Shown: piece after piece, positions 1-64,000 of the stretch
Numbering within the stretch: position 1 is the stretch's first letter
Layout of the letters: each line of letters starts with the position of its first letter
Source: Terriglobales bacterium
GTDB taxonomy: Bacteria; Acidobacteriota; Terriglobia; Terriglobales; Acidobacteriaceae
Direction: 5' to 3'
DNA length: 64,000 bases
Assembly (NCBI GenBank): GCA_015655585.1
Contig: JAATEV010000024.1
Span: 1 to 64,000 of the forward strand
Made by a program: the position numbers and the translations under genes
Notes under the pieces: model-generated
Told to the model about the DNA's origin: nothing
Database searches by the model: none
The model's input: only the letters and a program-made list of their open reading frames with translations

Positions 1-278
1 CCGGTGGTGAGGTTGTTGTCGCGGGTGAGGTGGGCGTGGGTGAAACGCTCGTAGTGGCCGAGGTCGAGGTCGGTTTCCGCGCCGTCGTCGGTGACGAAGA
101 CCTCGCCGTGCTGGAAGGGAGACATCGTGCCGGGATCGACGTTCAAATAGGGGTCAAACTTCATGAGATTGACCTTGATTCCTCGTGCCTCAAGCAGACA
201 GCCAATGGAGGCTGCGGCGAGACCCTTGCCGAGTGAAGACACAACTCCGCCCGTTACGAAGATGTACTTTGCAGACAT
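1..278 (-). CDS. pyrG: CTP synthase, N-terminal fragment (runs off the window)
   Basis: PyrG makes CTP from UTP, ATP and glutamine in the cytoplasm. Only about 92 N-terminal residues are present. Translating the minus strand from the ATG at 278 gives a start [19 protein letters not shown] followed by a stretch containing [20 protein letters not shown] and then [21 protein letters not shown], which is the diagnostic synthetase-domain N-terminus with its P-loop-like [10 protein letters not shown]. The glutaminase domain lies outside the window. It is too short an open frame for the ORF track on this strand. The identification is very secure; only the C-terminal integrity is unknown. Confidence 0.97.
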
Positions 279-410
279 TTCCGCGACCTCTTTTTATTTT
301 GATTAATTTTGTGCAGGATGGGCACGGTTAAGTATCGCAGGGTCTGGCCCCGGAGGCAATGGGGGAGGATTTTCGGTTATCTGTGTGGATAAGTGGGTCG
401 GATTACGAGG

Positions 411-1808
411 CTAACTTTTGTCGGGCGGAGCGTCCAGAGGCTTCAGGGATTCGAAGACGGTGGGAATTAGCTCGGAGACGGTGGGGTGGATGTGTACCGC
501 GTGGGTGATGGTGGTGTAGGGGGCTCCGGCGTACATGGTGTCGAGGATGCAGTGGATGGCCTCGTCGCCGCCTACGCCGAGGATGGATGCGCCGAGGATT
601 TTCTTGGTTTCGGCGTCGACTAAGACTTTCATGAAGCCCTGGGTCTCGCCTTTTTCTACGGCACGGCCTACGCGGGTCATGGGGCGGGTGCCGATGAGGG
701 CGGGGCGTCCGGTTTTGCGGACCTCGGCTTCGGTCATGCCGATCTGACCCAGGGGCGGGTCGATGTAGAGGTTGTGGGCGGTGATGCGGTCGGTGACGCG
801 GCGGGGCTCGTTGTCGAGGAGGTTGGCAGCTACGATCTCGAAGTCGTTGTAGGAGGTGTGGGTGAAGGCTCCGCGGCCGTTGCAGTCGCCCATGGCCCAG
901 ATGTTGGGGACGGAGGTGCGGAGCTGATCGTCTACGAGGACGTAGCCGTGCTTGTCGAGCTGGACCCCGGCGGCTTCGAGGCCGAGGTCGTCGGTGTTGG
1001 GGCGGCGGCCCATGGCGAGGAGGACGTGGGAGCCGACGATCTGGGGCTCGCCTTCGTTGCAGTTGATGCCTACGGTGGGGCGGCCGTCGGGATGCTGGTC
1101 GAAGTGGATGCACTCGGCGTTGAGGCGGAGGCGGATGCCTTCGGCCTGGAGGATATCGGCGATGGCTTGGGAGACGTCTTCGTCCTCGTGCATGACGAGG
1201 CGCGGGGATTTTTCGACGAGGGTGACTTCGCTGCCGAAGCGGCGGTACATCTGGGCGAATTCGAGACCGATGTAGCCGCCGCCTACGACGACTAGATGCT
1301 GGGGGAGGGTGTCGAGATTGAGAATGGTGGTGTTGGTGAGCGGAGTGATTTTTTCTATGCCGGGGAGGTTGGGGACGATGGCTCGTCCGCCTGTGTTGAG
1401 GAAGATGTTTTTGGCGGTTAGGAGCTGGTTGCCTACGCGGACCTGGGTGGGGGATTCGAGGCGGGCGTGGTCGTGGTAGATGGTGCAGTTGGGCAGGCTG
1501 CGTAGGCCAGATTCGACGCCGGTGCGGGACTGGCCGGAGACCTCGTCCTTGCGGGCTTTGACGGCCTTCATGTCTACGGTGATAGTGCCAGGTACGGTGA
1601 CTCCGTAGAATGCGGCTCGGCGAGCCATGTGTGCGGCGTAGGCGCTGGCGATGAGGGTCTTGGTGGGGATGCAGCCGGTGTTGACGCAGGTTCCGCCGAA
1701 GAGCTTGCGCTCGATGACGGCGATGCGCTGTCCGGCGGCGGAGAGCCGTGCGGCCAGAGGCGGACCGGCCTGGCCTGCGCCGATGATGATCGCGTCGAAG
1801 GTGTTCAT
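411..1808 (-). CDS. Class I pyridine nucleotide-disulfide oxidoreductase (dihydrolipoyl dehydrogenase / mercuric reductase-like)
   Basis: This is a 465-residue FAD flavoenzyme of the lipoamide dehydrogenase/mercuric reductase group. Visible elements are the N-terminal FAD-binding GAGQAG, the redox-active disulfide in GGTCVNTGCIPTK (about residues 38-50), the NAD(P)H-binding VVVGGGYIGLEFAQ near residue 172, the second FAD motif AMGDCNGRGAFTH near 310, and the C-terminal dimerisation domain with HAVHIHPTVSE, whose HxxxHP-like histidine pair supplies the catalytic base in this family. It has no lipoyl domain and no neighbouring 2-oxoacid dehydrogenase genes, so the physiological substrate cannot be named. 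The stop of the neighbouring DUF4126 gene at 1811 lies 2 bases upstream of its ATG, so both are probably one transcript. Confidence 0.9.
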   Translation of the reverse strand: MNTFDAIIIGAGQAGPPLAARLSAAGQRIAVIERKLFGGTCVNTGCIPTKTLIASAYAAHMARRAAFYGVTVPGTITVDMKAVKARKDEVSGQSRTGVESGLRSLPNCTIYHDHARLESPTQVRVGNQLLTAKNIFLNTGGRAIVPNLPGIEKITPLTNTTILNLDTLPQHLVVVGGGYIGLEFAQMYRRFGSEVTLVEKSPRLVMHEDEDVSQAIADILQAEGIRLRLNAECIHFDQHPDGRPTVGINCNEGEPQIVGSHVLLAMGRRPNTDDLGLEAAGVQLDKHGYVLVDDQLRTSVPNIWAMGDCNGRGAFTHTSYNDFEIVAANLLDNEPRRVTDRITAHNLYIDPPLGQIGMTEAEVRKTGRPALIGTRPMTRVGRAVEKGETQGFMKVLVDAETKKILGASILGVGGDEAIHCILDTMYAGAPYTTITHAVHIHPTVSELIPTVFESLKPLDAPPDKS

Positions 1809-1810
1809 AT

Positions 1811-2269
1811 CTATCGTGAGACGGTGAAGACGGCTAAACCGATGGCTACGGCGTCTTCTAAAAATGCCGCGGGTGAGTCTTTGTGGAAGGCCGTGGCTAG
1901 CGCGGCGCGGATTCTGGCTCCGCCGAGGGTTCCGACCATGGCTCCGAGGATGCCGGTGATGAGGCCGGGGATGAGCAGGTTGCTGGCGGCTCCGATGGCC
2001 GCTCCGCTGAATGCGCCGGTGACGATGCGCGCGCCGAACTGCTGGGGAACGGTGCGGCTGGGCGTTTTGGGGAGCTGGTCGGTGACGAGTTCGCCGAGGG
2101 CGAGGAGGGTGATGATCCAGGGAGTGGCGGTGTAGCCGAGGAAGGAGAGCGGGGTGCCTTCAAGATGTAGCAGATGCAGGTGGGCGGCCCAGCTTACGGC
2201 GGCTAGTCCGGTGAAGGCGCGGAGGCCGGAGATGATTCCGATGAGAAGTGCGAGGGGGTAGATGGACAT
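1811..2269 (-). CDS. DUF4126-type integral membrane protein
   Basis: A 152-residue hydrophobic protein with a start of MSIYPLALLIGIISGLRAFTG and further membrane segments rich in Gly and Ala, including a glycine-rich stretch GAFSGAAIGAASN and GILGAMVGTLGGARIRA. The GLRAFT and LGE...DQLPKTPSRT elements match the DUF4126 family of small bacterial membrane proteins. No biochemical role is established for the family as far as I know. It sits directly upstream of the flavin disulfide reductase with 2 bases between them. Assignment rests on pattern recognition of conserved motifs, not on an alignment. Confidence 0.75.
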   Translation of the reverse strand: MSIYPLALLIGIISGLRAFTGLAAVSWAAHLHLLHLEGTPLSFLGYTATPWIITLLALGELVTDQLPKTPSRTVPQQFGARIVTGAFSGAAIGAASNLLIPGLITGILGAMVGTLGGARIRAALATAFHKDSPAAFLEDAVAIGLAVFTVSR

Positions 2270-2666
2270 TCGAGTTCTCCTTGGATGGTGACGTTGCCGG
2301 GATGCAGGGCCTTGGTCGAATCGTAGGAAGAGCGGAGTTTCTGAATGCTATGGGGGTGGTGTCTGTGGCCGGGGAGATGGTTGTCCATCCTACATGGGCG
2401 TTGGTGCGAGAGAGGCATGGGAGGAAAATCCGACAGTGGGGTAATTTGAATCTACTGTCTTGGGTTGGTCAATAGAAATTAGGGTGGGTAGCGGGAAGGG
2501 TGTTTTACGGTACCTATCCAAATTCGTGGTGCAGACCAGTCTCAATGAGTGGATTGGACTGATGTTATTAACTGAGAACTATAGTGTCGCTGAAAAGGCG
2601 ACTTCGAGGGAATCGCTCACGGTTCAGCAGGACTTGTTCAGCAACACTCTTGAACAATAAGTTCGG
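2270..2666. other. Intergenic region without a supportable gene
   Basis: About 400 bases separate the DUF4126 gene from the hypothetical gene at 2667, both on the minus strand. The plus-strand ORF at 2460-2660 (66 aa) has no ribosome-binding site, no recognisable motif and unremarkable codon use, so I do not call it. The region presumably holds the promoter for the DUF4126-reductase pair near 2270-2400. Confidence 0.4.
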
Positions 2667-3164
2667 CTAATCACACCCACTCGCGCGATATTCCTTCCAA
2701 ACAGCAGGATCATCCGATATATAAAACACAGGCTCCATCTTTCGATGTTCGATCAACTCAGTCGTACCCTTAACTGTGATCACGGCATAGGCTGGATACC
2801 CAGGAGGGAATCCTTGTGGAGGATTTTTCAATTGAAAATCTGAACATTTCTCCTTACCGTATACCTTTTCCAGTATTTTCCCTTTCGCGTCTTGCAATAC
2901 AAATCCCGCACCGGGCCACGTGTAGTAGCTCATTGTGATCGAAACATCGGCGAGTGCAAGGCCCGGTGGAAGCGTGATCCATTTAGGCAGCCTCGACTCA
3001 CTCGCCAATTGGAATGTTGACTCTGGGAAATATTCGCATCCTTTGATAATCGTAGAAGCCAGGATAGCGACCGCTACACCAAGAAGTAGATACCTGCCTA
3101 AGCGCGGGATGTTTTTGACCAATCGTGACGGCCAAGGATCAACGATCGTGAGATCTGCGTTCAT
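2667..3164 (-). CDS. Hypothetical protein with one N-terminal membrane segment
   Basis: I do not recognise this 165-residue protein. It has a cytoplasmic N-terminus of about 27 residues, one membrane segment (YLLLGVAVAILASTIIKGC, about residues 26-46) and an extracytoplasmic domain of about 115 residues containing the phrase ITMSYYTWPGAGFVLQDAKG and a C-terminal EYRASGCD. Two later cysteines (KCSDF and the C-terminal C) could pair outside the cytoplasm. Local base composition is lower in GC than the neighbouring genes, which may mean recent acquisition or weak selection. There is no close partner gene on the same strand. Confidence 0.6.
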   Translation of the reverse strand: MNADLTIVDPWPSRLVKNIPRLGRYLLLGVAVAILASTIIKGCEYFPESTFQLASESRLPKWITLPPGLALADVSITMSYYTWPGAGFVLQDAKGKILEKVYGKEKCSDFQLKNPPQGFPPGYPAYAVITVKGTTELIEHRKMEPVFYISDDPAVWKEYRASGCD

Positions 3165-3290
3165 CGATTGAGGGTAGCTTAGGCCGACTTCCTGCGAAAT
3201 GGAGTTTTCGGCAACTACGAATAGTTGTGCCCTCTTTGCTCACATTTCAATTGGTGATAAATCGCCTATGTACTTATTGGGATCAGATTG

Positions 3291-3343
3291 ATAACCATAA
3301 GTCATCTTGTGGGAAGTTATAGCAACTTACGAAAGATGGTTAT
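3291..3343. repeat. Nested hairpin in the leader of the DUF5695-like gene
   Basis: The arms ATAACCAT (3291-3298) and ATGGTTAT (3336-3343) are perfectly complementary. Inside lie two more complementary pairs, CATCTT/AAGATG and AAGTT/AACTT with a 5-base loop. CATCTT and the outer ATAACCAT arm can partly compete for the same 3' sequence. The element lies about 110 bases upstream of the start at 3453. It could be an mRNA structure, an operator or a terminator for leftward transcription; there is no U-tract to decide. Confidence 0.5.
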
Positions 3344-3452
3344 TCATCACTGCGTATTCATCTTGTCCGACTATGGAAAATATTTGCTTCGGCGAAGGGA
3401 TGTGGCTTTCGGATATGATTGCTGCCGATTCTAAATAATTGATTTTGCGAGG

Positions 3453-6293
3453 TTGGTTTTGAAAAAGGGAATATCGCGTCGTGAGTTGCTTAGAGATGCC
3501 GGAGTGGTTGGGGCGGCGGCGTTGCTTTATCCGCAGGCGGGTGCGGCGCAGGTGCAGAGCAGCGTGAGCCAGAGTCCGGAGATGCAGTATGTGAACCGGC
3601 CGTCGAAGGAGTTGCTGGCGGAGCATGAGCAGAACCAGGTGCAGGTGGTTGCGGGGGAGATGGTGGTGACCTTCGACCAGCGGTTCGGCACGATCTCCGC
3701 GATTCGACGGAAGGGCGATGCGATGGAGACGAACTTTCTGGGCAATGAACAGAACACGCCGAACGTGGATGTTTCGGACTCGCGGTTTACGGGCGATCTG
3801 GTGTCGACGGTGTGGGAGTTGCAGCATGACTATACGAAGGCCGGGCTGGGGCAGAATGAGGTGTTTCAGACTTCGGGGCGGTGGCGGAGGGAGATTACTT
3901 CGCAGTCGGGAGATGTTCGCAGGATCAGCTATAAGGACAATACGTTTGGCGTGCGGTATGCCGGCGGGGCTAGCAGTGAAAAGGGGATTCGCAGCTACAA
4001 CCTGACGATGAACTACAGGGCCGATGGCGAGGCGTTGCTGTGGGACATTGAGATTGAGAATGTGACGGGGAAGGTGCTGGAGATTGGCGAGCTGGGGCTG
4101 CCACTGATGGTGAACGACGACTATGCGGAGTTGTATGTGCAGCCGGGCACGGAGACGAAGATCAGCGGCGGAGGCAATGTCGATTTTGCGAAGTCGTCGC
4201 TGCGGCAGAAGCTGATTCATGAGCAGAAGGTGCTGGTGCATCACTTTATTGCGGGGCACAGCTCGTATGCGCTGGTGCAGAGGCCGTTGGGGGATGGGCC
4301 TTATCTGCTGGTGCATCCGACGATGGATACTTCGTTCGAGTGCATCTACAAGGAAAATGGGGAGGAGTCGCAGTTTACGCGGCATGTACGGAGCTGGGCG
4401 GGGCCGGATGTGATGGCGATCCATTCGTGGGCTACGAAGAATCGGAGAGGGTGGAGGAAGAATCCGTGGATCAATGGGCATACTTCGCTGATCCTGCAGC
4501 CGGGCGAGAAGAAGCGGTATCAGATGCGATTTGTATTTGTGCCTAATTATGAAGCAATTCGAGAAGAGCTGTATAAGGCCGGGAACCTGGGGGTGAGGAT
4601 TCTGCCGTCGATGGTGGTGCAGGAGGAGACGGACGTTCATGTGGAGTTGCAGACGAAGAGCGATGTGGGGAAGATGCAGTATCTCTCGGACAACATCACG
4701 CTGAAGTCGAAGAAGCGTGAGGGAGAGAAGACGCTGCTGACGTTCTCGTTCAAAGGCCGCGGCCAGAAGAGCGTGAAGCTGAACTATGGTGAGGGGCGAT
4801 GGACGAATTTGCACTTCTATTGCATTGAAGATATGGAGGGATTGCTGAAGGGGCGCGGGCGGTTCATTGTGGAGCGGGAGTTCTATGAGAACCCGGAGGA
4901 TCCGTATCATCGCAACCACATGTTTTTGCCGTTTGATCATCGTATCGGCAGCACGTTTCTGGATTCGGACGAGGTTTGGGAGGTTGGCGGGAGCGATGAG
5001 TCGGGCTTCTCGGAGGCTTTATTTCTGGCGGAGAAGAATGTCTACTATCCGACTAGGAAAGAGGTCGAGACGCTGGAGACGTATGTTGAGGATTGTTTGT
5101 TCAAGTACATCCAGAATCCGGAAACGTACTTGGTGCGAGCTTCGCTTTATTACAAGGACCGGTATCCCTCGAACGCGTGGGGCGCGTGGACGAAGGAGAG
5201 ATCGGAAGAGACCTTTCGTAGTTACAATTATGTCCACCCCGCGAATATCTACCATGCACTTTACCGGATCGGGAAGACATATGGGTTGATTCAGAAGAAG
5301 ACGGCGGAGCAGTATCTGCGGATGTCGTATGAGACTTGCCTGCGATGGTTTACGACGGGGCCGTGGCATCACATTGGCTTGATGGAGGGATCGAACGCGA
5401 TCTATATTCTTGCGGACATCAAGCGTGAGGGCTGGAATGCGGAGTACGAGAAGCTGCTGGGGGAGATGAAGGCCTGCAATCAGCAGTTTGTGGATGATCC
5501 TTATCCGTATGGGTCGGAGTTATTGATCGACCAGACGGCGCATGAGCAGGTGTTCTTCTTTACGCGGTTCTTTGAGAGCGCGGAGAAGAACAGGAAGACG
5601 ATGCAGGTGTTGAAGGCGCTGAGGGGCGGGAACCAGCCGGTGTGGTTCCGGTATGGGCACGATAAGCGGTCGGATGTGTGCTGCTGGTATAACGAGTCTC
5701 TGAATGGGCTGGCGTTGTTGCAGGCCTTTGAGGATACGGGCGACAGGGACATGCTGCTGAAGGGGTATGCGGGCGCGATGAGTGTGATGGCGAACGTGTT
5801 GCCGGATGGCATGGGCTATAACCAGTTCCAATGCACGGCGGGCGTTTATGGATGGGAGTTTCCGCGGACGTTCGAGAGCGGGTCTGGGCTTTGGGGATTT
5901 CTGCGGGCTTCGAAGTCTTATGTGATTCAGGACCCTAGCTTCGGGGTGGTTGGATATGGCTGCCGGGTGGAGACGAATGGGAGCGCGGTGACGGCGTTCC
6001 CGAAGGACGGCGTGCGGAAGCGCGTGCTGTTTGTTGAGGCGAAGGTTGGACTGGAGACTACGGCGGGCGAGATCGAGAAGGTTGCTCTGCATGGGGATGG
6101 CGAGATGCTGGAGCTTGCTTTGAAGGACTCGTCCGGATTGGCGAAGGTGGCGGCTGTGACGGTGAAGGGATTGAAGCCGGGACAGTACAGCATTTCGCAT
6201 GGGCATACTTCGCGCCGTGAGAATGTAACTGAATCGATTACGATTCATGTTCCAATTACTGAATCGGGGAATGTTGTTTTGAAGCGCGGATAG
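3453..6293 (+). CDS. Tat-exported DUF5695-like protein, probable polysaccharide-active enzyme
   Basis: A 946-residue secreted protein. The N-terminus SRRELLRDAGVVGAAALLYP is a twin-arginine signal followed by a cleavage region ending in AGAAQ. The mature N-terminal half is beta-rich (residues about 60-480); the C-terminal half (about 500-830) has repeated helical hairpins with aromatic-rich motifs such as GPWHHIGLMEGSN, HEQVFFFTRFFES and DKRSDVCCWYNESLNG, resembling an (alpha/alpha)6 toroid of the kind seen in glycosidases and lyases. Overall it matches what I know as DUF5695. The start is a TTG with no strong ribosome-binding site; another TTG follows two codons later. It converges with the GH28 operon, so a role in the same polysaccharide degradation is inferred. 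No catalytic residues can be assigned. Confidence 0.7.
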   Translation: MVLKKGISRRELLRDAGVVGAAALLYPQAGAAQVQSSVSQSPEMQYVNRPSKELLAEHEQNQVQVVAGEMVVTFDQRFGTISAIRRKGDAMETNFLGNEQNTPNVDVSDSRFTGDLVSTVWELQHDYTKAGLGQNEVFQTSGRWRREITSQSGDVRRISYKDNTFGVRYAGGASSEKGIRSYNLTMNYRADGEALLWDIEIENVTGKVLEIGELGLPLMVNDDYAELYVQPGTETKISGGGNVDFAKSSLRQKLIHEQKVLVHHFIAGHSSYALVQRPLGDGPYLLVHPTMDTSFECIYKENGEESQFTRHVRSWAGPDVMAIHSWATKNRRGWRKNPWINGHTSLILQPGEKKRYQMRFVFVPNYEAIREELYKAGNLGVRILPSMVVQEETDVHVELQTKSDVGKMQYLSDNITLKSKKREGEKTLLTFSFKGRGQKSVKLNYGEGRWTNLHFYCIEDMEGLLKGRGRFIVEREFYENPEDPYHRNHMFLPFDHRIGSTFLDSDEVWEVGGSDESGFSEALFLAEKNVYYPTRKEVETLETYVEDCLFKYIQNPETYLVRASLYYKDRYPSNAWGAWTKERSEETFRSYNYVHPANIYHALYRIGKTYGLIQKKTAEQYLRMSYETCLRWFTTGPWHHIGLMEGSNAIYILADIKREGWNAEYEKLLGEMKACNQQFVDDPYPYGSELLIDQTAHEQVFFFTRFFESAEKNRKTMQVLKALRGGNQPVWFRYGHDKRSDVCCWYNESLNGLALLQAFEDTGDRDMLLKGYAGAMSVMANVLPDGMGYNQFQCTAGVYGWEFPRTFESGSGLWGFLRASKSYVIQDPSFGVVGYGCRVETNGSAVTAFPKDGVRKRVLFVEAKVGLETTAGEIEKVALHGDGEMLELALKDSSGLAKVAAVTVKGLKPGQYSISHGHTSRRENVTESITIHVPITESGNVVLKRG

Positions 6294-6299
6294 GATGGG

Positions 6300-6333
6300 G
6301 CTCTGCCTCGGTTCGTGAGGATCGGGGCAGAGC
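6300..6333. terminator. Candidate bidirectional terminator hairpin between convergent genes
   Basis: GCTCTGCC (6300-6307) and GGCAGAGC (6326-6333) are complementary and flank an 18-base loop. It lies between the stop of the DUF5695-like gene and the stop of the convergent DUF6298 gene. There is no clear U-tract on either strand, so it is a weak call. Confidence 0.35.
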
Positions 6334-9323
6334 TACTGTGGCTGTAGCAGGAGCAGCCATGGGGTCGCGTCGGGCTTGGTGTAGACGGTGTTTGAGGCTT
6401 GTTCTGCTGGTTGGGACGAGCCGGTGATTGGGTTGAACCATGTTGCTTTGTAGTATTGCGCGGGCAGGTTGTGGGTTAGGGTGATGCTTTTGCCTGAGAG
6501 TGAGTAGAGAAGGACGGGGGTGGTTGCGTCTCCGGCTAGTACCCATGTTTTTTCTGGGGTGGAGGTCCAGTTGTCCTGTGGGGACATCTTCATGAGGTCT
6601 TGGGCTAGATAGGTTTGGACGAAGTGGTCGATTACTTCGTCGGGGGAGATGTGTGAGGTGGGTCTCTGTGTAGTTGTGTTGCGTGTATTGGGCGGTGGTG
6701 CGGGGGGGCGGCTGACGAGCGCGGATTGCGAGGCAGCTCCGGCCATGAGGAGAGGGATGGGGCCTGCTCCGTTCTCCATGGGCATGAGGGCTATGTTGGG
6801 GAATTTGTCGTGATATTCGCGGGTTTGGCGATACATCTGTTCTGGTGTGGTGATGGGCGGTGTATCGCTGTAGCCGGGGAACTGGTTGGCGATGAGCTCG
6901 CGGAAGGCGTGGTTCTCACCGGCTTTGGGGGCGAAGAGCGTGGCGTCGGGGCGGTACTCCCAGTAGCGCATGTCTATTACGGCAACCTGCTTTGAGCGAA
7001 TGGGATCGGCGAGGATGGCGTCGGTGGTTTGCTTGCTGGTGGTGAGGACGATGCGGATGGGTTTGCCGTGTTTGGCCTCCCACTCGCGGGCTACGTCCAT
7101 GAAGAACTGCTGGAATTCGAGTGGGCCTGCGTACTGGTAGGCGAGTCCGAAGACAACGTTGGGTTGGTCGGCTAGCTCGTCGAAGGTGTGGAGGATGTAG
7201 GCTCGGTGCAAGGCGCGCAGCGGTGCGTAGGTGGTGGAGAAGAATTCGTTACCAATATCGTTACGATTGTGGGGCTTGAAGGGCGGAGGCTCGGGCAGGC
7301 CGGTGTCGTTGATGTTGTTGGCGGGACGCCATGCGTAGTCGATCCAGTGGGGGCCGATCTCGAGGACGTTGTGGGTGTTGTATAGATCGTAGAAGACGAG
7401 GAGGCCTTGCGTGGCGGCTTGCTGGGCGAACTCGCGCTGGCGCTGGAAGTACCAGGGGTTGTAGCGAGAGAGATCGAAGCGGCTTAGGCCGTCCCATGCG
7501 GTGCCCTGGCCGCTGCGTGCCCAGGGCATCTCGTCGAAGGGAGCCCATGCGTCGGCGTCGTTGCGTCGTTCTATGGTGTGGGAGTCGCGGCGGTGCTCGT
7601 ACCAGAGGCCGGGCATGACGGTCATGGAGACGATGTTGAGGGATTTGAGACGCGCGGCGAATGCGGCGAGATCTTCTGTCTCGCCGGGGGTGGTGACGCC
7701 GGGCATGAAGCGCGTGACGCTGGAGCCTGTGGACTGCTCGGCGGTGTAGGGTGAGGTGTCGCCGCGCCACCAGGACTCGCTTTGCGAGGGGCCCCAGAGG
7801 GTGCGGTTTTCCTGGACGAATCGGCCGTTGATGAGTTCGACGGGACGGATGGTTTGGGTGGTGGAGGGTTGGGACTTGATGTCGGAGGCGCGGAACTGGG
7901 GAAGTTTTTCTGGTATTTCTGTGGTTGTGGTGCGGGTGGTTGGTGGATATTGGTGGGTGCGTGCGTGGAGTTGGGTTTCGTAGAGGGACTGTGGGGAGTG
8001 GATGACGAAGTTGGGTGCGTCGGGAGGGCCGAGTGCGTCGGTGGTTTGCGCGGTGGAGTTCCAGAGGATGGAGTTGGCTGCGGTCCAACCTGCGCCTTGT
8101 GCGCGAGAGAAGTCGAGCGTCATCTGGAGGCGTGAGCCGGGGACGTGGACGCGCTCGTAGAGGATTCCGGAGGCCCAGCCTTCGAATGCGCCGCTGGCTC
8201 CGAGGGAATTGGTTGCGGTGCAGTCGAGGAAGACGTTGGGACCTGCGGCGAGGAGGCCGCTGGCGAAGTCGTTCATGCCGGATTCGCTGGTGCAGCGGTG
8301 GACCAGGACCTGCTGGCCGTCGATGAGGAAGGACTGGCGACGGTATCCGGCGGTCTCGGAGATGGGGGCTTCGCTGTGGCAGTCTTCGAGGGTGATGCGG
8401 CGGCCTCGCCAGTTGACGCGAACCGCGGAGCTGACGAAGTGGCGGGCGGTGATGCGGCGCACCCATGCATCTTCGACGTGATCGAGCTGGATGGCGATCC
8501 AGGAGTGGTCTTCGTCTTTGGGGAGGGTGTGGTTGTAGGCGCTTTCCAGGGTGATGTCTTCGATGCCTATGTTGATGGGAGATGGATTGTTGGAGATGCG
8601 CGTTAGTGTGCCTCCGCCGTATTGCTTTTCGAGTGCAGTGGTGATGGGGGCGTCTAGTTGGACGCGGTGGGTGGCGGCGTCGATGGAGGTGATGGTGCGA
8701 TCCCATACAAGGTCGTGCGAGCCGGGCTTCCAGTCGAGCCTCTGGTTGGCGTAGGTGCCGGGCAGGTTGGTCATGCCGATGGCGGAGATCCATTCGGGCG
8801 TGCTGGGGCGGCGGATGACTACGTGGTCGCCGGGGGAGAGATTGTCTATGGAGTTGAGGGTGAGGGACTGGCTGCCTGCGGGGGCGTCGTCCTGAACGGA
8901 GTGGGGTGGATCGAGGGGTGGGTTGGCTGTGGCTCCGATTTCGATGAGTGGGCGGCGGTCGATGCCTTCGGCTATGAGGATGGTGTTTTGTGGGCTGGAG
9001 CCGCGCAGGATTACGCCGCTTGCTCGGAGGGTGAGCTGGCCCTTGATGTGATAACGGCCGGGGGCCAACAGCAGGGCTCCGTGGAAGCCGTTCTGGAGGG
9101 GGAGTGTGGCGATGCGGTCGAGTGCGGATTGGAGGAGGGCGGTGTCGTCGTTGCCGGTGGGATGTACGGCGAGCACGGCGGGGATATGAGGGATGGGGGA
9201 GCCTGCGCCGTAACCGGCGTAGGAGAAGTTGATGTTGGTGGGGTTGTGTGGGAGTTGCTGTGCGTGCAGGGTGGGGAAGGTGCCTAGGCAGAGGATTGCG
9301 ATGGAGATGGGGCGATTCTTCAT
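6333..9323 (-). CDS. Secreted right-handed beta-helix / DUF6298 protein, probable polysaccharide lyase or hydrolase
   Basis: A 996-residue secreted protein with a Sec signal peptide (MKNRPISIAILCLGTFPTLHAQ). Residues about 40-450 look like a pectate-lyase-3-type beta-helix: GNDDTALLQSALDRI, then LLLAPGRYHIKGQLTLRASG and VILRGSSPQNTIL, a fold start common to pectin-active enzymes. Residues about 490-850 resemble DUF6298, with a TIM-barrel-like region (FMPGVTTPGETEDLAAFAAR, YDLYNTHNVLEIGPHWIDY, VIDMRYWEYRPDATL). A short C-terminal beta domain follows. It is the last gene of the leftward operon, 55 bases after the GH28 gene. Substrate and mechanism are inferred from context only. Confidence 0.75.
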   Translation of the reverse strand: MKNRPISIAILCLGTFPTLHAQQLPHNPTNINFSYAGYGAGSPIPHIPAVLAVHPTGNDDTALLQSALDRIATLPLQNGFHGALLLAPGRYHIKGQLTLRASGVILRGSSPQNTILIAEGIDRRPLIEIGATANPPLDPPHSVQDDAPAGSQSLTLNSIDNLSPGDHVVIRRPSTPEWISAIGMTNLPGTYANQRLDWKPGSHDLVWDRTITSIDAATHRVQLDAPITTALEKQYGGGTLTRISNNPSPINIGIEDITLESAYNHTLPKDEDHSWIAIQLDHVEDAWVRRITARHFVSSAVRVNWRGRRITLEDCHSEAPISETAGYRRQSFLIDGQQVLVHRCTSESGMNDFASGLLAAGPNVFLDCTATNSLGASGAFEGWASGILYERVHVPGSRLQMTLDFSRAQGAGWTAANSILWNSTAQTTDALGPPDAPNFVIHSPQSLYETQLHARTHQYPPTTRTTTTEIPEKLPQFRASDIKSQPSTTQTIRPVELINGRFVQENRTLWGPSQSESWWRGDTSPYTAEQSTGSSVTRFMPGVTTPGETEDLAAFAARLKSLNIVSMTVMPGLWYEHRRDSHTIERRNDADAWAPFDEMPWARSGQGTAWDGLSRFDLSRYNPWYFQRQREFAQQAATQGLLVFYDLYNTHNVLEIGPHWIDYAWRPANNINDTGLPEPPPFKPHNRNDIGNEFFSTTYAPLRALHRAYILHTFDELADQPNVVFGLAYQYAGPLEFQQFFMDVAREWEAKHGKPIRIVLTTSKQTTDAILADPIRSKQVAVIDMRYWEYRPDATLFAPKAGENHAFRELIANQFPGYSDTPPITTPEQMYRQTREYHDKFPNIALMPMENGAGPIPLLMAGAASQSALVSRPPAPPPNTRNTTTQRPTSHISPDEVIDHFVQTYLAQDLMKMSPQDNWTSTPEKTWVLAGDATTPVLLYSLSGKSITLTHNLPAQYYKATWFNPITGSSQPAEQASNTVYTKPDATPWLLLLQPQ

Positions 9324-9378
9324 GGGTCTTATGGACGTGGCGGGAGAAGAAGGAAGGATTCTTCTCCCGCGATTCGGG

Positions 9379-10788
9379 TTAGCGCAGCACGTAGGGGGTT
9401 GCCGGTGGCGGGAGCTCGTCGGGGATCTTGGTCGGTTCGAGAGGCACGGCTCCGGTGAGGCCGGTTCCGGTTACGTTGTAGGTGCTGAGGAGTGGGCCAG
9501 TGTAGCCGGTGACCTTGATGTTGCGGAGCACGGCGTTCTTGATGTTGCCGAGCGAGATGCCTTTGCCGCAGGTTCCGGTTACGTCGGTGAGGGAGAAGCC
9601 TTCGAGCGGCTTCTTCGGGTGGATGTCTTTGCCGTCGACGAGGACGGGCACATCGTGGACGCGGATGTTGCTGAAGTGGAAGTTGCGGATGGTGGGGATG
9701 CCTGCGTCGCCGAGGACCATGTACTCGTCGGCGCGGCCACTGTTGAGGATGTTGAAGCGAAGGAAGCCCTGCTGCGCGTTGGAGACTTCGAGGTCGTTCA
9801 TGTAGATGTCCTCGATGAAGGCACCACGGCCGGGGCGGCTCTTGATGTAGATGGCGAAGGTCTTTGCGCCAAGGCATTTGCAGTGCTCGACGTGGACGTT
9901 GCGGATGCCGCCGGAGGTCTCGCTGCCGATGCCGATGCAGGCCCAGACGGCGTCCTTGAAGGAGCAGTTGGAGATGTGGACGTCTTCGGTGGGGCGGGCG
10001 ATGGTGTTGCCTTCGGCTCCGCGGCCAGACTTCAGCGAGATGCAGTCATCGGTGGTGTCGAAGTCGCAGCCGTCGATGGTGACGTGTTTGCAGGAGTCTA
10101 CGTCGATGCCGTCGGCTCCGCTGCGGACGGTGACGTTCTTGAAGGAGATGTTCTCGCAGTAGACGGGATGGATGGACCACATACCGTAGTTTCTGGTGAA
10201 GCAGTTCTCGATGCGGATATTTTTGCAGTTGACCAGCTCGATGAGGGCGGGGAGGCGGTACTGCGTTTTGCGGTCTACGCGTCCGACGACGGCTTCGCTG
10301 CCGATGATTTTGCCGGGGCCGGTGATGCCGATGTTCTCGGCGTCCATGGCGTTGATGAAGCCGAGGTAGCCCTTGATCCAGTGGCCCTCCCAACGAACCA
10401 TCGTGAGGGGGTAGTCGGCCATGTCGGGCGAGCCGAGGAGGGTTGCGCCTTCTTCGATGCGGAGGATGGTGTTGGAGCGGATGGACAATGCGCCGGTCAG
10501 GTATTCCCCGGCGGGGACGATGACTTCGCCGCCGCCGAGTACGCTGCAACGGTCGAGGACCTGCTGGATGGCGGCGGTGTCCTTGGTCTTGCCGTCGCCT
10601 GTGGCGCCGAAGTCGCGGATGTTCAGGCTAACGGTGGGATGAGTCGGGGTCGCGGGAGTCGGCTTCGCGCTGTGCGCCGAGGTTTGGGCTTCGAGGCTCG
10701 CGGGAAGGGAGGTCATCAGAGGCAGAGTGAGCAGTCCCTGACCGGCTTTGGCCAGAAAGGTGCGGCGCGCAAAGTTTGTGTGGTTCAT
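9379..10788 (-). CDS. Glycoside hydrolase family 28 (polygalacturonase-like), Tat-exported
   Basis: GH28 enzymes hydrolyse alpha-1,4-galacturonosyl bonds in pectin. This 469-residue protein begins with a twin-arginine signal (FARRTFLAKAGQGLLTLPLM). The beta-helix starts at NIRDFGATGDGKTKDTAAIQ, the usual GH28 opening. Family active-site signatures are GADGIDVDSC, then FDTTDDCISLKSG near residue 248 with the catalytic aspartates, CIGIGSETSGG, and IYIKSRPGRG as the RIK-type substrate-binding segment. It lies between the esterase (48 bases upstream) and the DUF6298 gene. A Tat rather than a Sec signal is less usual for this family. Exact substrate (homogalacturonan or rhamnogalacturonan) is not decidable. 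Confidence 0.92.
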   Translation of the reverse strand: MNHTNFARRTFLAKAGQGLLTLPLMTSLPASLEAQTSAHSAKPTPATPTHPTVSLNIRDFGATGDGKTKDTAAIQQVLDRCSVLGGGEVIVPAGEYLTGALSIRSNTILRIEEGATLLGSPDMADYPLTMVRWEGHWIKGYLGFINAMDAENIGITGPGKIIGSEAVVGRVDRKTQYRLPALIELVNCKNIRIENCFTRNYGMWSIHPVYCENISFKNVTVRSGADGIDVDSCKHVTIDGCDFDTTDDCISLKSGRGAEGNTIARPTEDVHISNCSFKDAVWACIGIGSETSGGIRNVHVEHCKCLGAKTFAIYIKSRPGRGAFIEDIYMNDLEVSNAQQGFLRFNILNSGRADEYMVLGDAGIPTIRNFHFSNIRVHDVPVLVDGKDIHPKKPLEGFSLTDVTGTCGKGISLGNIKNAVLRNIKVTGYTGPLLSTYNVTGTGLTGAVPLEPTKIPDELPPPATPYVLR

Positions 10789-10836
10789 TTTGTTCCTTTC
10801 GTTGTGTGATCCGTTTGCGGCGTGTTTTGACGATAC

Positions 10837-11994
10837 CTAAAAGAGCAGTGGGGCGAAGTCGCGAAGATAGCGGCGCCACACGATCCAGGTGTGGGCCCCC
10901 TCGCTGGTTTGATAGCTGTGCTTGATTTTTGCGGCGGTGAGGAACTTCGATAGAGCTTCGTCGGCGGTCAGGAAGCCGTCGTCGCGGCCTACGGCGAGCC
11001 AGAGCAGATGCAGCTTCTGATTGACCTGCTGAGGATTGGCCGCGAGTGCGCCGAAGTCCCTGGTGAAGTCGGCGGGACGCACGGCGGCGCTGAAGCCGCC
11101 GACGTAGCTGAAGAGGTCGAGATGGTTGAGACCGATGGTGAGGGACTCGACACCGCCCATGGAGAGACCGGCGAGTGCGCGGTGGTCGCGATCCTTGTAG
11201 ACGGGGAAGCGGGCTTCGACGTAGGGGATGACGTCGCCGAGGAGGTCTTTGCCGAAGGCGGCGGCGATGCTGTCGAAGCTGCCGTCGAAGAGCTCGGTGC
11301 CGGGAGGCGCGCCGTAGCCGAAGGGCATGACGACGATGAAGGGCTTGATTTTCTTTTCGGCGAGGAGATTGTCGAGGATGTGGTTGACGTGCCCGAGTTT
11401 GGTCCAGGCGGATTCGTCAGCGTTTGCGCCGTGCAGGAGATAGAGCGTGGGATATTTTGTGCGGCCGCTGGCGTCGTAGCCGGGAGGCGTGTAGATCGTC
11501 ATGCGGCGAATCTCGTTGAGCGACTTCGATTCGTACCAGATGGTGTGGATCTGGCCGTGCGGCACACGGCGGGCATCGTAGAAGGCTGGCGTGTCGCCGT
11601 GAACTTCGAGCAGGCTCTGGATGGTTGCGGAGGTGGAGCCGGTCTTGAGGGCAGGGTTGCCGGGGTCGATGGTCTTTACGCCGTCGATGGTGAGGTTGTA
11701 GTTGTAGATCTCGGGCGGCAGGGGATCGGTGGTGACGCTCCAGACTCCGGCGGCGTCTCTGGTGAGTGGTTTGCTGCCTTGCATGAACTCGCCGGTGAGC
11801 GTGACCTCAGTTGCTTTCGGAGCGCGAAGGCGGAAGGTGACTCGCCGGTCGGGGCCGACCTCGGGAGATTTCAGGGGCCGTTCGGCAGGCGCTCTGAGCG
11901 CGGACGGAGCCGCAGGTTGCGAGACCTGGGCTCCGCCGCGTGAAGAGAGAGCTGCACAGAAGAGCAGCAGTGTTGTTTGCTTCGTCAATTGCAT
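10837..11994 (-). CDS. Secreted CE1-like esterase (enterochelin-esterase / feruloyl-esterase fold)
   Basis: A 385-residue alpha/beta-hydrolase with a cleavable signal peptide (MQLTKQTTLLLFCAALSSRG). Residues about 40-125 form an early-set/CBM48-like domain (RRVTFRLRAPKATEVTLTGE...), as found in Fes-type esterases. The hydrolase domain carries YLLHGANADESAW (oxyanion region), the nucleophile elbow ALAGLSMGG with Ser near residue 276, an acidic residue in AVGRDDGF and the terminal histidine in SEGAHTWIVWRRYLRDF. In a pectin locus it probably removes acetyl or feruloyl groups, which is inference. Its start is 3 bases after the TonB receptor stop, so the two are co-transcribed. Confidence 0.88.
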   Translation of the reverse strand: MQLTKQTTLLLFCAALSSRGGAQVSQPAAPSALRAPAERPLKSPEVGPDRRVTFRLRAPKATEVTLTGEFMQGSKPLTRDAAGVWSVTTDPLPPEIYNYNLTIDGVKTIDPGNPALKTGSTSATIQSLLEVHGDTPAFYDARRVPHGQIHTIWYESKSLNEIRRMTIYTPPGYDASGRTKYPTLYLLHGANADESAWTKLGHVNHILDNLLAEKKIKPFIVVMPFGYGAPPGTELFDGSFDSIAAAFGKDLLGDVIPYVEARFPVYKDRDHRALAGLSMGGVESLTIGLNHLDLFSYVGGFSAAVRPADFTRDFGALAANPQQVNQKLHLLWLAVGRDDGFLTADEALSKFLTAAKIKHSYQTSEGAHTWIVWRRYLRDFAPLLF

Positions 11995-11997
11995 CCC

Positions 11998-14900
11998 CTA
12001 GAACGTGAACTTGACTGCGCCCTGGAAGATTCGTGGATTGCTGCCGGAAGCAATCGCGGTGATCTTGCCGAAGGTGGAGGAGTTCAGCGCGAGGCTGCTG
12101 GGATTGGCGAAGTTGGGATGGTTGGGGACGTTGAATGCCTCAAGCCGTAGAACCATCGCAAACCGATCACGGAGCGGGAAGGTGCGGCTGAGGGACGCGT
12201 CGAGCTGGAAGTACTTGGGGCCCATGAAGGCATTGCGCCCAAGGTTTCCGTATGTGCCAATCGCATTCGTGGTGAAGGCGGAGGCGTTGATGTAGACGGA
12301 GCTGTTGTTGGCGTTCGCCTGGGTTGGCCGGGTGTAGGTATAGACCTTTGCACCACCGGCTATGTTGGGACGATCGTTGTTCACATCGGTGAGGGAGTTA
12401 TCCAGACCCGAGGTGACGTTGAACGGAGCGCCGCTGGTGATGCGAAGCAGAGGAGCGATCTGCCAGTGATTGATCACGTAGCCCTTCCAGCCGGTGAGGC
12501 CGAACTTGCTCTCGGCCACCAGCGAGCTGTTGACCATGTGACGGCGATCGAATCCGCAGTTCGCCATATCGGCGCGGATGTTATTGGGATTCTCGACGGC
12601 GGTGCTGTTGAAGGCACCGGGGTTGTCCTGGATGTCGAGGCAGTGCGACCAGGTGTAGTTGGCGAGGAAGACGAAGCTGGAGGTCATGCGGTGCTGGATG
12701 GTTGCCACCAGCGCGTTGTAGTGAGCAGTTGCGCCCGGAACCATGGTGACCGTACCGGCTCCGCCACCCAGATACTTGACGCCCTGAGTTGGATTCAGAG
12801 TGGACAGCAGGAAGCGGTTGGCCTGGTTGCCGGTGCTGGAGCAGGGGCTTCCGGCGGCTGGTGCGGTCACGATCGAGCCGCAGGAGCCGGGGCCGGAGGA
12901 GATGCCAGGGATGTAGACGGCCGGGTTCAGAGGGTATCCATAGGCCGAGTGGGTCGTCTTGTTGCCGATATAGTCGATCTGGAACTGCCATCCGCGGGGC
13001 AGCTCATGCTGCACGCTGGCGGTCCACTGCAGGACATAGGGAGAGAGGAACTTCTTGGGATAGACGATGTACTGGCTCTGGTTGCTGAAGGTGGTGGTGG
13101 AGGGCGGCGTGAACGGCTGCGGGAACGGATTGCCCGGTGTGGTGCCGCCGGCCCATGGGCTTGCGAAGCTCAACGGGCCACTGGAGGTTGCGCTGTTGGT
13201 GACCTGGGTGGAGAACGGTGGGTTCTGGCCGGTCTCCGAGGCGGCGAAGAAGTTGGTCTCGTCGTAGACCAGCGAGGTGCCGACGCGGAATACGGTCTTG
13301 CCGTCGCCGACGGGATCGTAGGTCATGCCGAAGCGAGGAGAGAACTGCGCGATGGAGTTCTCGGTGAAGTTCTTCCGCACGCCGGGGTCGCCGTAGAAGA
13401 AGGCTCCGGCAGGAGCATTCGGGAAGACGGTGCTGTGCTGGTTTCCGAGGAATGCAGCCATGTCGAAGGTCGAGCCGCGGCCGAAGTAGTCGGTCGGCGT
13501 GTACTCGGGCCCCCAGCGCAGACCGCCGGAGATCACGAACCTCGTGTTCACATGATAGGTGTCCTGTATGTAGAGGCTGGGGACAGGAGCGCGGAGAGCG
13601 TTCTGCTGGGCCTTGCTCTGGGCAAAGCTGGGCATTGCGCCGATGAGGAAGTCGAGGTTGGCATCGGCGCCGGTGCCGCCGGGGCTGGTGCCGCCGGGGC
13701 CCTTCTGGCTATAGATACCGGTGAAGTTGAAGGTTCCGTTGGAGGTGAAGGCGTTGTTGACGTTGAGCTGGGCACGGACAAACTCGCCGCCGAAGACGAG
13801 CTGATGCTTGCCGAAGACCACGTTGACGTCGTCGGCTACAGCGAAGGCGTTCACGTTGAACTCTCCGGCTGCGCAGGTGCTGCAATAGGTGGTGAACTTG
13901 CCGCCCTGCACACGCAGGCCGACCGGAACAGGCTGGTAGACGTTGACGCCGAGCGTGGTGGCATTGATGCCGTCCGCTGCCGCGCCGCGCGTATTGGTTC
14001 TGCGAGTCGCCGTCAGGTGTAGCGAGTTGACGATGCGCGAGCTGATTGTCCAGGTCTCGCCGATGGTGAGGGTCTGGGCACGCTCCGTGTTGCCGGGGTT
14101 CTGCGTGAGCAGAATATTGGTGGGCGAGAAGTACGCCGGGGTCTGGTAGCCGTCGATGAAGTAACGGCCATAGATGCTGTGCTTCGGCGTGAGCGTCGCG
14201 TCGATGCGGGTGATGAACTGATTCTCGGTCTGCTGGACCGGGATCGAGTAGAAGACGATGCCGCAGGGGTCGGCGGTGGCAGGAAGATACTTCTGCAGCG
14301 CGAGCGAGGGAGCGGAATAGGGGTAGAGGTTGGTATCGATTTTGTTGCCCGGCAGGATCGCGCCCGTCAGCGGATTCAGGAGCTGGATGTTCTGCTTGTT
14401 CGAGGTGCAGGTGGGGCCGTCAGTCACGGAGAAGTCGCCGAGCATGTTGGCCGCTGTGGGAACCTGCGCCTGGCTGGATGCGGAGCTGGCAGAAGAGTTC
14501 AGGCGCTGATATCCGGCGAAGAAGAACAGGCGATCACGAATGACTCTGCCGCCGAAGGTGCCGCCGAACTGGTTCTGGTGCAGTGTGTCCTTGGTCTGCG
14601 AAAAGAAGCTGGACGCGTTGATGAAGTTGTTGCGGATGAACTCGAAGGCGGTTCCATGCCACTCGTTCGAACCGGAGCGCGTTACGACGTTTACGAGACC
14701 GGCCGGGTGAAGACCGCTCTGCGCGCCGAGCGCCGTGGTCTCGACGCTGAACTGCGCTACGGCATCGGGGAAGGGGAAGGCAAAGCTGGTGTTGGACTCA
14801 TAGTCATTGTTGTCGCCGCCGTCGAGACGGTAGTCGGTCTGGTTGCCCTGGCCACCGGCGATCTGCGGAGAGACGGAGCTCCAGAAGCCCTTGTTTCCCT

Positions 14901-15519
14901 GCGTCAGCGCGTTGCCGGGAACGGATGCGCCGGAGAGGCCGATCAGCGAGGTGACCTGCCGACCGTTGAGCGGAAGCTCGGTCACGGTCTTCTGGTCGAT
15001 GGTCTGCTTGAAGGAGCTGTCCTCGGTCTGCAGGGCGATGCCGTTTGCCTGAACCTCGATCTGCTGGCTCTCTTCGCCGATGGTCAGCGATACGTTGATG
15101 CCGACGCTGCTTCCGACCTCCAGCACGATGCCCTGCTGGTTGTATCCCTGAAAGCCTGTAGCCTTCACGTTCAGGGTGTAGGTACCGATGTCGATATTGG
15201 GAAAGCTATAGAGTCCGCCGGGACCGCTGACGGCGGTGTGCTTCACCTGGGTCGCGTTCTGCGTGATCGTCACGGTGGCGTTTGGAACCACCGCACCGGT
15301 CTGGTCGGCGACCGAACCCTGAATGCTGCCGGTTCCGGCGATCTGGGCGTTGCCCGCCGGTACGAATAAAACGAGCGCCGCTAAGAAGAGCGCGGCAAAA
15401 CTCCCAAGCCGGGAACCCCAAAACCCGGAGAGCCCCCGTTTGCTCCCGATCCTGTTCCGGCTTTGATTATGCGTGAATGTTTCGTGCCTCTGGCTCAAAT
15501 CCATGTTTCTTACCTTCAA
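11998..15519 (-). CDS. TonB-dependent outer-membrane receptor with N-terminal carboxypeptidase-regulatory domain (Oar-like)
   Basis: A large outer-membrane transporter of the type that dominates acidobacterial genomes. After a signal peptide (LAALVLFVPAGNAQ) comes a CarboxypepD_reg domain (GSIQGSVADQTGAVVPNATVT), then a plug with LPLNGRQVTSLIGLS and YRLDGGDNNDYESNTSF, then a long beta-barrel ending in an aromatic C-terminus (FQGAVKFTF). Length is about 1,170 residues. The ORF track starts at a TTG at 15588 without a ribosome site; I prefer the TTG at 15519, preceded by AGGAGG at a 5-base distance, with the ATG at 15504 as alternative. It heads the operon with the esterase, GH28 and DUF6298 genes and presumably imports the released oligosaccharides. 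Confidence 0.93.
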   Translation of the reverse strand: MKVRNMDLSQRHETFTHNQSRNRIGSKRGLSGFWGSRLGSFAALFLAALVLFVPAGNAQIAGTGSIQGSVADQTGAVVPNATVTITQNATQVKHTAVSGPGGLYSFPNIDIGTYTLNVKATGFQGYNQQGIVLEVGSSVGINVSLTIGEESQQIEVQANGIALQTEDSSFKQTIDQKTVTELPLNGRQVTSLIGLSGASVPGNALTQGNKGFWSSVSPQIAGGQGNQTDYRLDGGDNNDYESNTSFAFPFPDAVAQFSVETTALGAQSGLHPAGLVNVVTRSGSNEWHGTAFEFIRNNFINASSFFSQTKDTLHQNQFGGTFGGRVIRDRLFFFAGYQRLNSSASSASSQAQVPTAANMLGDFSVTDGPTCTSNKQNIQLLNPLTGAILPGNKIDTNLYPYSAPSLALQKYLPATADPCGIVFYSIPVQQTENQFITRIDATLTPKHSIYGRYFIDGYQTPAYFSPTNILLTQNPGNTERAQTLTIGETWTISSRIVNSLHLTATRRTNTRGAAADGINATTLGVNVYQPVPVGLRVQGGKFTTYCSTCAAGEFNVNAFAVADDVNVVFGKHQLVFGGEFVRAQLNVNNAFTSNGTFNFTGIYSQKGPGGTSPGGTGADANLDFLIGAMPSFAQSKAQQNALRAPVPSLYIQDTYHVNTRFVISGGLRWGPEYTPTDYFGRGSTFDMAAFLGNQHSTVFPNAPAGAFFYGDPGVRKNFTENSIAQFSPRFGMTYDPVGDGKTVFRVGTSLVYDETNFFAASETGQNPPFSTQVTNSATSSGPLSFASPWAGGTTPGNPFPQPFTPPSTTTFSNQSQYIVYPKKFLSPYVLQWTASVQHELPRGWQFQIDYIGNKTTHSAYGYPLNPAVYIPGISSGPGSCGSIVTAPAAGSPCSSTGNQANRFLLSTLNPTQGVKYLGGGAGTVTMVPGATAHYNALVATIQHRMTSSFVFLANYTWSHCLDIQDNPGAFNSTAVENPNNIRADMANCGFDRRHMVNSSLVAESKFGLTGWKGYVINHWQIAPLLRITSGAPFNVTSGLDNSLTDVNNDRPNIAGGAKVYTYTRPTQANANNSSVYINASAFTTNAIGTYGNLGRNAFMGPKYFQLDASLSRTFPLRDRFAMVLRLEAFNVPNHPNFANPSSLALNSSTFGKITAIASGSNPRIFQGAVKFTF

Positions 15520-15625
15520 TGCGTCCTCCTGCAAAACCCCTGCTTGACGAATTTGAGAGGACAGACCACTCGATAGGTCCTCTTCCAATTGCCGAGGCAG
15601 GCATAATATGACTTACCAGCGGCAA

Positions 15626-15655
15626 ATGCTATGGTTCTGGTACAACCACTGTCAA
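15626..15655 (-). promoter_or_regulatory. Sigma-70-like promoter of the TonB-GH28 operon with a GntR-type operator in its spacer
   Basis: On the minus strand a TTGACA (15650-15655) is followed after 18 bases by TAGCAT (15626-15631). Between the two hexamers lies TGGTTGTACCA (15638-15648), a palindrome with arms TGGT/ACCA around 3 bases. This is the form of operator used by FadR-subfamily GntR regulators. Its place between the -35 and -10 fits repression. No regulator gene is in the window, so the regulator is unknown. Confidence 0.55.
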
Positions 15656-15887
15656 GCTAATTTCTGGGCATTTGGGTCGCAAGCGATGCATCGGAGGGGA
15701 GATTGACATATTTGGACAGACCAATTTATCGTGGTCATTCCAAAGAAATCTGTCCTGGCGCGGATTCATACTTGGCCTTCTTGTCAGACCAAATGCGATT
15801 ATCTTCTGGGAGAAGGGCTTTCCCGATCGAATGAACGGGGAGCAGGATTGCGTTCACGCCCTACCTATGGATGCATTTACGGTCTAT
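15656..15887. other. Intergenic region upstream of the TonB operon
   Basis: No gene is supportable here; the plus-strand ORF at 15672-15905 has no ribosome site or motif and overlaps the 3' end of the GGDEF-EAL gene. The octamer ACAGACCA occurs at about 15715 (in TTTGGACAGACCAATTT) and inside the TonB leader near 15564, and a close match TCAGACCA occurs at about 15784, so a further regulatory motif is possible. Confidence 0.35.
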
Positions 15888-18122
15888 CTATATAAGAGAT
15901 GCTGATGTTCCGGTACGCCGCATCCGGAAGGGGATTGGCAGCGTCGGCCAATTATGGAACTTCATCATCAGCTCGTTCAGGCTGACCGGCCGGCTGTAGA
16001 GATATCCCTGGGCGATGTTGCAGCCGAGGTCGATCAGGGCTGCTGCCTGCTCGGGCTCCTCCACGCCTTCGGCGGAGACCTTCATGCCGATGGTATGGGA
16101 CATGGAGATGACGAGTTGGACGATATCGGAGTTCACGGACCCCTTTTGCATGTTCTGAACAAATGATTGATCGATTTTGAGCGTGTCGATCGGATATTTG
16201 GCCAGATAGCTCAACGAAGAGTAGCCCGTTCCGAAGTCGTCGAAGGCGATCCGCACGCCCAGATCCCTGATCTTCTGAAAGAGCGTGCCGATCCGATCGG
16301 CATCCTTAATGAAGATGCTCTCCGTGATCTCCACCTGGAGAGTTCGGGGATCGATGCCGGTCTCATTGATGATGCTGGAGAGATCGGAGAAGAAGGAGGG
16401 TTCCTCCAACTGGCGGCTGGAGGCGTTGACGCTGAGAAGCAGGTGCTCGCCGAAGGCCTTCTGAATCTGCTGCATATCGATGCAGGCCTGCCGCGTCGCC
16501 CATGAGCCGATGGCGACGATGTGCCCGGTCTCTTCCGCCAGCGGAATAAATTTGGCTGGGCTGACGAGCCCCTGCCCCGGATGGTTCCACCGGAGCAAGG
16601 CCTCCACCCCGGTGATCGAGCGGTCGCGCATATCCACGAGCGGCTGGTAGTAGACCTCGAACTCTCGTTTTTCGAGCGCGGACCTGAACTCCAGCTTCAT
16701 CTGAAGAGCTGCCATGGAGTCCTCGTGCATCGAGGGATCGTAGACAAGGCAGCACGATCCTCCATTCCGCTTGGCGCAATACATCGCGGTGTCTGCGTTG
16801 CGAAGGATCTCTTCTGCCTCGCCGTACTCGGCGTTGATCCTGCAGATTCCGATGCTGGCCGAGACCGGCAGAAGCGTTTCGGCCAGGAGGACAGGCTCTT
16901 CGATGATGTCGAGGATGCGCCGCGCGATGCGAACCGCGTGCTCCATATCCTGCAGGTCCGACAGCAGGAAGGTAAATACGTCGCCTCCTATGCGGGCTGG
17001 CGTGTCATGCTTTCGCTTGTATCTCTCCAGACGCTGCGCCATCTCGACGAGCAGCAGGTCGCCCTGCCGGTGGCCGAGCATATCGTTGACCACCTTAAAG
17101 TTGTCGAGGTCAATGTAAAGAACGGCGGCGCAGGAGACCTTGCGATTCCGTACCTGGGTGAGCGCGTCCGATACGACATCCAGAAAATAGGGCCGATTCC
17201 GTAGTCCGGTGAGGCTGTCATGGAAGGCCATCTGATGCAGCTTGGCTTCTACCTTCTTGCGTTCGAGAATCTCCTCGACGAGCGCCTGGTTCTGCATCCG
17301 CATCGCTCTCTGTTCGCCGAGAGCTTCCAGCGCACGCCGCCGCTCATCGTTCAGTTGGGAGTCCTGCGCATGGGAGGAGATGTGCCGGTCCAGAACCGCG
17401 GCGGCGACCAGAAAGACGAAGACCGCGATGGAGAGAAGAAGAAAGCTGCCTGTATCGAAGGCGGAGGCAGAGACGGTGTAGCGTGAGACGGCGCGTGGCA
17501 CGGTGAGGATTTCGACAGGTGTGGAGGCGAGTCCCAGGCATTGGGCCGATACCAGTGCGATGCCTAAGAGGAAGGCTTCTCCCGGAACCTGCCATCTCTT
17601 GCCGGGCGTAGGGGAAGAGGGAGCGAGCGTGTTATAGAGCGACCAGAAGGCGATGGCGATAACTGGAAGTGCCAGCAGGACTGTCTGTGGGCTGGAGTAA
17701 GTCAACGCTGCGCCAGGCGAGAGCGCTTCTAAATTAAAGTAGAGTCCCAGAAGAAACGAGCTTCCGAAAAAGATACTTCCGGCTAGAGATGTTATTGTCC
17801 TGTGCAGCTTTCTGGACGTGAGCAATGCGATGAAGGAGGAGGCCGTTATGGATACAAGAAGCGACAAGGCCAGGTTGGGCCAATAAATTCTGAAAGTAAC
17901 ATCGTTCGGCAGGAAAGCTCTTATGCCTGTGACTTGTGTGACCCATGATCCTGTTCCGGTCGCAATGACGGCGAGACCGAACCAGGCCAGATTGCGGGCA
18001 GAGCCGATCCGCCGCACCATGTCGAGAAGCAGATACCAGGAGAGACTGGCCAGCAGTAGAGAAAGAGCGAGCAGGCAAAGGCTGTCGGTATTGTGCAGGG
18101 CCATCGCGACTCTCTCTGTCAT
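15888..18122 (-). CDS. Membrane-bound GGDEF-EAL protein with degenerate GGDEF motif; probable c-di-GMP phosphodiesterase
   Basis: A 744-residue protein. The N-terminal 240 residues hold about seven membrane segments resembling an MHYT-like sensor, followed by a short coiled linker (RRRALEALGEQRAMRMQNQALVEEILERKKVEAKLHQ). The GGDEF domain starts at HDSLTGLRNRPYF, but the active-site motif reads RIGGDVFTF instead of GGDEF, so cyclase activity is doubtful. The EAL domain looks complete: GVEALLRWNHP near residue 507, EITES, DDFGTGYSSLSYL and LKIDQSFV. The gene is divergent from flp, about 530 bases apart, which suggests c-di-GMP control of pilus-related surface behaviour; this is inference from position. 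Substrate hydrolysis is predicted from intact EAL motifs only. Confidence 0.9.
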   Translation of the reverse strand: MTERVAMALHNTDSLCLLALSLLLASLSWYLLLDMVRRIGSARNLAWFGLAVIATGTGSWVTQVTGIRAFLPNDVTFRIYWPNLALSLLVSITASSFIALLTSRKLHRTITSLAGSIFFGSSFLLGLYFNLEALSPGAALTYSSPQTVLLALPVIAIAFWSLYNTLAPSSPTPGKRWQVPGEAFLLGIALVSAQCLGLASTPVEILTVPRAVSRYTVSASAFDTGSFLLLSIAVFVFLVAAAVLDRHISSHAQDSQLNDERRRALEALGEQRAMRMQNQALVEEILERKKVEAKLHQMAFHDSLTGLRNRPYFLDVVSDALTQVRNRKVSCAAVLYIDLDNFKVVNDMLGHRQGDLLLVEMAQRLERYKRKHDTPARIGGDVFTFLLSDLQDMEHAVRIARRILDIIEEPVLLAETLLPVSASIGICRINAEYGEAEEILRNADTAMYCAKRNGGSCCLVYDPSMHEDSMAALQMKLEFRSALEKREFEVYYQPLVDMRDRSITGVEALLRWNHPGQGLVSPAKFIPLAEETGHIVAIGSWATRQACIDMQQIQKAFGEHLLLSVNASSRQLEEPSFFSDLSSIINETGIDPRTLQVEITESIFIKDADRIGTLFQKIRDLGVRIAFDDFGTGYSSLSYLAKYPIDTLKIDQSFVQNMQKGSVNSDIVQLVISMSHTIGMKVSAEGVEEPEQAAALIDLGCNIAQGYLYSRPVSLNELMMKFHNWPTLPIPFRMRRTGTSASLI

Positions 18123-18465
18123 GATGAATCTCTTTCGTCTGATTTCTCTTCTGGTTTGAAAGAATGTGCATCCGATCCATTGCTCAATAGCTGCCCGGTA
18201 AGTCAGTCCATATCTTTCGGGAGGATATCTATGTGATGCAGATTAGGATGGGGCGATTGTTTTCTCTATTTTGCTCTGCGGTTCAGAGTGAATCAATCCC
18301 ATGAAGTTATTAGGTTTTGCCTATCCTCGCAACCTGTAAGACTACAAAAATAGTCTCCAAGTACAGAGTGATATCACCTTAGATGTCATATTGCACATTT
18401 ATGTCGTCGTGCGTCGATTTGAGCCACGGTTCCGATGCTAGGCTTGCTTCACAAACAGGGAGTGA

Positions 18466-18551
18466 GATGTTCGAAGTTAGCGCGAAGGTCGGGGCTGGAA
18501 GTCTTTTACGCTAACAAGCTATCCATCGAACATCGGAGCAACAGGATGGAT
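18466..18551 (+). ncRNA. Candidate structured 5' leader upstream of flp
   Basis: Two nested perfect helices are visible: GATGTTCGA (18466-18474) with TCGAACATC (18526-18534), and inside it GTTAGCG (18476-18482) with CGCTAAC (18509-18515). A competing helix pairs ATCCATC (18521-18527) with GATGGAT (18545-18551) and overlaps the 3' arm of the outer helix by two bases. The palindrome GTCTTAAGAC follows near 18602. The element ends about 100 bases before the flp start. It could be a riboswitch-like leader or a DNA operator array; it does not fit the c-di-GMP GEMM consensus that I know. Confidence 0.4.
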
Positions 18552-18649
18552 CTCTCGGGCTTCGACATGGATTTATGCCGAGGTAGTTTCTGCCGATGAG
18601 GTCTTAAGACAAGAGAGCTGTATAAAACTGCTATTCGAGGAACCATAAA

Positions 18650-18847
18650 ATGTCGAAACTACATCTGTTATTGGACACTCTGATTGCTGATGACTCAGGT
18701 CAAGATCTTATCGAATACGCTCTGGTAGCAGGACTGGTAGGTCTTGTTGCTACCGCAGGTATTCCTGCCGTTACGACCGCCATCTCGGCTGTTTTTAGCG
18801 CCATTACCACCAAGCTGAACACCGCCGCCGGAGTTACTCCTGGCTAA
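18650..18847 (+). CDS. flp: Flp/Fap-type pilin subunit
   Basis: A 65-residue prepilin. The leader MSKLHLLLDTLIADDSG is followed by QDLIEYALVAGLVGLVATAG, the Flp signature in which prepilin peptidase cuts after the glycine and the Glu at position +4 and Tyr at +5 are conserved, followed by a hydrophobic alpha-helix. It is the major pilin of a Tad secretion/pilus system and is assembled at the inner membrane. It precedes cpaA with a strong hairpin in between, which would favour high pilin expression relative to the assembly genes. Length is normal for the family (about 50-70). Confidence 0.95.
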   Translation: MSKLHLLLDTLIADDSGQDLIEYALVAGLVGLVATAGIPAVTTAISAVFSAITTKLNTAAGVTPG

Positions 18848-18850
18848 TGG

Positions 18851-18887
18851 AACGAGGAGGGGGCCCGGCGCTGGAGGCCCCCTCGTT
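18851..18887 (+). terminator. Hairpin after flp (attenuating terminator)
   Basis: AGGGGGCC and GGCCCCCT form an 8-bp GC-rich stem with a 9-base loop just 10 bases after the flp stop, extended by AACG/CGTT outside a small bulge. Only a weak GTTGTG follows instead of a long U-tract, so partial read-through into cpaA is likely. Confidence 0.6.
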
Positions 18888-19024
18888 GTGTCGGTTGAAT
18901 CGGGAACAAACTTGATTGTTATCGCGTAACGGAAACGTCTGTTACGCGTGTCTGGTTTTTTGCGAGCTCTGGAGCAATGCGTTCAGAGCGAAGCTTGTAC
19001 TTTTTATCTCCCTGGGGTTCTCAG

Positions 19025-19570
19025 ATGCAAACGGATATAGGAACGCTTTATTGCGCGATAGCTTCCTTTATTGCAATTCTCGCGGCTGGCTGCGATATAA
19101 GAAGCCGCAGGATACCGAACGCACTGGTTGGTCCCGCGCTTGCGCTTGGGCTATCGCTTCATCTTGCGATGGATGGATGGCGCGGACTGCTGTCGTCGTT
19201 TGCTGCCGTATGCATTGCGGGCGGAATCTTCCTGATATTTTTTATCGCCGGTGGCATGGGTGGGGGCGATGTAAAGCTGATCGCCGCGCTGGCGTCGATC
19301 GTTGGCTTGGGCTATACGGGCTATCTTCTGGTATTCACGGCGCTGGCTGGCGGAGTGATGGGAGTAGGACTCGCGCTTCTGCATGGGCAACTGCGGCAGA
19401 CCTTCTTCAATATGTCCGCTCTCGCGAGTCATCATCGCCATCAGGGTTTGTCTCCACACCCCGACCTGAACATTAAGAATATCCATACCTTGCGTCTTCC
19501 CTATGGCGTTGCGATTGCTATTGGCAGTCTGCTGACGCTTTATCTGCATACAACCCAGGGAGGACTGTAA
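19025..19570 (+). CDS. cpaA: Prepilin peptidase of the Tad system (CpaA/TadV, A24 family)
   Basis: An integral membrane aspartyl protease that processes Flp and the TadE/TadG pseudopilins. The two catalytic aspartate motifs are present: CDIRSRRIPN near the N-terminus and GGMGGGDVKL in the middle. About five or six membrane helices follow the usual short CpaA form without the methyltransferase domain. I prefer the ATG at 19025 (MQTDIGTLYCAIASF) because the first helix then starts close to the N-terminus; the ORF track's ATG at 18977 would add 16 residues. The stop overlaps the cpaB start by one base (TAATG). Confidence 0.92.
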   Translation: MQTDIGTLYCAIASFIAILAAGCDIRSRRIPNALVGPALALGLSLHLAMDGWRGLLSSFAAVCIAGGIFLIFFIAGGMGGGDVKLIAALASIVGLGYTGYLLVFTALAGGVMGVGLALLHGQLRQTFFNMSALASHHRHQGLSPHPDLNIKNIHTLRLPYGVAIAIGSLLTLYLHTTQGGL

Positions 19571-20469
19571 TGGTTCGCCGTCTTATCATTGCGCTGATCG
19601 TCGCGATCAGCATCTCGGGATTGATTACGTTCGGGATGAGCCGCAGGTTCGGCAGGCCGCATCTGCCTGCGCCGTCGAAGCTTCAGTACGTGGCTACGTC
19701 GAAGAAGATGGAAGCGGGAGAGGTGCTGAGGCTGGAGGATCTGAAGAAGATCGGCTGGCCGAGCTCGGTGCCGCTCGAAGGATCGTTCACGCGGCCGGAG
19801 GATCTGGTCGGTCGCACGCTGCTCTATCCGCTGGCGGGAAATGAGCCAATTCTGAATCAGCAGCTATCTGCTCCGGGGCTTGGTCCGGGGCTTTCGCCGA
19901 AGATTCCCGATGGGATGAGAGCGCTCTCCTTGAAGTCGGACCAGGTTGTGGGGGTCGCGGGATTTCTGCTCCCCGGCACGCATGTCGATGTTCTGGTTAC
20001 ATACCGCGCGCCGTCTTCGTCGGACCCGGTGACTGCGATTGTCTTGCAGGATGCACAGATCCTGACCGCCGGGCAGAAGATGCAGCCTGATCCTGATGGC
20101 AAGGCGACGACGGTGGATGTGGTAACAATTCTGGTCGCTCCGCAGGACGCGGAGAAGGTTGTTCTGGCCAGCGCGCAGGGAACGGTCCACTTTGTGCTGA
20201 GAAATGGATCGGACCATGCGCATCTTGATGACAAGCCGGTGCAGCTCTCCTCGCTCAATGTGTTTGCGGAGACTCGCGGCCTTCGATGCGGCGCTTCCCG
20301 ACTGTATCGAACTGTGCGCCCGCGCTCTTCGCGCCGGGCATTCGATTGTCGCGGCAATCGATATGGTGGCGGTTCAGGCTCTGGAGCCGGCGAAGACGGA
20401 GTTTACGGAGGTCTTCAAGAAGCAGAACTACGGCCTTCCCCTGCGCGATGCTCTGCTGCAGATGCTTGA
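19570..20469 (+). pseudogene. cpaB: CpaB/RcpC-like pilus protein with an out-of-frame, non-native C-terminus
   Basis: CpaB is a periplasmic SAF-domain protein thought to stabilise the Tad secretin. The N-terminal membrane anchor (LIIALIVAISISGLITFGM), the SAF region (YVATSKKMEAGEVLRLEDLK) and the RcpC core (VGVAGFLLPGTHVDVLVTY, VDVVTILVAPQDAEKVVLAS, VHFVLRN) are intact up to about LSSLNVFAE (residue 235). After that the frame reads RGLRCGASRLYRTVRPRSSR and so on. This is tadB sequence in the wrong frame, so the last roughly 62 residues are junk and the normal C-terminal motif is lost. Seen in sequence: the join near 20260-20285. Inferred: a deletion fused cpaB to tadB. Confidence 0.8.
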
Positions 20470-20815
20470 GCGCGTTCCGTCGATGGATTTGCAGGTGATG
20501 GTGACGGGAATTCTGGTGCAGAAGGACACGGGCGGAAACCTGGCGGAGATCTTCGACCGCATTGTTACGCTGACACGTGAGAGGCTGCGTATTCAAAGGG
20601 AGATTCGCGTCCATACTGCACAGGGAAGACTTACCGGCTGGATACTTTGCCTGTTGCCAATCGCTCTTCTTCTGCTGATGAACCTTGTCAATCCCGGCTA
20701 CTCCGGCGTCTTCTTCCACGACCCGCGAGGGAAAAAGATGGTGTATGCAGGACTAGTCCTTCTGCTGATTGGAATCTTCTCGATCCGGCAGATCGTCAAC
20801 GGGGTGGAGGTCTAG
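20258..20815 (+). pseudogene. tadB: TadB, 5'-truncated inner-membrane pilus assembly protein
   Basis: The region from RRLAAFDAALPDCIELCARALRAGHS onward is a clear type II secretion F domain of TadB (LPDxxxLxARALRAGHS, FKKQNYGLPLRDALLQML, ILVQKDTGGNLAEIFD, IQREIRVHTAQGRLTGWIL) followed by two C-terminal helices. The usual N-terminal 100-130 residues with membrane helices are absent; only about 186 residues remain instead of about 310. The only in-frame ATGs upstream (20204, 20216, 20228 and 20258) lie within cpaB sequence. The C-terminus and stop are normal and the stop is 3 bases before tadC. Probably non-functional, unless a truncated product is still made from 20258. Confidence 0.8.
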
Positions 20816-20818
20816 AGG

Positions 20819-21721
20819 ATGCAGATACTCTTCTACACCGCGCTTGCTGTGACTGTCTTCTGTGCACTTGCGCTTCTCCTCGTCCCTATCCTCATGCGGC
20901 CTACGCGGGAGGCGCAGCGTCTTCTCGGAGTGGTTCGGAATACACGTCCGGATCAAAGAAAGATAAGTCGGCGTGAACGTGTTGAAGAGGGATTGCTTAC
21001 CGTGGCCCGCGATTTTCGCGCATGGCTGGGGATAACGGAGAGTACCAAGGTATCGGAGCTTATGGTCTCCGCGGGTATTCGCCGTGCGGAGTCTTCGGAC
21101 CTGTTTTTTGCGGCGCAGTGCCTTTTGCCGTTGCTCGGAGTCGTAGCGGGCAGCTTTGCCAGAAGCAATACTTTTTTCTGGATTACGCTCTTTGCCGCCG
21201 TTGGATATCTTCTGCCGAATACCTGGCTGAATTATAAGATCAGCCGGAGAAGAAAGAGGATATCGCGCGGTCTTCCGGATGCAATCGATCTTCTGGTGAT
21301 CTGCGTCGACGCAGGGCTGGGGCTCGATCAGGCTCTGCTGCGGGTAAGCGCGGAGATTGCGCTGAACCATCCCGATATTCAGGAAGAGTTCAACCGCGTG
21401 AACCTAGAGCAGCGCGCTGGAGTGTCGCGTCTGGAGGCCTTCCAGAATCTGGCGAACCGGACGAAGATTCCCGAGTTTGCAACCTTCGTCAGTATGTTGA
21501 CGCAGACTGACCGCTTTGGAACCCCGATCGTAAAGGCGCTAGGCCGCTACTCGGATGATCTTCGGCTGAAACGCAGGCAGAGCGCGGAGGAGGCAGCCGC
21601 AAAGACAAAGATAAAGATCGTATTCCCGCTCGTGTTCTGTATCTTCCCCTGTCTGTTTATTGTGTTGCTTGGCCCCGCCATTCTTAGCATTATCAGCACG
21701 CTTGGAGGACTTGGAAAGTAA
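20819..21721 (+). CDS. tadC: TadC, inner-membrane type II secretion F-domain protein of the Tad system
   Basis: A 300-residue membrane protein that partners TadB at the inner-membrane platform of the pilus machine. There are helices at the N-terminus (YTALAVTVFCALALLLVPIL), in the middle (LFFAAQCLLPLLGVVAGSF and a second one) and at the C-terminus (IVFPLVFCIFPCLFIVLLGP). The F domain reads LPDAIDLLVICVDAGLGLDQ, RAGVSRLEAFQNLANRT and FVSMLTQTDRFGTPIVKAL, which is typical TadC. It is full length and starts 3 bases after tadB with a GAGG ribosome site. Its intact state contrasts with the broken tadB. Confidence 0.93.
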   Translation: MQILFYTALAVTVFCALALLLVPILMRPTREAQRLLGVVRNTRPDQRKISRRERVEEGLLTVARDFRAWLGITESTKVSELMVSAGIRRAESSDLFFAAQCLLPLLGVVAGSFARSNTFFWITLFAAVGYLLPNTWLNYKISRRRKRISRGLPDAIDLLVICVDAGLGLDQALLRVSAEIALNHPDIQEEFNRVNLEQRAGVSRLEAFQNLANRTKIPEFATFVSMLTQTDRFGTPIVKALGRYSDDLRLKRRQSAEEAAAKTKIKIVFPLVFCIFPCLFIVLLGPAILSIISTLGGLGK

Positions 21722-21800
21722 CCCGGACTATCGATCCTGACTAACTCGATAGATAAATAAAATGCTGTAATTAACCTGATGGAAAGAAGGAGATAGCGTC

Positions 21801-21896
21801 ATGGAAACCACAACTCTTGTTCGTATCGTCGCAGGTGTACTGGCAGTCGCTGTACTTGCTCTGATCGTTTACCGCAGAAAGAACCATTCGGTTTAA
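21801..21896 (+). CDS. 31-residue single-pass membrane peptide in the Tad locus
   Basis: This short ORF is not in the track. It reads METTTLVRIVAGVLAVAVLA, then LIVYRRKNHSV and a stop: one hydrophobic helix of about 19 residues followed by a positively charged YRRKNHSV tail, so the N-terminus should face out. It is preceded by GAAAGAAGGAGATAGCGTC, where AAGGAG is a good ribosome-binding site about 8 bases from the ATG. It lies between tadC and the DUF192 gene. I do not recognise a family; a small structural or regulatory membrane peptide of the pilus locus is a guess. Confidence 0.6.
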   Translation: METTTLVRIVAGVLAVAVLALIVYRRKNHSV

Positions 21897-21922
21897 CCGC
21901 CGTTCGAGAGTACGAGAAGACG

Positions 21923-22291
21923 ATGCGCACGATAAGGATCATGGACGAGACTCGCGCCAGCGTGATCGGCGACCACGTCGAGGTGGCCGAGACATCGTTG
22001 CGGCGGCTCGTCGGTCTTCTTGGTCGGCGCGGCATCGAGCCGGGAGGGGGGCTGTGGATCAGGCCCTCCTCCGGTATTCATACTTTCGGTATGTCGTTTC
22101 CGATCGATGTAATCGGACTGGATAAGGAGCTGAACGTAGTCCGGCTCTGGAACCGCATCGTGCCGTATCGCATCACCGCGCTCAGTTGGAGAATGTGCAG
22201 TGCGCTGGAACTTCCCGCCGGACGCATCGCTGAAGCAGGCGTGCAGCTTGGGGATCGACTTCGCGTGGTTCCGGGAGCAAGCCATGAGTAG
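21923..22291 (+). CDS. DUF192 family protein
   Basis: A 122-residue protein with the DUF192 pattern: VAETSLRRLVGLLGRRGIEPG, GLWIRPSSGIHTFGMSFPID, VIGLDKELNVVRL and a C-terminal ALELPAGRIAEAGVQLGDRL. The FGMxFPID segment is the most diagnostic part. The family has no agreed biochemical function. No signal peptide is visible, in contrast to many exported DUF192 members. It overlaps the TadG-like gene by 8 bases (ATGAGTAG), so translation is probably coupled; DUF192 genes do occur within Tad loci of other bacteria. Confidence 0.88.
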   Translation: MRTIRIMDETRASVIGDHVEVAETSLRRLVGLLGRRGIEPGGGLWIRPSSGIHTFGMSFPIDVIGLDKELNVVRLWNRIVPYRITALSWRMCSALELPAGRIAEAGVQLGDRLRVVPGASHE

Positions 22292-23690
22292 GCTGCGGAT
22301 ACTTAGGGATGAAAGCGGCCAGGCCGTCATCGTCGTTGCGCTCTGCATGGTCGCACTGATGGGTTTCTTAGGGCTCGCCATCGATGTTGGCGTGCTGCGC
22401 TATGCGAAGCAGAATCTCCAGACCGCGGCCGATGCGGCGGCCCTTGCCGCGGGTATGGAGATACGTGTGTGCGGCTCACAGCCGAACTGTCCTGCGATGC
22501 AGGCGGCAGCACAGAAGGCGCTGGATGAAAATGGGCTGACGGGAAGCACGTTGATGACCGGCTGCGGCTCTTCCCCCGGAAGCGGTCTCACCTTGCAGAT
22601 CAACGATCCTCCCTGCGAGCTTGGAGCCGCAGATCCAAATACCGGACGAACAAATTTTGTCGAGGCGGTTGTGTCCCGCCGCGAACAGACTTACTTTGCG
22701 CGTTTTCTGGGTATCAATAACGTGATGCTCTCTGCGCGCGCCGAAGCGTCCAGAAATCCGAATGCACCCTGTATCTATGCTCTCGATCCCACCGGAGCAG
22801 GAGCTATCTCGGTCCTTGCGGCGGTCGGTCTGCAATCGAAGTGCGGCATCGTCGACGAATCGAACTCATCGGCGGCGCTCACATGCCTCGTCGGTCTGCT
22901 TGTCTCCGCACCCAAAATCGATGTTACCGGCGGCACCGCCGGGCTTTTGTGCGGCTCGACTCCTCCGCCCAGAACTCATGTCCCTGTGCCTGTCCCCGCA
23001 GACCCGCTTGCCTATCTTCCGCCGCCTCCCCATGCGAGCGATCCCTGCCCATCGAGTCCCGCTTCCGGTAATTCATATTCTGGCTCATCGCAGCAAGTGA
23101 ATGTTGGTCTCCTGGGCAACTATGTATTCAATCAGGGGATTTATTGCGGAGGGATCAGTATCACTGCGGCAGTCTTGATGAATGTAACGTTCAACCCTGG
23201 CATCTATATTCTGCGACAGGGACCAGGAGGGTTCCTGAATCTGAGTACGACCGGCGGCTTCAGTATTACGATCAGCGCTCTCTCCTCGATTACTGGTAAT
23301 GGGGTCCTCTTCTACAACCAGGGGTCAGCAGGAAACATCCCGGGGCAAGCAGGAGGTTTTTCGATCACGGCTCCGCTGTTGAGCAACATAAGCTTGTCGG
23401 CGGCGACAAGTGGAGAGTATGGAGGCGTCCTATTTATGCAGGCTCCGCAGAATACCTCGCCCGGGAGCTTTAATGCGAACCTCCCGCTAGGCAGCAAGCT
23501 GGAAGGAGCGATCTATCTTCCCAATGCGTCGGTTAGCTATGGAATCTCCGCCATATCATCCGCCTACAACATACTTGTCGCAAAGGACATTAACTTCGAT
23601 GTCCCGGTTCTCAGCAGGTTTGGCAATAACTACGCCACGCTGGAGAATGGTTCTCCTCTGAACGGAGACGATGCGGTGCTTGTGCAGTAA
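22284..23690 (+). CDS. TadG-like Flp pilus assembly protein with a long repetitive C-terminal domain
   Basis: A 468-residue protein. I choose the ATG at 22284, which overlaps the DUF192 stop, because it gives the proper pseudopilin-like start: DESGQAVIVVALCMVALMGF followed by LAIDVGVLRYAKQNLQTAADAAALAAG, the TadE/TadG-like N-terminal signature. The C-terminal 250 residues have repeated beta-rich phrases (GGFSITISALSSITGNG, GGFSITAPLLSNISLSA, NFDVPVLSRFGNNYA) that look like a beta-solenoid. Several cysteine pairs and a proline-rich linker (CGSTPPPRTHVPVPVPADPL) separate the halves. It has no von Willebrand A domain, unlike classical TadG. Probably located in the periplasm or outer surface of the Tad machine. 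Confidence 0.82.
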   Translation: MSRLRILRDESGQAVIVVALCMVALMGFLGLAIDVGVLRYAKQNLQTAADAAALAAGMEIRVCGSQPNCPAMQAAAQKALDENGLTGSTLMTGCGSSPGSGLTLQINDPPCELGAADPNTGRTNFVEAVVSRREQTYFARFLGINNVMLSARAEASRNPNAPCIYALDPTGAGAISVLAAVGLQSKCGIVDESNSSAALTCLVGLLVSAPKIDVTGGTAGLLCGSTPPPRTHVPVPVPADPLAYLPPPPHASDPCPSSPASGNSYSGSSQQVNVGLLGNYVFNQGIYCGGISITAAVLMNVTFNPGIYILRQGPGGFLNLSTTGGFSITISALSSITGNGVLFYNQGSAGNIPGQAGGFSITAPLLSNISLSAATSGEYGGVLFMQAPQNTSPGSFNANLPLGSKLEGAIYLPNASVSYGISAISSAYNILVAKDINFDVPVLSRFGNNYATLENGSPLNGDDAVLVQ

Positions 23691-23718
23691 GCCGTTCGAA
23701 GAAAGGAGATCGACATCA

Positions 23719-24168
23719 ATGCTATCGAGAGGAATACGCCGCAGGAGGGAAGAGGATGGCACCAGCATTCTTGAGACGGCGCTCGTGCTGCCTGTCCTGC
23801 TGCTGATGCTGGTAGGCGCAGTCGATCTAGGGCGAGCCTATTACACGGCGATCGAGGTAAACTCGGCGGCACACGCGGGCGCTATGTACGGCTCGCAAAA
23901 CGCCTCGGATGTGGCAGGGATGATTACTGCCGCGAATGCCGAGGCTCCCGATGTAGCTGGTCTGACTCCGACAGCAATGTATGGATGCGAATGTTCGGAC
24001 GGTTCAGGGATTTCGCCATCCTGCAGCTCGACACCCTCGTGTCCGTATAACACGGTGTACTACGTCGAGGTGGATACGACCGCCACCTATACGCCTCTCC
24101 TGTCGCTCTCCGGTGTCTTTGGCCCATTGAACCTTAAGTCCTCGGCGCGCATGAGGGCTACTTATTAG
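23719..24168 (+). CDS. TadE-like pseudopilin
   Basis: A 149-residue minor pseudopilin. The TadE signature is EEDGTSILETALVLPVLLLM followed by LVGAVDLGRAYYTAIEVNSAAHAGAMYGS, with the conserved Glu five residues after the processing glycine. The C-terminal half contains a short disulfide-rich loop (YGCECSDGSGISPSCSSTPSC) and a beta tail. I prefer the ATG at 23719, which follows AAAGGAGATCGACATCA; the ORF track's ATG at 23671 adds 16 residues of upstream sequence overlapping the TadG-like stop. It would be processed by CpaA. Confidence 0.88.
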   Translation: MLSRGIRRRREEDGTSILETALVLPVLLLMLVGAVDLGRAYYTAIEVNSAAHAGAMYGSQNASDVAGMITAANAEAPDVAGLTPTAMYGCECSDGSGISPSCSSTPSCPYNTVYYVEVDTTATYTPLLSLSGVFGPLNLKSSARMRATY

Positions 24169-24188
24169 ATCCAGGTCAGGAGGCTCGT

Positions 24189-24677
24189 ATGAGATTGAGA
24201 GATAGGCAACTCCTGTCGGCCGAAGGCGGAAGCACGATCATCGAGTTCGCCATGAGCCTTGTGGTGTTGCTCACCTTCATGTTTGGGATCTTCGACTGCT
24301 CGCTGCTGCTCTATGCCAACCACTACGTTACCAATGCCGCCCGGGACGCGGCCCGATACGCCATGGTGCGAGGCTCAACCTGGGGCGTCGCCTGTGCTAC
24401 TCCTGCCAGTTTTTCATGTACTGCGACAGGCCCCAATGTGACGAGCTATGTACAGAGCTCCATTTCTCCGATGATCGATGCCAGCCAGCTTACAGTAACT
24501 ACAGACTGGCTCCCTACGACCCCGGCAGGTGGCGCCTGCAATAACGTTTCGGGGAACAACAGTCCGACGTGCACGGTTCGTGTGAAGGTCAACTACACGT
24601 TCCACTTTCTTCTTCCATTTTTACCTGCGGACGCTCTTACCCTGAGCAGCACTTCAGTCACTGCCATTTTGCAATAA
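24189..24677 (+). CDS. Second TadE-like pseudopilin
   Basis: A 162-residue pseudopilin-like protein. It has SAEGGSTIIEFAMSLVVLLT followed by FMFGIFDCSLLLYANHYVTNAARDAARYAMVRGS, where the IIEF and NAARDAARYA elements are the TadE pattern. The mature domain has an internal cysteine set (ACATPASFSC, GGACNNVSGNNSPTC). It is the last intact gene of the Tad cluster, 20 bases after the first TadE gene. The downstream HicB-like gene is on the other strand and converges. Confidence 0.88.
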   Translation: MRLRDRQLLSAEGGSTIIEFAMSLVVLLTFMFGIFDCSLLLYANHYVTNAARDAARYAMVRGSTWGVACATPASFSCTATGPNVTSYVQSSISPMIDASQLTVTTDWLPTTPAGGACNNVSGNNSPTCTVRVKVNYTFHFLLPFLPADALTLSSTSVTAILQ

Positions 24678-24702
24678 AGGTTCGAGCGTCCGAGGAGTCG
24701 GA

Positions 24703-24936
24703 TCAGGCAAGCTTTCCGAACTGGAAACTCGGGCGCAGGATGCGCGCATTCTTCAACCGCATCTGTTCCGACGCCAGGGACGTTTGCTCCATCCTGGTTA
24801 TCTTTTCAGAGACCGCAAGGCTGATGAAGTGATTGAGCGAGATCCCTTCTACATGCGCCAGATCATTTGCCTGCTGGCGGATCGAAGGGCATAGGCGAAG
24901 GGGAAAGCTCTGTTGCCGCTTGTACTCTTGGCTCAC
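24703..24936 (-). CDS. Ribbon-helix-helix protein, HicB-like antitoxin type
   Basis: A 77-residue protein. The segment KRQQSFPLRLCPSIRQQAND followed by LAHVEGISLNHFISLAVSEKI matches the C-terminal RHH DNA-binding part of HicB-type antitoxins, where a basic beta-strand (FPLRL) is followed by two helices ending in SLNxFIxxAVxEK. It has no HicB N-terminal RNase-H-like part and no HicA toxin ORF beside it on either strand, so it may act as a solitary repressor or be a remnant of a toxin-antitoxin pair. The upstream sequence is AT-rich and could carry its own operator. Confidence 0.7.
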   Translation of the reverse strand: MSQEYKRQQSFPLRLCPSIRQQANDLAHVEGISLNHFISLAVSEKITRMEQTSLASEQMRLKNARILRPSFQFGKLA

Positions 24937-25526
24937 TTAAAACTCCTCTATTTGGTTGGCCAACTTTTGCAAAGTTTGAATTACCAAAAAACAATTAGCA
25001 ACATAAAAAGTTACTTTTTTCGAATCTCCCCATCCTGTTTCCCGGAATGGAATTTGTGTAATTGCATTTAGTGATTACCTATGGGGCATAAGGAACTTAC
25101 ATCCATGATCCGGTCGAAGTATCGATCTATACCAAGAGGTAAGTGACGCTCTTACGGGCATTTCGTCGTGATATCAGAAGTGATGTCAATCGGCGGGTTT
25201 ATTTCTCCCCACTCAACTCAGACCTGTTTTTCGACGATATAAAAGGAAAACCGTAAGAGCGGATTTCTTCGGTTACTTTTGTAATTTTTATCTGTTTTCC
25301 GCAGGGTCTGGGGGAGTTATGCCGAAAGGTCGCAACGTTTTCGCAAAGTGAAGATACGCACAGCCTGCTTCCGAATCTTCTTGTGGCTATGCCTGCTCCC
25401 TCCCGCGACTCCATCAAGCTCTATCCTGTGCCGGCATTGCTCCGGCGATTCGTTCCACATCACATCCTTCCTTCGTACCGATTCCAAACTGCTGTCATTC
25501 GCAACATGAACTCCCAGGAGCTTTCT
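24937..25526. other. Intergenic region upstream of the Ig-repeat lipoprotein
   Basis: About 590 bases separate the divergent HicB-like gene and the lipoprotein gene. The sequence is lower in GC than its surroundings. It contains short inverted repeats such as AACCG/CGGTT near 25248-25273. The minus-strand ORF at 25199-25417 has no supporting features. Codons upstream of 25527 in the long plus-strand frame have no ribosome site, so they are counted as leader. Confidence 0.4.
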
Positions 25527-28500
25527 ATGTCAACGCCACTGATCGACTCTCTTCATTCGCAAAATCGCAGCCATATGACTGTGGATCATGACAGCCTGCC
25601 TGTGGTTTCGAAGCACCCTGCTCATGCAGGCAAAGTGATCTTTCTCATGTTTCTCGCGGCCTGGACCATGCTGATCGCGGGATGCGGCACCGGAGGATAC
25701 GCAGGCGGCGGCATCAACGGGCTGTCGAGCTCGGCGGTGATCCTCGACGCCGGCCAGTCGTTCATCGAGACGTCTAAGCTCTCGGGTTCGCCGACTGTTA
25801 CCTGGTCGCTCACCGGTGGCTCCTGCAGCGGCAATAGTTGCGGAACGCTTTCAAGCACCACTGGCGCCTCGGTGACGTACACCGCGCCTGCAAACATCAC
25901 TGGGCAGATGTCGGTCACGCTCACCGGAGCGGTCTCCGGCACGGGTAGCTCCAGCGCAGTCAGCATTACGGTCAATCCCGATCCGGCGATCACCGGCACG
26001 GCGGCCTCTGGAACTGTTGGAGTTACATATTCCTACAAGTTCACTTCCTCTGGTGGCACAGCTCCTCTCAAGTGGAGCATCGCCAGCGGCACGCTTCCTG
26101 ACGGTCTCAGCTTCGATGCCTCCACCGGCATCGTATCCGGCACGCCGACCACGATCGGCACGTCGAAGTTCACCTTGCAGCTCACGGATGCGAGCAATGT
26201 TCCGTATACCGTGACCTCGTCTCAATCCATCACGATCGCTGCGGTTGGAGCGAGCCTTTCTGTTGCCCCGGGGAATCCTCCTGCGGGAACGGTCGGCTCC
26301 GCTTATACGACTACACTCCAGGCTGCCGGAGGTGCGTCGCCCTACACGTGGAGCATCATTTCGGGAGCGCTTCCGGCAGGACTCTCCCTCGATCCCGCCA
26401 CGGGCGTCATCTCTGGAATACCAACTACACAGGGGAGCTTCCCCTTTACGGCGCAGGTGCAGGATTCCACCGGCGCGACGACGAGCGCGAGCTTGAGTAT
26501 CGCGGTCAATGCGGCTTCCAGCGCGCTTACAGTTACGCAGACGAATCTTCCCGGCGCGACCGTGGGCACACCGTATAACACGACCATTGGAGCTACGGGT
26601 GGCACCGCACCCTACAACTGCTCGGTCACGGATGGAACGCTCCCCGCAGGTATTACCCTTACGGGCTGCACTCTCTCCGGCACGCCGACGACGGCAGGGA
26701 CATCGACGTTCACGGTGACTGTCACCGACTCCGGCAATCCTCCGGGAACCGCCAGTTCTCCCGAAACCATTACCGTCGCTCCAGCCTCTTCGACGCCGAT
26801 TGTTCTGTCGCTCGGTCTCATTCCACCTGGAACCGTGGGCGTACCGTATAGCGCGCCGATAGGAGTCACAGGCGGTACCGCGCCCTACTCCTGCTCGGTA
26901 ACGGGCACGCTCCCCGCTGGCATTACCCTCACGGGCTGCACTCTCTCCGGTACGCCGACGACGGCAGGATCATCGACGTTCACGGTTTCAGTCACCGACT
27001 CCAGTAATCCTCCTGGAACCTCCAGCTCTCCTGTCACCCTCGCCATCAATCCGGCGCAGCTCTCGCTGACGTCCCCCACTCTCCCGGCAGGAACTGTGGG
27101 TTCGCCGTATAGCGCGCCGATTGGAGCTACGGGCGGCACCTCGCCTTACTCCTGCGCGATTACAAGCGGCACGTTCCCCGCTGGGCTTACGCTTACGGGT
27201 TGCACGGTCAGCGGTACGCCAACCACTGCCGGCACCTCGAACGTAACGGTTCAGGTGACGGACAGCGGGAATCCCGCCCAGTCCGCTACCGGACCTGTCA
27301 GCCTCACTATCGCTCCTGCGCCGCTTACGCTCGCGGTTAGCTCTCTTCCAAACGGAACTCAGGGCTCGCCGTACAGTGCGTCAATCGGAGCTACGGGCGG
27401 CACCTCGCCTTACTCCTGCGCGATTACAAGCGGCACGCTCCCTGCTGGGCTTACGCTTACGGGCTGCACGGTCAGCGGCACGCCGACCAGCGCCGGTACT
27501 TCAAACCTGACGGTCAGGGTGACGGACAGCAGCAATCCTGCCGCGTCGACCTCCGGGCCTGTCAGCCTCACCATCACTCCGCCGCCGCTTACGCTCGCGG
27601 TTAGCTCTCTTCCGAACGGAACTCAGGGCTCGCCGTACAGCGCGTCGATTGGAGCTACCGGCGGTACTTCTCCTTACTCTTGCTCCATCGCAAGCGGCGC
27701 ACTACCGGCGGGGCTTACTCTTACGGGTTGCACGGTCAGCGGCACGCCAACCGTTGCCGGAACGTCGAACCTGACAGTCAAGGTGATAGACAGCAGCAAT
27801 CCTGCCGCGTCGACCACCGGGCCTATCAGTCTCGTCATCGCCCCGGCTACTGGGACGCTCACGCTGACTTCGCCGCCGGCTGCAACCGTGAACGTCTCCT
27901 ACTCCGGCCCGATTGGAGTCAGCGGCGGTACCTCACCCTATAGCTGCTCGCTGGTCTCCGGCACGCTCCCCGCTGGGCTTTCGCTCACGGGCTGCACGGT
28001 CACGGGGACGCCGACCACTGCGGGTTCCACCAGCATCATGGTCAAGGCTACAGACTCCAGTCTGCCGACGGCCGTCACCACTACGGCCCCGGTTACGGTT
28101 ACAGTTTCACCCGCTGGAACTCTGACGTTGGCCCCGCTGCCAAATGCAACCGTCTCGACTCCATATTCTGAAGTTATTGGAGTCTCTGGCGGCACCGGAC
28201 CCTATAACTGCACGGTTACGGGAACTCTGCCCGCCGGTCTGCACGCCACGGGCTGCACGATCTCCGGTACGCCGACCACCGCAGGAACCAGCAGCTTCAG
28301 CGTGACGGCGACCGATTCCAGCTCTCCGACGGCTATAACCACAACCGGGCCGGTTAGTCTCACGGTCTCGCCTGTATCAACTCTCACTCTCGACGGATCG
28401 CTTCCGAACGCGATCCTCGGTCAACCCTACACGCAGACCCTGAACGCCACGGGAGGCGTAACACCCTACGTCTACAGCGTCACGGCTGGCACTCTGCCCG

Positions 28501-30251
28501 CCGGGCTTACCCTCGATCCTGCTACCGGAACCATCAGCGGAACGCCCACGGCTCCGGGAGCCAGCAGCTTTACCGTCACGGTGACGGATGCGGAGACGAC
28601 GCAGCAGACGGCAAGCCTGCCTCTCGTTCTTCTCGTTGCCTATCCCACAACGCCGAACGATGCGGAACTGACCGGCCCCTACGCCTTCCTCTTCCAGGGG
28701 TATGACGATGTGGCCCTCGGTGTCTTCGCTTACCAGACAGCAAGCGTAGGAAGCTTCACGGCCGACGGTACCGGAGGCGTAATCTCCGGAGAGATAGACT
28801 CCAACCACGCGACGCCCGCTCCCACCGGAGCAATCGTCAGCACTAACGAGTTCATTGGCACCTACACCATCGATGCCAATCACCAGGGATCGTTGACGAT
28901 CACCATCCTCAACCCCGACGGTACCACCGGAAGCGCAACCTACGCGATCTCGGTCAAGGCGCCCATTGCTCCGGCAACGGTCTCCACCGAGGCAAGCTTC
29001 GTCGAGTACGACAACGCCAACCTCGTCGGAACGAAAGGCTCCGGAACGCTGCTTCTTCAGCAGCCGACGGCCTTCTCTACTGGCCTGAGCGGCAGCTACG
29101 TCTTCGGCATGTCGGGCGACGCGCCTTGCCTGCCGACCTGCACCCTAGGCGTCATCGCTGGCCCAGCGGCAGCCGTCGGCCAGTTCACGGCCAGCGGCTC
29201 CACTATCACGGGAACCGGCGACTCGAACATCGCGACTACCAACTACCCAACCGAGGTGCTCACCGGCAACTACGGCACGCCCGATGGCAACGGCCGCATC
29301 TCCCTCACCCTGGACACGGCCAATACTCCGGCAGGCGTCTACCCGACTGACTTCGCGGTTTACGCCGTCAGCTCGACCCAGGCGTTCCTACTCTCTCTCG
29401 ACAATCACTCTGCCTACGTTCTGCTCGCCGGTTCCGCCCAGCAGCAGCAGACGCCGGGCAGCTATAGCAACGCTTCGATGACCGGGCCGTTCATCGGGTA
29501 TGAGAACGCCGCGACCAATCCCAACCTGGTCACGGGCCTCGCTCTGGAGAACGTGCTCAACTTCTCCACCGCAACCATCTTCCGGGGAACTGCTACTGCG
29601 GATGGAAACTGCAATATCACCAACTACGACGAAGGAGGGTTGACCGGGTTGGTCAACGGTGTCACCGGTCTCGTCTCCAGTCTGCTCCAGGGGCTGCTCC
29701 AAGGCCTGCTTGGGCCTTCGGCGACGACAGGAGCCATTACCTGCGACGTATCGTCCTACGGGCGCGGAACGCTTCAATATCCTAAGCCAAACCTGCTCAC
29801 CGCTGCTCCTGCGCCGCGTGTCTTCTACCTCAGCTCGCCGAATACCGGCTACTTCCTCGAATCGGGCTACGCCGGGCTCGGTAACCTCGAGCCTCAGACA
29901 GGCGCTCCCTTTACCGAGGGAACCTTCAGCGGAACCTTCGTCTACGGAAGCACGACAGCCGCCTCGCTGGCCAGCATCAACAGCGCGGGCTACATCGTCG
30001 CAAACGGAAGTGCAGGAACTGCTACCTCCGTACTGAGCCAGAACATAGGTGTCGGCAACATCAATCTGTTGCAGCTCACCACAACCCCGGCAATGCCCTT
30101 CACCCTGTTGGATCCAACTACCGGCGATCCTGCCACGACGGGACGTTATACCTTCGGCACCGATGTCATCTACGCGATCAACCCCAACAGGTTCGTCCTG
30201 GTGGATATTGGCCCGCTGACGACCTCGCCTACCGTGAACCTGCTGTACTAG
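25527..30251 (+). CDS. Very large lipoprotein with ten tandem Ig-like (He_PIG type) repeats
   Basis: A 1,574-residue surface or periplasmic protein. I place the start at the ATG at 25527 because AGGAG lies 6 bases upstream; the track start at 25383 lacks a ribosome site. The lipobox is MFLAAWTMLIAGC. A BIG-like domain follows, then ten repeats of about 85 residues with the pattern GTVGxxYSxxIGATGGTxPY...GTLPAGLTLTGCTxSGTPTTAGT. Repeats 3-9 each carry two cysteines (YxCS and LTGCT), suggesting one disulfide per repeat, while repeats 1, 2 and 10 lack them. The C-terminal 500 residues form a beta-rich domain with repeated GxYxFxxxG phrases of unknown function. Adjacent OmpA-like gene suggests joint envelope anchoring, which is inference. 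Confidence 0.85.
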   Translation: MSTPLIDSLHSQNRSHMTVDHDSLPVVSKHPAHAGKVIFLMFLAAWTMLIAGCGTGGYAGGGINGLSSSAVILDAGQSFIETSKLSGSPTVTWSLTGGSCSGNSCGTLSSTTGASVTYTAPANITGQMSVTLTGAVSGTGSSSAVSITVNPDPAITGTAASGTVGVTYSYKFTSSGGTAPLKWSIASGTLPDGLSFDASTGIVSGTPTTIGTSKFTLQLTDASNVPYTVTSSQSITIAAVGASLSVAPGNPPAGTVGSAYTTTLQAAGGASPYTWSIISGALPAGLSLDPATGVISGIPTTQGSFPFTAQVQDSTGATTSASLSIAVNAASSALTVTQTNLPGATVGTPYNTTIGATGGTAPYNCSVTDGTLPAGITLTGCTLSGTPTTAGTSTFTVTVTDSGNPPGTASSPETITVAPASSTPIVLSLGLIPPGTVGVPYSAPIGVTGGTAPYSCSVTGTLPAGITLTGCTLSGTPTTAGSSTFTVSVTDSSNPPGTSSSPVTLAINPAQLSLTSPTLPAGTVGSPYSAPIGATGGTSPYSCAITSGTFPAGLTLTGCTVSGTPTTAGTSNVTVQVTDSGNPAQSATGPVSLTIAPAPLTLAVSSLPNGTQGSPYSASIGATGGTSPYSCAITSGTLPAGLTLTGCTVSGTPTSAGTSNLTVRVTDSSNPAASTSGPVSLTITPPPLTLAVSSLPNGTQGSPYSASIGATGGTSPYSCSIASGALPAGLTLTGCTVSGTPTVAGTSNLTVKVIDSSNPAASTTGPISLVIAPATGTLTLTSPPAATVNVSYSGPIGVSGGTSPYSCSLVSGTLPAGLSLTGCTVTGTPTTAGSTSIMVKATDSSLPTAVTTTAPVTVTVSPAGTLTLAPLPNATVSTPYSEVIGVSGGTGPYNCTVTGTLPAGLHATGCTISGTPTTAGTSSFSVTATDSSSPTAITTTGPVSLTVSPVSTLTLDGSLPNAILGQPYTQTLNATGGVTPYVYSVTAGTLPAGLTLDPATGTISGTPTAPGASSFTVTVTDAETTQQTASLPLVLLVAYPTTPNDAELTGPYAFLFQGYDDVALGVFAYQTASVGSFTADGTGGVISGEIDSNHATPAPTGAIVSTNEFIGTYTIDANHQGSLTITILNPDGTTGSATYAISVKAPIAPATVSTEASFVEYDNANLVGTKGSGTLLLQQPTAFSTGLSGSYVFGMSGDAPCLPTCTLGVIAGPAAAVGQFTASGSTITGTGDSNIATTNYPTEVLTGNYGTPDGNGRISLTLDTANTPAGVYPTDFAVYAVSSTQAFLLSLDNHSAYVLLAGSAQQQQTPGSYSNASMTGPFIGYENAATNPNLVTGLALENVLNFSTATIFRGTATADGNCNITNYDEGGLTGLVNGVTGLVSSLLQGLLQGLLGPSATTGAITCDVSSYGRGTLQYPKPNLLTAAPAPRVFYLSSPNTGYFLESGYAGLGNLEPQTGAPFTEGTFSGTFVYGSTTAASLASINSAGYIVANGSAGTATSVLSQNIGVGNINLLQLTTTPAMPFTLLDPTTGDPATTGRYTFGTDVIYAINPNRFVLVDIGPLTTSPTVNLLY

Positions 30252-30267
30252 GCACCCTGAGCCAACC

Positions 30268-30287
30268 CCGGGCCTGCAAAGGCCCGG
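30268..30287 (+). terminator. Hairpin between the lipoprotein and OmpA-like genes
   Basis: CCGGGCCT and AGGCCCGG form a perfect 8-bp stem with a GCAA loop. It lies 16 bases after the stop of the lipoprotein gene, just ahead of AAGGAG and the ATG at 30303. There is no U-tract, so rather than a terminator it may protect or separate the two messages of one transcript. Confidence 0.45.
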
Positions 30288-30302
30288 AAGGAGATAAGAA
30301 GA

Positions 30303-31601
30303 ATGCGTCGTATCTATCTAGCCCTGGTCTTTGTTACAGCCGGAGTTCCTGCTGCCTTGGCGCAGCAGGACCCCTCCGAGGCGGCACTCGTTCCCCGTCT
30401 CGATCTCTCCGTTGGCTATAGTCACGTCAACGCCAACGCGCCTCCCGGCATCTCCAGCTACTTTGGCCCCAACGGGGGATATCTCTCCGCGGGCTATCGC
30501 CTGAACGGTTGGTTGGGCGTCGCTGGAGAGTTCACTGGCGGCCACGCCGGCAACATCAGCCAACTCGGCCAGAACCTCACCCTGCTCACCTACATGGCCG
30601 GACCTCGCGTCACCTACAGCGGATACCGGTTCGTCCCCTACGGACAGGTACTCTTTGGCGGAGCTCACGGCAGCGATTCCTACTTTCCCTCGGGAACGTC
30701 GTACAGCACCAGCGCCTCCAGTTGGGCGCTGTCCGCAGGCGGAGGCCTCGACATCGGTCTCACGCGCCGCCTCGCCGTTCGGGCCGTCGAGGCTCAGTAC
30801 CTGCGCACCGTCTTTCCCAACGGAAGCACCAACGTGCAGAGCCACCTGATGCTCGGAGCCGGTCTCGTCTTCCGGTTCGGTCATGTGCGCCACTGGGTAG
30901 CGGCTTCGACCCCGGTGATGGACCGGAAGTCGGAGGAGATATCCTTCAACTGCAACAGCAACGCGGCTCGCATCGATCAGGGAGACACCCTCCAGATCGT
31001 AGGCCACACCATGACGGAGCCCGACAAGCTCGATATCCGCTATTCATGGACCTCCTCCGGCGGCAACATAGAAGGAGGAGGACGTCTCGTTACCATCAAC
31101 ACAACAGGCATGGCCCTCGGGACCTACCACGTCACCGGACACGCTGTTCTGGTGTCCGCTCCCACGGTTACGGCGGATTGCGATGTGGACTTCCAGGTTG
31201 GCAAGCATGAAGTAGCGGCCGCCAGCTCTGGCGACGCCAATCGCGTCCAGCAGGAGCAGCTCTTCCACCAGAACGTTCCCGACGCGCTCTTCGACTACGA
31301 CAGCTACCAGATCCGGCCCGATGCCCACACCTCCATCGAGCACGCCGCCTCATACCTCAACGATCATCCTGCAATCGGCGTCCTCGTCGAGGGGTACGCC
31401 GACGACCGCGGCTCGGCGGAGTACAACCTTGCCCTGGGAGAGAAGCGGGCCAACGCCGCCCGCGACGCTCTCATCTCGGCTGGAGTTCCGCCCGGGCGTG
31501 TCGAGATCATCAGCTACGGCAAAGAAGCCCAGGTCTGCACTGCCCAGGACGAAAACTGCTGGCAGCGCAACCGCCGTGCCGCCTTCTCCATGCACCCCTG
31601 A
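30303..31601 (+). CDS. OmpA-family outer-membrane protein (beta-barrel plus peptidoglycan-binding domain)
   Basis: A 432-residue protein with a signal peptide (MRRIYLALVFVTAGVPAALAQ). Residues about 30-195 form an eight-strand-like outer-membrane barrel (LDLSVGYSHVN, GGYLSAGYRLNGWLGVAGEF, SHLMLGAGLVFRFG). A short linker domain with an Ig-like pattern follows (DTLQIVGHTMTEPDKLDIRY). The C-terminal OmpA domain carries VLFDYDSYQIRP-like text, VLVEGYADDRGSAEYNLALG and QRNRRAAF, i.e. the conserved Asp and Arg that contact diaminopimelate in peptidoglycan. It should tether the outer membrane to the wall. Its ribosome site AAGGAG is preceded by a hairpin; it lies 51 bases after the Ig-repeat lipoprotein. 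Confidence 0.92.
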   Translation: MRRIYLALVFVTAGVPAALAQQDPSEAALVPRLDLSVGYSHVNANAPPGISSYFGPNGGYLSAGYRLNGWLGVAGEFTGGHAGNISQLGQNLTLLTYMAGPRVTYSGYRFVPYGQVLFGGAHGSDSYFPSGTSYSTSASSWALSAGGGLDIGLTRRLAVRAVEAQYLRTVFPNGSTNVQSHLMLGAGLVFRFGHVRHWVAASTPVMDRKSEEISFNCNSNAARIDQGDTLQIVGHTMTEPDKLDIRYSWTSSGGNIEGGGRLVTINTTGMALGTYHVTGHAVLVSAPTVTADCDVDFQVGKHEVAAASSGDANRVQQEQLFHQNVPDALFDYDSYQIRPDAHTSIEHAASYLNDHPAIGVLVEGYADDRGSAEYNLALGEKRANAARDALISAGVPPGRVEIISYGKEAQVCTAQDENCWQRNRRAAFSMHP

Positions 31602-31628
31602 GTAAGTATTGGAGAACTCCCCACGGAG

Positions 31629-31655
31629 GATGCCGCGCTACCCCTGCGCGGCATC
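31629..31655 (+). terminator. Strong hairpin after the OmpA-like gene
   Basis: GATGCCGCGC (31629-31638) and GCGCGGCATC (31646-31655) form a perfect 10-bp stem with a 7-base loop, 27 bases downstream of the OmpA stop. The downstream tract is C-rich and A-rich (CCCCCCCCCAAAAAAAA) rather than U-rich. Confidence 0.6.
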
Positions 31656-32060
31656 ACCGATCCCAGATTCCCCCCCCCAAAAAAAATCCCCAGATCAGCG
31701 CTTTTAGCCCCGCGATTTTAGAGCTGTTTCGCTCCAGGTATCAAGGCGCAATGGCCTCTTTTTATTTTGTCATTCCGCAGCACAGCGGAAGAATCTGCTT
31801 CCAGACTGCCTCGACATCTTCAGGAAATACACTCTAGTTTTGTGACTAGACTAGGCAAAAAAATAAAAAATGGACTTTTCTCTCTCATCCGCCTTCTCTA
31901 CCCGCCAGCACATTTGGTTCTGCGCCCGCAACGCCATACAATACCAAAAGGCTCGGGAGATTCGGGCATCGCATACTCGTCGAGGAAAAGATTGTAAAGA
32001 TCAACTCCTGATGCCCGCGTACAGCGATCCACCGGCTCTGAAACAGCCAAACAACAGGCA
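31656..32060. repeat. Intergenic region with a dispersed-repeat fragment
   Basis: No gene is supportable; the overlapping short plus-strand ORFs are not backed by ribosome sites. The phrase TCATTCCGCAGCACAGCGGAAGA near 31770 contains the small hairpin TTCCGC/GCGGAA and is typical of the short repeated elements scattered between acidobacterial genes. A similar element type occurs at 51.3-51.6 kb. The run of nine C followed by eight A near 31671-31687 is a homopolymer tract where assembly errors are possible. Confidence 0.45.
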
Positions 32061-32136
<76 letters not shown>

Positions 32137-32254
32137 GCTCAAAACATGCGTAAACACTGTGGATGACTCAATCATAGAGGTGTCCACAGGTGTCCATTGT
32201 TTTGTAAGGGAAATCTGTATTTTGCAGACTGGCCGCCTCAGCAAAGATCAAGCA

Positions 32255-32431
32255 TTAATGCTTGATAAGCCACATCAGCCAGCTACCCACAATCGTGCCG
32301 CCTACAAACAGCGCAAAGCAGAACGCGCCGAACCGGATCATCGTCTTCGGCTCCGAGCGTTGCGTAATGCCAAAGACAACCGAGGCAAACAGAGAGAACA
32401 GAAGCACTGCGCCAAAATGCGAGATCGTCAC
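32255..32431 (-). CDS. 58-residue membrane protein with a GTG start, overlapping the DUF6677-like gene
   Basis: The C-terminal part of the 156-aa track ORF at 32255-32725 is a plausible small gene; the rest of that ORF is a shadow. From the GTG at 32431 it reads VTISHFGAVLLFSLFASVVF, a soluble loop ITQRSEPKT and a second helix FGAFCFALFVGGTIVGSWLMW ending in LIKH. GGAGG lies 8 bases upstream inside the neighbour's last codons. GTGA gives a four-base overlap with the stop of the DUF6677-like gene, so translation is coupled. I do not know a family name; a two-helix partner of the upstream membrane protein is likely. Confidence 0.7.
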   Translation of the reverse strand: MTISHFGAVLLFSLFASVVFGITQRSEPKTMIRFGAFCFALFVGGTIVGSWLMWLIKH

Positions 32432-32841
32432 GAGAGCTTCCTCCCCGTCGCCAGCGAGTGAGCATCCACCGCCGAGATGATATTCAGCAGTCCGGCCACC
32501 ACCATGAACTTCGTGCCGTAGTCCGCCGTCGCCGTCACAACTGCTACCTGCCCCAGGTCGAAGACCCGAGCTACAACGTACAGTGCGCCAGAGCCGAGAT
32601 CGCCCGCGAAGTTCAGGATATCCAGCAGGTCTCCCGTGTTCGGCGTATAGATCTTCCCCTTCAGAGCCAGCCCGATCGCGAACATCGCCACAATCGAAAC
32701 CATCAGCAGCAGACCGCGAACCCACTTACCCAGCATCAGGTGGCCTGCACCGGGGATCAGCCATCCGGCGATCAGTACCAGCGCCGGCATCGAGGAGGAC
32801 TTCCCAGCGGCCTGCGCTGGCACATGTACGTTGGTCGTCAT
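32428..32841 (-). CDS. DUF6677-like integral membrane protein
   Basis: A 137-residue protein with several hydrophobic segments: MPALVLIAGWLIPGAGHLML, then LLLMVSIVAMFAIGLALKG and a C-terminal FMVVAGLLNIISAVDAH. The phrases LIPGAGHLMLGKWVRG, YTPNTGDLLDILNFAGDLGSG and TADYGTKFMVVAGLLN match my recollection of DUF6677, a family characteristic of Acidobacteriota. Function unknown. It forms an overlapping two-gene unit with the 58-aa membrane protein and lies 27 bases from the 3' end of the M24 peptidase gene, same strand. Confidence 0.75.
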   Translation of the reverse strand: MTTNVHVPAQAAGKSSSMPALVLIAGWLIPGAGHLMLGKWVRGLLLMVSIVAMFAIGLALKGKIYTPNTGDLLDILNFAGDLGSGALYVVARVFDLGQVAVVTATADYGTKFMVVAGLLNIISAVDAHSLATGRKLS

Positions 32842-32868
32842 CTGTAACTGATGATATCAGTTGGCCCG

Positions 32869-34065
32869 TTAGATACGGACCAACTCGCTCTGGATGCGTC
32901 CCGTTACCTCGGCCTTGCCCGGTCGAGCCATCATATCGACCTCGCTGCGCACGCCGAACTCGCCCGGAAAATAAAGTCCCGGCTCGACCGAAAAGCACGT
33001 ATTCGGCAGAATCAGCCGCTCGTCGTGCGTCTCCAGATTATCCAGGTGCGCTCCATTGCCGTGGATAATCGTGCCGATGTTATGCCCCGTGCGATGCGTA
33101 AAGTAGTCGCCATACCCAGCCGCGCGCGTCACATTCCGGGCCGCGTCATCCGCCTGCCATCCGGCAATCGGCGTACCCGAGGCAAATGCATCCGCCACCA
33201 CCTTGATCGCCGCATCCCGCGCCTCGCGGACGATTTCGAAGATGCTCTGCTCCCGCTCCGTCGGCTCGCGGTCCACCACGCCCGTCCACGTAATGTCGTA
33301 GAAGCACGAACCCGGCTTCTCCAGCTTGCCCCAGATGTCGATCAGCACAAAGTCGCCCTTGCGAATAGGCTTCGAGTTCGCCGGTCCAGGCTCATAGTGC
33401 GAGTCCGCACTGTTCGCGCCTACGCTGACGTTCGGGCCATGCTCCCACACTAGCCCTTCGCGCTTCAGACCCTCGGAGAGGAACTGCACAATGGCAAATT
33501 CGTCCGTGCCGCCCTGCAAGCGCACCCGGCTGCCGATCTCCTTGAACCCGGCCTCCAGAATGTGGTCGATCTTGTCCTTCGCGATGTAGTGGCTCGCAAT
33601 CTGCTCCTCGTTCAGCACCGCCTCGAACTCGCTCACGAGGTTCGCCGACGTCACAATCTCCTTGCCGAACGACCGCACCAGCTCCGCTGTCCCCGCGTCC
33701 ACCATCGACACGTACATGATCGCGTTGCGCGGCGAGTACTGCATCGCAATTCGCGTCGCGCCCGTCAGCATCTGCTCCAGCTTGGCCTCAAGCTCCTGCC
33801 ACGACGCATACGAGTCCTTCGTTCCCGGCAGCGGGTCCAGCCGTCCAGCCTCAATGCGATGCACCAGCTTCTTCGGCTCGCCATGCGCGGGGATAAAGTA
33901 AAACCACCGCCGCGTCACATGCAGGTTATCGCCCAGCCCAAGGATGCGGTATCCCAACGGATCGCGGTAGTGATGGTCGAAGAAGAGCCAGCCGTCGAGC
34001 TTCTGGTCACGCAGTGCAGTCTGTATCGCATCAAGGTTCATGATCAAAATCTTATCTGTTCTCAA
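32869..34065 (-). CDS. M24-family metallopeptidase (Xaa-Pro aminopeptidase-like)
   Basis: A 398-residue protein with the pita-bread fold. The N-terminal creatinase-type domain (about residues 1-150) precedes the catalytic domain, where the five metal ligands are visible: Asp in VLIDIWGK, Asp in FYDITWTG, His in HRTGHNIG near residue 327, Glu in FSVEPGLY and Glu in VRSEVDMM. There is no signal peptide, so it is cytoplasmic and probably removes residues from peptides with proline at position two. An alternative ATG at 34041 (MNLDAIQ) would shorten it by 8 residues. It follows the infB terminator on the same strand. Confidence 0.88.
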   Translation of the reverse strand: MRTDKILIMNLDAIQTALRDQKLDGWLFFDHHYRDPLGYRILGLGDNLHVTRRWFYFIPAHGEPKKLVHRIEAGRLDPLPGTKDSYASWQELEAKLEQMLTGATRIAMQYSPRNAIMYVSMVDAGTAELVRSFGKEIVTSANLVSEFEAVLNEEQIASHYIAKDKIDHILEAGFKEIGSRVRLQGGTDEFAIVQFLSEGLKREGLVWEHGPNVSVGANSADSHYEPGPANSKPIRKGDFVLIDIWGKLEKPGSCFYDITWTGVVDREPTEREQSIFEIVREARDAAIKVVADAFASGTPIAGWQADDAARNVTRAAGYGDYFTHRTGHNIGTIIHGNGAHLDNLETHDERLILPNTCFSVEPGLYFPGEFGVRSEVDMMARPGKAEVTGRIQSELVRI

Positions 34066-34091
34066 GCCAAAGATGTAAGCGCGTACAGATG

Positions 34092-34117
34092 AAAAAAGGC
34101 CGGGATCGCTCCCGGCC
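34092..34117 (-). terminator. Intrinsic terminator of the rimP-nusA-infB operon
   Basis: On the minus strand GGCCGGGAGCGATCCCGGCC folds into a perfect GC-rich hairpin followed directly by TTTTTT. It starts about 24 bases after the infB stop at 34141. This is the clearest intrinsic terminator in the window. Confidence 0.9.
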
Positions 34118-34140
34118 TTCGGTTGGACTTCGATTCAGGC

Positions 34141-37100
34141 TTATGCGTTGACCGAAGCCTCGGCTTCCTTCTCCGCTTTTTTGGCCTCGGCTCTCGCTTC
34201 GGCAGTGGTCTGACCCAGCTCCGCGGCGACCTTCTCCGTCGTGAACGACTCGATCATATCGCCCGCCTGGATGTCCTTGAAGCCCGCCAGATCGATACCG
34301 CACTCCATGCCCATGCGGACTTCGCTGACATCGTCCTTGAAGCGCTTGAGCGAAGCGATCTTGCCCTTCCAGACCTCTGTCTCGCCCCGCAGCACGCGGA
34401 CCTGCGCATCGCGGCGGATAAGCCCGTCGCGCACGCTGCATCCGGCGATCTGCCCGACCTTCGAGATCCTGAAGACGTTGAGAACCTCCGCCTTGCCCTG
34501 GTAGTGCTCCTTGTACACCGGCTCCAGCAGTCCAAGCATTGCCTTCCGAATCTCGTCACGCAGCTCGTAGATGATCGAGTGCAGGCGAATCTCCACCTTG
34601 TCCTGATCGGCCAGCTCCTGAGCTTTGCGCTCCGGACGCACATTGAACCCGATGATGACCGCGTTCGAAGCCGAAGCCAGCAGCACGTCCGATTCCGTAA
34701 TCGCGCCCACGCCCGAGTGCAGCACCCGCACGCGGACCTTCTCGGTCGACATGTGTTGCAGGTCTTCGGCGATAACCTCCACCGAGCCCTGCACGTCGCC
34801 CTTGATGATCAGGTTCAGGTCCTTCATGCCCGCCTGCTTGATCTGCTCCGCCAGTCCTTCCAGCGACACGCGCGAGCTCTTCGCAAGCTGTGCCTCGCGC
34901 TCCTTCATCTTGCGGTACTGCGCAATGCCCTTGGCCTTGTCGCGGTCCGCCATCACGAGGAACGTATCGCCCGCATCCGGAATCCCTTCGAGACCCAGAA
35001 TCTCGACCGGGGTCGAAGGGCCTGCCTCGGTGATCGGTCGTCCACGGTCGTCGAACATGGCGCGGATCTTGCCGAACGTGTTGCCGACGATGTAGCTGTC
35101 GCCCGTTCGCAGTGTTCCGTTCTGCACCAGCACCGATGCCACCGCACCGCGTCCGCGATCCAGCTTGGCCTCGATGACCGTACCCACCGCCGGACGGTCC
35201 GGCGTGGCCTTGGGAGCCGCAATATCGGCCACCAGGCAGATCATCTCTTCCAGAAGATCGAGGTTGATGCGCTTCTTCGCCGAGACATCCACGAAGACCG
35301 TATCGCCGCCCCATGCCTCCGGCTGCAATCCGCGATCCGCAAGCTGCTGCTTCACGCGGTCCGGCTGCGCCTCGGGCTTGTCGATCTTGTTTACCGCCAC
35401 GATGATCGGTACATTCGCTGCCTTCGCATGGTCAATGGCTTCCAGCGTCTGTGGCATCACGCCATCGTCCGCCGCAACCACAATCACAACGATGTCCGTG
35501 ATCTTCGCGCCGCGAGCACGCATCCGGGTAAACGCCTCGTGACCCGGCGTATCCAAGAAGACGATTTCGCGTCCGAACGCAGGCGAATCCGGCTTGGTCA
35601 CATGCACCTTGTACGCGCCGATGTGCTGTGTAATGCCTCCAGCCTCACCCGCCGCAACGTCGGTCATGCGAATCGCGTCCAGCAGTGAGGTTTTACCGTG
35701 GTCGACGTGGCCCATTACGGTCACCACCGGCGAGCGGATGATCTCCACCATACCGGTCGTATCTTCCAGGAAGCCTTCAATCGCCTCGTTCTCAAGCTGC
35801 TCTTCGACCGAGATGATGGTCGCATCCGCGCCAAACTGACGTGCTACGTCCTTCACCAACTCGCCTTCGAGCGACTGATTCACCGTCACGAACACGCCCT
35901 TCATCAGCAGCGTCGCAATCAGGTCTTTGCCGCGAATATCCAGCTTCTCCGCCAGGTCCTTGACGCTGATCCCTTCCGTCACCGTGATCGACTTGGTGAT
36001 CGGTAGCGGCTCACGCGAGAACTGCTGACCGCCATAACGCGGTGGCGGATTGAAGCCCTTCATCGGGCCTTCTTTGGTCTTCTCGTAGCGTTGGTTTCCG
36101 CGGCGCTGGCCTGGTCTTGCGCTCGGACGCGCTCCCGTCGGAATCTCGCCTGGTCCCGGCAATAGTCCACCGGCGCCAGGAGCGCCGCCCGGCCTCGGAC
36201 CAAAGCCCGGCCGTGCGCCAAACGGAGGACGCGGTCCCCCCGGAGTAAATCCAGGACGTCCCGGAGCACCGCCCGGTCCGCCGCCGGGGCCACCCGGGAA
36301 GCTCCGTGTCGGATGCATCGGACGCCGTGCGCCCGGAGGCATGGAAGGACGTCCGCCCGGTCCTCCCGGAGTCTGCGGACGAGGCCGCTCGAAGATAGGG
36401 CGTCCGCGCTGCGGCGTTCCCGGCGTAACTGCCGGAGCCGTATAGATGGGACGAGGTCCGGTCTGCGGCATAATCACACGCCGCGCCGGAACGGCAGGAG
36501 TTGCCGGAGCCGCAGACACCGGAGTAACCGGGGCTGTTGCTGCTGGAGTTGTCGCTGGAGCCGTCACAATGGCGGCCGGAGCCGCAGTCTCTGCAGGAGC
36601 CGCAACCGATGCCGCGGGAGCGCCAGGCGCTGCGGCAGCAGGAGCCGGAGTTACAGCCGCTGGAGTCGCAACTACAGGAGCCGCCGTCGGAGCCGCAGCT
36701 ACAGCCGGGGCAGCCGCAGGAGATGCGGCAACTACCGGCTTCGCAGCTACCGGAGCGGTCTGGGGTGCAGGGGGAGCCGGAGCCGCAACAACAGCGGCCG
36801 GCCGCTCTGCTGGAGCTTGAGGCGCTGCGGCAGCAGCAGGAGGCCGTGCGATCACCGGGCCAACCGGGGGCCTGCTCGCAATCGCCGGAGCTGGATGAAC
36901 AATGTTCGCCTGCTGGCGGGGCTGCGGTACGATGCGGCGCGGAGCGGGAGGAGTCGTCGGAGCCCCAGCCGAAGCATGGACCGGAGCAGAGGAGGAGGCC
37001 GGAGCAGCCGCAACCACTGCAGGCTTAGGCGCTGCGGCTACCGGCACCGAGCCGGCGGGAGGCGCAGCCACGACGACTGCGGGGCGCACAGGAGGGGCGG

Positions 37101-37401
37101 CTTTGATCGCGGCCTCGGCCTGCTTGCGTTCCAGAATCGCCTTCAGCGCATCGCCCGGCTTTGAGACCTTGGAGAGGTCGAACTTCGGTTTATTGTCCAC
37201 GGCGGCCCGGCTCGAACCAGAATTGCCGCGGCCTCCATTCCGGAAGTAGTCGCGCACCTTCTCCGCTTCATCGGCTTCGATGGAGCTGGAGTGGGTCAAG
37301 GGCTTATCCTTGGACACGCCCAGTGCGTTCAGCGCGTCCAGAATCGGCTTCGCTTTCATCTCCAGTTCTCGTGCCAGATCGTTGATTCGAACTTTGATCA
37401 T
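34141..37401 (-). CDS. infB: Translation initiation factor IF-2
   Basis: IF-2 is the GTPase that places fMet-tRNA on the small ribosomal subunit. The N-terminal IF2-N domain is seen as [20 protein letters not shown], followed by an unusually long Ala/Pro/Gly-rich linker (about residues 90-440), then a second IF2-N-like domain ([20 protein letters not shown]). The G domain begins near residue 562 with [23 protein letters not shown] and NKIDKPEA follow. Domains II-IV end with the typical IF-2 C-terminal barrel ([18 protein letters not shown]). The start MIKVRIN is unambiguous. Length (1,086 aa) is on the long side because of the linker. It is the last gene of the operon, followed by a strong terminator. 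Confidence 0.98.
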
Positions 37402-37538
37402 CCGTCCCTTTTCGCTTCCTTGCGCCTTAGCTGTTCATATCAGCCTCATCGGAGTAGGAATCTGTGTTGTAAGTATTATTATCCCTGAAACTGCTGCTTT
37501 CGCGTCCCAGGAGGTCCTTGGTTACGTGGCTCCAACCG

Positions 37539-39110
<1,572 letters not shown>

Positions 39111-39207
39111 CGTTCCCACATCCTTCACTGATCTGCCCCGCAAACCTGCCAGGCGGAAATTAATCTTTTTTGCTGCTGCCAAACCCCTGCAACCAAAGCC
39201 CTGCGGC

Positions 39208-39855
39208 CTAAATCTCCGTCACCAGATTCGCCTTCTCTACATTCCCCAGGGCGATCTCCACGTTCTGGCTGGTTGCAGCCTTCTTCGCCTTGCCCTTCTG
39301 CTTCACCGCAGTCAGGTCCAGCGTCAAAACCCCGTCCGCAAACTGCGTCAGACGGCCCTGCCAATGCCTGTTGTCGTTCACCGGAGAGAAGGTCTGCACC
39401 TTCACCAGGCTTCCGGCAAAGCGGCTGTAGTCCTCCGCCTTGGTCAGCTTGCGTTCCAGCCCCGGCGACGAAACTTCCAACGTATACTCCGCGCCCGGAA
39501 TCAGGTCTTCCACGTCCAGCACCGTGCCAAAATCCTGCGCAAACACCGCACAATCTTCATGGGTTACGCCGGAAAGCCTCTCCACCGGCACGCCCTTCGG
39601 AAGTTCCTCCAGCAGTGGATCGACCGAATCTATAGAACCAGCCTCAGCAGAACCAGCCTCGGCTTCTTCGCTCGTCCCTCCCGCCGCCAGAATCTTCTCG
39701 GCCAGCTTCGCCCGCTCTTCGGCATTCTTCTCGATAAACACCCGCAGCGTCCGAAACTTAGCCCCGCCCTGAAACTCCAGGTCGACCACCTCCAGGTGGT
39801 GTGACGCGGCAACCCGCTCCGCCGTGGCTCGAATTTCGTCCAGATGCACTGCCAT
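39208..39855 (-). CDS. rimP: Ribosome maturation factor RimP with an internal insertion
   Basis: RimP is needed for maturation of the 30S subunit. I use the ATG at 39855 (MAVHLDEIRATAERVAASHH); the track start lies inside the leader terminator. Family signatures are LEVVDLEFQGGAKFRTLRVFIEK, HEDCAVFAQDFGTVLDVED, IPGAEYTLEVSSPGLERKL and the C-terminal SH3-like domain. About 45 extra residues (NAEERAKLAEKILAAGG to PKGVP) interrupt the usual junction between the first beta sheet and the HEDC segment, so the protein has 215 residues rather than about 155-180. It begins the rimP-nusA-infB operon. Confidence 0.93.
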   Translation of the reverse strand: MAVHLDEIRATAERVAASHHLEVVDLEFQGGAKFRTLRVFIEKNAEERAKLAEKILAAGGTSEEAEAGSAEAGSIDSVDPLLEELPKGVPVERLSGVTHEDCAVFAQDFGTVLDVEDLIPGAEYTLEVSSPGLERKLTKAEDYSRFAGSLVKVQTFSPVNDNRHWQGRLTQFADGVLTLDLTAVKQKGKAKKAATSQNVEIALGNVEKANLVTEI

Positions 39856-39912
39856 AAACCTTCTTCCGACTCTCTTCTTCCACTTCCCGGGATGCTTTTT
39901 GGAGCAAATAAA

Positions 39913-39932
39913 AAGTGGGCATCGGCCCACTT
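39913..39932 (-). terminator. Leader terminator / attenuator upstream of rimP
   Basis: On the minus strand AAGTGGGC and GCCCACTT make a perfect 8-bp stem with a 4-base loop, immediately followed by TTTTTATTTG. It lies between the predicted promoter (40001-40029) and the rimP start (39855), so it would terminate part of the transcripts before the operon. It fits autoregulation by NusA known for the metY-rimP-nusA-infB operon of E. coli, which is inference here. Confidence 0.7.
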
Positions 39933-40000
39933 ATCTCCTTCGCCATTTGCCGGTGCGTACACGGCCTCTTCTGCGACGGAACAAAGTCGTTGCAAACTTG

Positions 40001-40029
40001 ATAATACACTCGGTTTTTGGGGAATTCAA
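40001..40029 (-). promoter_or_regulatory. Sigma-70-type promoter of rimP-nusA-infB
   Basis: On the minus strand TTGAAT (40024-40029) is separated by exactly 17 bases from TATTAT (40001-40006), a near-consensus promoter. It gives a start near 39994 and a leader of about 140 bases that includes the terminator-like hairpin. The divergent guaB gene starts about 215 bases away. Confidence 0.7.
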
Positions 40030-40242
40030 TAGGGCATCCCCGCCACTTGTGCCTCGTCGGCCATATCCTTCAGGAGCCTCGCAGGCAAATCCAGCCTCAC
40101 ACGCGAATCCCCTGAACCGATTGCAGCCCCTCCGGCATCAAAAGTTGATCTTGATGGTAGGCAACTCTACAATCGAAGAAATCCAGCGAAACGAGGCTCC
40201 GTGCGGACCCGGCGCATCGCCCGGCCATCAAAAAACAAAAAT

Positions 40243-41766
40243 ATGATCATCACTCCCGTTCCTGAAGCCCTGACCTTCGACGATGTCCTTCTCGTCCCTG
40301 CCTATAGCGATGTGGTTCCCACCCAGGTAAGCACCCAGACCCAGCTCACCCGCAACATCACCCTCAACACCCCGCTGGTCTCCGCTGCCATGGATACCGT
40401 CACCGAATCCCGCCTCGCCATCGCCATGGCCCAGCAGGGAGGTCTCGGCGTCATCCACCGCAATCTCACCATCGAGCAGCAGGCCGGCGAGATCGACAAG
40501 GTCAAGCGCTCCGAGTCCGGCATGATCGTCGACCCCGTCACTATCGGCCCCGACCGCCCTATCGCCGACGCCCTTGAAGTCATGCGCCGCTACAAGATCT
40601 CTGGCGTCCCCGTCACCAAGAACAAGAAGCTCGTCGGCATCCTCACCAATCGCGACCTCCGCTTCGTCTCCCGCACCGACCTCCTCATCGATGAGGTCAT
40701 GACCAAGAACAACCTCATCACCGTGCCCGTCGGCACTACCCTTGAACAGGCCGAAGAGATCCTCCATCACCATCGTGTCGAAAAGCTCCTCGTCGTCAAC
40801 GACGACTACGAACTCAAGGGCCTCATCACCGTCAAGGACATCCAGAAAAAACTCAAGTACCCCAACGCCAGCAAGGACTCGCAGGGCCGCCTCCGCGTAG
40901 CCGGAGCCATTGGGGCCACCGGCGACTTCCTGGAGCGCGCCGCCGCCCTCATCGAGGCTCGCGTCGACGCCTTAGCCATCGACTCCGCCCACGGCCATTC
41001 CTCCCGCGTTCTGGAGGCTGTCAGTGAGGTCAAGAAGCGCTTCCCCAACGTCGATCTCCTCGCTGGAAACATCGCTACCTACGACGGAGCCCAGGCCCTC
41101 ATGGATGCTGGAGCCGACGCCATCAAGGTCGGCATCGGTCCCGGCTCCATCTGCACTACCCGCATGGTCACTGGCGCGGGTATGCCGCAGATCACCGCTA
41201 TCTCCGAGGCCTTCCGCGCCACTGAGCCCCGCGGCATCCCCCTCATCGCCGACGGCGGCATCAAGTACTCCGGCGACATCACCAAGGCCATCGCCGCCGG
41301 AGCCGGAGTCATCATGATCGGCTCCCTCTTCGCCGGTGTAGACGAGTCGCCCGGCGAGACCATCCTCTACCAGGGCCGCTCCTTCAAGGCCTACCGCGGC
41401 ATGGGCTCACTCTCGGCCATGGCCCAGGGTTCTGGCGAGCGTTACTTCCAGAGCAAGGACGACATCGACTCCGCCTCCACCGAGCGCCCGTCCCTCACCG
41501 CCCGCGAGACCAGCACGAACAACCGCCTCGCCAAGTTCGTTCCCGAGGGCATCGAAGGTCGCGTGCCTCACCGTGGACCACTCGAAGGCATGGTCTACCA
41601 GCTCGTAGGCGGCCTCCGCGCAGGCATGGGCTACCTCGGCTGCGGCACCATCCCCGAGTTGCAGAAGAACGGTCGCTTCATTCGCATCTCCAACGCCGGT
41701 CTCCGCGAGAGCCACGTCCACGATGTCATCATCACCCGCGAAGCCCCCAACTACCACGTAGAGTAG
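40243..41766 (+). CDS. guaB: IMP dehydrogenase
   Basis: GuaB oxidises IMP to XMP with NAD+, the committed step to GMP. The start [20 protein letters not shown] is the usual one; the track start at 40201 adds 14 residues without a ribosome site. The core TIM barrel begins at residues 1-95, is interrupted by two CBS domains (about 95-210, [20 protein letters not shown] and [20 protein letters not shown]) and continues with [13 protein letters not shown] and [20 protein letters not shown], where the Cys is the catalytic nucleophile. The flap has [10 protein letters not shown] and [10 protein letters not shown]-like text ([15 protein letters not shown]). Length of 507 residues is normal. It is monocistronic, convergent with the TIGR03435 gene. 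Confidence 0.98.
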
Positions 41767-41793
41767 CAACATACACGCGCATAAATCGGGTGC

Positions 41794-41830
41794 CCCATCT
41801 TCGCGACGGTAGTATCGTCGCGAAGATGGG
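41794..41830. repeat. Perfect 15-bp palindromic hairpin between guaB and the TIGR03435 gene
   Basis: CCCATCTTCGCGACG (41794-41808) and CGTCGCGAAGATGGG (41816-41830) are perfectly complementary around a 7-base loop. It starts 28 bases after the guaB stop. No U-tract follows, so it looks like a REP-type dispersed palindrome that also may stop transcription from both convergent genes. Such CCCATCTTCGCGAC units recur between genes in related acidobacteria, to my knowledge. Confidence 0.7.
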
Positions 41831-41921
41831 CATTCGCGCTTAAAGCGCGAACCGTCTTCCTGTTGATACATCCAAAGCCATTTCTGCGATTTTGCATCGC
41901 AAAGGCCTATCGTAGTGAGGA

Positions 41922-42746
41922 TCAATTCTCAGTAGGTTTACTTGCGCTATCGATCACCACAGTCTCCACTGGACCTTTCCCAGACTTGAGGTTGAGTCCC
42001 AGTCTCTTCATCACATCCAGAATCCCTGCGGTATAGTCCGTGTTCGTCGGATCATCCGGTTCTAGATGAAAATCGTACTTCCCTGTCAGTCCGGTCTGAT
42101 CCAGAACAGGCCGCCGCAACATATCGCTCAATTTCTTCGCCATAAAAGGCATCGAGACATTGATGCCCGTCGCTTCACCGTCGGCGATGTTGCCCGGTTT
42201 CATCATGGAACTCATCCTCGTGTCCGCATCTTCGTGCTCCGGCTTATGAAGATGAAGCTCGCCCTTCCCGCGCGACAGGATATACACCTGACCTTCTTTC
42301 GTCTCCCGATGAATCTTCAGGGCGAACCGCTGTGCCAGTAGCGTTCGCAGCATCTCACGTTGTTCCTGGCTAGGGGTAGCCTGTATCGGAGGTCCCTGGG
42401 CTGTCCTCGACGGAGACCCCTCGGGCGGCACTGCCTCTATGTTGTATCTCTCTTTCTCCATCCACGGCTCGCCTCCCAGAATCTGGCTCCGCGGTATCTC
42501 GTAGGCGTAGTAAATGAGCATCTTCAGGTCCGCGAATCCTACCAGGACTCGTCCTCCGGGTCTCCCGTAAAAGCCAATCGCCCCTCCGGTGGTCGGGTCC
42601 ACGGGTTTAATCGTAGCCACCTCAAACGAAGGCGCTCCGGCGTTATCGATCCTGGCTGATCCAGTCTCCGCAGATACCTGCCCCCACAGTGCAGGAGCAA
42701 AACACCACATCCCCATAACCAATGCCCATTCTGCTCGTCTCGACAT
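41922..42746 (-). CDS. TIGR03435-family exported protein
   Basis: A 274-residue protein with a signal or anchor segment (WALVMGMWCFAPALWGQV). Family features are SFEVATIKPVDPTTGGAIGF, RVLVGFADLKMLIYYAYEIP, ILGGEPWMEKERYNIEAVPP, RTLLAQRFALKIHRETKEGQ and VLDQTGLTGKYDFHLEPDDP, followed by the C-terminal LGLNLKSGKGPVETVVIDSA. This soil-associated family is greatly expanded in Acidobacteriota and its function is unknown. I choose the ATG at 42746 (MSRRAEWALV), preceded by GGAAGAGC; the track start at 42857 adds 37 residues without a signal-like character. The promoter must overlap the SDR control region. Confidence 0.88.
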   Translation of the reverse strand: MSRRAEWALVMGMWCFAPALWGQVSAETGSARIDNAGAPSFEVATIKPVDPTTGGAIGFYGRPGGRVLVGFADLKMLIYYAYEIPRSQILGGEPWMEKERYNIEAVPPEGSPSRTAQGPPIQATPSQEQREMLRTLLAQRFALKIHRETKEGQVYILSRGKGELHLHKPEHEDADTRMSSMMKPGNIADGEATGINVSMPFMAKKLSDMLRRPVLDQTGLTGKYDFHLEPDDPTNTDYTAGILDVMKRLGLNLKSGKGPVETVVIDSASKPTEN

Positions 42747-42886
42747 GCTCTTCCACCGCCTTGGTTTCAATCGATCTCTCTGATCTAAATACGAACAGTC
42801 ATCGAATAAGACTCTATCTTGTGCTTTTCGTTGGATGGAACTCATCTCCGGCAGCACACAAAAAAGGATAATCTTTTCTGAATCTA

Positions 42887-42902
42887 TAGACCGACTGGTC
42901 TA
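42887..42902 (+). promoter_or_regulatory. NemR/TetR-type operator upstream of the SDR-tetR operon
   Basis: TAGACC and GGTCTA are perfect inverted half-sites separated by 4 bases (GACT). The same TAGACC-N4-GGTCTA form is, to my knowledge, the operator of E. coli NemR. It lies 49 bases upstream of the SDR start, where it could overlap a promoter. The TetR-family regulator encoded at 43858 is the obvious candidate to bind it. Confidence 0.7.
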
Positions 42903-42950
42903 CTCTTATGGATGTGCCGCCAATCAGGCGCACCCGAAAAGGAGACCATC

Positions 42951-43760
42951 ATGTCCAGCCAGACCAGCAAAGGCGCCGCTCTCATCACCGGCGCTTCCAC
43001 AGGAATCGGCGCTGTCTACGCCGACCGCCTCGCCAAGCGCGGTTACGACCTCATCCTCGTCGCCCGCAGTCAGGACAAGCTCAACGAAGTCGCCAGCCAG
43101 ATTCAGTCCTCCACCGGACGCCAGGTCGAGACCCTCCAGGCCGACCTCACCGCTCCCGCCGACGTCAAGCGCGTCGTCGATCGCCTCGCCTCCGACGCCT
43201 CCATCACCGCGCTCGTGAACAACGCCGGTATTGCCGCGACAGGCAAGCTCCTCGACTCCGACCCCGACTACCTCGACCAGATGATTCAGCTCAATGTCGT
43301 AACCCTGACGCGGCTCGCCCTCGCCGCCGCTCCGGCATTCGTCGCTCGCGGCAACGGCCTCATCATCAACATCGGCTCCATCGTCGCGCTCGCGCCCGAG
43401 CTTCTGAACGGAACCTACAGCGGTACCAAGGCCTACGTCCAGAACTTCAGCACCTCGCTCAAGAACGAGCTGGCGGACAAGGGAGTCACCGTGCAGGTGG
43501 TCCTTCCCGGAGCAACCGCGACCCCGCTCTGGGGCAAGGCCGGACTCCCCGTTCATCATCTCCCTGCCGAGATCGTCATGACCACCGAAAACATGGTCGA
43601 TGCTTCCCTCGCCGGTCTCGATCAGGGTGAGTTCGTCACCATCCCCTCGCTGCCCAATGCCGCCGACTTCGAGGCCTACGAGAAGGCACGCCTGGCTCTT
43701 GCCCCGAACCTCTCGCGCAAGGCTCCGGCTTCGCGCTACGGCGTCGCAGCGGAGAACTAA
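42951..43760 (+). CDS. Short-chain dehydrogenase/reductase, NAD(P)-dependent
   Basis: A 269-residue classical SDR. The ATG at 42951 follows AAAAGGAGACCATC; the track start lies upstream without a site. It has the coenzyme-binding TGASTGIG, the NNAG motif (LVNNAGIAATG), Ser in INIGSIVAL and the catalytic YSGTK (Tyr and Lys in the YxxxK pattern). RSQDK at the end of the second strand suggests NADP preference. It probably reduces a reactive carbonyl or a similar small molecule. It forms a unit with the downstream TetR-family gene (98 bases away), with a hairpin in between, and has a NemR-like palindrome upstream, so induction by its electrophilic substrate is likely. Confidence 0.9.
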   Translation: MSSQTSKGAALITGASTGIGAVYADRLAKRGYDLILVARSQDKLNEVASQIQSSTGRQVETLQADLTAPADVKRVVDRLASDASITALVNNAGIAATGKLLDSDPDYLDQMIQLNVVTLTRLALAAAPAFVARGNGLIINIGSIVALAPELLNGTYSGTKAYVQNFSTSLKNELADKGVTVQVVLPGATATPLWGKAGLPVHHLPAEIVMTTENMVDASLAGLDQGEFVTIPSLPNAADFEAYEKARLALAPNLSRKAPASRYGVAAEN

Positions 43761-43799
43761 GCGGCAGCGCAACATCAGCCGGTACCATAAGAACGTGAA

Positions 43800-43824
43800 G
43801 CCTCCGCGTACCCTGCGCGGAGGC
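43800..43824 (+). repeat. Hairpin between the SDR and tetR genes
   Basis: GCCTCCGCG and CGCGGAGGC form a perfect 9-bp stem with loop TACCCTG. The 3' arm contains GGAGG that would serve as ribosome site for the upstream alternative start (43828) of the TetR gene, so the structure could lower regulator synthesis relative to the enzyme. It could also act as a partial terminator. Confidence 0.5.
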
Positions 43825-43857
43825 CGCATGTTCTTCCACCAGAAAGCGAGCAGCACC

Positions 43858-44466
43858 ATGCTATCCAAAGCGGAGGTTGCACCGAAGGTCCCATCCACAC
43901 GCGAGCGGCTCATCGACGCCGGACTAGAGCTGATGCGCAAACATGGCTATGCCGCCACTGGCCTGCAGGAGATTCTGGAGGCGGCCAGCGTACCCAAGGG
44001 TTCCTTCTATCACCACTTCGGCAGCAAGGAGGAGTTCACCGCCGCGCTCGTCGAACGCTATGCTGCGCTCGAAGGAACTCACTGCGCCGAAGTCCTCGGA
44101 AACACTCGGCAGGCCCCGCTCAAGCGGCTGCGGCGATACTTCGAAGACCTCATTCGTGTCGCCGGACAGAGCGCGCCCATCCACGGCTGTCTTCTCGGGG
44201 GCCTCAGTGTGGAGATCGCTGGCGAAAGCTCGTTGTTGCAGGGGCGCCTCAGCGCCAGCTTTGCTACCTGGCAGACTGGCATAGCTGCCGTGCTGCGCGA
44301 GGCGATTGAAGCAGGAGATCTGCCGAACTCGACCAGACCGGAACCGCTGGCGGGGTTCATACTCAATAGCTGGGAGGGGGCCTTGCTCCGCTCGCAGGCC
44401 GACAAAAGCGACGCCCCGCTGAAGAACTTCCTTTATTATGTCTTCGAGGGTCTGCTGACGAAGTAA
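43858..44466 (+). CDS. TetR-family transcriptional regulator, NemR/AcuR-like
   Basis: A 202-residue repressor. The N-terminal helix-turn-helix is RLIDAGLELMRKHGYAATGL followed by QEILEAASVPKGSFYHHFGS, a textbook TetR motif. The C-terminal domain (IHGCLLGGLSVEIAGES, FILNSWEGALLRSQADKS) resembles NemR/AcuR. The Cys in GCLLGG sits where NemR has its sensor Cys106. The Lys175 partner of NemR seems replaced by Gln in RSQ, by my rough alignment. The start could also be 43828 (MFFHQK), which has GGAGG too close to it. It probably controls its own operon through the palindrome at 42887. The long track ORF upstream of 43828 is a shadow of the SDR gene. Confidence 0.85.
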   Translation: MLSKAEVAPKVPSTRERLIDAGLELMRKHGYAATGLQEILEAASVPKGSFYHHFGSKEEFTAALVERYAALEGTHCAEVLGNTRQAPLKRLRRYFEDLIRVAGQSAPIHGCLLGGLSVEIAGESSLLQGRLSASFATWQTGIAAVLREAIEAGDLPNSTRPEPLAGFILNSWEGALLRSQADKSDAPLKNFLYYVFEGLLTK

Positions 44467-44512
44467 GGGTATATAAAATCAATACTTTGCATAAAACGTA
44501 CAGGGGGAGGGG

Positions 44513-44809
44513 ATGCCGATAGCCAAACTCATCATCGAGCTCGATATTCCCCATGCCCAGTCCCTCAAAGACCGCCGTCAGGTTGTCCGTTCGCTCAAGG
44601 ACAAGCTTCGCCACAGCTTCAACCTCTCCGTGGCCGAACTGGACGAAGTCGGCGCATGGAACCGCGCCACCCTCGGAATCGTGACCATATCCTCTTCCAC
44701 CAGCTACCTGACCAGCCAGATCCAGCAGATTGATCATGCCATCCACCGCATTTCCGCCACCCTAAGCGCCGAGGTCATTGACTCCTATGCAGAAATCCTG
44801 CCCGAGTAG
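44513..44809 (+). CDS. DUF503 (YlxP-like) protein
   Basis: A 98-residue protein with the DUF503 pattern: PIAKLIIELDIPHAQSLKDR followed by RQVVRSLKDKLRHSFNLSVAELDEVGAWNRATLGIVTIS. The SLKDKR-VVRSLKDKLRHSFN motif is highly characteristic. In many bacteria this gene lies between infB and rbfA, and a role around ribosome maturation is suspected. Here it stays upstream of rbfA although infB is about 7 kb away, so half of the ancestral order is kept. It has its own GGAGG-like site (GGGGGAGGGG) close to the ATG. Confidence 0.85.
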   Translation: MPIAKLIIELDIPHAQSLKDRRQVVRSLKDKLRHSFNLSVAELDEVGAWNRATLGIVTISSSTSYLTSQIQQIDHAIHRISATLSAEVIDSYAEILPE

Positions 44810-44915
44810 CTCCGGACATCACACACAAAGTAAAAGGCTTATCCGATAGATCGCCTCAGGGGCTAGGTGGAAAGAAACATTTTTGATATCCTCAACCGTT
44901 CGACCTACTAAATTT

Positions 44916-45326
44916 ATGCCCGAACCGCGCGCCAGAACACATCACAAGAATAGAGTCGCCAATACCTTCTCTGAAGAGATAGGCTCTATGCTCGAAGGGG
45001 AGCTTTCCGACCCCCGTATCGCTCCCAGCTACGTTACTGACGTGGTTCTGGCTCCCGGCGGCAAATCCGCCCGTGTCTTCGTCTCTGTTCATGGCACCGA
45101 GGCGGAGGAAGCCTCCACGCTGGAGGGCCTCACTACCGCTCGCGCCTACATCCGTTCTCAGCTCCGCGACCGCATGGGTGTTCGCCACGTCCCCGAGCTG
45201 ACCTTTGCCATCGACCGCTCCCAGAAAGTGACCGGCCGCATGGAAGAGCTCCTCGCCCGCACCCGCAAACGCGAGTCGAAACGTACCGATGCCACCCCCG
45301 GTCAGAAGGCTCCAGTCAAACCATGA
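44916..45326 (+). CDS. rbfA: Ribosome-binding factor A
   Basis: RbfA is a KH-fold 30S maturation factor needed for 16S rRNA processing and cold adaptation. Typical text: RVANTFSEEIGSMLEGELSDPRI, SYVTDVVLAPGGKSARVFVS, and the C-terminal VRHVPELTFAIDRS. I choose the ATG at 44916 (MPEPRARTHHKNRVA) because the family starts there; the track's 44883 adds 11 residues. A basic tail (ARTRKRESKRTDATPGQKAPVKP) extends the C-terminus. The stop overlaps the start of nrnA (ATGA). Confidence 0.93.
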   Translation: MPEPRARTHHKNRVANTFSEEIGSMLEGELSDPRIAPSYVTDVVLAPGGKSARVFVSVHGTEAEEASTLEGLTTARAYIRSQLRDRMGVRHVPELTFAIDRSQKVTGRMEELLARTRKRESKRTDATPGQKAPVKP

Positions 45327-46414
45327 CGTGTATTCCCAGGCGTCACGAACCCCTCTCTCAGGAGATGGCTTTGACCATTGCCTGCGAAAGGCCCCAGGAG
45401 ATCGATTCTACGGTGACTCCAACCGCGATTGAAACCCACGAAGAGACCAGCGAGGCATCCAGGATCGACAGCCTGCTCACTGTTTTTCGTTCGCATCCCC
45501 GCTTTCTTCTCACCTCTCACGCGCGGCCCGACGGTGACGCTATCGGTTCTGTCCTCGCCCTGGCCGAGATCTTGGACCAGCTCGGCTGCGAGACCGAGGT
45601 CGTCTTTGCCGACCCGATTCCCTTCATCTACCGTACCCTTCCCGGCCTTGACCGCGTCCGCCACACTCCCTCGGCCAATGACGTCGACCCCAGCGCGGAC
45701 ACCCCCGCCATCCTGCTCGAATGCGACGGCATCGCCCGCACCGGCCTGCTCGGCCTGGAAGGCCGTATGCTGATCAACATCGACCACCACGCCAGCGGCC
45801 GCGCCTTCGCCGCCGTCAACTGGATCGATGAGCACGCCTGTGCCGTAGCTGCCATGGTCTATCGCATTGCCATCGCGGCCGGGGTGGAGATTACCCCCTC
45901 CATCGCTACCTGTCTCTACACCGCCATCCTCTCCGATACCGGCTCTTTCACCTACTCCAGCACCACAGCCGACACTTTCGCCATCGTCCACGACCTGTCT
46001 AGCAAGGGAGCCAACCCCAGCCAGATTGCCCGTGATCTCTACTTCTCCAACCCTGTCAGCAAGGTCCGCCTCCTGGGCACCGCCCTTTCCAACCTCAAAT
46101 ATGAAGGCCCTCTCGCATGGACGTGGGTGACGAGCAAGGACATGGATCAGGCGGGGGCCGACGCCGAGGACTGCGAGGGCGTCGTCAACTACCTGATCGG
46201 TATCACCGGCATCGAATCCGCTGTCTTCCTCCGCGAAGTCCCCGACACCAGCCAGTTCCGTCTCAGTATCCGAAGCGCGGGCAAGCTCGACGTCTCCAAG
46301 ATCGCCGAGCACTTCGGAGGGGGAGGGCATCGCAATGCCAGTGGATGCACCCTTGACGGCCCCCTGAACACGGCCATCGATCGCATCCTCACGGAAATTC
46401 GTGCGGGACTTTGA
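45323..46414 (+). CDS. nrnA: DHH-family phosphoesterase, NrnA-like (oligoribonuclease / pAp phosphatase)
   Basis: NrnA-type enzymes degrade short RNA oligonucleotides and dephosphorylate pAp. The DHH domain motifs are LLTSHARPDGDAIGSVLALA, ILLECDGIARTGL, NIDHHASGRAFAAVNWID (DHH motif), and TAILSDTGSFTYSSTTAD. The DHHA1 domain ends with FGGGGHRNASGC, which binds the nucleotide. Length (up to 363 aa) is a little longer than the usual 320 because of the N-terminal region; an ATG at 45365 is an alternative start. It overlaps rbfA by four bases (ATGA), so the DUF503-rbfA-nrnA genes form one operon. Confidence 0.9.
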   Translation: MTCIPRRHEPLSQEMALTIACERPQEIDSTVTPTAIETHEETSEASRIDSLLTVFRSHPRFLLTSHARPDGDAIGSVLALAEILDQLGCETEVVFADPIPFIYRTLPGLDRVRHTPSANDVDPSADTPAILLECDGIARTGLLGLEGRMLINIDHHASGRAFAAVNWIDEHACAVAAMVYRIAIAAGVEITPSIATCLYTAILSDTGSFTYSSTTADTFAIVHDLSSKGANPSQIARDLYFSNPVSKVRLLGTALSNLKYEGPLAWTWVTSKDMDQAGADAEDCEGVVNYLIGITGIESAVFLREVPDTSQFRLSIRSAGKLDVSKIAEHFGGGGHRNASGCTLDGPLNTAIDRILTEIRAGL

Positions 46415-48255
46415 TAGGCTTGTCTCGTTCCATCAATCGAATGAATGATTTCCAACAATCCACCGGCACAGGCCCCGTGCCGGAGCGCGCACCGATCGCC
46501 TGGCTTCGCAGCCACCTCAAACTGCCAGCTCCGGTAGCGATCCGCGAGTTCATCGTTTTGCTGCTGGTGACAGGGTTCCTGCTTCTGTATGGACTCATTC
46601 CCATCTTTGGCGGAGACCAGCTCGGCCTGGTAGGAGCCGATGAGCCAAGATACGCCCAGATCGCCCGCGAGATGCTCGCCGCTCACTCCGAAGGCTGTCA
46701 CCAGGTCGAGGCCAAGATGGTCCCCAAGGGACTCACGCGGACGGACTTCAGCAACTCCTTCCGCTGCCTCTCCTCCGGAACCGTCACCCCGATCCTGTAC
46801 GGCAAGCCCTGGCTCGAAAAGCCCGCCCTCTACTACTGGCGAGCCATGAGCTTCTTCAAAGAGTTCGGCGTTTCCGACTGGAGCGCTCGCCTACCGTCGT
46901 CTTCTGCCACGCTCGCCCTCGTTGTCCTGGTCTTCCTGCACATGCGGCGTTTCCGCCCCGGAGGGCACCTGGATGCCGCCCTTATCACTGCATCCTGCCT
47001 GGGCATCGTCAGCTTTGCGCGGGGGGCTTCCACCGACATGCAGCTCGCCGCGCCGTTCTGCATCGGGATGCTGGGCTGGTATGCGTGGTATGAGACCGGC
47101 AGGAAGTTCTGGCTCTTCGACCTCTACTTCTTCGGCGCAGCCGCGACGCTGGCCAAGGGGCCGGTGGCTCCCTTCCTGGCGTTGGTCATCATTCTGCTCT
47201 TTGCCGGTCTGCGGAGGGAGTGGTCGATTCTCCGCCGCACCATCTGGCTGCCGGGTGTCCTGCTGTACCTGGTCATGGTGCTTCCCTGGTACATTGCGGT
47301 TCAGAAGCGGAATCCGACCTTCTATCGACTCTTCTTTCTCGAACATAATCTGGAGCGGTTCGCCACCAACCGCTACCAGCATCATCAGCCGATCTGGTAC
47401 TATCTTGCCGTTCTTCTGATCGCGCTGATGCCGTGGACGGTGATCGCGCTGCGGGCGCTGATCGACTCGATCGAGGTCTCGATCGCGGAGTGGAAGGTTC
47501 GGCACAACCCGCAGCGTTATCTTGGCCATACTCGCTCCGGCGATGCCTTTCCTGAGTTTCTGGTGCTGTGGGCGCTGTTCCCGATCCTGTTCTTTACCTT
47601 CTCGGTCTCCAAGCTGCCGGGCTATATTCTTCCTTCCATTCCTCCGCTCACCATCCTTACAGCCGACTACCTCAATCGCATTCGCCGCCAGGGGCTTCCG
47701 AACTGGCTCCTCTGGGCCCATGTCGGCCTCTGCGCGCTGCTTGTCTTCGTTCTTGCGCTGGCCCCTCAGCACATGAAGTACGAGACGCTTGTCCCCTCCG
47801 CTCCATGGCTGGCCGCAGCCGGAGTTGCCGCTCTCCTCTTCGGGGCTATCGTCTTTCTGATCGTGCGGCGGTGGGGCATCTCGCAGGTGTGCAATGCGAC
47901 TCTGATTCCGATTCTGGCGATTCTGATCTTCCTGCTGGGATTCAATGGGCGAGAGCTCGACCTGAACTATTCGGCGCGCCCACTGGCCCGCGAGATCGCG
48001 AAGCAGGCTCCTGGAGTGCGTCTGGTTGCGATGCAGTCGGTGAAGCGGGACATGGATTATGGACTGGCTTTCTACCGGAACCAGCCGATCCTGCACTACA
48101 GTTCCGATGGAGTGCCGCCGGAGGAGCATATTCTGGTGATTCCGTCCGGAGATACGGCGGAGCTGAGCCGCTGGCTGGCAGGCCGTGTCTATGAACCGCT
48201 TTTTCTTTATGAATCACAGGGGCTTGCGGTCTATCGTGTGTATGCCCAGCCTTAG
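46411..48255 (+). CDS. Glycosyltransferase family 39-like membrane protein (ArnT/PMT type)
   Basis: A membrane glycosyltransferase of up to 614 residues with about 11-13 helices. The N-terminal acidic motif after the first helix (GADEPRYAQIAREMLAAHSE) carries the catalytic Asp-Glu pair of ArnT-like GT-C enzymes. Further landmarks are GKPWLEKPALYYW, LAKGPVAPFLALVIILLFAG and FFTFSVSKLPGYILPSIPPL, which are the conserved loops of the ArnT/PMT_2 group. Substrate and acceptor are unknown; transfer of a polyprenyl-linked sugar to lipid or glycan is the family rule. The frame opens with a TTG overlapping the nrnA stop (TTGA); the ATG at 46441 is an alternative, neither with a good ribosome site. Confidence 0.85.
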   Translation: MIGLSRSINRMNDFQQSTGTGPVPERAPIAWLRSHLKLPAPVAIREFIVLLLVTGFLLLYGLIPIFGGDQLGLVGADEPRYAQIAREMLAAHSEGCHQVEAKMVPKGLTRTDFSNSFRCLSSGTVTPILYGKPWLEKPALYYWRAMSFFKEFGVSDWSARLPSSSATLALVVLVFLHMRRFRPGGHLDAALITASCLGIVSFARGASTDMQLAAPFCIGMLGWYAWYETGRKFWLFDLYFFGAAATLAKGPVAPFLALVIILLFAGLRREWSILRRTIWLPGVLLYLVMVLPWYIAVQKRNPTFYRLFFLEHNLERFATNRYQHHQPIWYYLAVLLIALMPWTVIALRALIDSIEVSIAEWKVRHNPQRYLGHTRSGDAFPEFLVLWALFPILFFTFSVSKLPGYILPSIPPLTILTADYLNRIRRQGLPNWLLWAHVGLCALLVFVLALAPQHMKYETLVPSAPWLAAAGVAALLFGAIVFLIVRRWGISQVCNATLIPILAILIFLLGFNGRELDLNYSARPLAREIAKQAPGVRLVAMQSVKRDMDYGLAFYRNQPILHYSSDGVPPEEHILVIPSGDTAELSRWLAGRVYEPLFLYESQGLAVYRVYAQP

Positions 48256-48339
48256 TTGAAGCTGGCTTCGCCGGTACCTTTCCTTACATATCGGCGGTGT
48301 GGAGAATCCTATAAGCTCAACGAAGGTTTTGACGAGGAT

Positions 48340-49311
48340 ATGACGGTCGCCACACAACTCGAGATCCTCGATCTACGGCATTTTTCTGCGCGGCAGCTTC
48401 GCCCGCTGCTGGAGGCGGAGGCCCGGGTGTGGCAGCAACGCCTGCGGTGGGACTATCAGAACTCGACGGAGCTACTGTTGCAGTATTTGGACTCCCATAT
48501 TCTGCCGGGATTTGTTGCTCTGGATCGTGGGCGTGTCTGCGGCTTTACGTTCTGCGTTTATGAGGGGCATAAGGCGGTGGTGGGGGACGCGTTTGCCGTT
48601 GCGAATGAGCCGCGGCAGGCACTGGAGATTACGCGGGCTCTGCTGCGGCATCTGCTGGCGCTGCTGCAACATTCGCCGGGGATTGAGCGGGTGGAGTCGC
48701 AGCTTTTGCTCTATGATGCGGGGTCGCTGGAGGATGTCTTTGCCGATGCGGGTTTTTCGCTGCATCCGCGTTTGTTTATGGAGTGCGATCTGCCTCAGAA
48801 TGCTTCTGCGGGCGGTGGATTTACGCTTGATCCCTCGGTGGAGCTGATGCCGTGGAATGCCGGATTTTATCAGGCGGCGGCGGAGCTGATCCATGCGTCG
48901 TATGCGGGGCATATCGATTCGCGGATCAACGATCAATACTGTTCGCTGCATGGTTCTTTGCGGTTTCTCCATAATATTGTGCGGTTTCCGGGCTGCGGCG
49001 TCTTCGATGGAAACGAGTCGTGGGTGGTGGTGGACAGGAGCAGTGGGACGCTGATGGGGATGGCGCTCTGCTCGCGGGTGGCCGAGGATGTGGCGCATGT
49101 GACACAGCTCTGCGTGGCCCCTGCGCGGCGAGGGCTGGGGCTGGGGAAGGCGCTGCTGCGGCAGTGTATCGGGCACCTGTCGGGGGCGGGCTACCGGGCG
49201 ATTACGCTGACGGTGACGGAGGAGAACCGGCAGGCGGTGAGGCTCTACCAGGAGGCGGGGTTTTTCCCCTTGCATCGGTTCGATGCGATGGTCCTGGAGA
49301 GGCCGGAGTAG
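48340..49311 (+). CDS. GNAT-family N-acetyltransferase, two-domain
   Basis: A 323-residue protein. I choose the ATG at 48340 (MTVATQLEILDLRHFSARQL) preceded by GAGGAT; the track frame opens at a TTG at 48256. The C-terminal half is a clear GNAT domain: QLCVAPARRGLGLGKALLRQ (acetyl-CoA pyrophosphate loop), then AGYRAITLTVTEENRQAVRLYQEAGF. The N-terminal half has a similar but degenerate layout (VALDRGRVCGFTFCVYEG), so it may be a duplicated, inactive GNAT fold. The acceptor substrate is unknown. It follows the GT39 gene by 84 bases, on the same strand. Confidence 0.85.
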   Translation: MTVATQLEILDLRHFSARQLRPLLEAEARVWQQRLRWDYQNSTELLLQYLDSHILPGFVALDRGRVCGFTFCVYEGHKAVVGDAFAVANEPRQALEITRALLRHLLALLQHSPGIERVESQLLLYDAGSLEDVFADAGFSLHPRLFMECDLPQNASAGGGFTLDPSVELMPWNAGFYQAAAELIHASYAGHIDSRINDQYCSLHGSLRFLHNIVRFPGCGVFDGNESWVVVDRSSGTLMGMALCSRVAEDVAHVTQLCVAPARRGLGLGKALLRQCIGHLSGAGYRAITLTVTEENRQAVRLYQEAGFFPLHRFDAMVLERPE

Positions 49312-49495
49312 CTCCGGAAAACGAAAAAGTTCCTTTGCGGTGAAAGCACGTTTTTGCTGGGGGTTTTGCAAAAAAACGGTGTTCTGGGATGTGGTTTTTT
49401 GCTGGTGGGAACGTGGTTTGTGATGGTTCGGATGTGGTTTTTTGCAGACCATGATTCGGTTGCTGGAAATTACGCCACTGATTTGAACTTTATTT

Positions 49496-49996
49496 TCAGG
49501 CGGGAGTGCTTTCGAGGCGGCGGGAGGCCAGGAGCACGAAGAGGCGGTTGAAGAGGATGGCTCCGGCGGTGTCGAGCAGGACGTCGTAGATGCTGCCTTT
49601 GCGTCCGGAGAGGAAGCGCTGGTGCATCTCGTCGGCGGAGGCCACGGCGAAGGTGCAGATCACGGAGAGGGCGGCGGCGGAGAAGGGAAGACGGCTCGGA
49701 GAGCCCTGCCAGGAGCGGCTGAGGGTGATGAACCAGGCGCGGCGGAAGAGCAGCGCAATGGAGCCGTAGCCGCAGAAGTGGCCAAGCTTGCGCAGGAGAA
49801 GATTGACGAGCTGGATGGATGCCATCCCGGACTGACCGCCTGAGAGCCAGCGGCAGATGTCGTAGAGCCAGTGGGCGGTGTTGGCTCCGCTCATGGTCTC
49901 GGTGGATTCGAGGAAGACGATGAAGAGGGCGATGGCTACGGGAAGCCATGCGCTGGTGAGGGTGGTCTCTGGCCGGTTGGGGGAGGAGTAGGTCAG
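49496..49996 (-). CDS. VanZ-like membrane protein with an unusual start
   Basis: VanZ-family proteins are small four-helix membrane proteins of uncertain role. The ATG at 49894 (MSGANTAHWLYDICRW) would remove the first helix. The frame stays open upstream and encodes AWLPVAIALFIVFLESTETM, which is the family's first helix. No ATG, GTG or TTG is available upstream; a CTG at 49996 follows CGGAG at 7 bases and is the best start I see. Other landmarks are LRKLGHFCGYGSIALLFRRA and the C-terminal SADEMHQRFLSGRKGSIYDV with the conserved D-E-xHQ pattern. Coordinates are therefore my best estimate; the protein certainly includes 49496-49894. Confidence 0.75.
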   Translation of the reverse strand: MTYSSPNRPETTLTSAWLPVAIALFIVFLESTETMSGANTAHWLYDICRWLSGGQSGMASIQLVNLLLRKLGHFCGYGSIALLFRRAWFITLSRSWQGSPSRLPFSAAALSVICTFAVASADEMHQRFLSGRKGSIYDVLLDTAGAILFNRLFVLLASRRLESTPA

Positions 49997-50112
49997 GTGT
50001 TGGCTCCGTGGATGGGTTGATTGTTGGACGTTTTGGGGTGGCTTTCGAATCGCTTTTGCGATCCGGGGGACTTTTCTTATTTTACTTCCTTCTGCGAATA
50101 ATCCTCTTTACA

Positions 50113-50134
50113 TAGAGTTCTCTATTTTGTAGAG
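50113..50134 (+). promoter_or_regulatory. Candidate operator upstream of the membrane/winged-helix pair
   Basis: TAGAG-TT-CTCTA (50113-50124) is a perfect palindrome with a 2-base centre, and a third half-site TAGAG follows at 50130-50134. It lies about 20-45 bases before the gene at 50157, close to its ribosome site AGGAGG. It is a likely binding site for the winged-helix regulator encoded by the second gene. Confidence 0.5.
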
Positions 50135-50156
50135 TTTGCTTTCAGGAGGGTTGACC

Positions 50157-50783
50157 ATGACTTTGAAGAATGAGGCAGGTGAAGACCATAACCATAACGA
50201 GCTACTCCAGCGTATTGAACTGATGGAGACGATGATCGCGGAAGGGCGGCGATCCACGGCGCGATATGGCTGGGTTTTTGTGATGTGGGGCCTGGTGTAT
50301 TTCGCGGCGACGGGATGGGCTTTTTTTCTGCCGTTCGCCAATTTTGCGTGGCCGGTGTGCATTGTGACGGCCATCGTTATCCTGAATGTGGTCAAGGTGC
50401 GACAGAGGCGCAGAGGCACCAGCGAAAACCCGAGATCAAGCAACATCGAGGCGGTGTGGAAGGGGATGGGCATAGCGATTACGCTCTTTATCTATGCGGC
50501 GATAGCGAGCCGTCACATGAATGGACCTGCTTTCTGGGCGGCGATATCGTTTTTCATCGGCCTGGCGCATAGCATCAGCGCGATGATTCTGCGTTGGTGG
50601 ATGCAAGGGGGCGTGGCGGCTATATGGTTAGCGGGCGGGATTGCCACCTTCTTTTTCACTCGGCCTTCGGAGGGCATTGGCATCTTTCTGGCGGCTACGT
50701 TTTTCGGGCAGATTCTCTTTGGGTTGTATGTGATGGCACTGGAGCGGCGACGGATTGCAAACTCGGTACAACGACATGCCTGA
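50157..50783 (+). CDS. Membrane protein of unknown function paired with a winged-helix regulator
   Basis: A 208-residue protein I do not recognise. After a hydrophilic N-terminus (TLKNEAGEDHNHNELLQRIE) there are about six hydrophobic segments: YGWVFVMWGLVYFAATGWAF, then a second helix with FAWPVCIVTAIVILNVV, then AITLFIYAAIASRHM, AAISFFIGLAHSISAMI, AAIWLAGGIATFFF and FLAATFFGQILFGLYV. The ATG at 50157 follows TTCAGGAGGGTTGACC, a strong ribosome site; the track start at 50136 is too early. The stop overlaps the next gene by 8 bases (ATGCCTGA), so both are translated together. Such membrane-protein and regulator pairs often form small self-controlled stress or signal units, which is inference. 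Confidence 0.75.
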   Translation: MTLKNEAGEDHNHNELLQRIELMETMIAEGRRSTARYGWVFVMWGLVYFAATGWAFFLPFANFAWPVCIVTAIVILNVVKVRQRRRGTSENPRSSNIEAVWKGMGIAITLFIYAAIASRHMNGPAFWAAISFFIGLAHSISAMILRWWMQGGVAAIWLAGGIATFFFTRPSEGIGIFLAATFFGQILFGLYVMALERRRIANSVQRHA

Positions 50784-51072
50784 GCTTCCGGAGCTTGATC
50801 CAGTGATTCATGGGAAGCTGCGGCTGGCGGTGCTGTCGCTGCTGACCAGCATCGAGGCGGCGGACTTCACCTGGCTACGGGAGAAGACCGGCTCTACCGA
50901 TGGCAACCTGGGGGCGCAGATGCTGAAGCTGGAAGAGGCGGGCTACGTGGCGATGGAGAAGCGATTTGCGGGGCGGAAGCCTCAGACGCTCTATCGGATG
51001 ACGCCGAAGGGCCGCGAGGCGCTTGCCGGGTATGTTGCGGCGTTGAAGAAGTTGCTGGGAGGGGTGTTGTAG
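50776..51072 (+). CDS. Winged-helix DNA-binding regulator (HTH_34-like)
   Basis: A 98-residue winged-helix protein. The pattern LRLAVLSLLTSIEAADFTWLR, then EKTGSTDGNLGAQMLKLEEAGYVAMEKRFAGRKPQTLYRMTPKGREALAGYVAALKKL, is a MarR/PadR-like fold in which STDGNLGAQMLKLEEAGYV is the recognition helix and the following hairpin is the wing. There is no ligand domain. It starts 8 bases inside the end of the membrane protein gene. It is probably the autoregulator of this operon, using the palindrome at 50113; the membrane partner may signal to it. Confidence 0.85.
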   Translation: MPELPELDPVIHGKLRLAVLSLLTSIEAADFTWLREKTGSTDGNLGAQMLKLEEAGYVAMEKRFAGRKPQTLYRMTPKGREALAGYVAALKKLLGGVL

Positions 51073-51714
51073 GGTTTTTCCCGAAATCTCAAAAACAAAA
51101 GCAAGAACAACTGCAAAAGCAACGGCAATAGAGCAGTCGCTTCGTCCTTCGGACTTTGCTCCCGCCTTCGGCAGAGCGGTGGTCGCTTCGCGACGTTTTT
51201 TTGACGCCGGACTAAAGCCCGGCTCTAATCCCAAGAGCAAGAGCAAGAGCAAGAGCAAGAGCAAGAGCAAGAGCAAGAGCAAGAGCTTATGGGCTGGGGA
51301 GCGGTATGGGTAGAGAAGCGGGTTTCTCCGCTTCGCAGCGCGATGAGGCTGCGCTGCTTCGGTCGAAATGACAATATCGGGGCGGGGTGGAGGAAAGGCA
51401 AAAGCAAGAATAACGACAACAGCAAACGCAAATTCCCTTCGGGAATGACAAACAAAAAAACAGGCCATCGTTGGGATCGGATGCAGGGGTGTCAAAAGGA
51501 ACAACAGCAAGAGCAACCGCAGGTCCTTCTACTCAGCCTCTCGCGATGATGCCGCGAGGGCTTCGCTCAGGATGACAGAGTTTGGCTCGTTTGAAGAGGA
51601 AGAGAAAGAGTTGAAGAGGAAGACAAAGACAGGAGTAGCGGCAAGGGTGGCGGCGGTGATAATGGCTATGGTTGGGAGTGCGGCTACAATTTAGGTTTTG
51701 GAGGAGAGAGAACG
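51073..51714. repeat. Repeat-rich non-coding region
   Basis: About 640 bases carry no supportable gene; track ORFs here are low-complexity. The sequence is dominated by degenerate AAAAGCAAGAACAAC-like units on the plus strand, the perfect hexamer array at 51233, and short dispersed-repeat fragments such as GGTCGAAATGACAA (about 51361) and GCTTCGCTCAGGATGACAG (about 51562), of a kind that recurs in Acidobacteriaceae genomes. The last 60 bases are GA-rich and contain the ribosome site of the M3 peptidase gene. Confidence 0.6.
51233..51286 (+). repeat. Nine perfect tandem AAGAGC hexamers
   Basis: Nine uninterrupted copies of AAGAGC run from 51233 to 51286. Hexamer arrays change length by slippage; a 6-base period would not shift a reading frame, but there is no gene here. 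On the minus strand it would read as polyleucine or similar low-complexity protein, which explains a track ORF. Confidence 0.9.
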
Positions 51715-53889
51715 GTGAGAGACGGGATGGTTCGGCTTGTGGTGCGTGGTTTTGGGTTGCGGGCTTCCCGGTGGCTTGCCTTGGGTTTGATTATGACTAG
51801 TTCCAGCTTTGCAGTTGCCCAGAGTGCGGAGGCGGGTTTTGGCCCCGCGAATCCTTTCTATGCGCCCAGCGCGTTGCCGTTTCAGGCTCCGCCGTTCGAC
51901 AGGATCAAGGACAGCGACTTTCAGCCGGCGATGGAGGCCGGGATGGCGGCGCAGTTGAAGGAGGTTCGGGCGATTGCGGACGATCCGGCTGCGCCTACGT
52001 TTGAGAACACGATTGTGGCGATGGAGAAGACGGGGCGGCTGCTGGATCGGGCGATGGCGGCGTTCAGCGCGGTGACGGGTGCGAATACGAATCCTGCTCT
52101 GGAGAAGTTGCAGGCTTTGGAGGCTCCTAAGATGGCGGCGCATGGGGATGCGATTTATCTGGATGCGAAGCTGTTTCAGCGGGTGGCGGCGGTGTACAAG
52201 CAGCGGGCTTCTCTGAAGCTGACGCCGGAGGGGCTGCGGCTGGTGGAGTTTTATTACGACAAGTTCGTGCGGGCGGGGGCGAACCTTTCGGAGGCGGACA
52301 AGACGAAGCTGAAGCAGTTGAACGAGGAGGAGTCTACTCTCTCGAACAGCTTCAAGACGAAGCTGCTGGCGGGGACTAAGGCGGCTGGGTTTGCTACTAC
52401 GGACAAGGCTGCGCTGGCTGGGTTGAGCGAGGCGGAGCTGGGTCGGGCGGCGGCTTTGGCGAAGGCTCGCGGGCAGGAGGGCTGGGTGCTGGCGATGCAG
52501 AATACGACGCAGCAGCCTTGGCTGGTGGAGTTGCAGAATCGGGCTACTCGGAAGGCTGTGTTCGAGAGTTCTTGGACGCGGACGGAGCGCGGGGATGCGA
52601 ACGATACGCGGGCGGCGATTGTGCGGCTGGCGGAGATTCGCGCGGAGAAGGGAAAGCTGCTGGGATTTGAGAGTTATGCGGCGTGGAAGTTGCAGGACCA
52701 GATGGCGAAGACTCCCGAGGGCGCGATGAAGTTTATGGACGCGCTGGTTCCGGCTACGGTGGCTAAGGCCGGGCGGGAGGCTAAGGAGATTCAGGACGTG
52801 ATTGACGCGGAGAAGGGGGGATTCTCGGTCGAGCCTTGGGACTGGAACTTCTATGCGGAGAAGGTGCGGAAGGCGAAGTATGACCTGGATGAGGCGCAGG
52901 TGCGTCCTTATTTCGAGATCAACAATGTTCTGGAGAACGGAGTTTTTTATGCCGCGAACCAGTTGTATGGGCTGAGGTTCAAGGAGCGGAAGGACATTCC
53001 GGTGTGGCATCCGGATGTGCGGGTGTTCGAGGTCTTTGATGCGGACGGGAAGCCGCTGGCGCTGTTCTATTGCGACTACTTCAAGCGCGACAACAAGAAC
53101 GGCGGCGCTTGGATGAGCAGCTTTGTGAAGCAGTCGGGGCTGACGGGGAATCTGCCGGTGATCTATAACGTGGCGAATTTGCCTAAGCCCGCAGAGGGGC
53201 AGCCTGCGCTGATCAGCTTTGGCGATGTGACGACGATGTTCCATGAGTTCGGCCATGCGCTGCATGGGATGTTCTCGCAGTGCGAGTATCCGAGCTTGTC
53301 GGGGACGTCGGTGGCGCGGGACTTTGTGGAGTTTCCGTCGCAGTTCAATGAGCATTGGGCGGTGTATCCGACGGTGTTCAGCCACTATGCGAAGGACTAC
53401 AGAACTGGCGCGCCGATACCGGCGGAGCTGGCGGCGAAGATCAAGAAGGCCGCGGACTTCAACCAGGGGTATGGGCTGGCGGAGCTGCTGGAGGCGGCGC
53501 AGTTGGACATGCAGTGGCATACGCTGGCGGCGGGGGCGAAGATCGGGGACGCGGACGCGTTTGAGAAGGCCGCGCTGGAGCGGAAGAAGCTGGCGGTGAG
53601 GTATGTTCCGCCGCGGTACCGGTCGACGTATTTCTCGCATATATGGGGCGGCGGGTATGCGGCGGGGTACTATGCGTATCTTTGGAGCGAGATGCTGGAT
53701 GATGACGCTTATGCGTGGTTCGAGCAGAACGGCGGGCTGACGCGGGCGAATGGGGACCGGCTGCGGAAGATGGTGCTTTCGCGGGGGAATACGGAGGACC
53801 TGGCGAAGATGTATGAGAAATGGTCGGGTAAGGCTCCGAATGTGGAGGCCATGGTGAAGGACCGTGGGCTGGAGGGGGCTACGAAGTAG
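51715..53889 (+). CDS. M3-family metallopeptidase (peptidyl-dipeptidase Dcp-like), exported
   Basis: A 724-residue zinc peptidase related to Dcp/oligopeptidase A. The start is a GTG after GGAGAGAGAACG; the ATG at 51727 is an alternative. A signal peptide (WLALGLIMTSSSFAVAQ) predicts periplasmic location, as in Dcp. The zinc motif TMFHEFGHALHGMFSQ lies near residue 509, with HEFGH binding zinc and the downstream Glu in the segment VARDFVEFPSQFNEHW as third ligand. Other typical text is KLLGFESYAAWKL and RSTYFSHIWGGGYAAGYYAY at the C-terminus. The long minus-strand ORF of 649 residues over the same region is a codon-bias shadow. Confidence 0.93.
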   Translation: MRDGMVRLVVRGFGLRASRWLALGLIMTSSSFAVAQSAEAGFGPANPFYAPSALPFQAPPFDRIKDSDFQPAMEAGMAAQLKEVRAIADDPAAPTFENTIVAMEKTGRLLDRAMAAFSAVTGANTNPALEKLQALEAPKMAAHGDAIYLDAKLFQRVAAVYKQRASLKLTPEGLRLVEFYYDKFVRAGANLSEADKTKLKQLNEEESTLSNSFKTKLLAGTKAAGFATTDKAALAGLSEAELGRAAALAKARGQEGWVLAMQNTTQQPWLVELQNRATRKAVFESSWTRTERGDANDTRAAIVRLAEIRAEKGKLLGFESYAAWKLQDQMAKTPEGAMKFMDALVPATVAKAGREAKEIQDVIDAEKGGFSVEPWDWNFYAEKVRKAKYDLDEAQVRPYFEINNVLENGVFYAANQLYGLRFKERKDIPVWHPDVRVFEVFDADGKPLALFYCDYFKRDNKNGGAWMSSFVKQSGLTGNLPVIYNVANLPKPAEGQPALISFGDVTTMFHEFGHALHGMFSQCEYPSLSGTSVARDFVEFPSQFNEHWAVYPTVFSHYAKDYRTGAPIPAELAAKIKKAADFNQGYGLAELLEAAQLDMQWHTLAAGAKIGDADAFEKAALERKKLAVRYVPPRYRSTYFSHIWGGGYAAGYYAYLWSEMLDDDAYAWFEQNGGLTRANGDRLRKMVLSRGNTEDLAKMYEKWSGKAPNVEAMVKDRGLEGATK

Positions 53890-53959
53890 GTCTCGCCCGA
53901 CGGCGGGATTTTTGAGAGCCGTGCCGGATTTTTTCTGGTACGGCCCTTATTTTTTTGCT

Positions 53960-53975
53960 AACTAATCGATTAGTT
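53960..53975 (+). promoter_or_regulatory. Palindromic operator of the BlaI-type regulator
   Basis: AACTAATCGATTAGTT is a perfect 16-bp palindrome 26 bases upstream of the blaI-like ATG. The core ACTAATCGATTAGT recurs in relaxed form at 55796. BlaI-type repressors usually bind palindromes of about this length close to the promoter of their own operon. Confidence 0.7.
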
Positions 53976-54001
53976 GGTCCGTCTGATGGGCAGAGAGGTT
54001 T

Positions 54002-54418
54002 ATGCCGCCCAGGAAGTCCATTACGTTGACGGAGGCCGAGCTTAGGCTGATGAAGCTGCTTTGGGCTCGGGGTGAGTCGTCGGTGAGCGACCTGGTGGCG
54101 GCTATGCCGGAGGAGAATACGCTGGCGTATACGTCGGTGTTGACGACGGTAAGGGTGCTGGAACAAAAGGGTTATGTGCGGCATCGGCAGGTGGGGCGGG
54201 CGTTTTTGTACTGCGCCTGCGTAGCGGAGCAGGAGGCGAGCCGGTCGGAGGTTCGCCATATGATGCAGCGGTTCTTCGGGAACTCGCGGGAGAGGCTACT
54301 GCTGGCGTTGCTGGGAGATGAGGAGATTACTCCGGCGGAGTTGCAGAGGCTGAAGGATGCCATTGCCGGGGCGGCGGAGGATTCTGTCCGGAACGAGGAT
54401 GGTGGAGAGACGCTATGA
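54002..54418 (+). CDS. BlaI/MecI/CopY-family transcriptional repressor
   Basis: A 138-residue winged-helix repressor. The N-terminal domain reads LTEAELRLMKLLWARGESSV followed by SDLVAAMPEENTLAYTSVLTTVRVLEQKGYVRHRQVGRAFLYCACV, which is the BlaI pattern with TxVxTTVRxLEQKGYV in the recognition helix region. The C-terminal dimerisation segment (MMQRFFGNSRERLLLALLGD) follows. It overlaps the M56 peptidase gene by four bases (ATGA). In such systems the membrane peptidase cleaves the repressor when a signal arrives; here the palindrome at 53960 is the probable operator. No beta-lactamase gene lies nearby. Confidence 0.92.
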   Translation: MPPRKSITLTEAELRLMKLLWARGESSVSDLVAAMPEENTLAYTSVLTTVRVLEQKGYVRHRQVGRAFLYCACVAEQEASRSEVRHMMQRFFGNSRERLLLALLGDEEITPAELQRLKDAIAGAAEDSVRNEDGGETL

Positions 54419-55746
54419 CACCGGTTCTTCTGCATTGGGCTGAGAGTGGGGCGCGTGTGGCGGCGGCTATGGCTGTCTCCGGCGTTTGGCAGGGGATTGT
54501 GCTGGCGGTGGGGGTGGCGCTGGGGCTGCGGGTGTTTCCGCGGATGACGGCGGCGGTGCGGTTTGGGGTTTGGGGCACGGTGTTTGCGTTGGTGGCGGTG
54601 TTGCCGATGGTGCATCGGTCTGTGGCGGCGGGGACGGCGGCCCATGCGGTGCATGTGGATGCCCGGTGGAGCTTTGCTGTGGCGGCGGTTTGGGTGGGGC
54701 TGTCGGCGGTGCGGGCGGTGGAGCTGGTGATGGGGGCATTGCGGCTGCGCGGGGTTTGGCGCCGGGCGGTTCCGGTGGAGGGTGGGCTGACGGAGGAGAT
54801 TCTGCGGGTTGGGCGACGGGTGGCGGTGGTTTGCGTGTCGGCGGATGTGGAGACGCCCAGCGTGATTGGGTTTTTTGCGCCCCGGGTACTGATTCCGGCT
54901 TCTTTGTATGGGCGGCTGGGGGCGGCGGAGCTGGAGCAGATTGTGCTGCATGAGATGGGGCATCTGCGGCGGGGCGACGACTGGATGAACCTTTTGCAGA
55001 AGATCGGGTTGGTGGTGTTTCCGCTGAACCCGGCGCTGGCTTGGGTTGAGAAGAGACTTTGCCTGGAGCGGGAGCTGGCTTGCGATGACAGCGTGCTGCG
55101 GAGGACGAAGGCCCCGAAGGCTTATGCTACCTGCCTGACTACGCTGGCGGAGCATCGGCTTACTCGGCGGGGACTGGCTTTGACGCTGGGGGCGTGGGCT
55201 CGGGAGCCGGAGCTTTCGCAGCGGGTTTACAGCATTCTGGGCTGGAGAGATAGGGTTCGGACTCGGCAGAGCCAGGTGGTGGCTGGGGGGATGCTTTTGG
55301 TTTTGGCGGGCGGTGCCGTGGGGTTGTCGCGGTGCCCGCAGTTGGTTTCGTTTTCGCGGGATTTGCCGGGGGTTGCGGCGGCGCAGGGGGCGGATGGGGC
55401 TGGGTATCAGCCGGTGGTTTATCGGGATGGAAGTGAGGCGGGAGGCCGCGTTACTTTGCTGAAGGCTACTTTGCCGGTGGCGGCTCCTGTGGCTTTGAAG
55501 GCTGAGGCTCCGAAGGTGGCGCGGCCTCGCTTGCGGAAGGTGGTTCGGGCGGTTGCTCCTGAGAGGAAGAGGGTTCGTGGGGAGGAGTCGCGGCGATGGG
55601 TTGTGATGACTTCGTTTGAGGAGAGCCGGGATGTTCGGGCGGTGATGACGGTTTCGCGGGAGGAGATTGTGGCTCCTGCTCGGGTTGTGTTTGCGTCGTA
55701 TGCGGCTGTGCCTACAGAGGGCGGCTGGCTGATCTTTCAACTTTAA
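54415..55746 (+). CDS. BlaR1-like M56-family membrane metallopeptidase
   Basis: A 443-residue protein with about four N-terminal and central membrane helices (AAAMAVSGVWQGIVLAVGVA and others), the M56 zinc motif LHEMGHLRRGDDW near residue 179 and the downstream Glu in RELACDDSVL as the third ligand. The last 150 residues after the final helix (GGMLLVLAGGAVGLS) are Ala/Val/Arg-rich and lack a penicillin-binding sensor domain, so unlike true BlaR1 it probably does not sense beta-lactams. It is co-transcribed with the BlaI-like repressor and 37 bases upstream of htrA. The pair probably signals envelope damage, inferred from the neighbour protease. Confidence 0.88.
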   Translation: MTPVLLHWAESGARVAAAMAVSGVWQGIVLAVGVALGLRVFPRMTAAVRFGVWGTVFALVAVLPMVHRSVAAGTAAHAVHVDARWSFAVAAVWVGLSAVRAVELVMGALRLRGVWRRAVPVEGGLTEEILRVGRRVAVVCVSADVETPSVIGFFAPRVLIPASLYGRLGAAELEQIVLHEMGHLRRGDDWMNLLQKIGLVVFPLNPALAWVEKRLCLERELACDDSVLRRTKAPKAYATCLTTLAEHRLTRRGLALTLGAWAREPELSQRVYSILGWRDRVRTRQSQVVAGGMLLVLAGGAVGLSRCPQLVSFSRDLPGVAAAQGADGAGYQPVVYRDGSEAGGRVTLLKATLPVAAPVALKAEAPKVARPRLRKVVRAVAPERKRVRGEESRRWVVMTSFEESRDVRAVMTVSREEIVAPARVVFASYAAVPTEGGWLIFQL

Positions 55747-55783
55747 TTTTTTCCTTACTCCAACTGTTATTTGAGGTGTAACT

Positions 55784-57361
55784 ATGCGCGTGTCAACTAA
55801 TAATCTAGTAGCTAAGGCGGGACGGATTGCTGCTCCCGCAGGGACTGCGGCGGCGCTGGTGCTGGCTGGGTCGGTGTTCCTTCACTACAATGGGGTCCAT
55901 GCGGCGGCGATCTCTTCGCCTTCGCCTCTGGATGACAACAGCATCTCGTCGCTGGTGGCACTGGATAACGCGGTGGAGGCGGTCGCTTCGCGGGTATCTC
56001 CGGCGGTGGTGAATATTCAGGTTACGTCGCGTGGCTCGGCGGAGCATGATGTTGATGGAGAGCAGGATGAGAGCCAGCAGGGAGAGTTGCAGGGGCTGCC
56101 TCCGGGGTTTGCTCAGTTCTTTGGGCAGGGTGGTCAGGGCCGAGGGATGCGTGTGCAGCCTCAGCAGCCGCAGATTGAGCATGGGGTGGGCAGCGGCGTG
56201 ATTATCTCGCCGGATGGCTATATCGTGACCAACAACCACGTGGTGGATGGCGCGTTGCAGATGCGGGTGATGCTGAACGACCGGCGCGTGATGACGGCGA
56301 AGCTGGTGGGTGTGGACAAGCTGACGGACCTGGCGGTCATCAAGGTGGATGCGCATGATCTGCCTAGCGTGGCGTGGGGCGACTCGGCGAAGCTGAAGCC
56401 GGGGCAGACGGTGCTGGCGTTCGGGAGCCCGTTCGGGTACTTCCGCAACTCGGTGACGCGCGGAATTGTGAGCGCGGTGAACCGGGAGAATCCTTACAAG
56501 GACGATGCGCGGAAGCCGGGTGGGTATATCCAGACGGACGCGGCGATCAATCCGGGCAACTCGGGCGGCGCGCTGGTGAATGCGCATGGCGAGCTGGTGG
56601 GGATTAATACGTTCATCATCTCGAACAGCGGATCGTTTGCGGGTGCGGGGTTTGCGATTCCTTCGCAGCTTGTGAGGGCTACGGCGGAGCAGTTGATTAA
56701 AAACGGCGTGGTGCATCATGGGTATCTTGGGGTTACGCTGAACGACGTTACGCCAGCTAACGCCAGCTTCTTCAACCTGAAGGTGGCTACGGGGGCGATT
56801 GCGGCGCAGGTTACGCCGGGTTCTCCTGCGAGCGAGGGCGGGCTGAAGAACGGCGACGTGATCGACACGCTGAACGGCAAGAAGATGGAGAACGGCAGCG
56901 AGTTGCAGGTGGCGGTGAGCGAGATGCAGCCGGGTACGGCGATTGAGCTGGGTGTGTTGCGGAATGGGAGTTCGGAGACCTTGCACTTGAAGGTTGGGGA
57001 GTTCCATAAGGACGCGGAGATTGCTGGCGATGATCGTTCTGCCGGGCCGCAGAAGGGCAGGCTGGGGCTGGCGGTGGCGGAGCTTACGCCGGATGTTCGG
57101 CAGCAGTTACATATTCCTTCTCAGGTGAACGGCGTGGCGGTGGAGAGTGTTCGCCCGGCCAGCCCGGCGGAGGACGCGGGGCTGGCTTCGGGGGACGTGA
57201 TCCTGGAGGTAAACCGGAAGCCGGTGGGCTCGGCGCAGCAGTTTGTGGATGAGGCTCATGCGCTGCCTGCGGGGAAGGACTTGCTGTTGCTGGTTTGGTC
57301 GCAGGGAGGAGCCAGCTATCGTGTGGTGCATCCGGATTCTTCTGATAAAAGCGGGATGTAG
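55784..57361 (+). CDS. HtrA/Deg-family periplasmic serine protease with two PDZ domains
   Basis: A 525-residue envelope protease and chaperone. After an N-terminal anchor or signal (AGTAAALVLAGSVFLHYNG) the trypsin-like domain shows the catalytic triad: His in YIVTNNHVVDGA near residue 149, Asp in LTDLAVIKVD and Ser in NPGNSGGALVN near residue 259. PDZ1 follows at about 315-405 (YLGVTLNDVTPANASFF, ASEGGLKNGDVIDTLNG) and PDZ2 at about 425-515 (GLAVAELTPDVRQQLHI, PAEDAGLASGDVILEVN). Size and order are those of DegP/DegQ. A BlaI-like ACTA-N6-TAGT site lies in codons 5-9, and the BlaI-M56 pair is directly upstream, so control by that repressor is likely. Confidence 0.93.
   Translation: MRVSTNNLVAKAGRIAAPAGTAAALVLAGSVFLHYNGVHAAAISSPSPLDDNSISSLVALDNAVEAVASRVSPAVVNIQVTSRGSAEHDVDGEQDESQQGELQGLPPGFAQFFGQGGQGRGMRVQPQQPQIEHGVGSGVIISPDGYIVTNNHVVDGALQMRVMLNDRRVMTAKLVGVDKLTDLAVIKVDAHDLPSVAWGDSAKLKPGQTVLAFGSPFGYFRNSVTRGIVSAVNRENPYKDDARKPGGYIQTDAAINPGNSGGALVNAHGELVGINTFIISNSGSFAGAGFAIPSQLVRATAEQLIKNGVVHHGYLGVTLNDVTPANASFFNLKVATGAIAAQVTPGSPASEGGLKNGDVIDTLNGKKMENGSELQVAVSEMQPGTAIELGVLRNGSSETLHLKVGEFHKDAEIAGDDRSAGPQKGRLGLAVAELTPDVRQQLHIPSQVNGVAVESVRPASPAEDAGLASGDVILEVNRKPVGSAQQFVDEAHALPAGKDLLLLVWSQGGASYRVVHPDSSDKSGM
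55796..55809 (+). promoter_or_regulatory. Second BlaI-like site at the htrA start
   Basis: ACTAATAATCTAGT has the same ACTA-N6-TAGT half-sites and spacing as the core of the palindrome at 53961-53974. It lies 13 bases inside the htrA coding region, where a bound repressor could block transcription. The centre is not palindromic, so binding would be weaker. Confidence 0.45.
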
Positions 57362-57380
57362 GGTTGATGGTTGAAAGATG

Positions 57381-57407
57381 GGCCGCCTTTGGGCGGCCTG
57401 TTTTTTT
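57381..57407 (+). terminator. Intrinsic terminator after htrA
   Basis: GGCCGCC-TTTG-GGCGGCC forms a 7-bp GC stem followed by TGTTTTTTT. It begins 20 bases after the htrA stop and is the end of the BlaI-M56-htrA operon. Confidence 0.9.
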
Positions 57408-57450
57408 GTGGGTAAAGAATTTGTCCTGCCGGACGGGCCCACTGCGCGTG

Positions 57451-57575
57451 GGGCGGGCGTTTGCACGCCTTTTTATCGCTTCGCGTGGGCCTCCCGTTGG
57501 TCGGTTGGTAAATTTTTCTGCCGACCAACGGGAGGACTGCGCGAAGCTCAACACAGCACGAAGTGCCGCCCGCCC
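57451..57575. repeat. 125-base nested inverted repeat / putative structured RNA or MITE-like element
   Basis: Four stacked helices can be drawn: GGGCGGGC (57451-57458) with GCCCGCCC (57568-57575), GCAC (57463) with GTGC (57563), GCTTCGCG (57478-57485) with CGCGAAGC (57540-57547), and a perfect 15-bp CCTCCCGTTGGTCGG (57490-57504) with CCGACCAACGGGAGG (57521-57535) around a 16-base loop. The element starts after the htrA terminator and ends at a second terminator. It encodes no supportable protein. Confidence 0.7.
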
Positions 57576-57592
57576 GGCGTTAGGGCGTTTTT
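57571..57592 (+). terminator. Second intrinsic terminator at the end of the structured element
   Basis: CGCCC-GGCGTTA-GGGCG followed by TTTTT. The 5' arm (57571-57575) is the same sequence that closes the outer helix of the large hairpin, so both structures exclude each other. Confidence 0.6.
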
Positions 57593-57630
57593 ATTGGGTG
57601 GAATAAGATGGCCTTCTATGTGAGGTGAGG

Positions 57631-59586
57631 ATGGTTTCGTTGGCGCAGGTTCTGGAGAGCGATGCTGGGGTGTTTCTAGAGGCTAAGACTCATGCTCGGG
57701 GGCCGGAGGGGGCTTTGCCGATTACGCCGGAGATGCTGGTGGCGGAGCCCTCGGGGAATTTGTTTGGGTGGACGCAGGACGCGGGGATGGGGTGGGAGCC
57801 TGCTCGTTTGCTGGACCCGGAGTTTCTGATCCTGAGTACGCATGGCGGGCTGCGGGCAGCGGATGGGACACCGATTGCCCTGGGGTTTCATTCGGGTCAC
57901 TGGGAGGTGGGGCTGCTGGTGGCGGAGGCGGCGCGGGAGTTTCGGCGGCTACGGGCTATGCCGTTTGCGGGGGCTTGTACTGATCCTTGTGACGGGAGGA
58001 CGCAGGGGACGGAGGGGATGATGGATTCGCTGCCGTATCGGAATGATGCGGCGATGGTGTTGCGGAGGCTGATGCGGTCGTTGCCGATGCGGCGGGGTGT
58101 GATGGGGGTGGCTACGTGTGACAAGGGACTTCCGGCGATGATGATGGCGCTGGCGTCTTCGGGGGAGTTGCCTAGTGTGTTGGTACCGGGCGGGGTGACT
58201 TTGCTGCCGGAGGCGGGCGAGGACGCGGGGAAGGTGCAGACGATTGGGGCTCGGTTTGCGCAGGGGCAGATCTCGCTGGAGTATGCGGCGGAGATGGGTT
58301 GCAGGGCTTGTGCGTCGCCGGGGGGAGGGTGCCAGTTTCTGGGGACGGCGGCTACGTCGCAGGTGGTGGGCGAGGCGCTGGGGTTGAGTTTGCCTCATGC
58401 GGCGCTGGCTCCTTCGGGGCAGGGGATGTGGCTGGATGCGGCGGTGAGGTCGGCGCGGGCGTTGCTGCGGATGGCGGGGATGGGGTTGGGGACGCGGGAG
58501 GTGTTGACGGACGCGGCGGTGAGGAACGCGATGGTGGTCCATGCGGCGTTTGGCGGATCGACGAATTTGTTGCTGCATGTTCCGGCGATTGCTCATGCGG
58601 CGGGGCTGCGGAGGCCGGCGGTGGAGGATTGGGTGGCGGTGAATCGGGCGGTGCCGCGGCTGGTGGATGCGTTGCCGAATGGGCCGCGGGGGTTTGCTAC
58701 GGTGCAGGTGTTTCTGGCGGGTGGGGTGCCGGAGGTGATGCTGCATTTGCGGAGGATGGGTTTGCTGGATGTGTCGGTGAAGACGGTGACGGGGGAGACG
58801 CTGGGGGCGAATCTGGATTGGTGGGAGCAGAGCGAGAGGCGGCGGGTGTTGCGGGAGAGGCTGCGGGAGCTGGATGGGGTGGAGGCGCAGGAGGTGATTC
58901 TGGGGCCAGAGAGGGCGAAGGCTCGGGGGCTGACGGCTACGGTATGTTTTCCGGTGGGGAATCTGGCCCCGGAGGGGAGCGTGATTAAGAGCACGGCGAT
59001 TGATCCTTCGCTGATGGTGGAGGGGGTGTATCGGCATGTGGGGCGGGCGCGGGTGTTTGTGACGGAGGCGGCGGCTATGGAGGCGATCAAGCGGGGTGAG
59101 GTGGGGCATGGGGACGTGATGGTGCTGATCTGCGGCGGGCCGCTGGGGGCGGGGATGCAGGAGACGTACCAGGTGACTTCGGCGTTGAAGAATCTGCCGT
59201 TTTGCAAGCATGTGGCGGTGTTGACGGATGCGAGGTTCAGCGGGGTTTCGACGGGAGCTTGCGTGGGGCATGTGTCGCCGGAGGCGTTGGCGGGCGGGCC
59301 GATTGGGAAGGTGATGGAGGGGGACTGGATTGAGATTGTGGTGGATGGTGGGGCTTTGCATGGGACGGTGAACCTGGTGGGCGAGGGGGAGGAGCGGTTC
59401 GATGCGGAGGAGGGTGCGCGGAGGCTGGCGAAGAGGGCGTTGCGGGGGGATTTGGCTCCTCATCCGGAGATGCCAGCAGATACGCGGCTTTGGGCGGCTC
59501 TGGTGCAGGCGAGCGGCGGGGTTTGGGGTGGGTGTGTGTATGACGCGGAGGCGATTGTTTGGCGACTGGCTGGAGGGAATGGATGA
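57631..59586 (+). CDS. D-xylonate dehydratase of the YjhG/YagF type (IlvD/Edd family)
   Basis: A 651-residue iron-sulfur dehydratase that closely tracks E. coli YjhG in my reading. It removes water from sugar acids such as D-xylonate or D-galactonate to give 2-keto-3-deoxy acids. Family elements with the cluster cysteines are [36 protein letters not shown] and [20 protein letters not shown]; further conserved stretches are [40 protein letters not shown] and [20 protein letters not shown]. The ATG at 57631 follows GAGGTGAGG. The gene stands alone; no aldolase or sugar dehydrogenase is beside it, so the pathway link is open. Confidence 0.9.
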
Positions 59587-59692
59587 AAAATTATTTTGGA
59601 TGGAAGATTGGTATTTGCTTTTGAGGCTTCGTTAGCGAGAATGTAACAACGTTGGTGATGGTCTGCCCCGGAAACTTCAAAAAAAATAAACG

Positions 59693-61399
59693 ATGAGGAA
59701 GCTGCGGATGATGGCTGGTGGCGTTGGTGCTAAGTGGCGGGTTGTGCTGGTGGGAGCGGCGATGGTGATGGGGATGACGGGCGGTGCATTCGCGCAATCG
59801 GTTCCGGCGGGGTACGACGGACTGGTGAAGCTGTTTGGGCAGTGGCGGGAGTTCGAACGGCCGGGGATGAAGAACGGCGTTCCGGACTATGGCGCGGAGG
59901 CGATGAAGAAGAAGGCCGCGGACCTGCCGGGATGGAAGAAGCGGCTGGAGGCGATTGATACGAAGGGCTGGCCGGTGGCTCAGCAGAACGACTACAGGCT
60001 GGTGAAGGCGGAGATGAATGGGCTGGATTTCGATCTTCGCGTGCTGCGGCCCTGGGCGCGAGACCCGGCGTTCTATGTGAGCATCTGGCCGACGCGGACG
60101 GACGTGCCTTCGCGGGAGGCTCCGGTGGCTTACCCGGAGATTCAGCTTTATAAGTATCACTTTCCTCTGTCGGCGGAGGCGCAGAAGGAGCTGGTGGGGA
60201 CGATTGGGTTGATTCCGGGATTTTTGAACGAGGCCCGGGTGAACCTGAAGGACAGCAATGCTCGTGACCTGTGGGTGTATGGGGTGCAGGAGTTGCAGAA
60301 GCAGTCTGTGGCGCTGGCTGGGCTGGAGGCGGGGACGCTGCGGGTGAGTACGCTGGAGGGGAGTCAGAAGGCTAGCCTGGAGGGGGCTTCGCCGGAGCTG
60401 AAGACGGCGGTGGCGAATGCTCGGAAGGCCACGGACGAGATGATTGCGTGGGTGCAGAAGCTGGCTCCTACGAAGACGGGGCCTTCGGGGGTGGGCAAGG
60501 AGAATTACACGTGGTATCAGCAGAATGTTCACTTCCTGCCTTGGACGTGGGACGAGGAGGTGGCCCTGCTGCATCGGGAGCTGGAGCGGGCGCAGGCCTC
60601 GCTGCGGCTGGAGGAGCATAACAATCGCAACCTGCCGCAGCTTGAACCGGCGGCGGATGCGGCGACGTTCGACAAGATGGCCCATGCGCGGCTGGACAAG
60701 TTTGTGGACTTTCTGGTGAAGCAGGAGATTATTCCTGATAAGCCTTATCTGAAGGAGGCGCTGACACCGCAGATTGGACGGTTTGTGCCGGAGGAGCGGC
60801 GGGTATTCTTTACGCGGGTGACGCATCGGGAGCCGATGCTGCTGTACTCGCATGACTATCACTGGATCGACCTGGCGCGGATGCGGGATGAGCCGAATCC
60901 AAGCCCGATTCGGCGGGAAGCATCGCTCTCGAACATCTGGGACAACCGGGCGGAGGGATTTGCTACGGCGTTTGAAGAGGTGATGATGCACGCGGGGCTT
61001 TATGATGACAATCCGCGGGCGAAGGAGCTGTTGTGGATCATGCTGGCGAACCGCGCGGCGCGTGGGCTGGCTTCGCTGTACGTGCAGGCGAATGTGTTTA
61101 CGCTAGAGCAGGCGGGGCACTTTCAGGGCGAGTGGACTCCGCGGGGCTGGGCAAATGCGAAGGACTCGCTGACGGCGTTTGAGCAGTTGCTGTATCTGCG
61201 GCAGCCGGGATATGGGACCAGCTACATTACGGGCAAGCTGATGCTGGATAAGTTGATGACGGAGTATGGGCACGCGCAGGACCTGGAGGGCAAGCCGTTT
61301 GTGCTGCGGGATTTTCTGGACCGGTTCAATAACGAGGGGATGATTCCGGTGGCGTTGATGGAGACGGAGATGGTGCCGGAGAAGGCTCGGGAACCGTAG
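59693..61399 (+). CDS. Exported DUF885-like protein lacking the usual zinc motif
   Basis: A 568-residue secreted protein (signal peptide with WRVVLVGAAMVMGMTGGAFAQ). The C-terminal half resembles DUF885: DNRAEGFATAFEEVMMHAGL followed by YDDNPRAKELLWIMLANRAARGLASLYVQANVFTLEQAGHFQGEW and a PGYGTSYITGKLMLDKLM near the end. DUF885 proteins normally have a HExxPGHH zinc motif ahead of the EGWA segment; here the corresponding region reads THREPMLLYSHDYHWIDLAR, so the canonical motif is missing. It may be an inactive relative, or it may bind metal differently. Nothing known ties it to the flanking genes; it follows the dehydratase by 106 bases. Confidence 0.7.
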   Translation: MRKLRMMAGGVGAKWRVVLVGAAMVMGMTGGAFAQSVPAGYDGLVKLFGQWREFERPGMKNGVPDYGAEAMKKKAADLPGWKKRLEAIDTKGWPVAQQNDYRLVKAEMNGLDFDLRVLRPWARDPAFYVSIWPTRTDVPSREAPVAYPEIQLYKYHFPLSAEAQKELVGTIGLIPGFLNEARVNLKDSNARDLWVYGVQELQKQSVALAGLEAGTLRVSTLEGSQKASLEGASPELKTAVANARKATDEMIAWVQKLAPTKTGPSGVGKENYTWYQQNVHFLPWTWDEEVALLHRELERAQASLRLEEHNNRNLPQLEPAADAATFDKMAHARLDKFVDFLVKQEIIPDKPYLKEALTPQIGRFVPEERRVFFTRVTHREPMLLYSHDYHWIDLARMRDEPNPSPIRREASLSNIWDNRAEGFATAFEEVMMHAGLYDDNPRAKELLWIMLANRAARGLASLYVQANVFTLEQAGHFQGEWTPRGWANAKDSLTAFEQLLYLRQPGYGTSYITGKLMLDKLMTEYGHAQDLEGKPFVLRDFLDRFNNEGMIPVALMETEMVPEKAREP

Positions 61400-61458
61400 G
61401 GCTCGGCTGGGGATGCAGTGATTTCGGGATACGTTCATTCGCTGTCAGGAGGAATTGT

Positions 61459-62913
61459 TTGACGCCGATAAGCCGGAAGCTTCCGCAGCCAAAGCGCCAT
61501 TGCTCGATCTTGCGTGCCATCGAGGCCACGAGGCGCTTCCGAGGGGTGACTCTGCAAGTGCTTTTGCTTGGCGCAGTTGCTGCGGGCGCGCAGATGAAGC
61601 TGGAGTTGGCTCCGGGGGCGCGTGTCATGACGATTTCGCCGCCGGGCCAAAGCGGCGCCGAGGAGGTCATTGCCGTCAATCGCTATAACCCGAATCAGGC
61701 TGTGATGGCTTATGGCGGGACTGATGGCGGCAAGGCGGCGTATTCGACGGACTCGGGAATTTCATGGACTTTAGTAAATCCGGCCGGTAAGGGGAAGATG
61801 GGCGGGAACAAAAGCATTACCTTCGATGATCGTGGGAATGTTTTTCTCGCGTACCAACTGATCGAGAAATTGGGGAGCCCGGGCTACTGGGGGCACAACG
61901 CCCACGGCAACGGAATCTGGGTTCGACACTCTACCGATGGCGGCAAGACGTGGGACGCCGATGCTACCCCGGTGCTGGTGTGGCCGAACGGCCAGCCTGC
62001 TCCACAACAAGAGGACATGGCTCGGATATGGGCGGATAACGAGCCAGGGAGTCCTTATCGCGGGAATCTCTACCTGGCTTGGATTGACTGGCAGATTGAT
62101 AAATCGATCGTATTATTTACGCGATCGACGGACCACGGTAAGACCTGGGCCAAACCGTGGCGCATCAGTACCCATGCGGGATTTCCGCGCGACGATACGG
62201 GAGCGATCCTGGGGATTCTGGGATCAGTGGGGCCGGATGGGACGCAGTACGTGGTGTGGAACGATATGCTCGACACGGTGCTGGCGATCTCGCGGGACGG
62301 TGGGAAGACATTTGAGCCATCGCGACCGATCTTTCAGGTTGGGCCGCCTTACTTTAGTGGAGCGGCGTCCTCGTTTCAGGGGATTCAGCGGGTGATGGGT
62401 CTGCCGGAGATTGCGATGGATGAGCGATCGAGCACGCTGTATGTGACGTGGAGCGACTTTCGTAACGGCGATGTGGATGTGTTTCTTTCGCGCTCGGTGG
62501 ATAAGGGACAGACGTGGTCTCCGCCGCTACGGGTGAATAACGATCCGATCCATAACGGGGCCGATCAGTTCTATCAATGGCCTGCTGTAGATCCGACTAA
62601 CGGGGACGTGTATGTAGAGTTTTACGATCGGCGGGCTGATCCGGAGAATCGTAAGATCTGGATGACTTTGGCACGGTCTACCGACAGAGGAAAGACGTTC
62701 GTTAACTATGCCTGGACGACGAAGCCGTTTGTTGGACACAATACTTTTCTTGGGGACTATCCCTGGCTCACGGCATACGGAGGGCGGGTCTACGGGGCCT
62801 GGGCCGAAGCAGTATCCGATACGAAGGCAACGGTTCCGTGCCACGGATGCGGGACGGTGGGTACGCCCGCCATCATTCGGATTGGTATCGCCGACTTCAA
62901 CAAAATCCACTGA
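61459..62913 (+). CDS. Secreted sialidase-fold (Asp-box/BNR) protein
   Basis: A 484-residue protein starting at a TTG with AGGAGG 6 bases upstream. A basic N-terminus and hydrophobic VTLQVLLLGAVAAGAQ suggest export. At least six Asp-box motifs of the S/T-x-D-x-G-x-T/S-W/F form are visible: STDSGISW, STDGGKTW, STDHGKTW, SRDGGKTF, SVDKGQTW and STDRGKTF. These mark a six-bladed beta-propeller as in sialidases. The catalytic Arg triad, Asp and Tyr of true sialidases cannot be located by eye, so I would not claim sialidase activity. The protein could also be a glycan-binding or other glycosidase propeller. Confidence 0.85.
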   Translation: MTPISRKLPQPKRHCSILRAIEATRRFRGVTLQVLLLGAVAAGAQMKLELAPGARVMTISPPGQSGAEEVIAVNRYNPNQAVMAYGGTDGGKAAYSTDSGISWTLVNPAGKGKMGGNKSITFDDRGNVFLAYQLIEKLGSPGYWGHNAHGNGIWVRHSTDGGKTWDADATPVLVWPNGQPAPQQEDMARIWADNEPGSPYRGNLYLAWIDWQIDKSIVLFTRSTDHGKTWAKPWRISTHAGFPRDDTGAILGILGSVGPDGTQYVVWNDMLDTVLAISRDGGKTFEPSRPIFQVGPPYFSGAASSFQGIQRVMGLPEIAMDERSSTLYVTWSDFRNGDVDVFLSRSVDKGQTWSPPLRVNNDPIHNGADQFYQWPAVDPTNGDVYVEFYDRRADPENRKIWMTLARSTDRGKTFVNYAWTTKPFVGHNTFLGDYPWLTAYGGRVYGAWAEAVSDTKATVPCHGCGTVGTPAIIRIGIADFNKIH

Positions 62914-63065
62914 TGGCAGAGAGAGGCACTTCGATCCTCTTGTCCCATTCCCCATCAGAGGTTCCTGACTGATTCTGGTGTGGTCAGGTAAAATCGCTCG
63001 TTAATGATGCGGCGGCGGGTTTTGCTGGCGTCTACGATTTTTTAGAATCTCAGCGAGGTTTCCAG

Positions 63066-64000
63066 ATGAAGCAACAGGCGGCGGGTGACTCGATTCACTT
63101 GGGGAAGAAGAACTTCTGGCATCCGTTCTCGGACATGAGAACGGTTTCGCAGGAACGGGTGGTAATCGAGCGGGGCGATGGAGTCTGGATATGGGACAGC
63201 GAGGGGAAGCGCTATCTGGATGGGACGGCGGGGCTTTGGTACTGCTTTGTGGGGTATGGGCGCGAGGAGCTGATTGACGCGGCTACTCGGCAGATGAGGA
63301 TGATTCCTTCTTATTCGAGCTTTGGCGATTTGACTACGCGATCGACGCTGGAGCTGGCGGAGAAGATTGCTTCGATCAGCCCGTTGGAGGACACGGCGGT
63401 GTTCTTTACGAGCGGCGGGTCGGAGAGCGTGGAGACCGGGGCGAAGCTGGCGAAACGATATTGGAACGCGATTGGCAGGCCGGAGAAGCGGATTCTTGTG
63501 ACGCGTGGGCAGGCTTACCACGGTGTAGGCGGGTTCGGGACGAGCATGGCAGGGATTGCGCCGAATGCGGCCGGGTATGGGCCGTTGCTGCCGGATGTGT
63601 TGGTGACGGCCCCGGACGATGTGGACGCGCTGGCTCGGCTGTTTGAGGAGAAGGGCGATCAGATTGCGGCGTTCTTTGGCGAGCCGGTGCGTGGGGCGGG
63701 CGGGCTTTATCCGCCGATGAAGGGATATTGGAAGGAAGTGGAGAGGCTTTGCCGGAAGCACGATATTTTGCTGGTGTGCGATGAGGTGATTACGGGATTT
63801 GGGCGGCTGGGCGAGTGGTTCGCCAGCACGGCTTATGATTTGCAGCCGGATATTATTCTGGGGGCGAAGGGTGTGACCTCGGGGTATCTGCCGCTGGGTG
63901 TGGTGTTGTGTGGGCCGAGGGTGCAGGAGCCGTTCTGGAAGGGCTCGGCGGGGATGTTCCGGCATGGGTATACGTACTCGGGCCATGCTACGGCTTGCGC
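63066..64000 (+). CDS. Class III (omega-type) PLP aminotransferase, C-terminus beyond the window
   Basis: A 311-residue N-terminal part of a fold-type I aminotransferase. The start MKQQAAGDSIHLGKKNFWHP matches omega-amino-acid:pyruvate-type enzymes. Landmarks are GVWIWDSEGKRYLDGTAGLW, FFTSGGSESVETGAKLAKRYW (phosphate loop), YHGVGGFGTSMAG, LVCDEVITGFGRLGEWF, where the Asp contacts the PLP ring nitrogen, and ILGAKGVTSGYLPLGVV with the Schiff-base Lys. The last bases still encode FRHGYTYSGHATAC. Amino donor and acceptor cannot be defined. The minus-strand ORF over the same stretch is a shadow. Confidence 0.92.
   Translation, partial: MKQQAAGDSIHLGKKNFWHPFSDMRTVSQERVVIERGDGVWIWDSEGKRYLDGTAGLWYCFVGYGREELIDAATRQMRMIPSYSSFGDLTTRSTLELAEKIASISPLEDTAVFFTSGGSESVETGAKLAKRYWNAIGRPEKRILVTRGQAYHGVGGFGTSMAGIAPNAAGYGPLLPDVLVTAPDDVDALARLFEEKGDQIAAFFGEPVRGAGGLYPPMKGYWKEVERLCRKHDILLVCDEVITGFGRLGEWFASTAYDLQPDIILGAKGVTSGYLPLGVVLCGPRVQEPFWKGSAGMFRHGYTYSGHATAC

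Follow-up and report, generated by a model that had tools for sequence, protein, structure and literature searches.

A cpaB-tadB join in the Tad pilus locus of an Acidobacteriaceae draft genome: a candidate recent loss of cpaC, tadZ and tadA

The Tad (type IVc) pilus loci of Acidobacteriaceae, such as that of Granulicella aggregans M8UP14 (L035) and the same-genus loci L024-L032, carry cpaA and cpaB, then 4.6-5.4 kb with cpaC, tadZ and tadA, followed by tadB, tadC and a DUF192 gene. The locus described here shares this gene order on both sides of a join, with about 48-66% protein identity to its relatives, whereas none of the three intervening genes is found between its cpaB and its tadB. Loss of tad genes is already known as a kind of event, and on the reading that we favour the present locus is a further example. 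In Actinobacillus pleuropneumoniae JL03 the flp operon is truncated, with flp1, flp2, tadV and most of rcpC gone (PMC2175527). Both cases have in common that several tad genes are taken, that rcpC/cpaB is cut and that the rest is left intact. They differ in the part affected: JL03 lost the 5′ end of the locus and kept the ATPase genes (PMC2175527), whereas the present locus lacks its middle.

The stretch of DNA that was analysed (the window; 64,000 bases) covers positions 1-64000 of a contig of 100,042 bases from the draft genome of a soil bacterium. This draft amounts to 3.12 Mb in 122 contigs, with an estimated completeness of 74.7% and a contamination of 3.2%. The pilus genes of the window all lie on the + strand. 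A putative Flp-type major pilin of 65 aa, unnamed in the original prediction, is encoded upstream of cpaA (18650..18847) by an ORF with an SGQDLIEYAL processing region; its Pfam Flp_Fap match (E 5.7e-5, 23.3 bits) is under the curated cut-off of 32.2, and its sequence is typical of Flp. The cpaA/tadV prepilin peptidase gene (18977..19570) is intact, as its product scores above the cut-off for Peptidase_A24 (57 bits) and resembles the proteins of relatives along its full length. The truncated cpaB/rcpC (19570..20256) consists of the first 229 codons, with SAF and RcpC domains. CpaB of relatives extends about 35-55 residues past the LSSL at which the similarity ends, so the protein is not full-length. 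Likewise, the tadB remnant (20267..20815) encodes the T2SSF domain (66.9 bits) and the C-terminus and lacks its own start and about 140 N-terminal residues. The tadC gene (20819..21721; T2SSF, 68.4 bits) is intact, and its product is 54-61% identical to that of the closest relatives over the whole length. It is followed, as in relatives, by the DUF192 gene (21923..22291), and then by genes for a TadG-like protein with Tad and Tad_C domains (22200..23690; homologue at 11415-12854 in locus L029) and for two TadE-like pseudopilins (23671..24168 and 24189..24677), both above the Pfam TadE cut-off (48.9 and 55.5 bits). The expectation that tadC, cpaA and three pseudopilins are intact was thus upheld for tadC and cpaA by Pfam, with two TadE-like pseudopilins and a TadG-like protein in place of the three pseudopilins. 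Between tadC and the DUF192 gene, a small ORF (21801-21896; 31 aa) contains a single hydrophobic segment (METTTLVRIVAGVLAVAVLALIVYRRKNHSV). Third-position GC is lower in the Tad locus (18650-24677; 0.45-0.70) than in the surrounding genes (mostly 0.70-0.83).

The predicted joining of cpaB to the middle of tadB at 20240-20300 was confirmed, with the breakpoint within 20257-20266, the early part of that range. The cpaB frame, which begins at 19570, had been read as intact to about LSSLNVFAE; it is CpaB-like through LSSL (residue 229), where homology ends at 20256. TadB homology begins at RRLAAFDAALPDC, 20267, in a different frame, and continues to 20815, in agreement with the predicted TadB F domain, the alignment of which with relatives starts at RRLAAFDA. 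The ten bases of the junction (20257..20266; AATGTGTTTG) belong to neither gene. Past the join, the cpaB frame runs out of frame over tadB sequence (20257..20469, + strand) and yields 70 meaningless codons before the stop at 20469. In protein searches, the CpaB matches of close relatives stop at residue 229-236 and nearly all TadB matches set in at residue 4 or 5 of the query. At the DNA level, 168 of the 398 family genomes searched showed similarity to the locus, and the matches listed end at or before 20256 on the cpaB side and start at or after 20266 on the tadB side; none of the listed DNA or protein matches spans the join. With about ten unassigned bases at most, an insertion element at this position was rejected.

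We compared the join with nine loci of the same genus and with wider Acidobacteriaceae loci from the GTDB collection. The two equivalent points are 4638-5336 bp apart in all nine same-genus loci. In those of L034-L056 that are of this locus type and have cpaB and tadB on a single contig, the spacing is 4592-5336 bp, with cpaC, tadZ and tadA between. Additionally, about 30 family genomes, counted by eye among the matches listed, have paired DNA matches ~4.6-5.5 kb apart. In locus L029 the interval holds the end of cpaB, cpaC (483 aa), tadZ (407 aa), tadA (449 aa) and the start of tadB. Compared with its relatives, the locus therefore shows a multi-kilobase gap, and the fused cpaB-tadB form was seen neither in the wider Acidobacteriaceae loci nor among the DNA matches listed from the 398 family genomes. 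Consistent with the original prediction, cpaC, cpaE/tadZ, cpaF/tadA, the 3′ end of cpaB and the 5′ end of tadB are absent from the window. Both flanks match one locus type at similar identity (57-66%), and a chimera of two different tad loci was rejected for this reason. One of the loci compared, L039 (JANXWZ010000211.1), comes from a MAG record titled Rhodanobacteraceae (Gammaproteobacteria) and bears an Acidobacteriaceae-type tad locus; the name is probably wrong.

We consider a real, recent and inactivating deletion to be the most likely origin of the join, and give it an even chance. Starting from a Tad pilus locus in the usual Acidobacteriaceae arrangement, the sequenced lineage would have lost about 4.7 kb in a single piece, reaching from cpaB codon 230 to about tadB codon 140 and including cpaC, tadZ and tadA. 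The simple join without an inserted element would fit an illegitimate or microhomology-type deletion. Given the known roles of the missing parts, no pilus would be expected from a locus that lacks the TadA motor, the CpaC secretin, TadZ and the TadB N-terminus, barring help from another locus. In Caulobacter, CpaF/TadA is essential for Tad function, as pilus-dependent infection by phage is lost in the deletion mutant and regained on complementation (PMC11300603). Against the deletion counts that the join is known from one assembly only, that this draft, with the completeness and contamination given above, is probably mixed, and that the species' own pre-deletion sequence may have had a longer local repeat. 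The original prediction had named a deletion, a complementing copy elsewhere and an assembly collapse. The multi-kilobase gap itself stands, no complementing copy was found in the draft, and we rank the deletion ahead of the assembly artefact.

If the deletion is real, it should be young. No stop codon was found in the 5295 bp of remaining coding sequence. Since 2.3-2.7% of random point changes give a stop, neutral change after inactivation should affect no more than about 2.1-2.5% of sites (95% bound), a figure that ignores indels and any function still retained. Departures from residues shared by all other loci number 6 in cpaB (1-6 in the others), 4 in tadB (1-8) and 5 in tadC (2-9); as judged from these sequences, the remaining locus is no more divergent than in intact relatives. 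An old pseudogene was rejected because the remaining genes are without decay. Intact frames and normal conservation together imply either a recent loss or none at all, and so support the recency proposed originally for a deletion that is real. Relatives with the same fused gene had been named as possible evidence against a recent loss; none carries it, which also favours recency.

The alternative that survives best is an assembly artefact, to which we assign a little less than an even chance. In this case the organism would have a complete locus, and the assembler would have skipped about 4.7 kb in passing from cpaB to tadB, as a result of strain variation, low coverage or a chimeric read. The join is unique to the window's assembly, and the remaining genes are conserved as in a working locus. 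The incompleteness and the probable mixing of the draft point the same way. A PF00263 search found no secretin of any kind in it, whereas each of the 13 relatives tested has at least two, even where the genome gave no match to the window's TadC. The draft thus lacks parts that it ought to have, which suggests that much is missing for technical reasons. Two pilB fragments (C62:1-266 and C67:40137-40402; L001, L002), each at the end of a contig, are 90% identical in DNA over an overlap of 266 bp; this difference of 10% suggests a mixed bin, or else paralogues or two pilB copies. On the other hand, the longest exact match between the two regions in relatives is 6-9 bases, too short for the usual k-mer collapse, which argues against a collapsed repeat. 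Ordinary short-insert scaffolding does not reach across 4.7 kb either, and the join contains no Ns. As contigs down to 2432 bases (2.43 kb) were binned, the missing 4.7 kb could have been retained as a contig of its own, yet no Tad ATPase or secretin was found. The window's other large genes look full-length by Pfam. If the join is an artefact after all, the gene content of this draft would be unsafe for inferring the absence of pilus genes.

It seems very unlikely that the locus is cut and that a second Tad locus, situated elsewhere in the genome, serves the pilus in trans. In several relatives there are indeed at least two TadC genes, located in separate loci, and a quarter of the draft genome is missing; owing to this incompleteness, the absence of Tad genes elsewhere is uninformative. 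Within the draft, however, the search for tadA, tadZ and secretin genes suggested originally found no Tad-type copy. The matches to PF00437 were rejected as Tad ATPases, being the two PilB fragments and a chance match to a ClpB-type AAA protein. For TadZ/CpaE, the draft gave only a remote match (26% identity) on another contig. We rejected a second locus on these grounds, together with the single tadC and the lack of a secretin. Finally, an old rearrangement that was selected and gained a new function is hardly credible as the origin of the fused form: the remaining genes are indeed conserved, but the form occurs in no relative, and the join shifts the frame, leaving CpaB with a meaningless tail and TadB without a normal start.

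Returning to the deletion, its reality would add one to the cases in which Tad pili were lost recently, here with breakpoints located to within ten bases. Whether the Tad locus is kept varies among species of the genus, which fits repeated loss. We regard it as rather unlikely that a Tad-minus deletion variant is sweeping through a wild population, or segregating in it, and was sampled shortly after it arose. If this were true, the loss of a surface-attachment system would be watchable at the level of reads.
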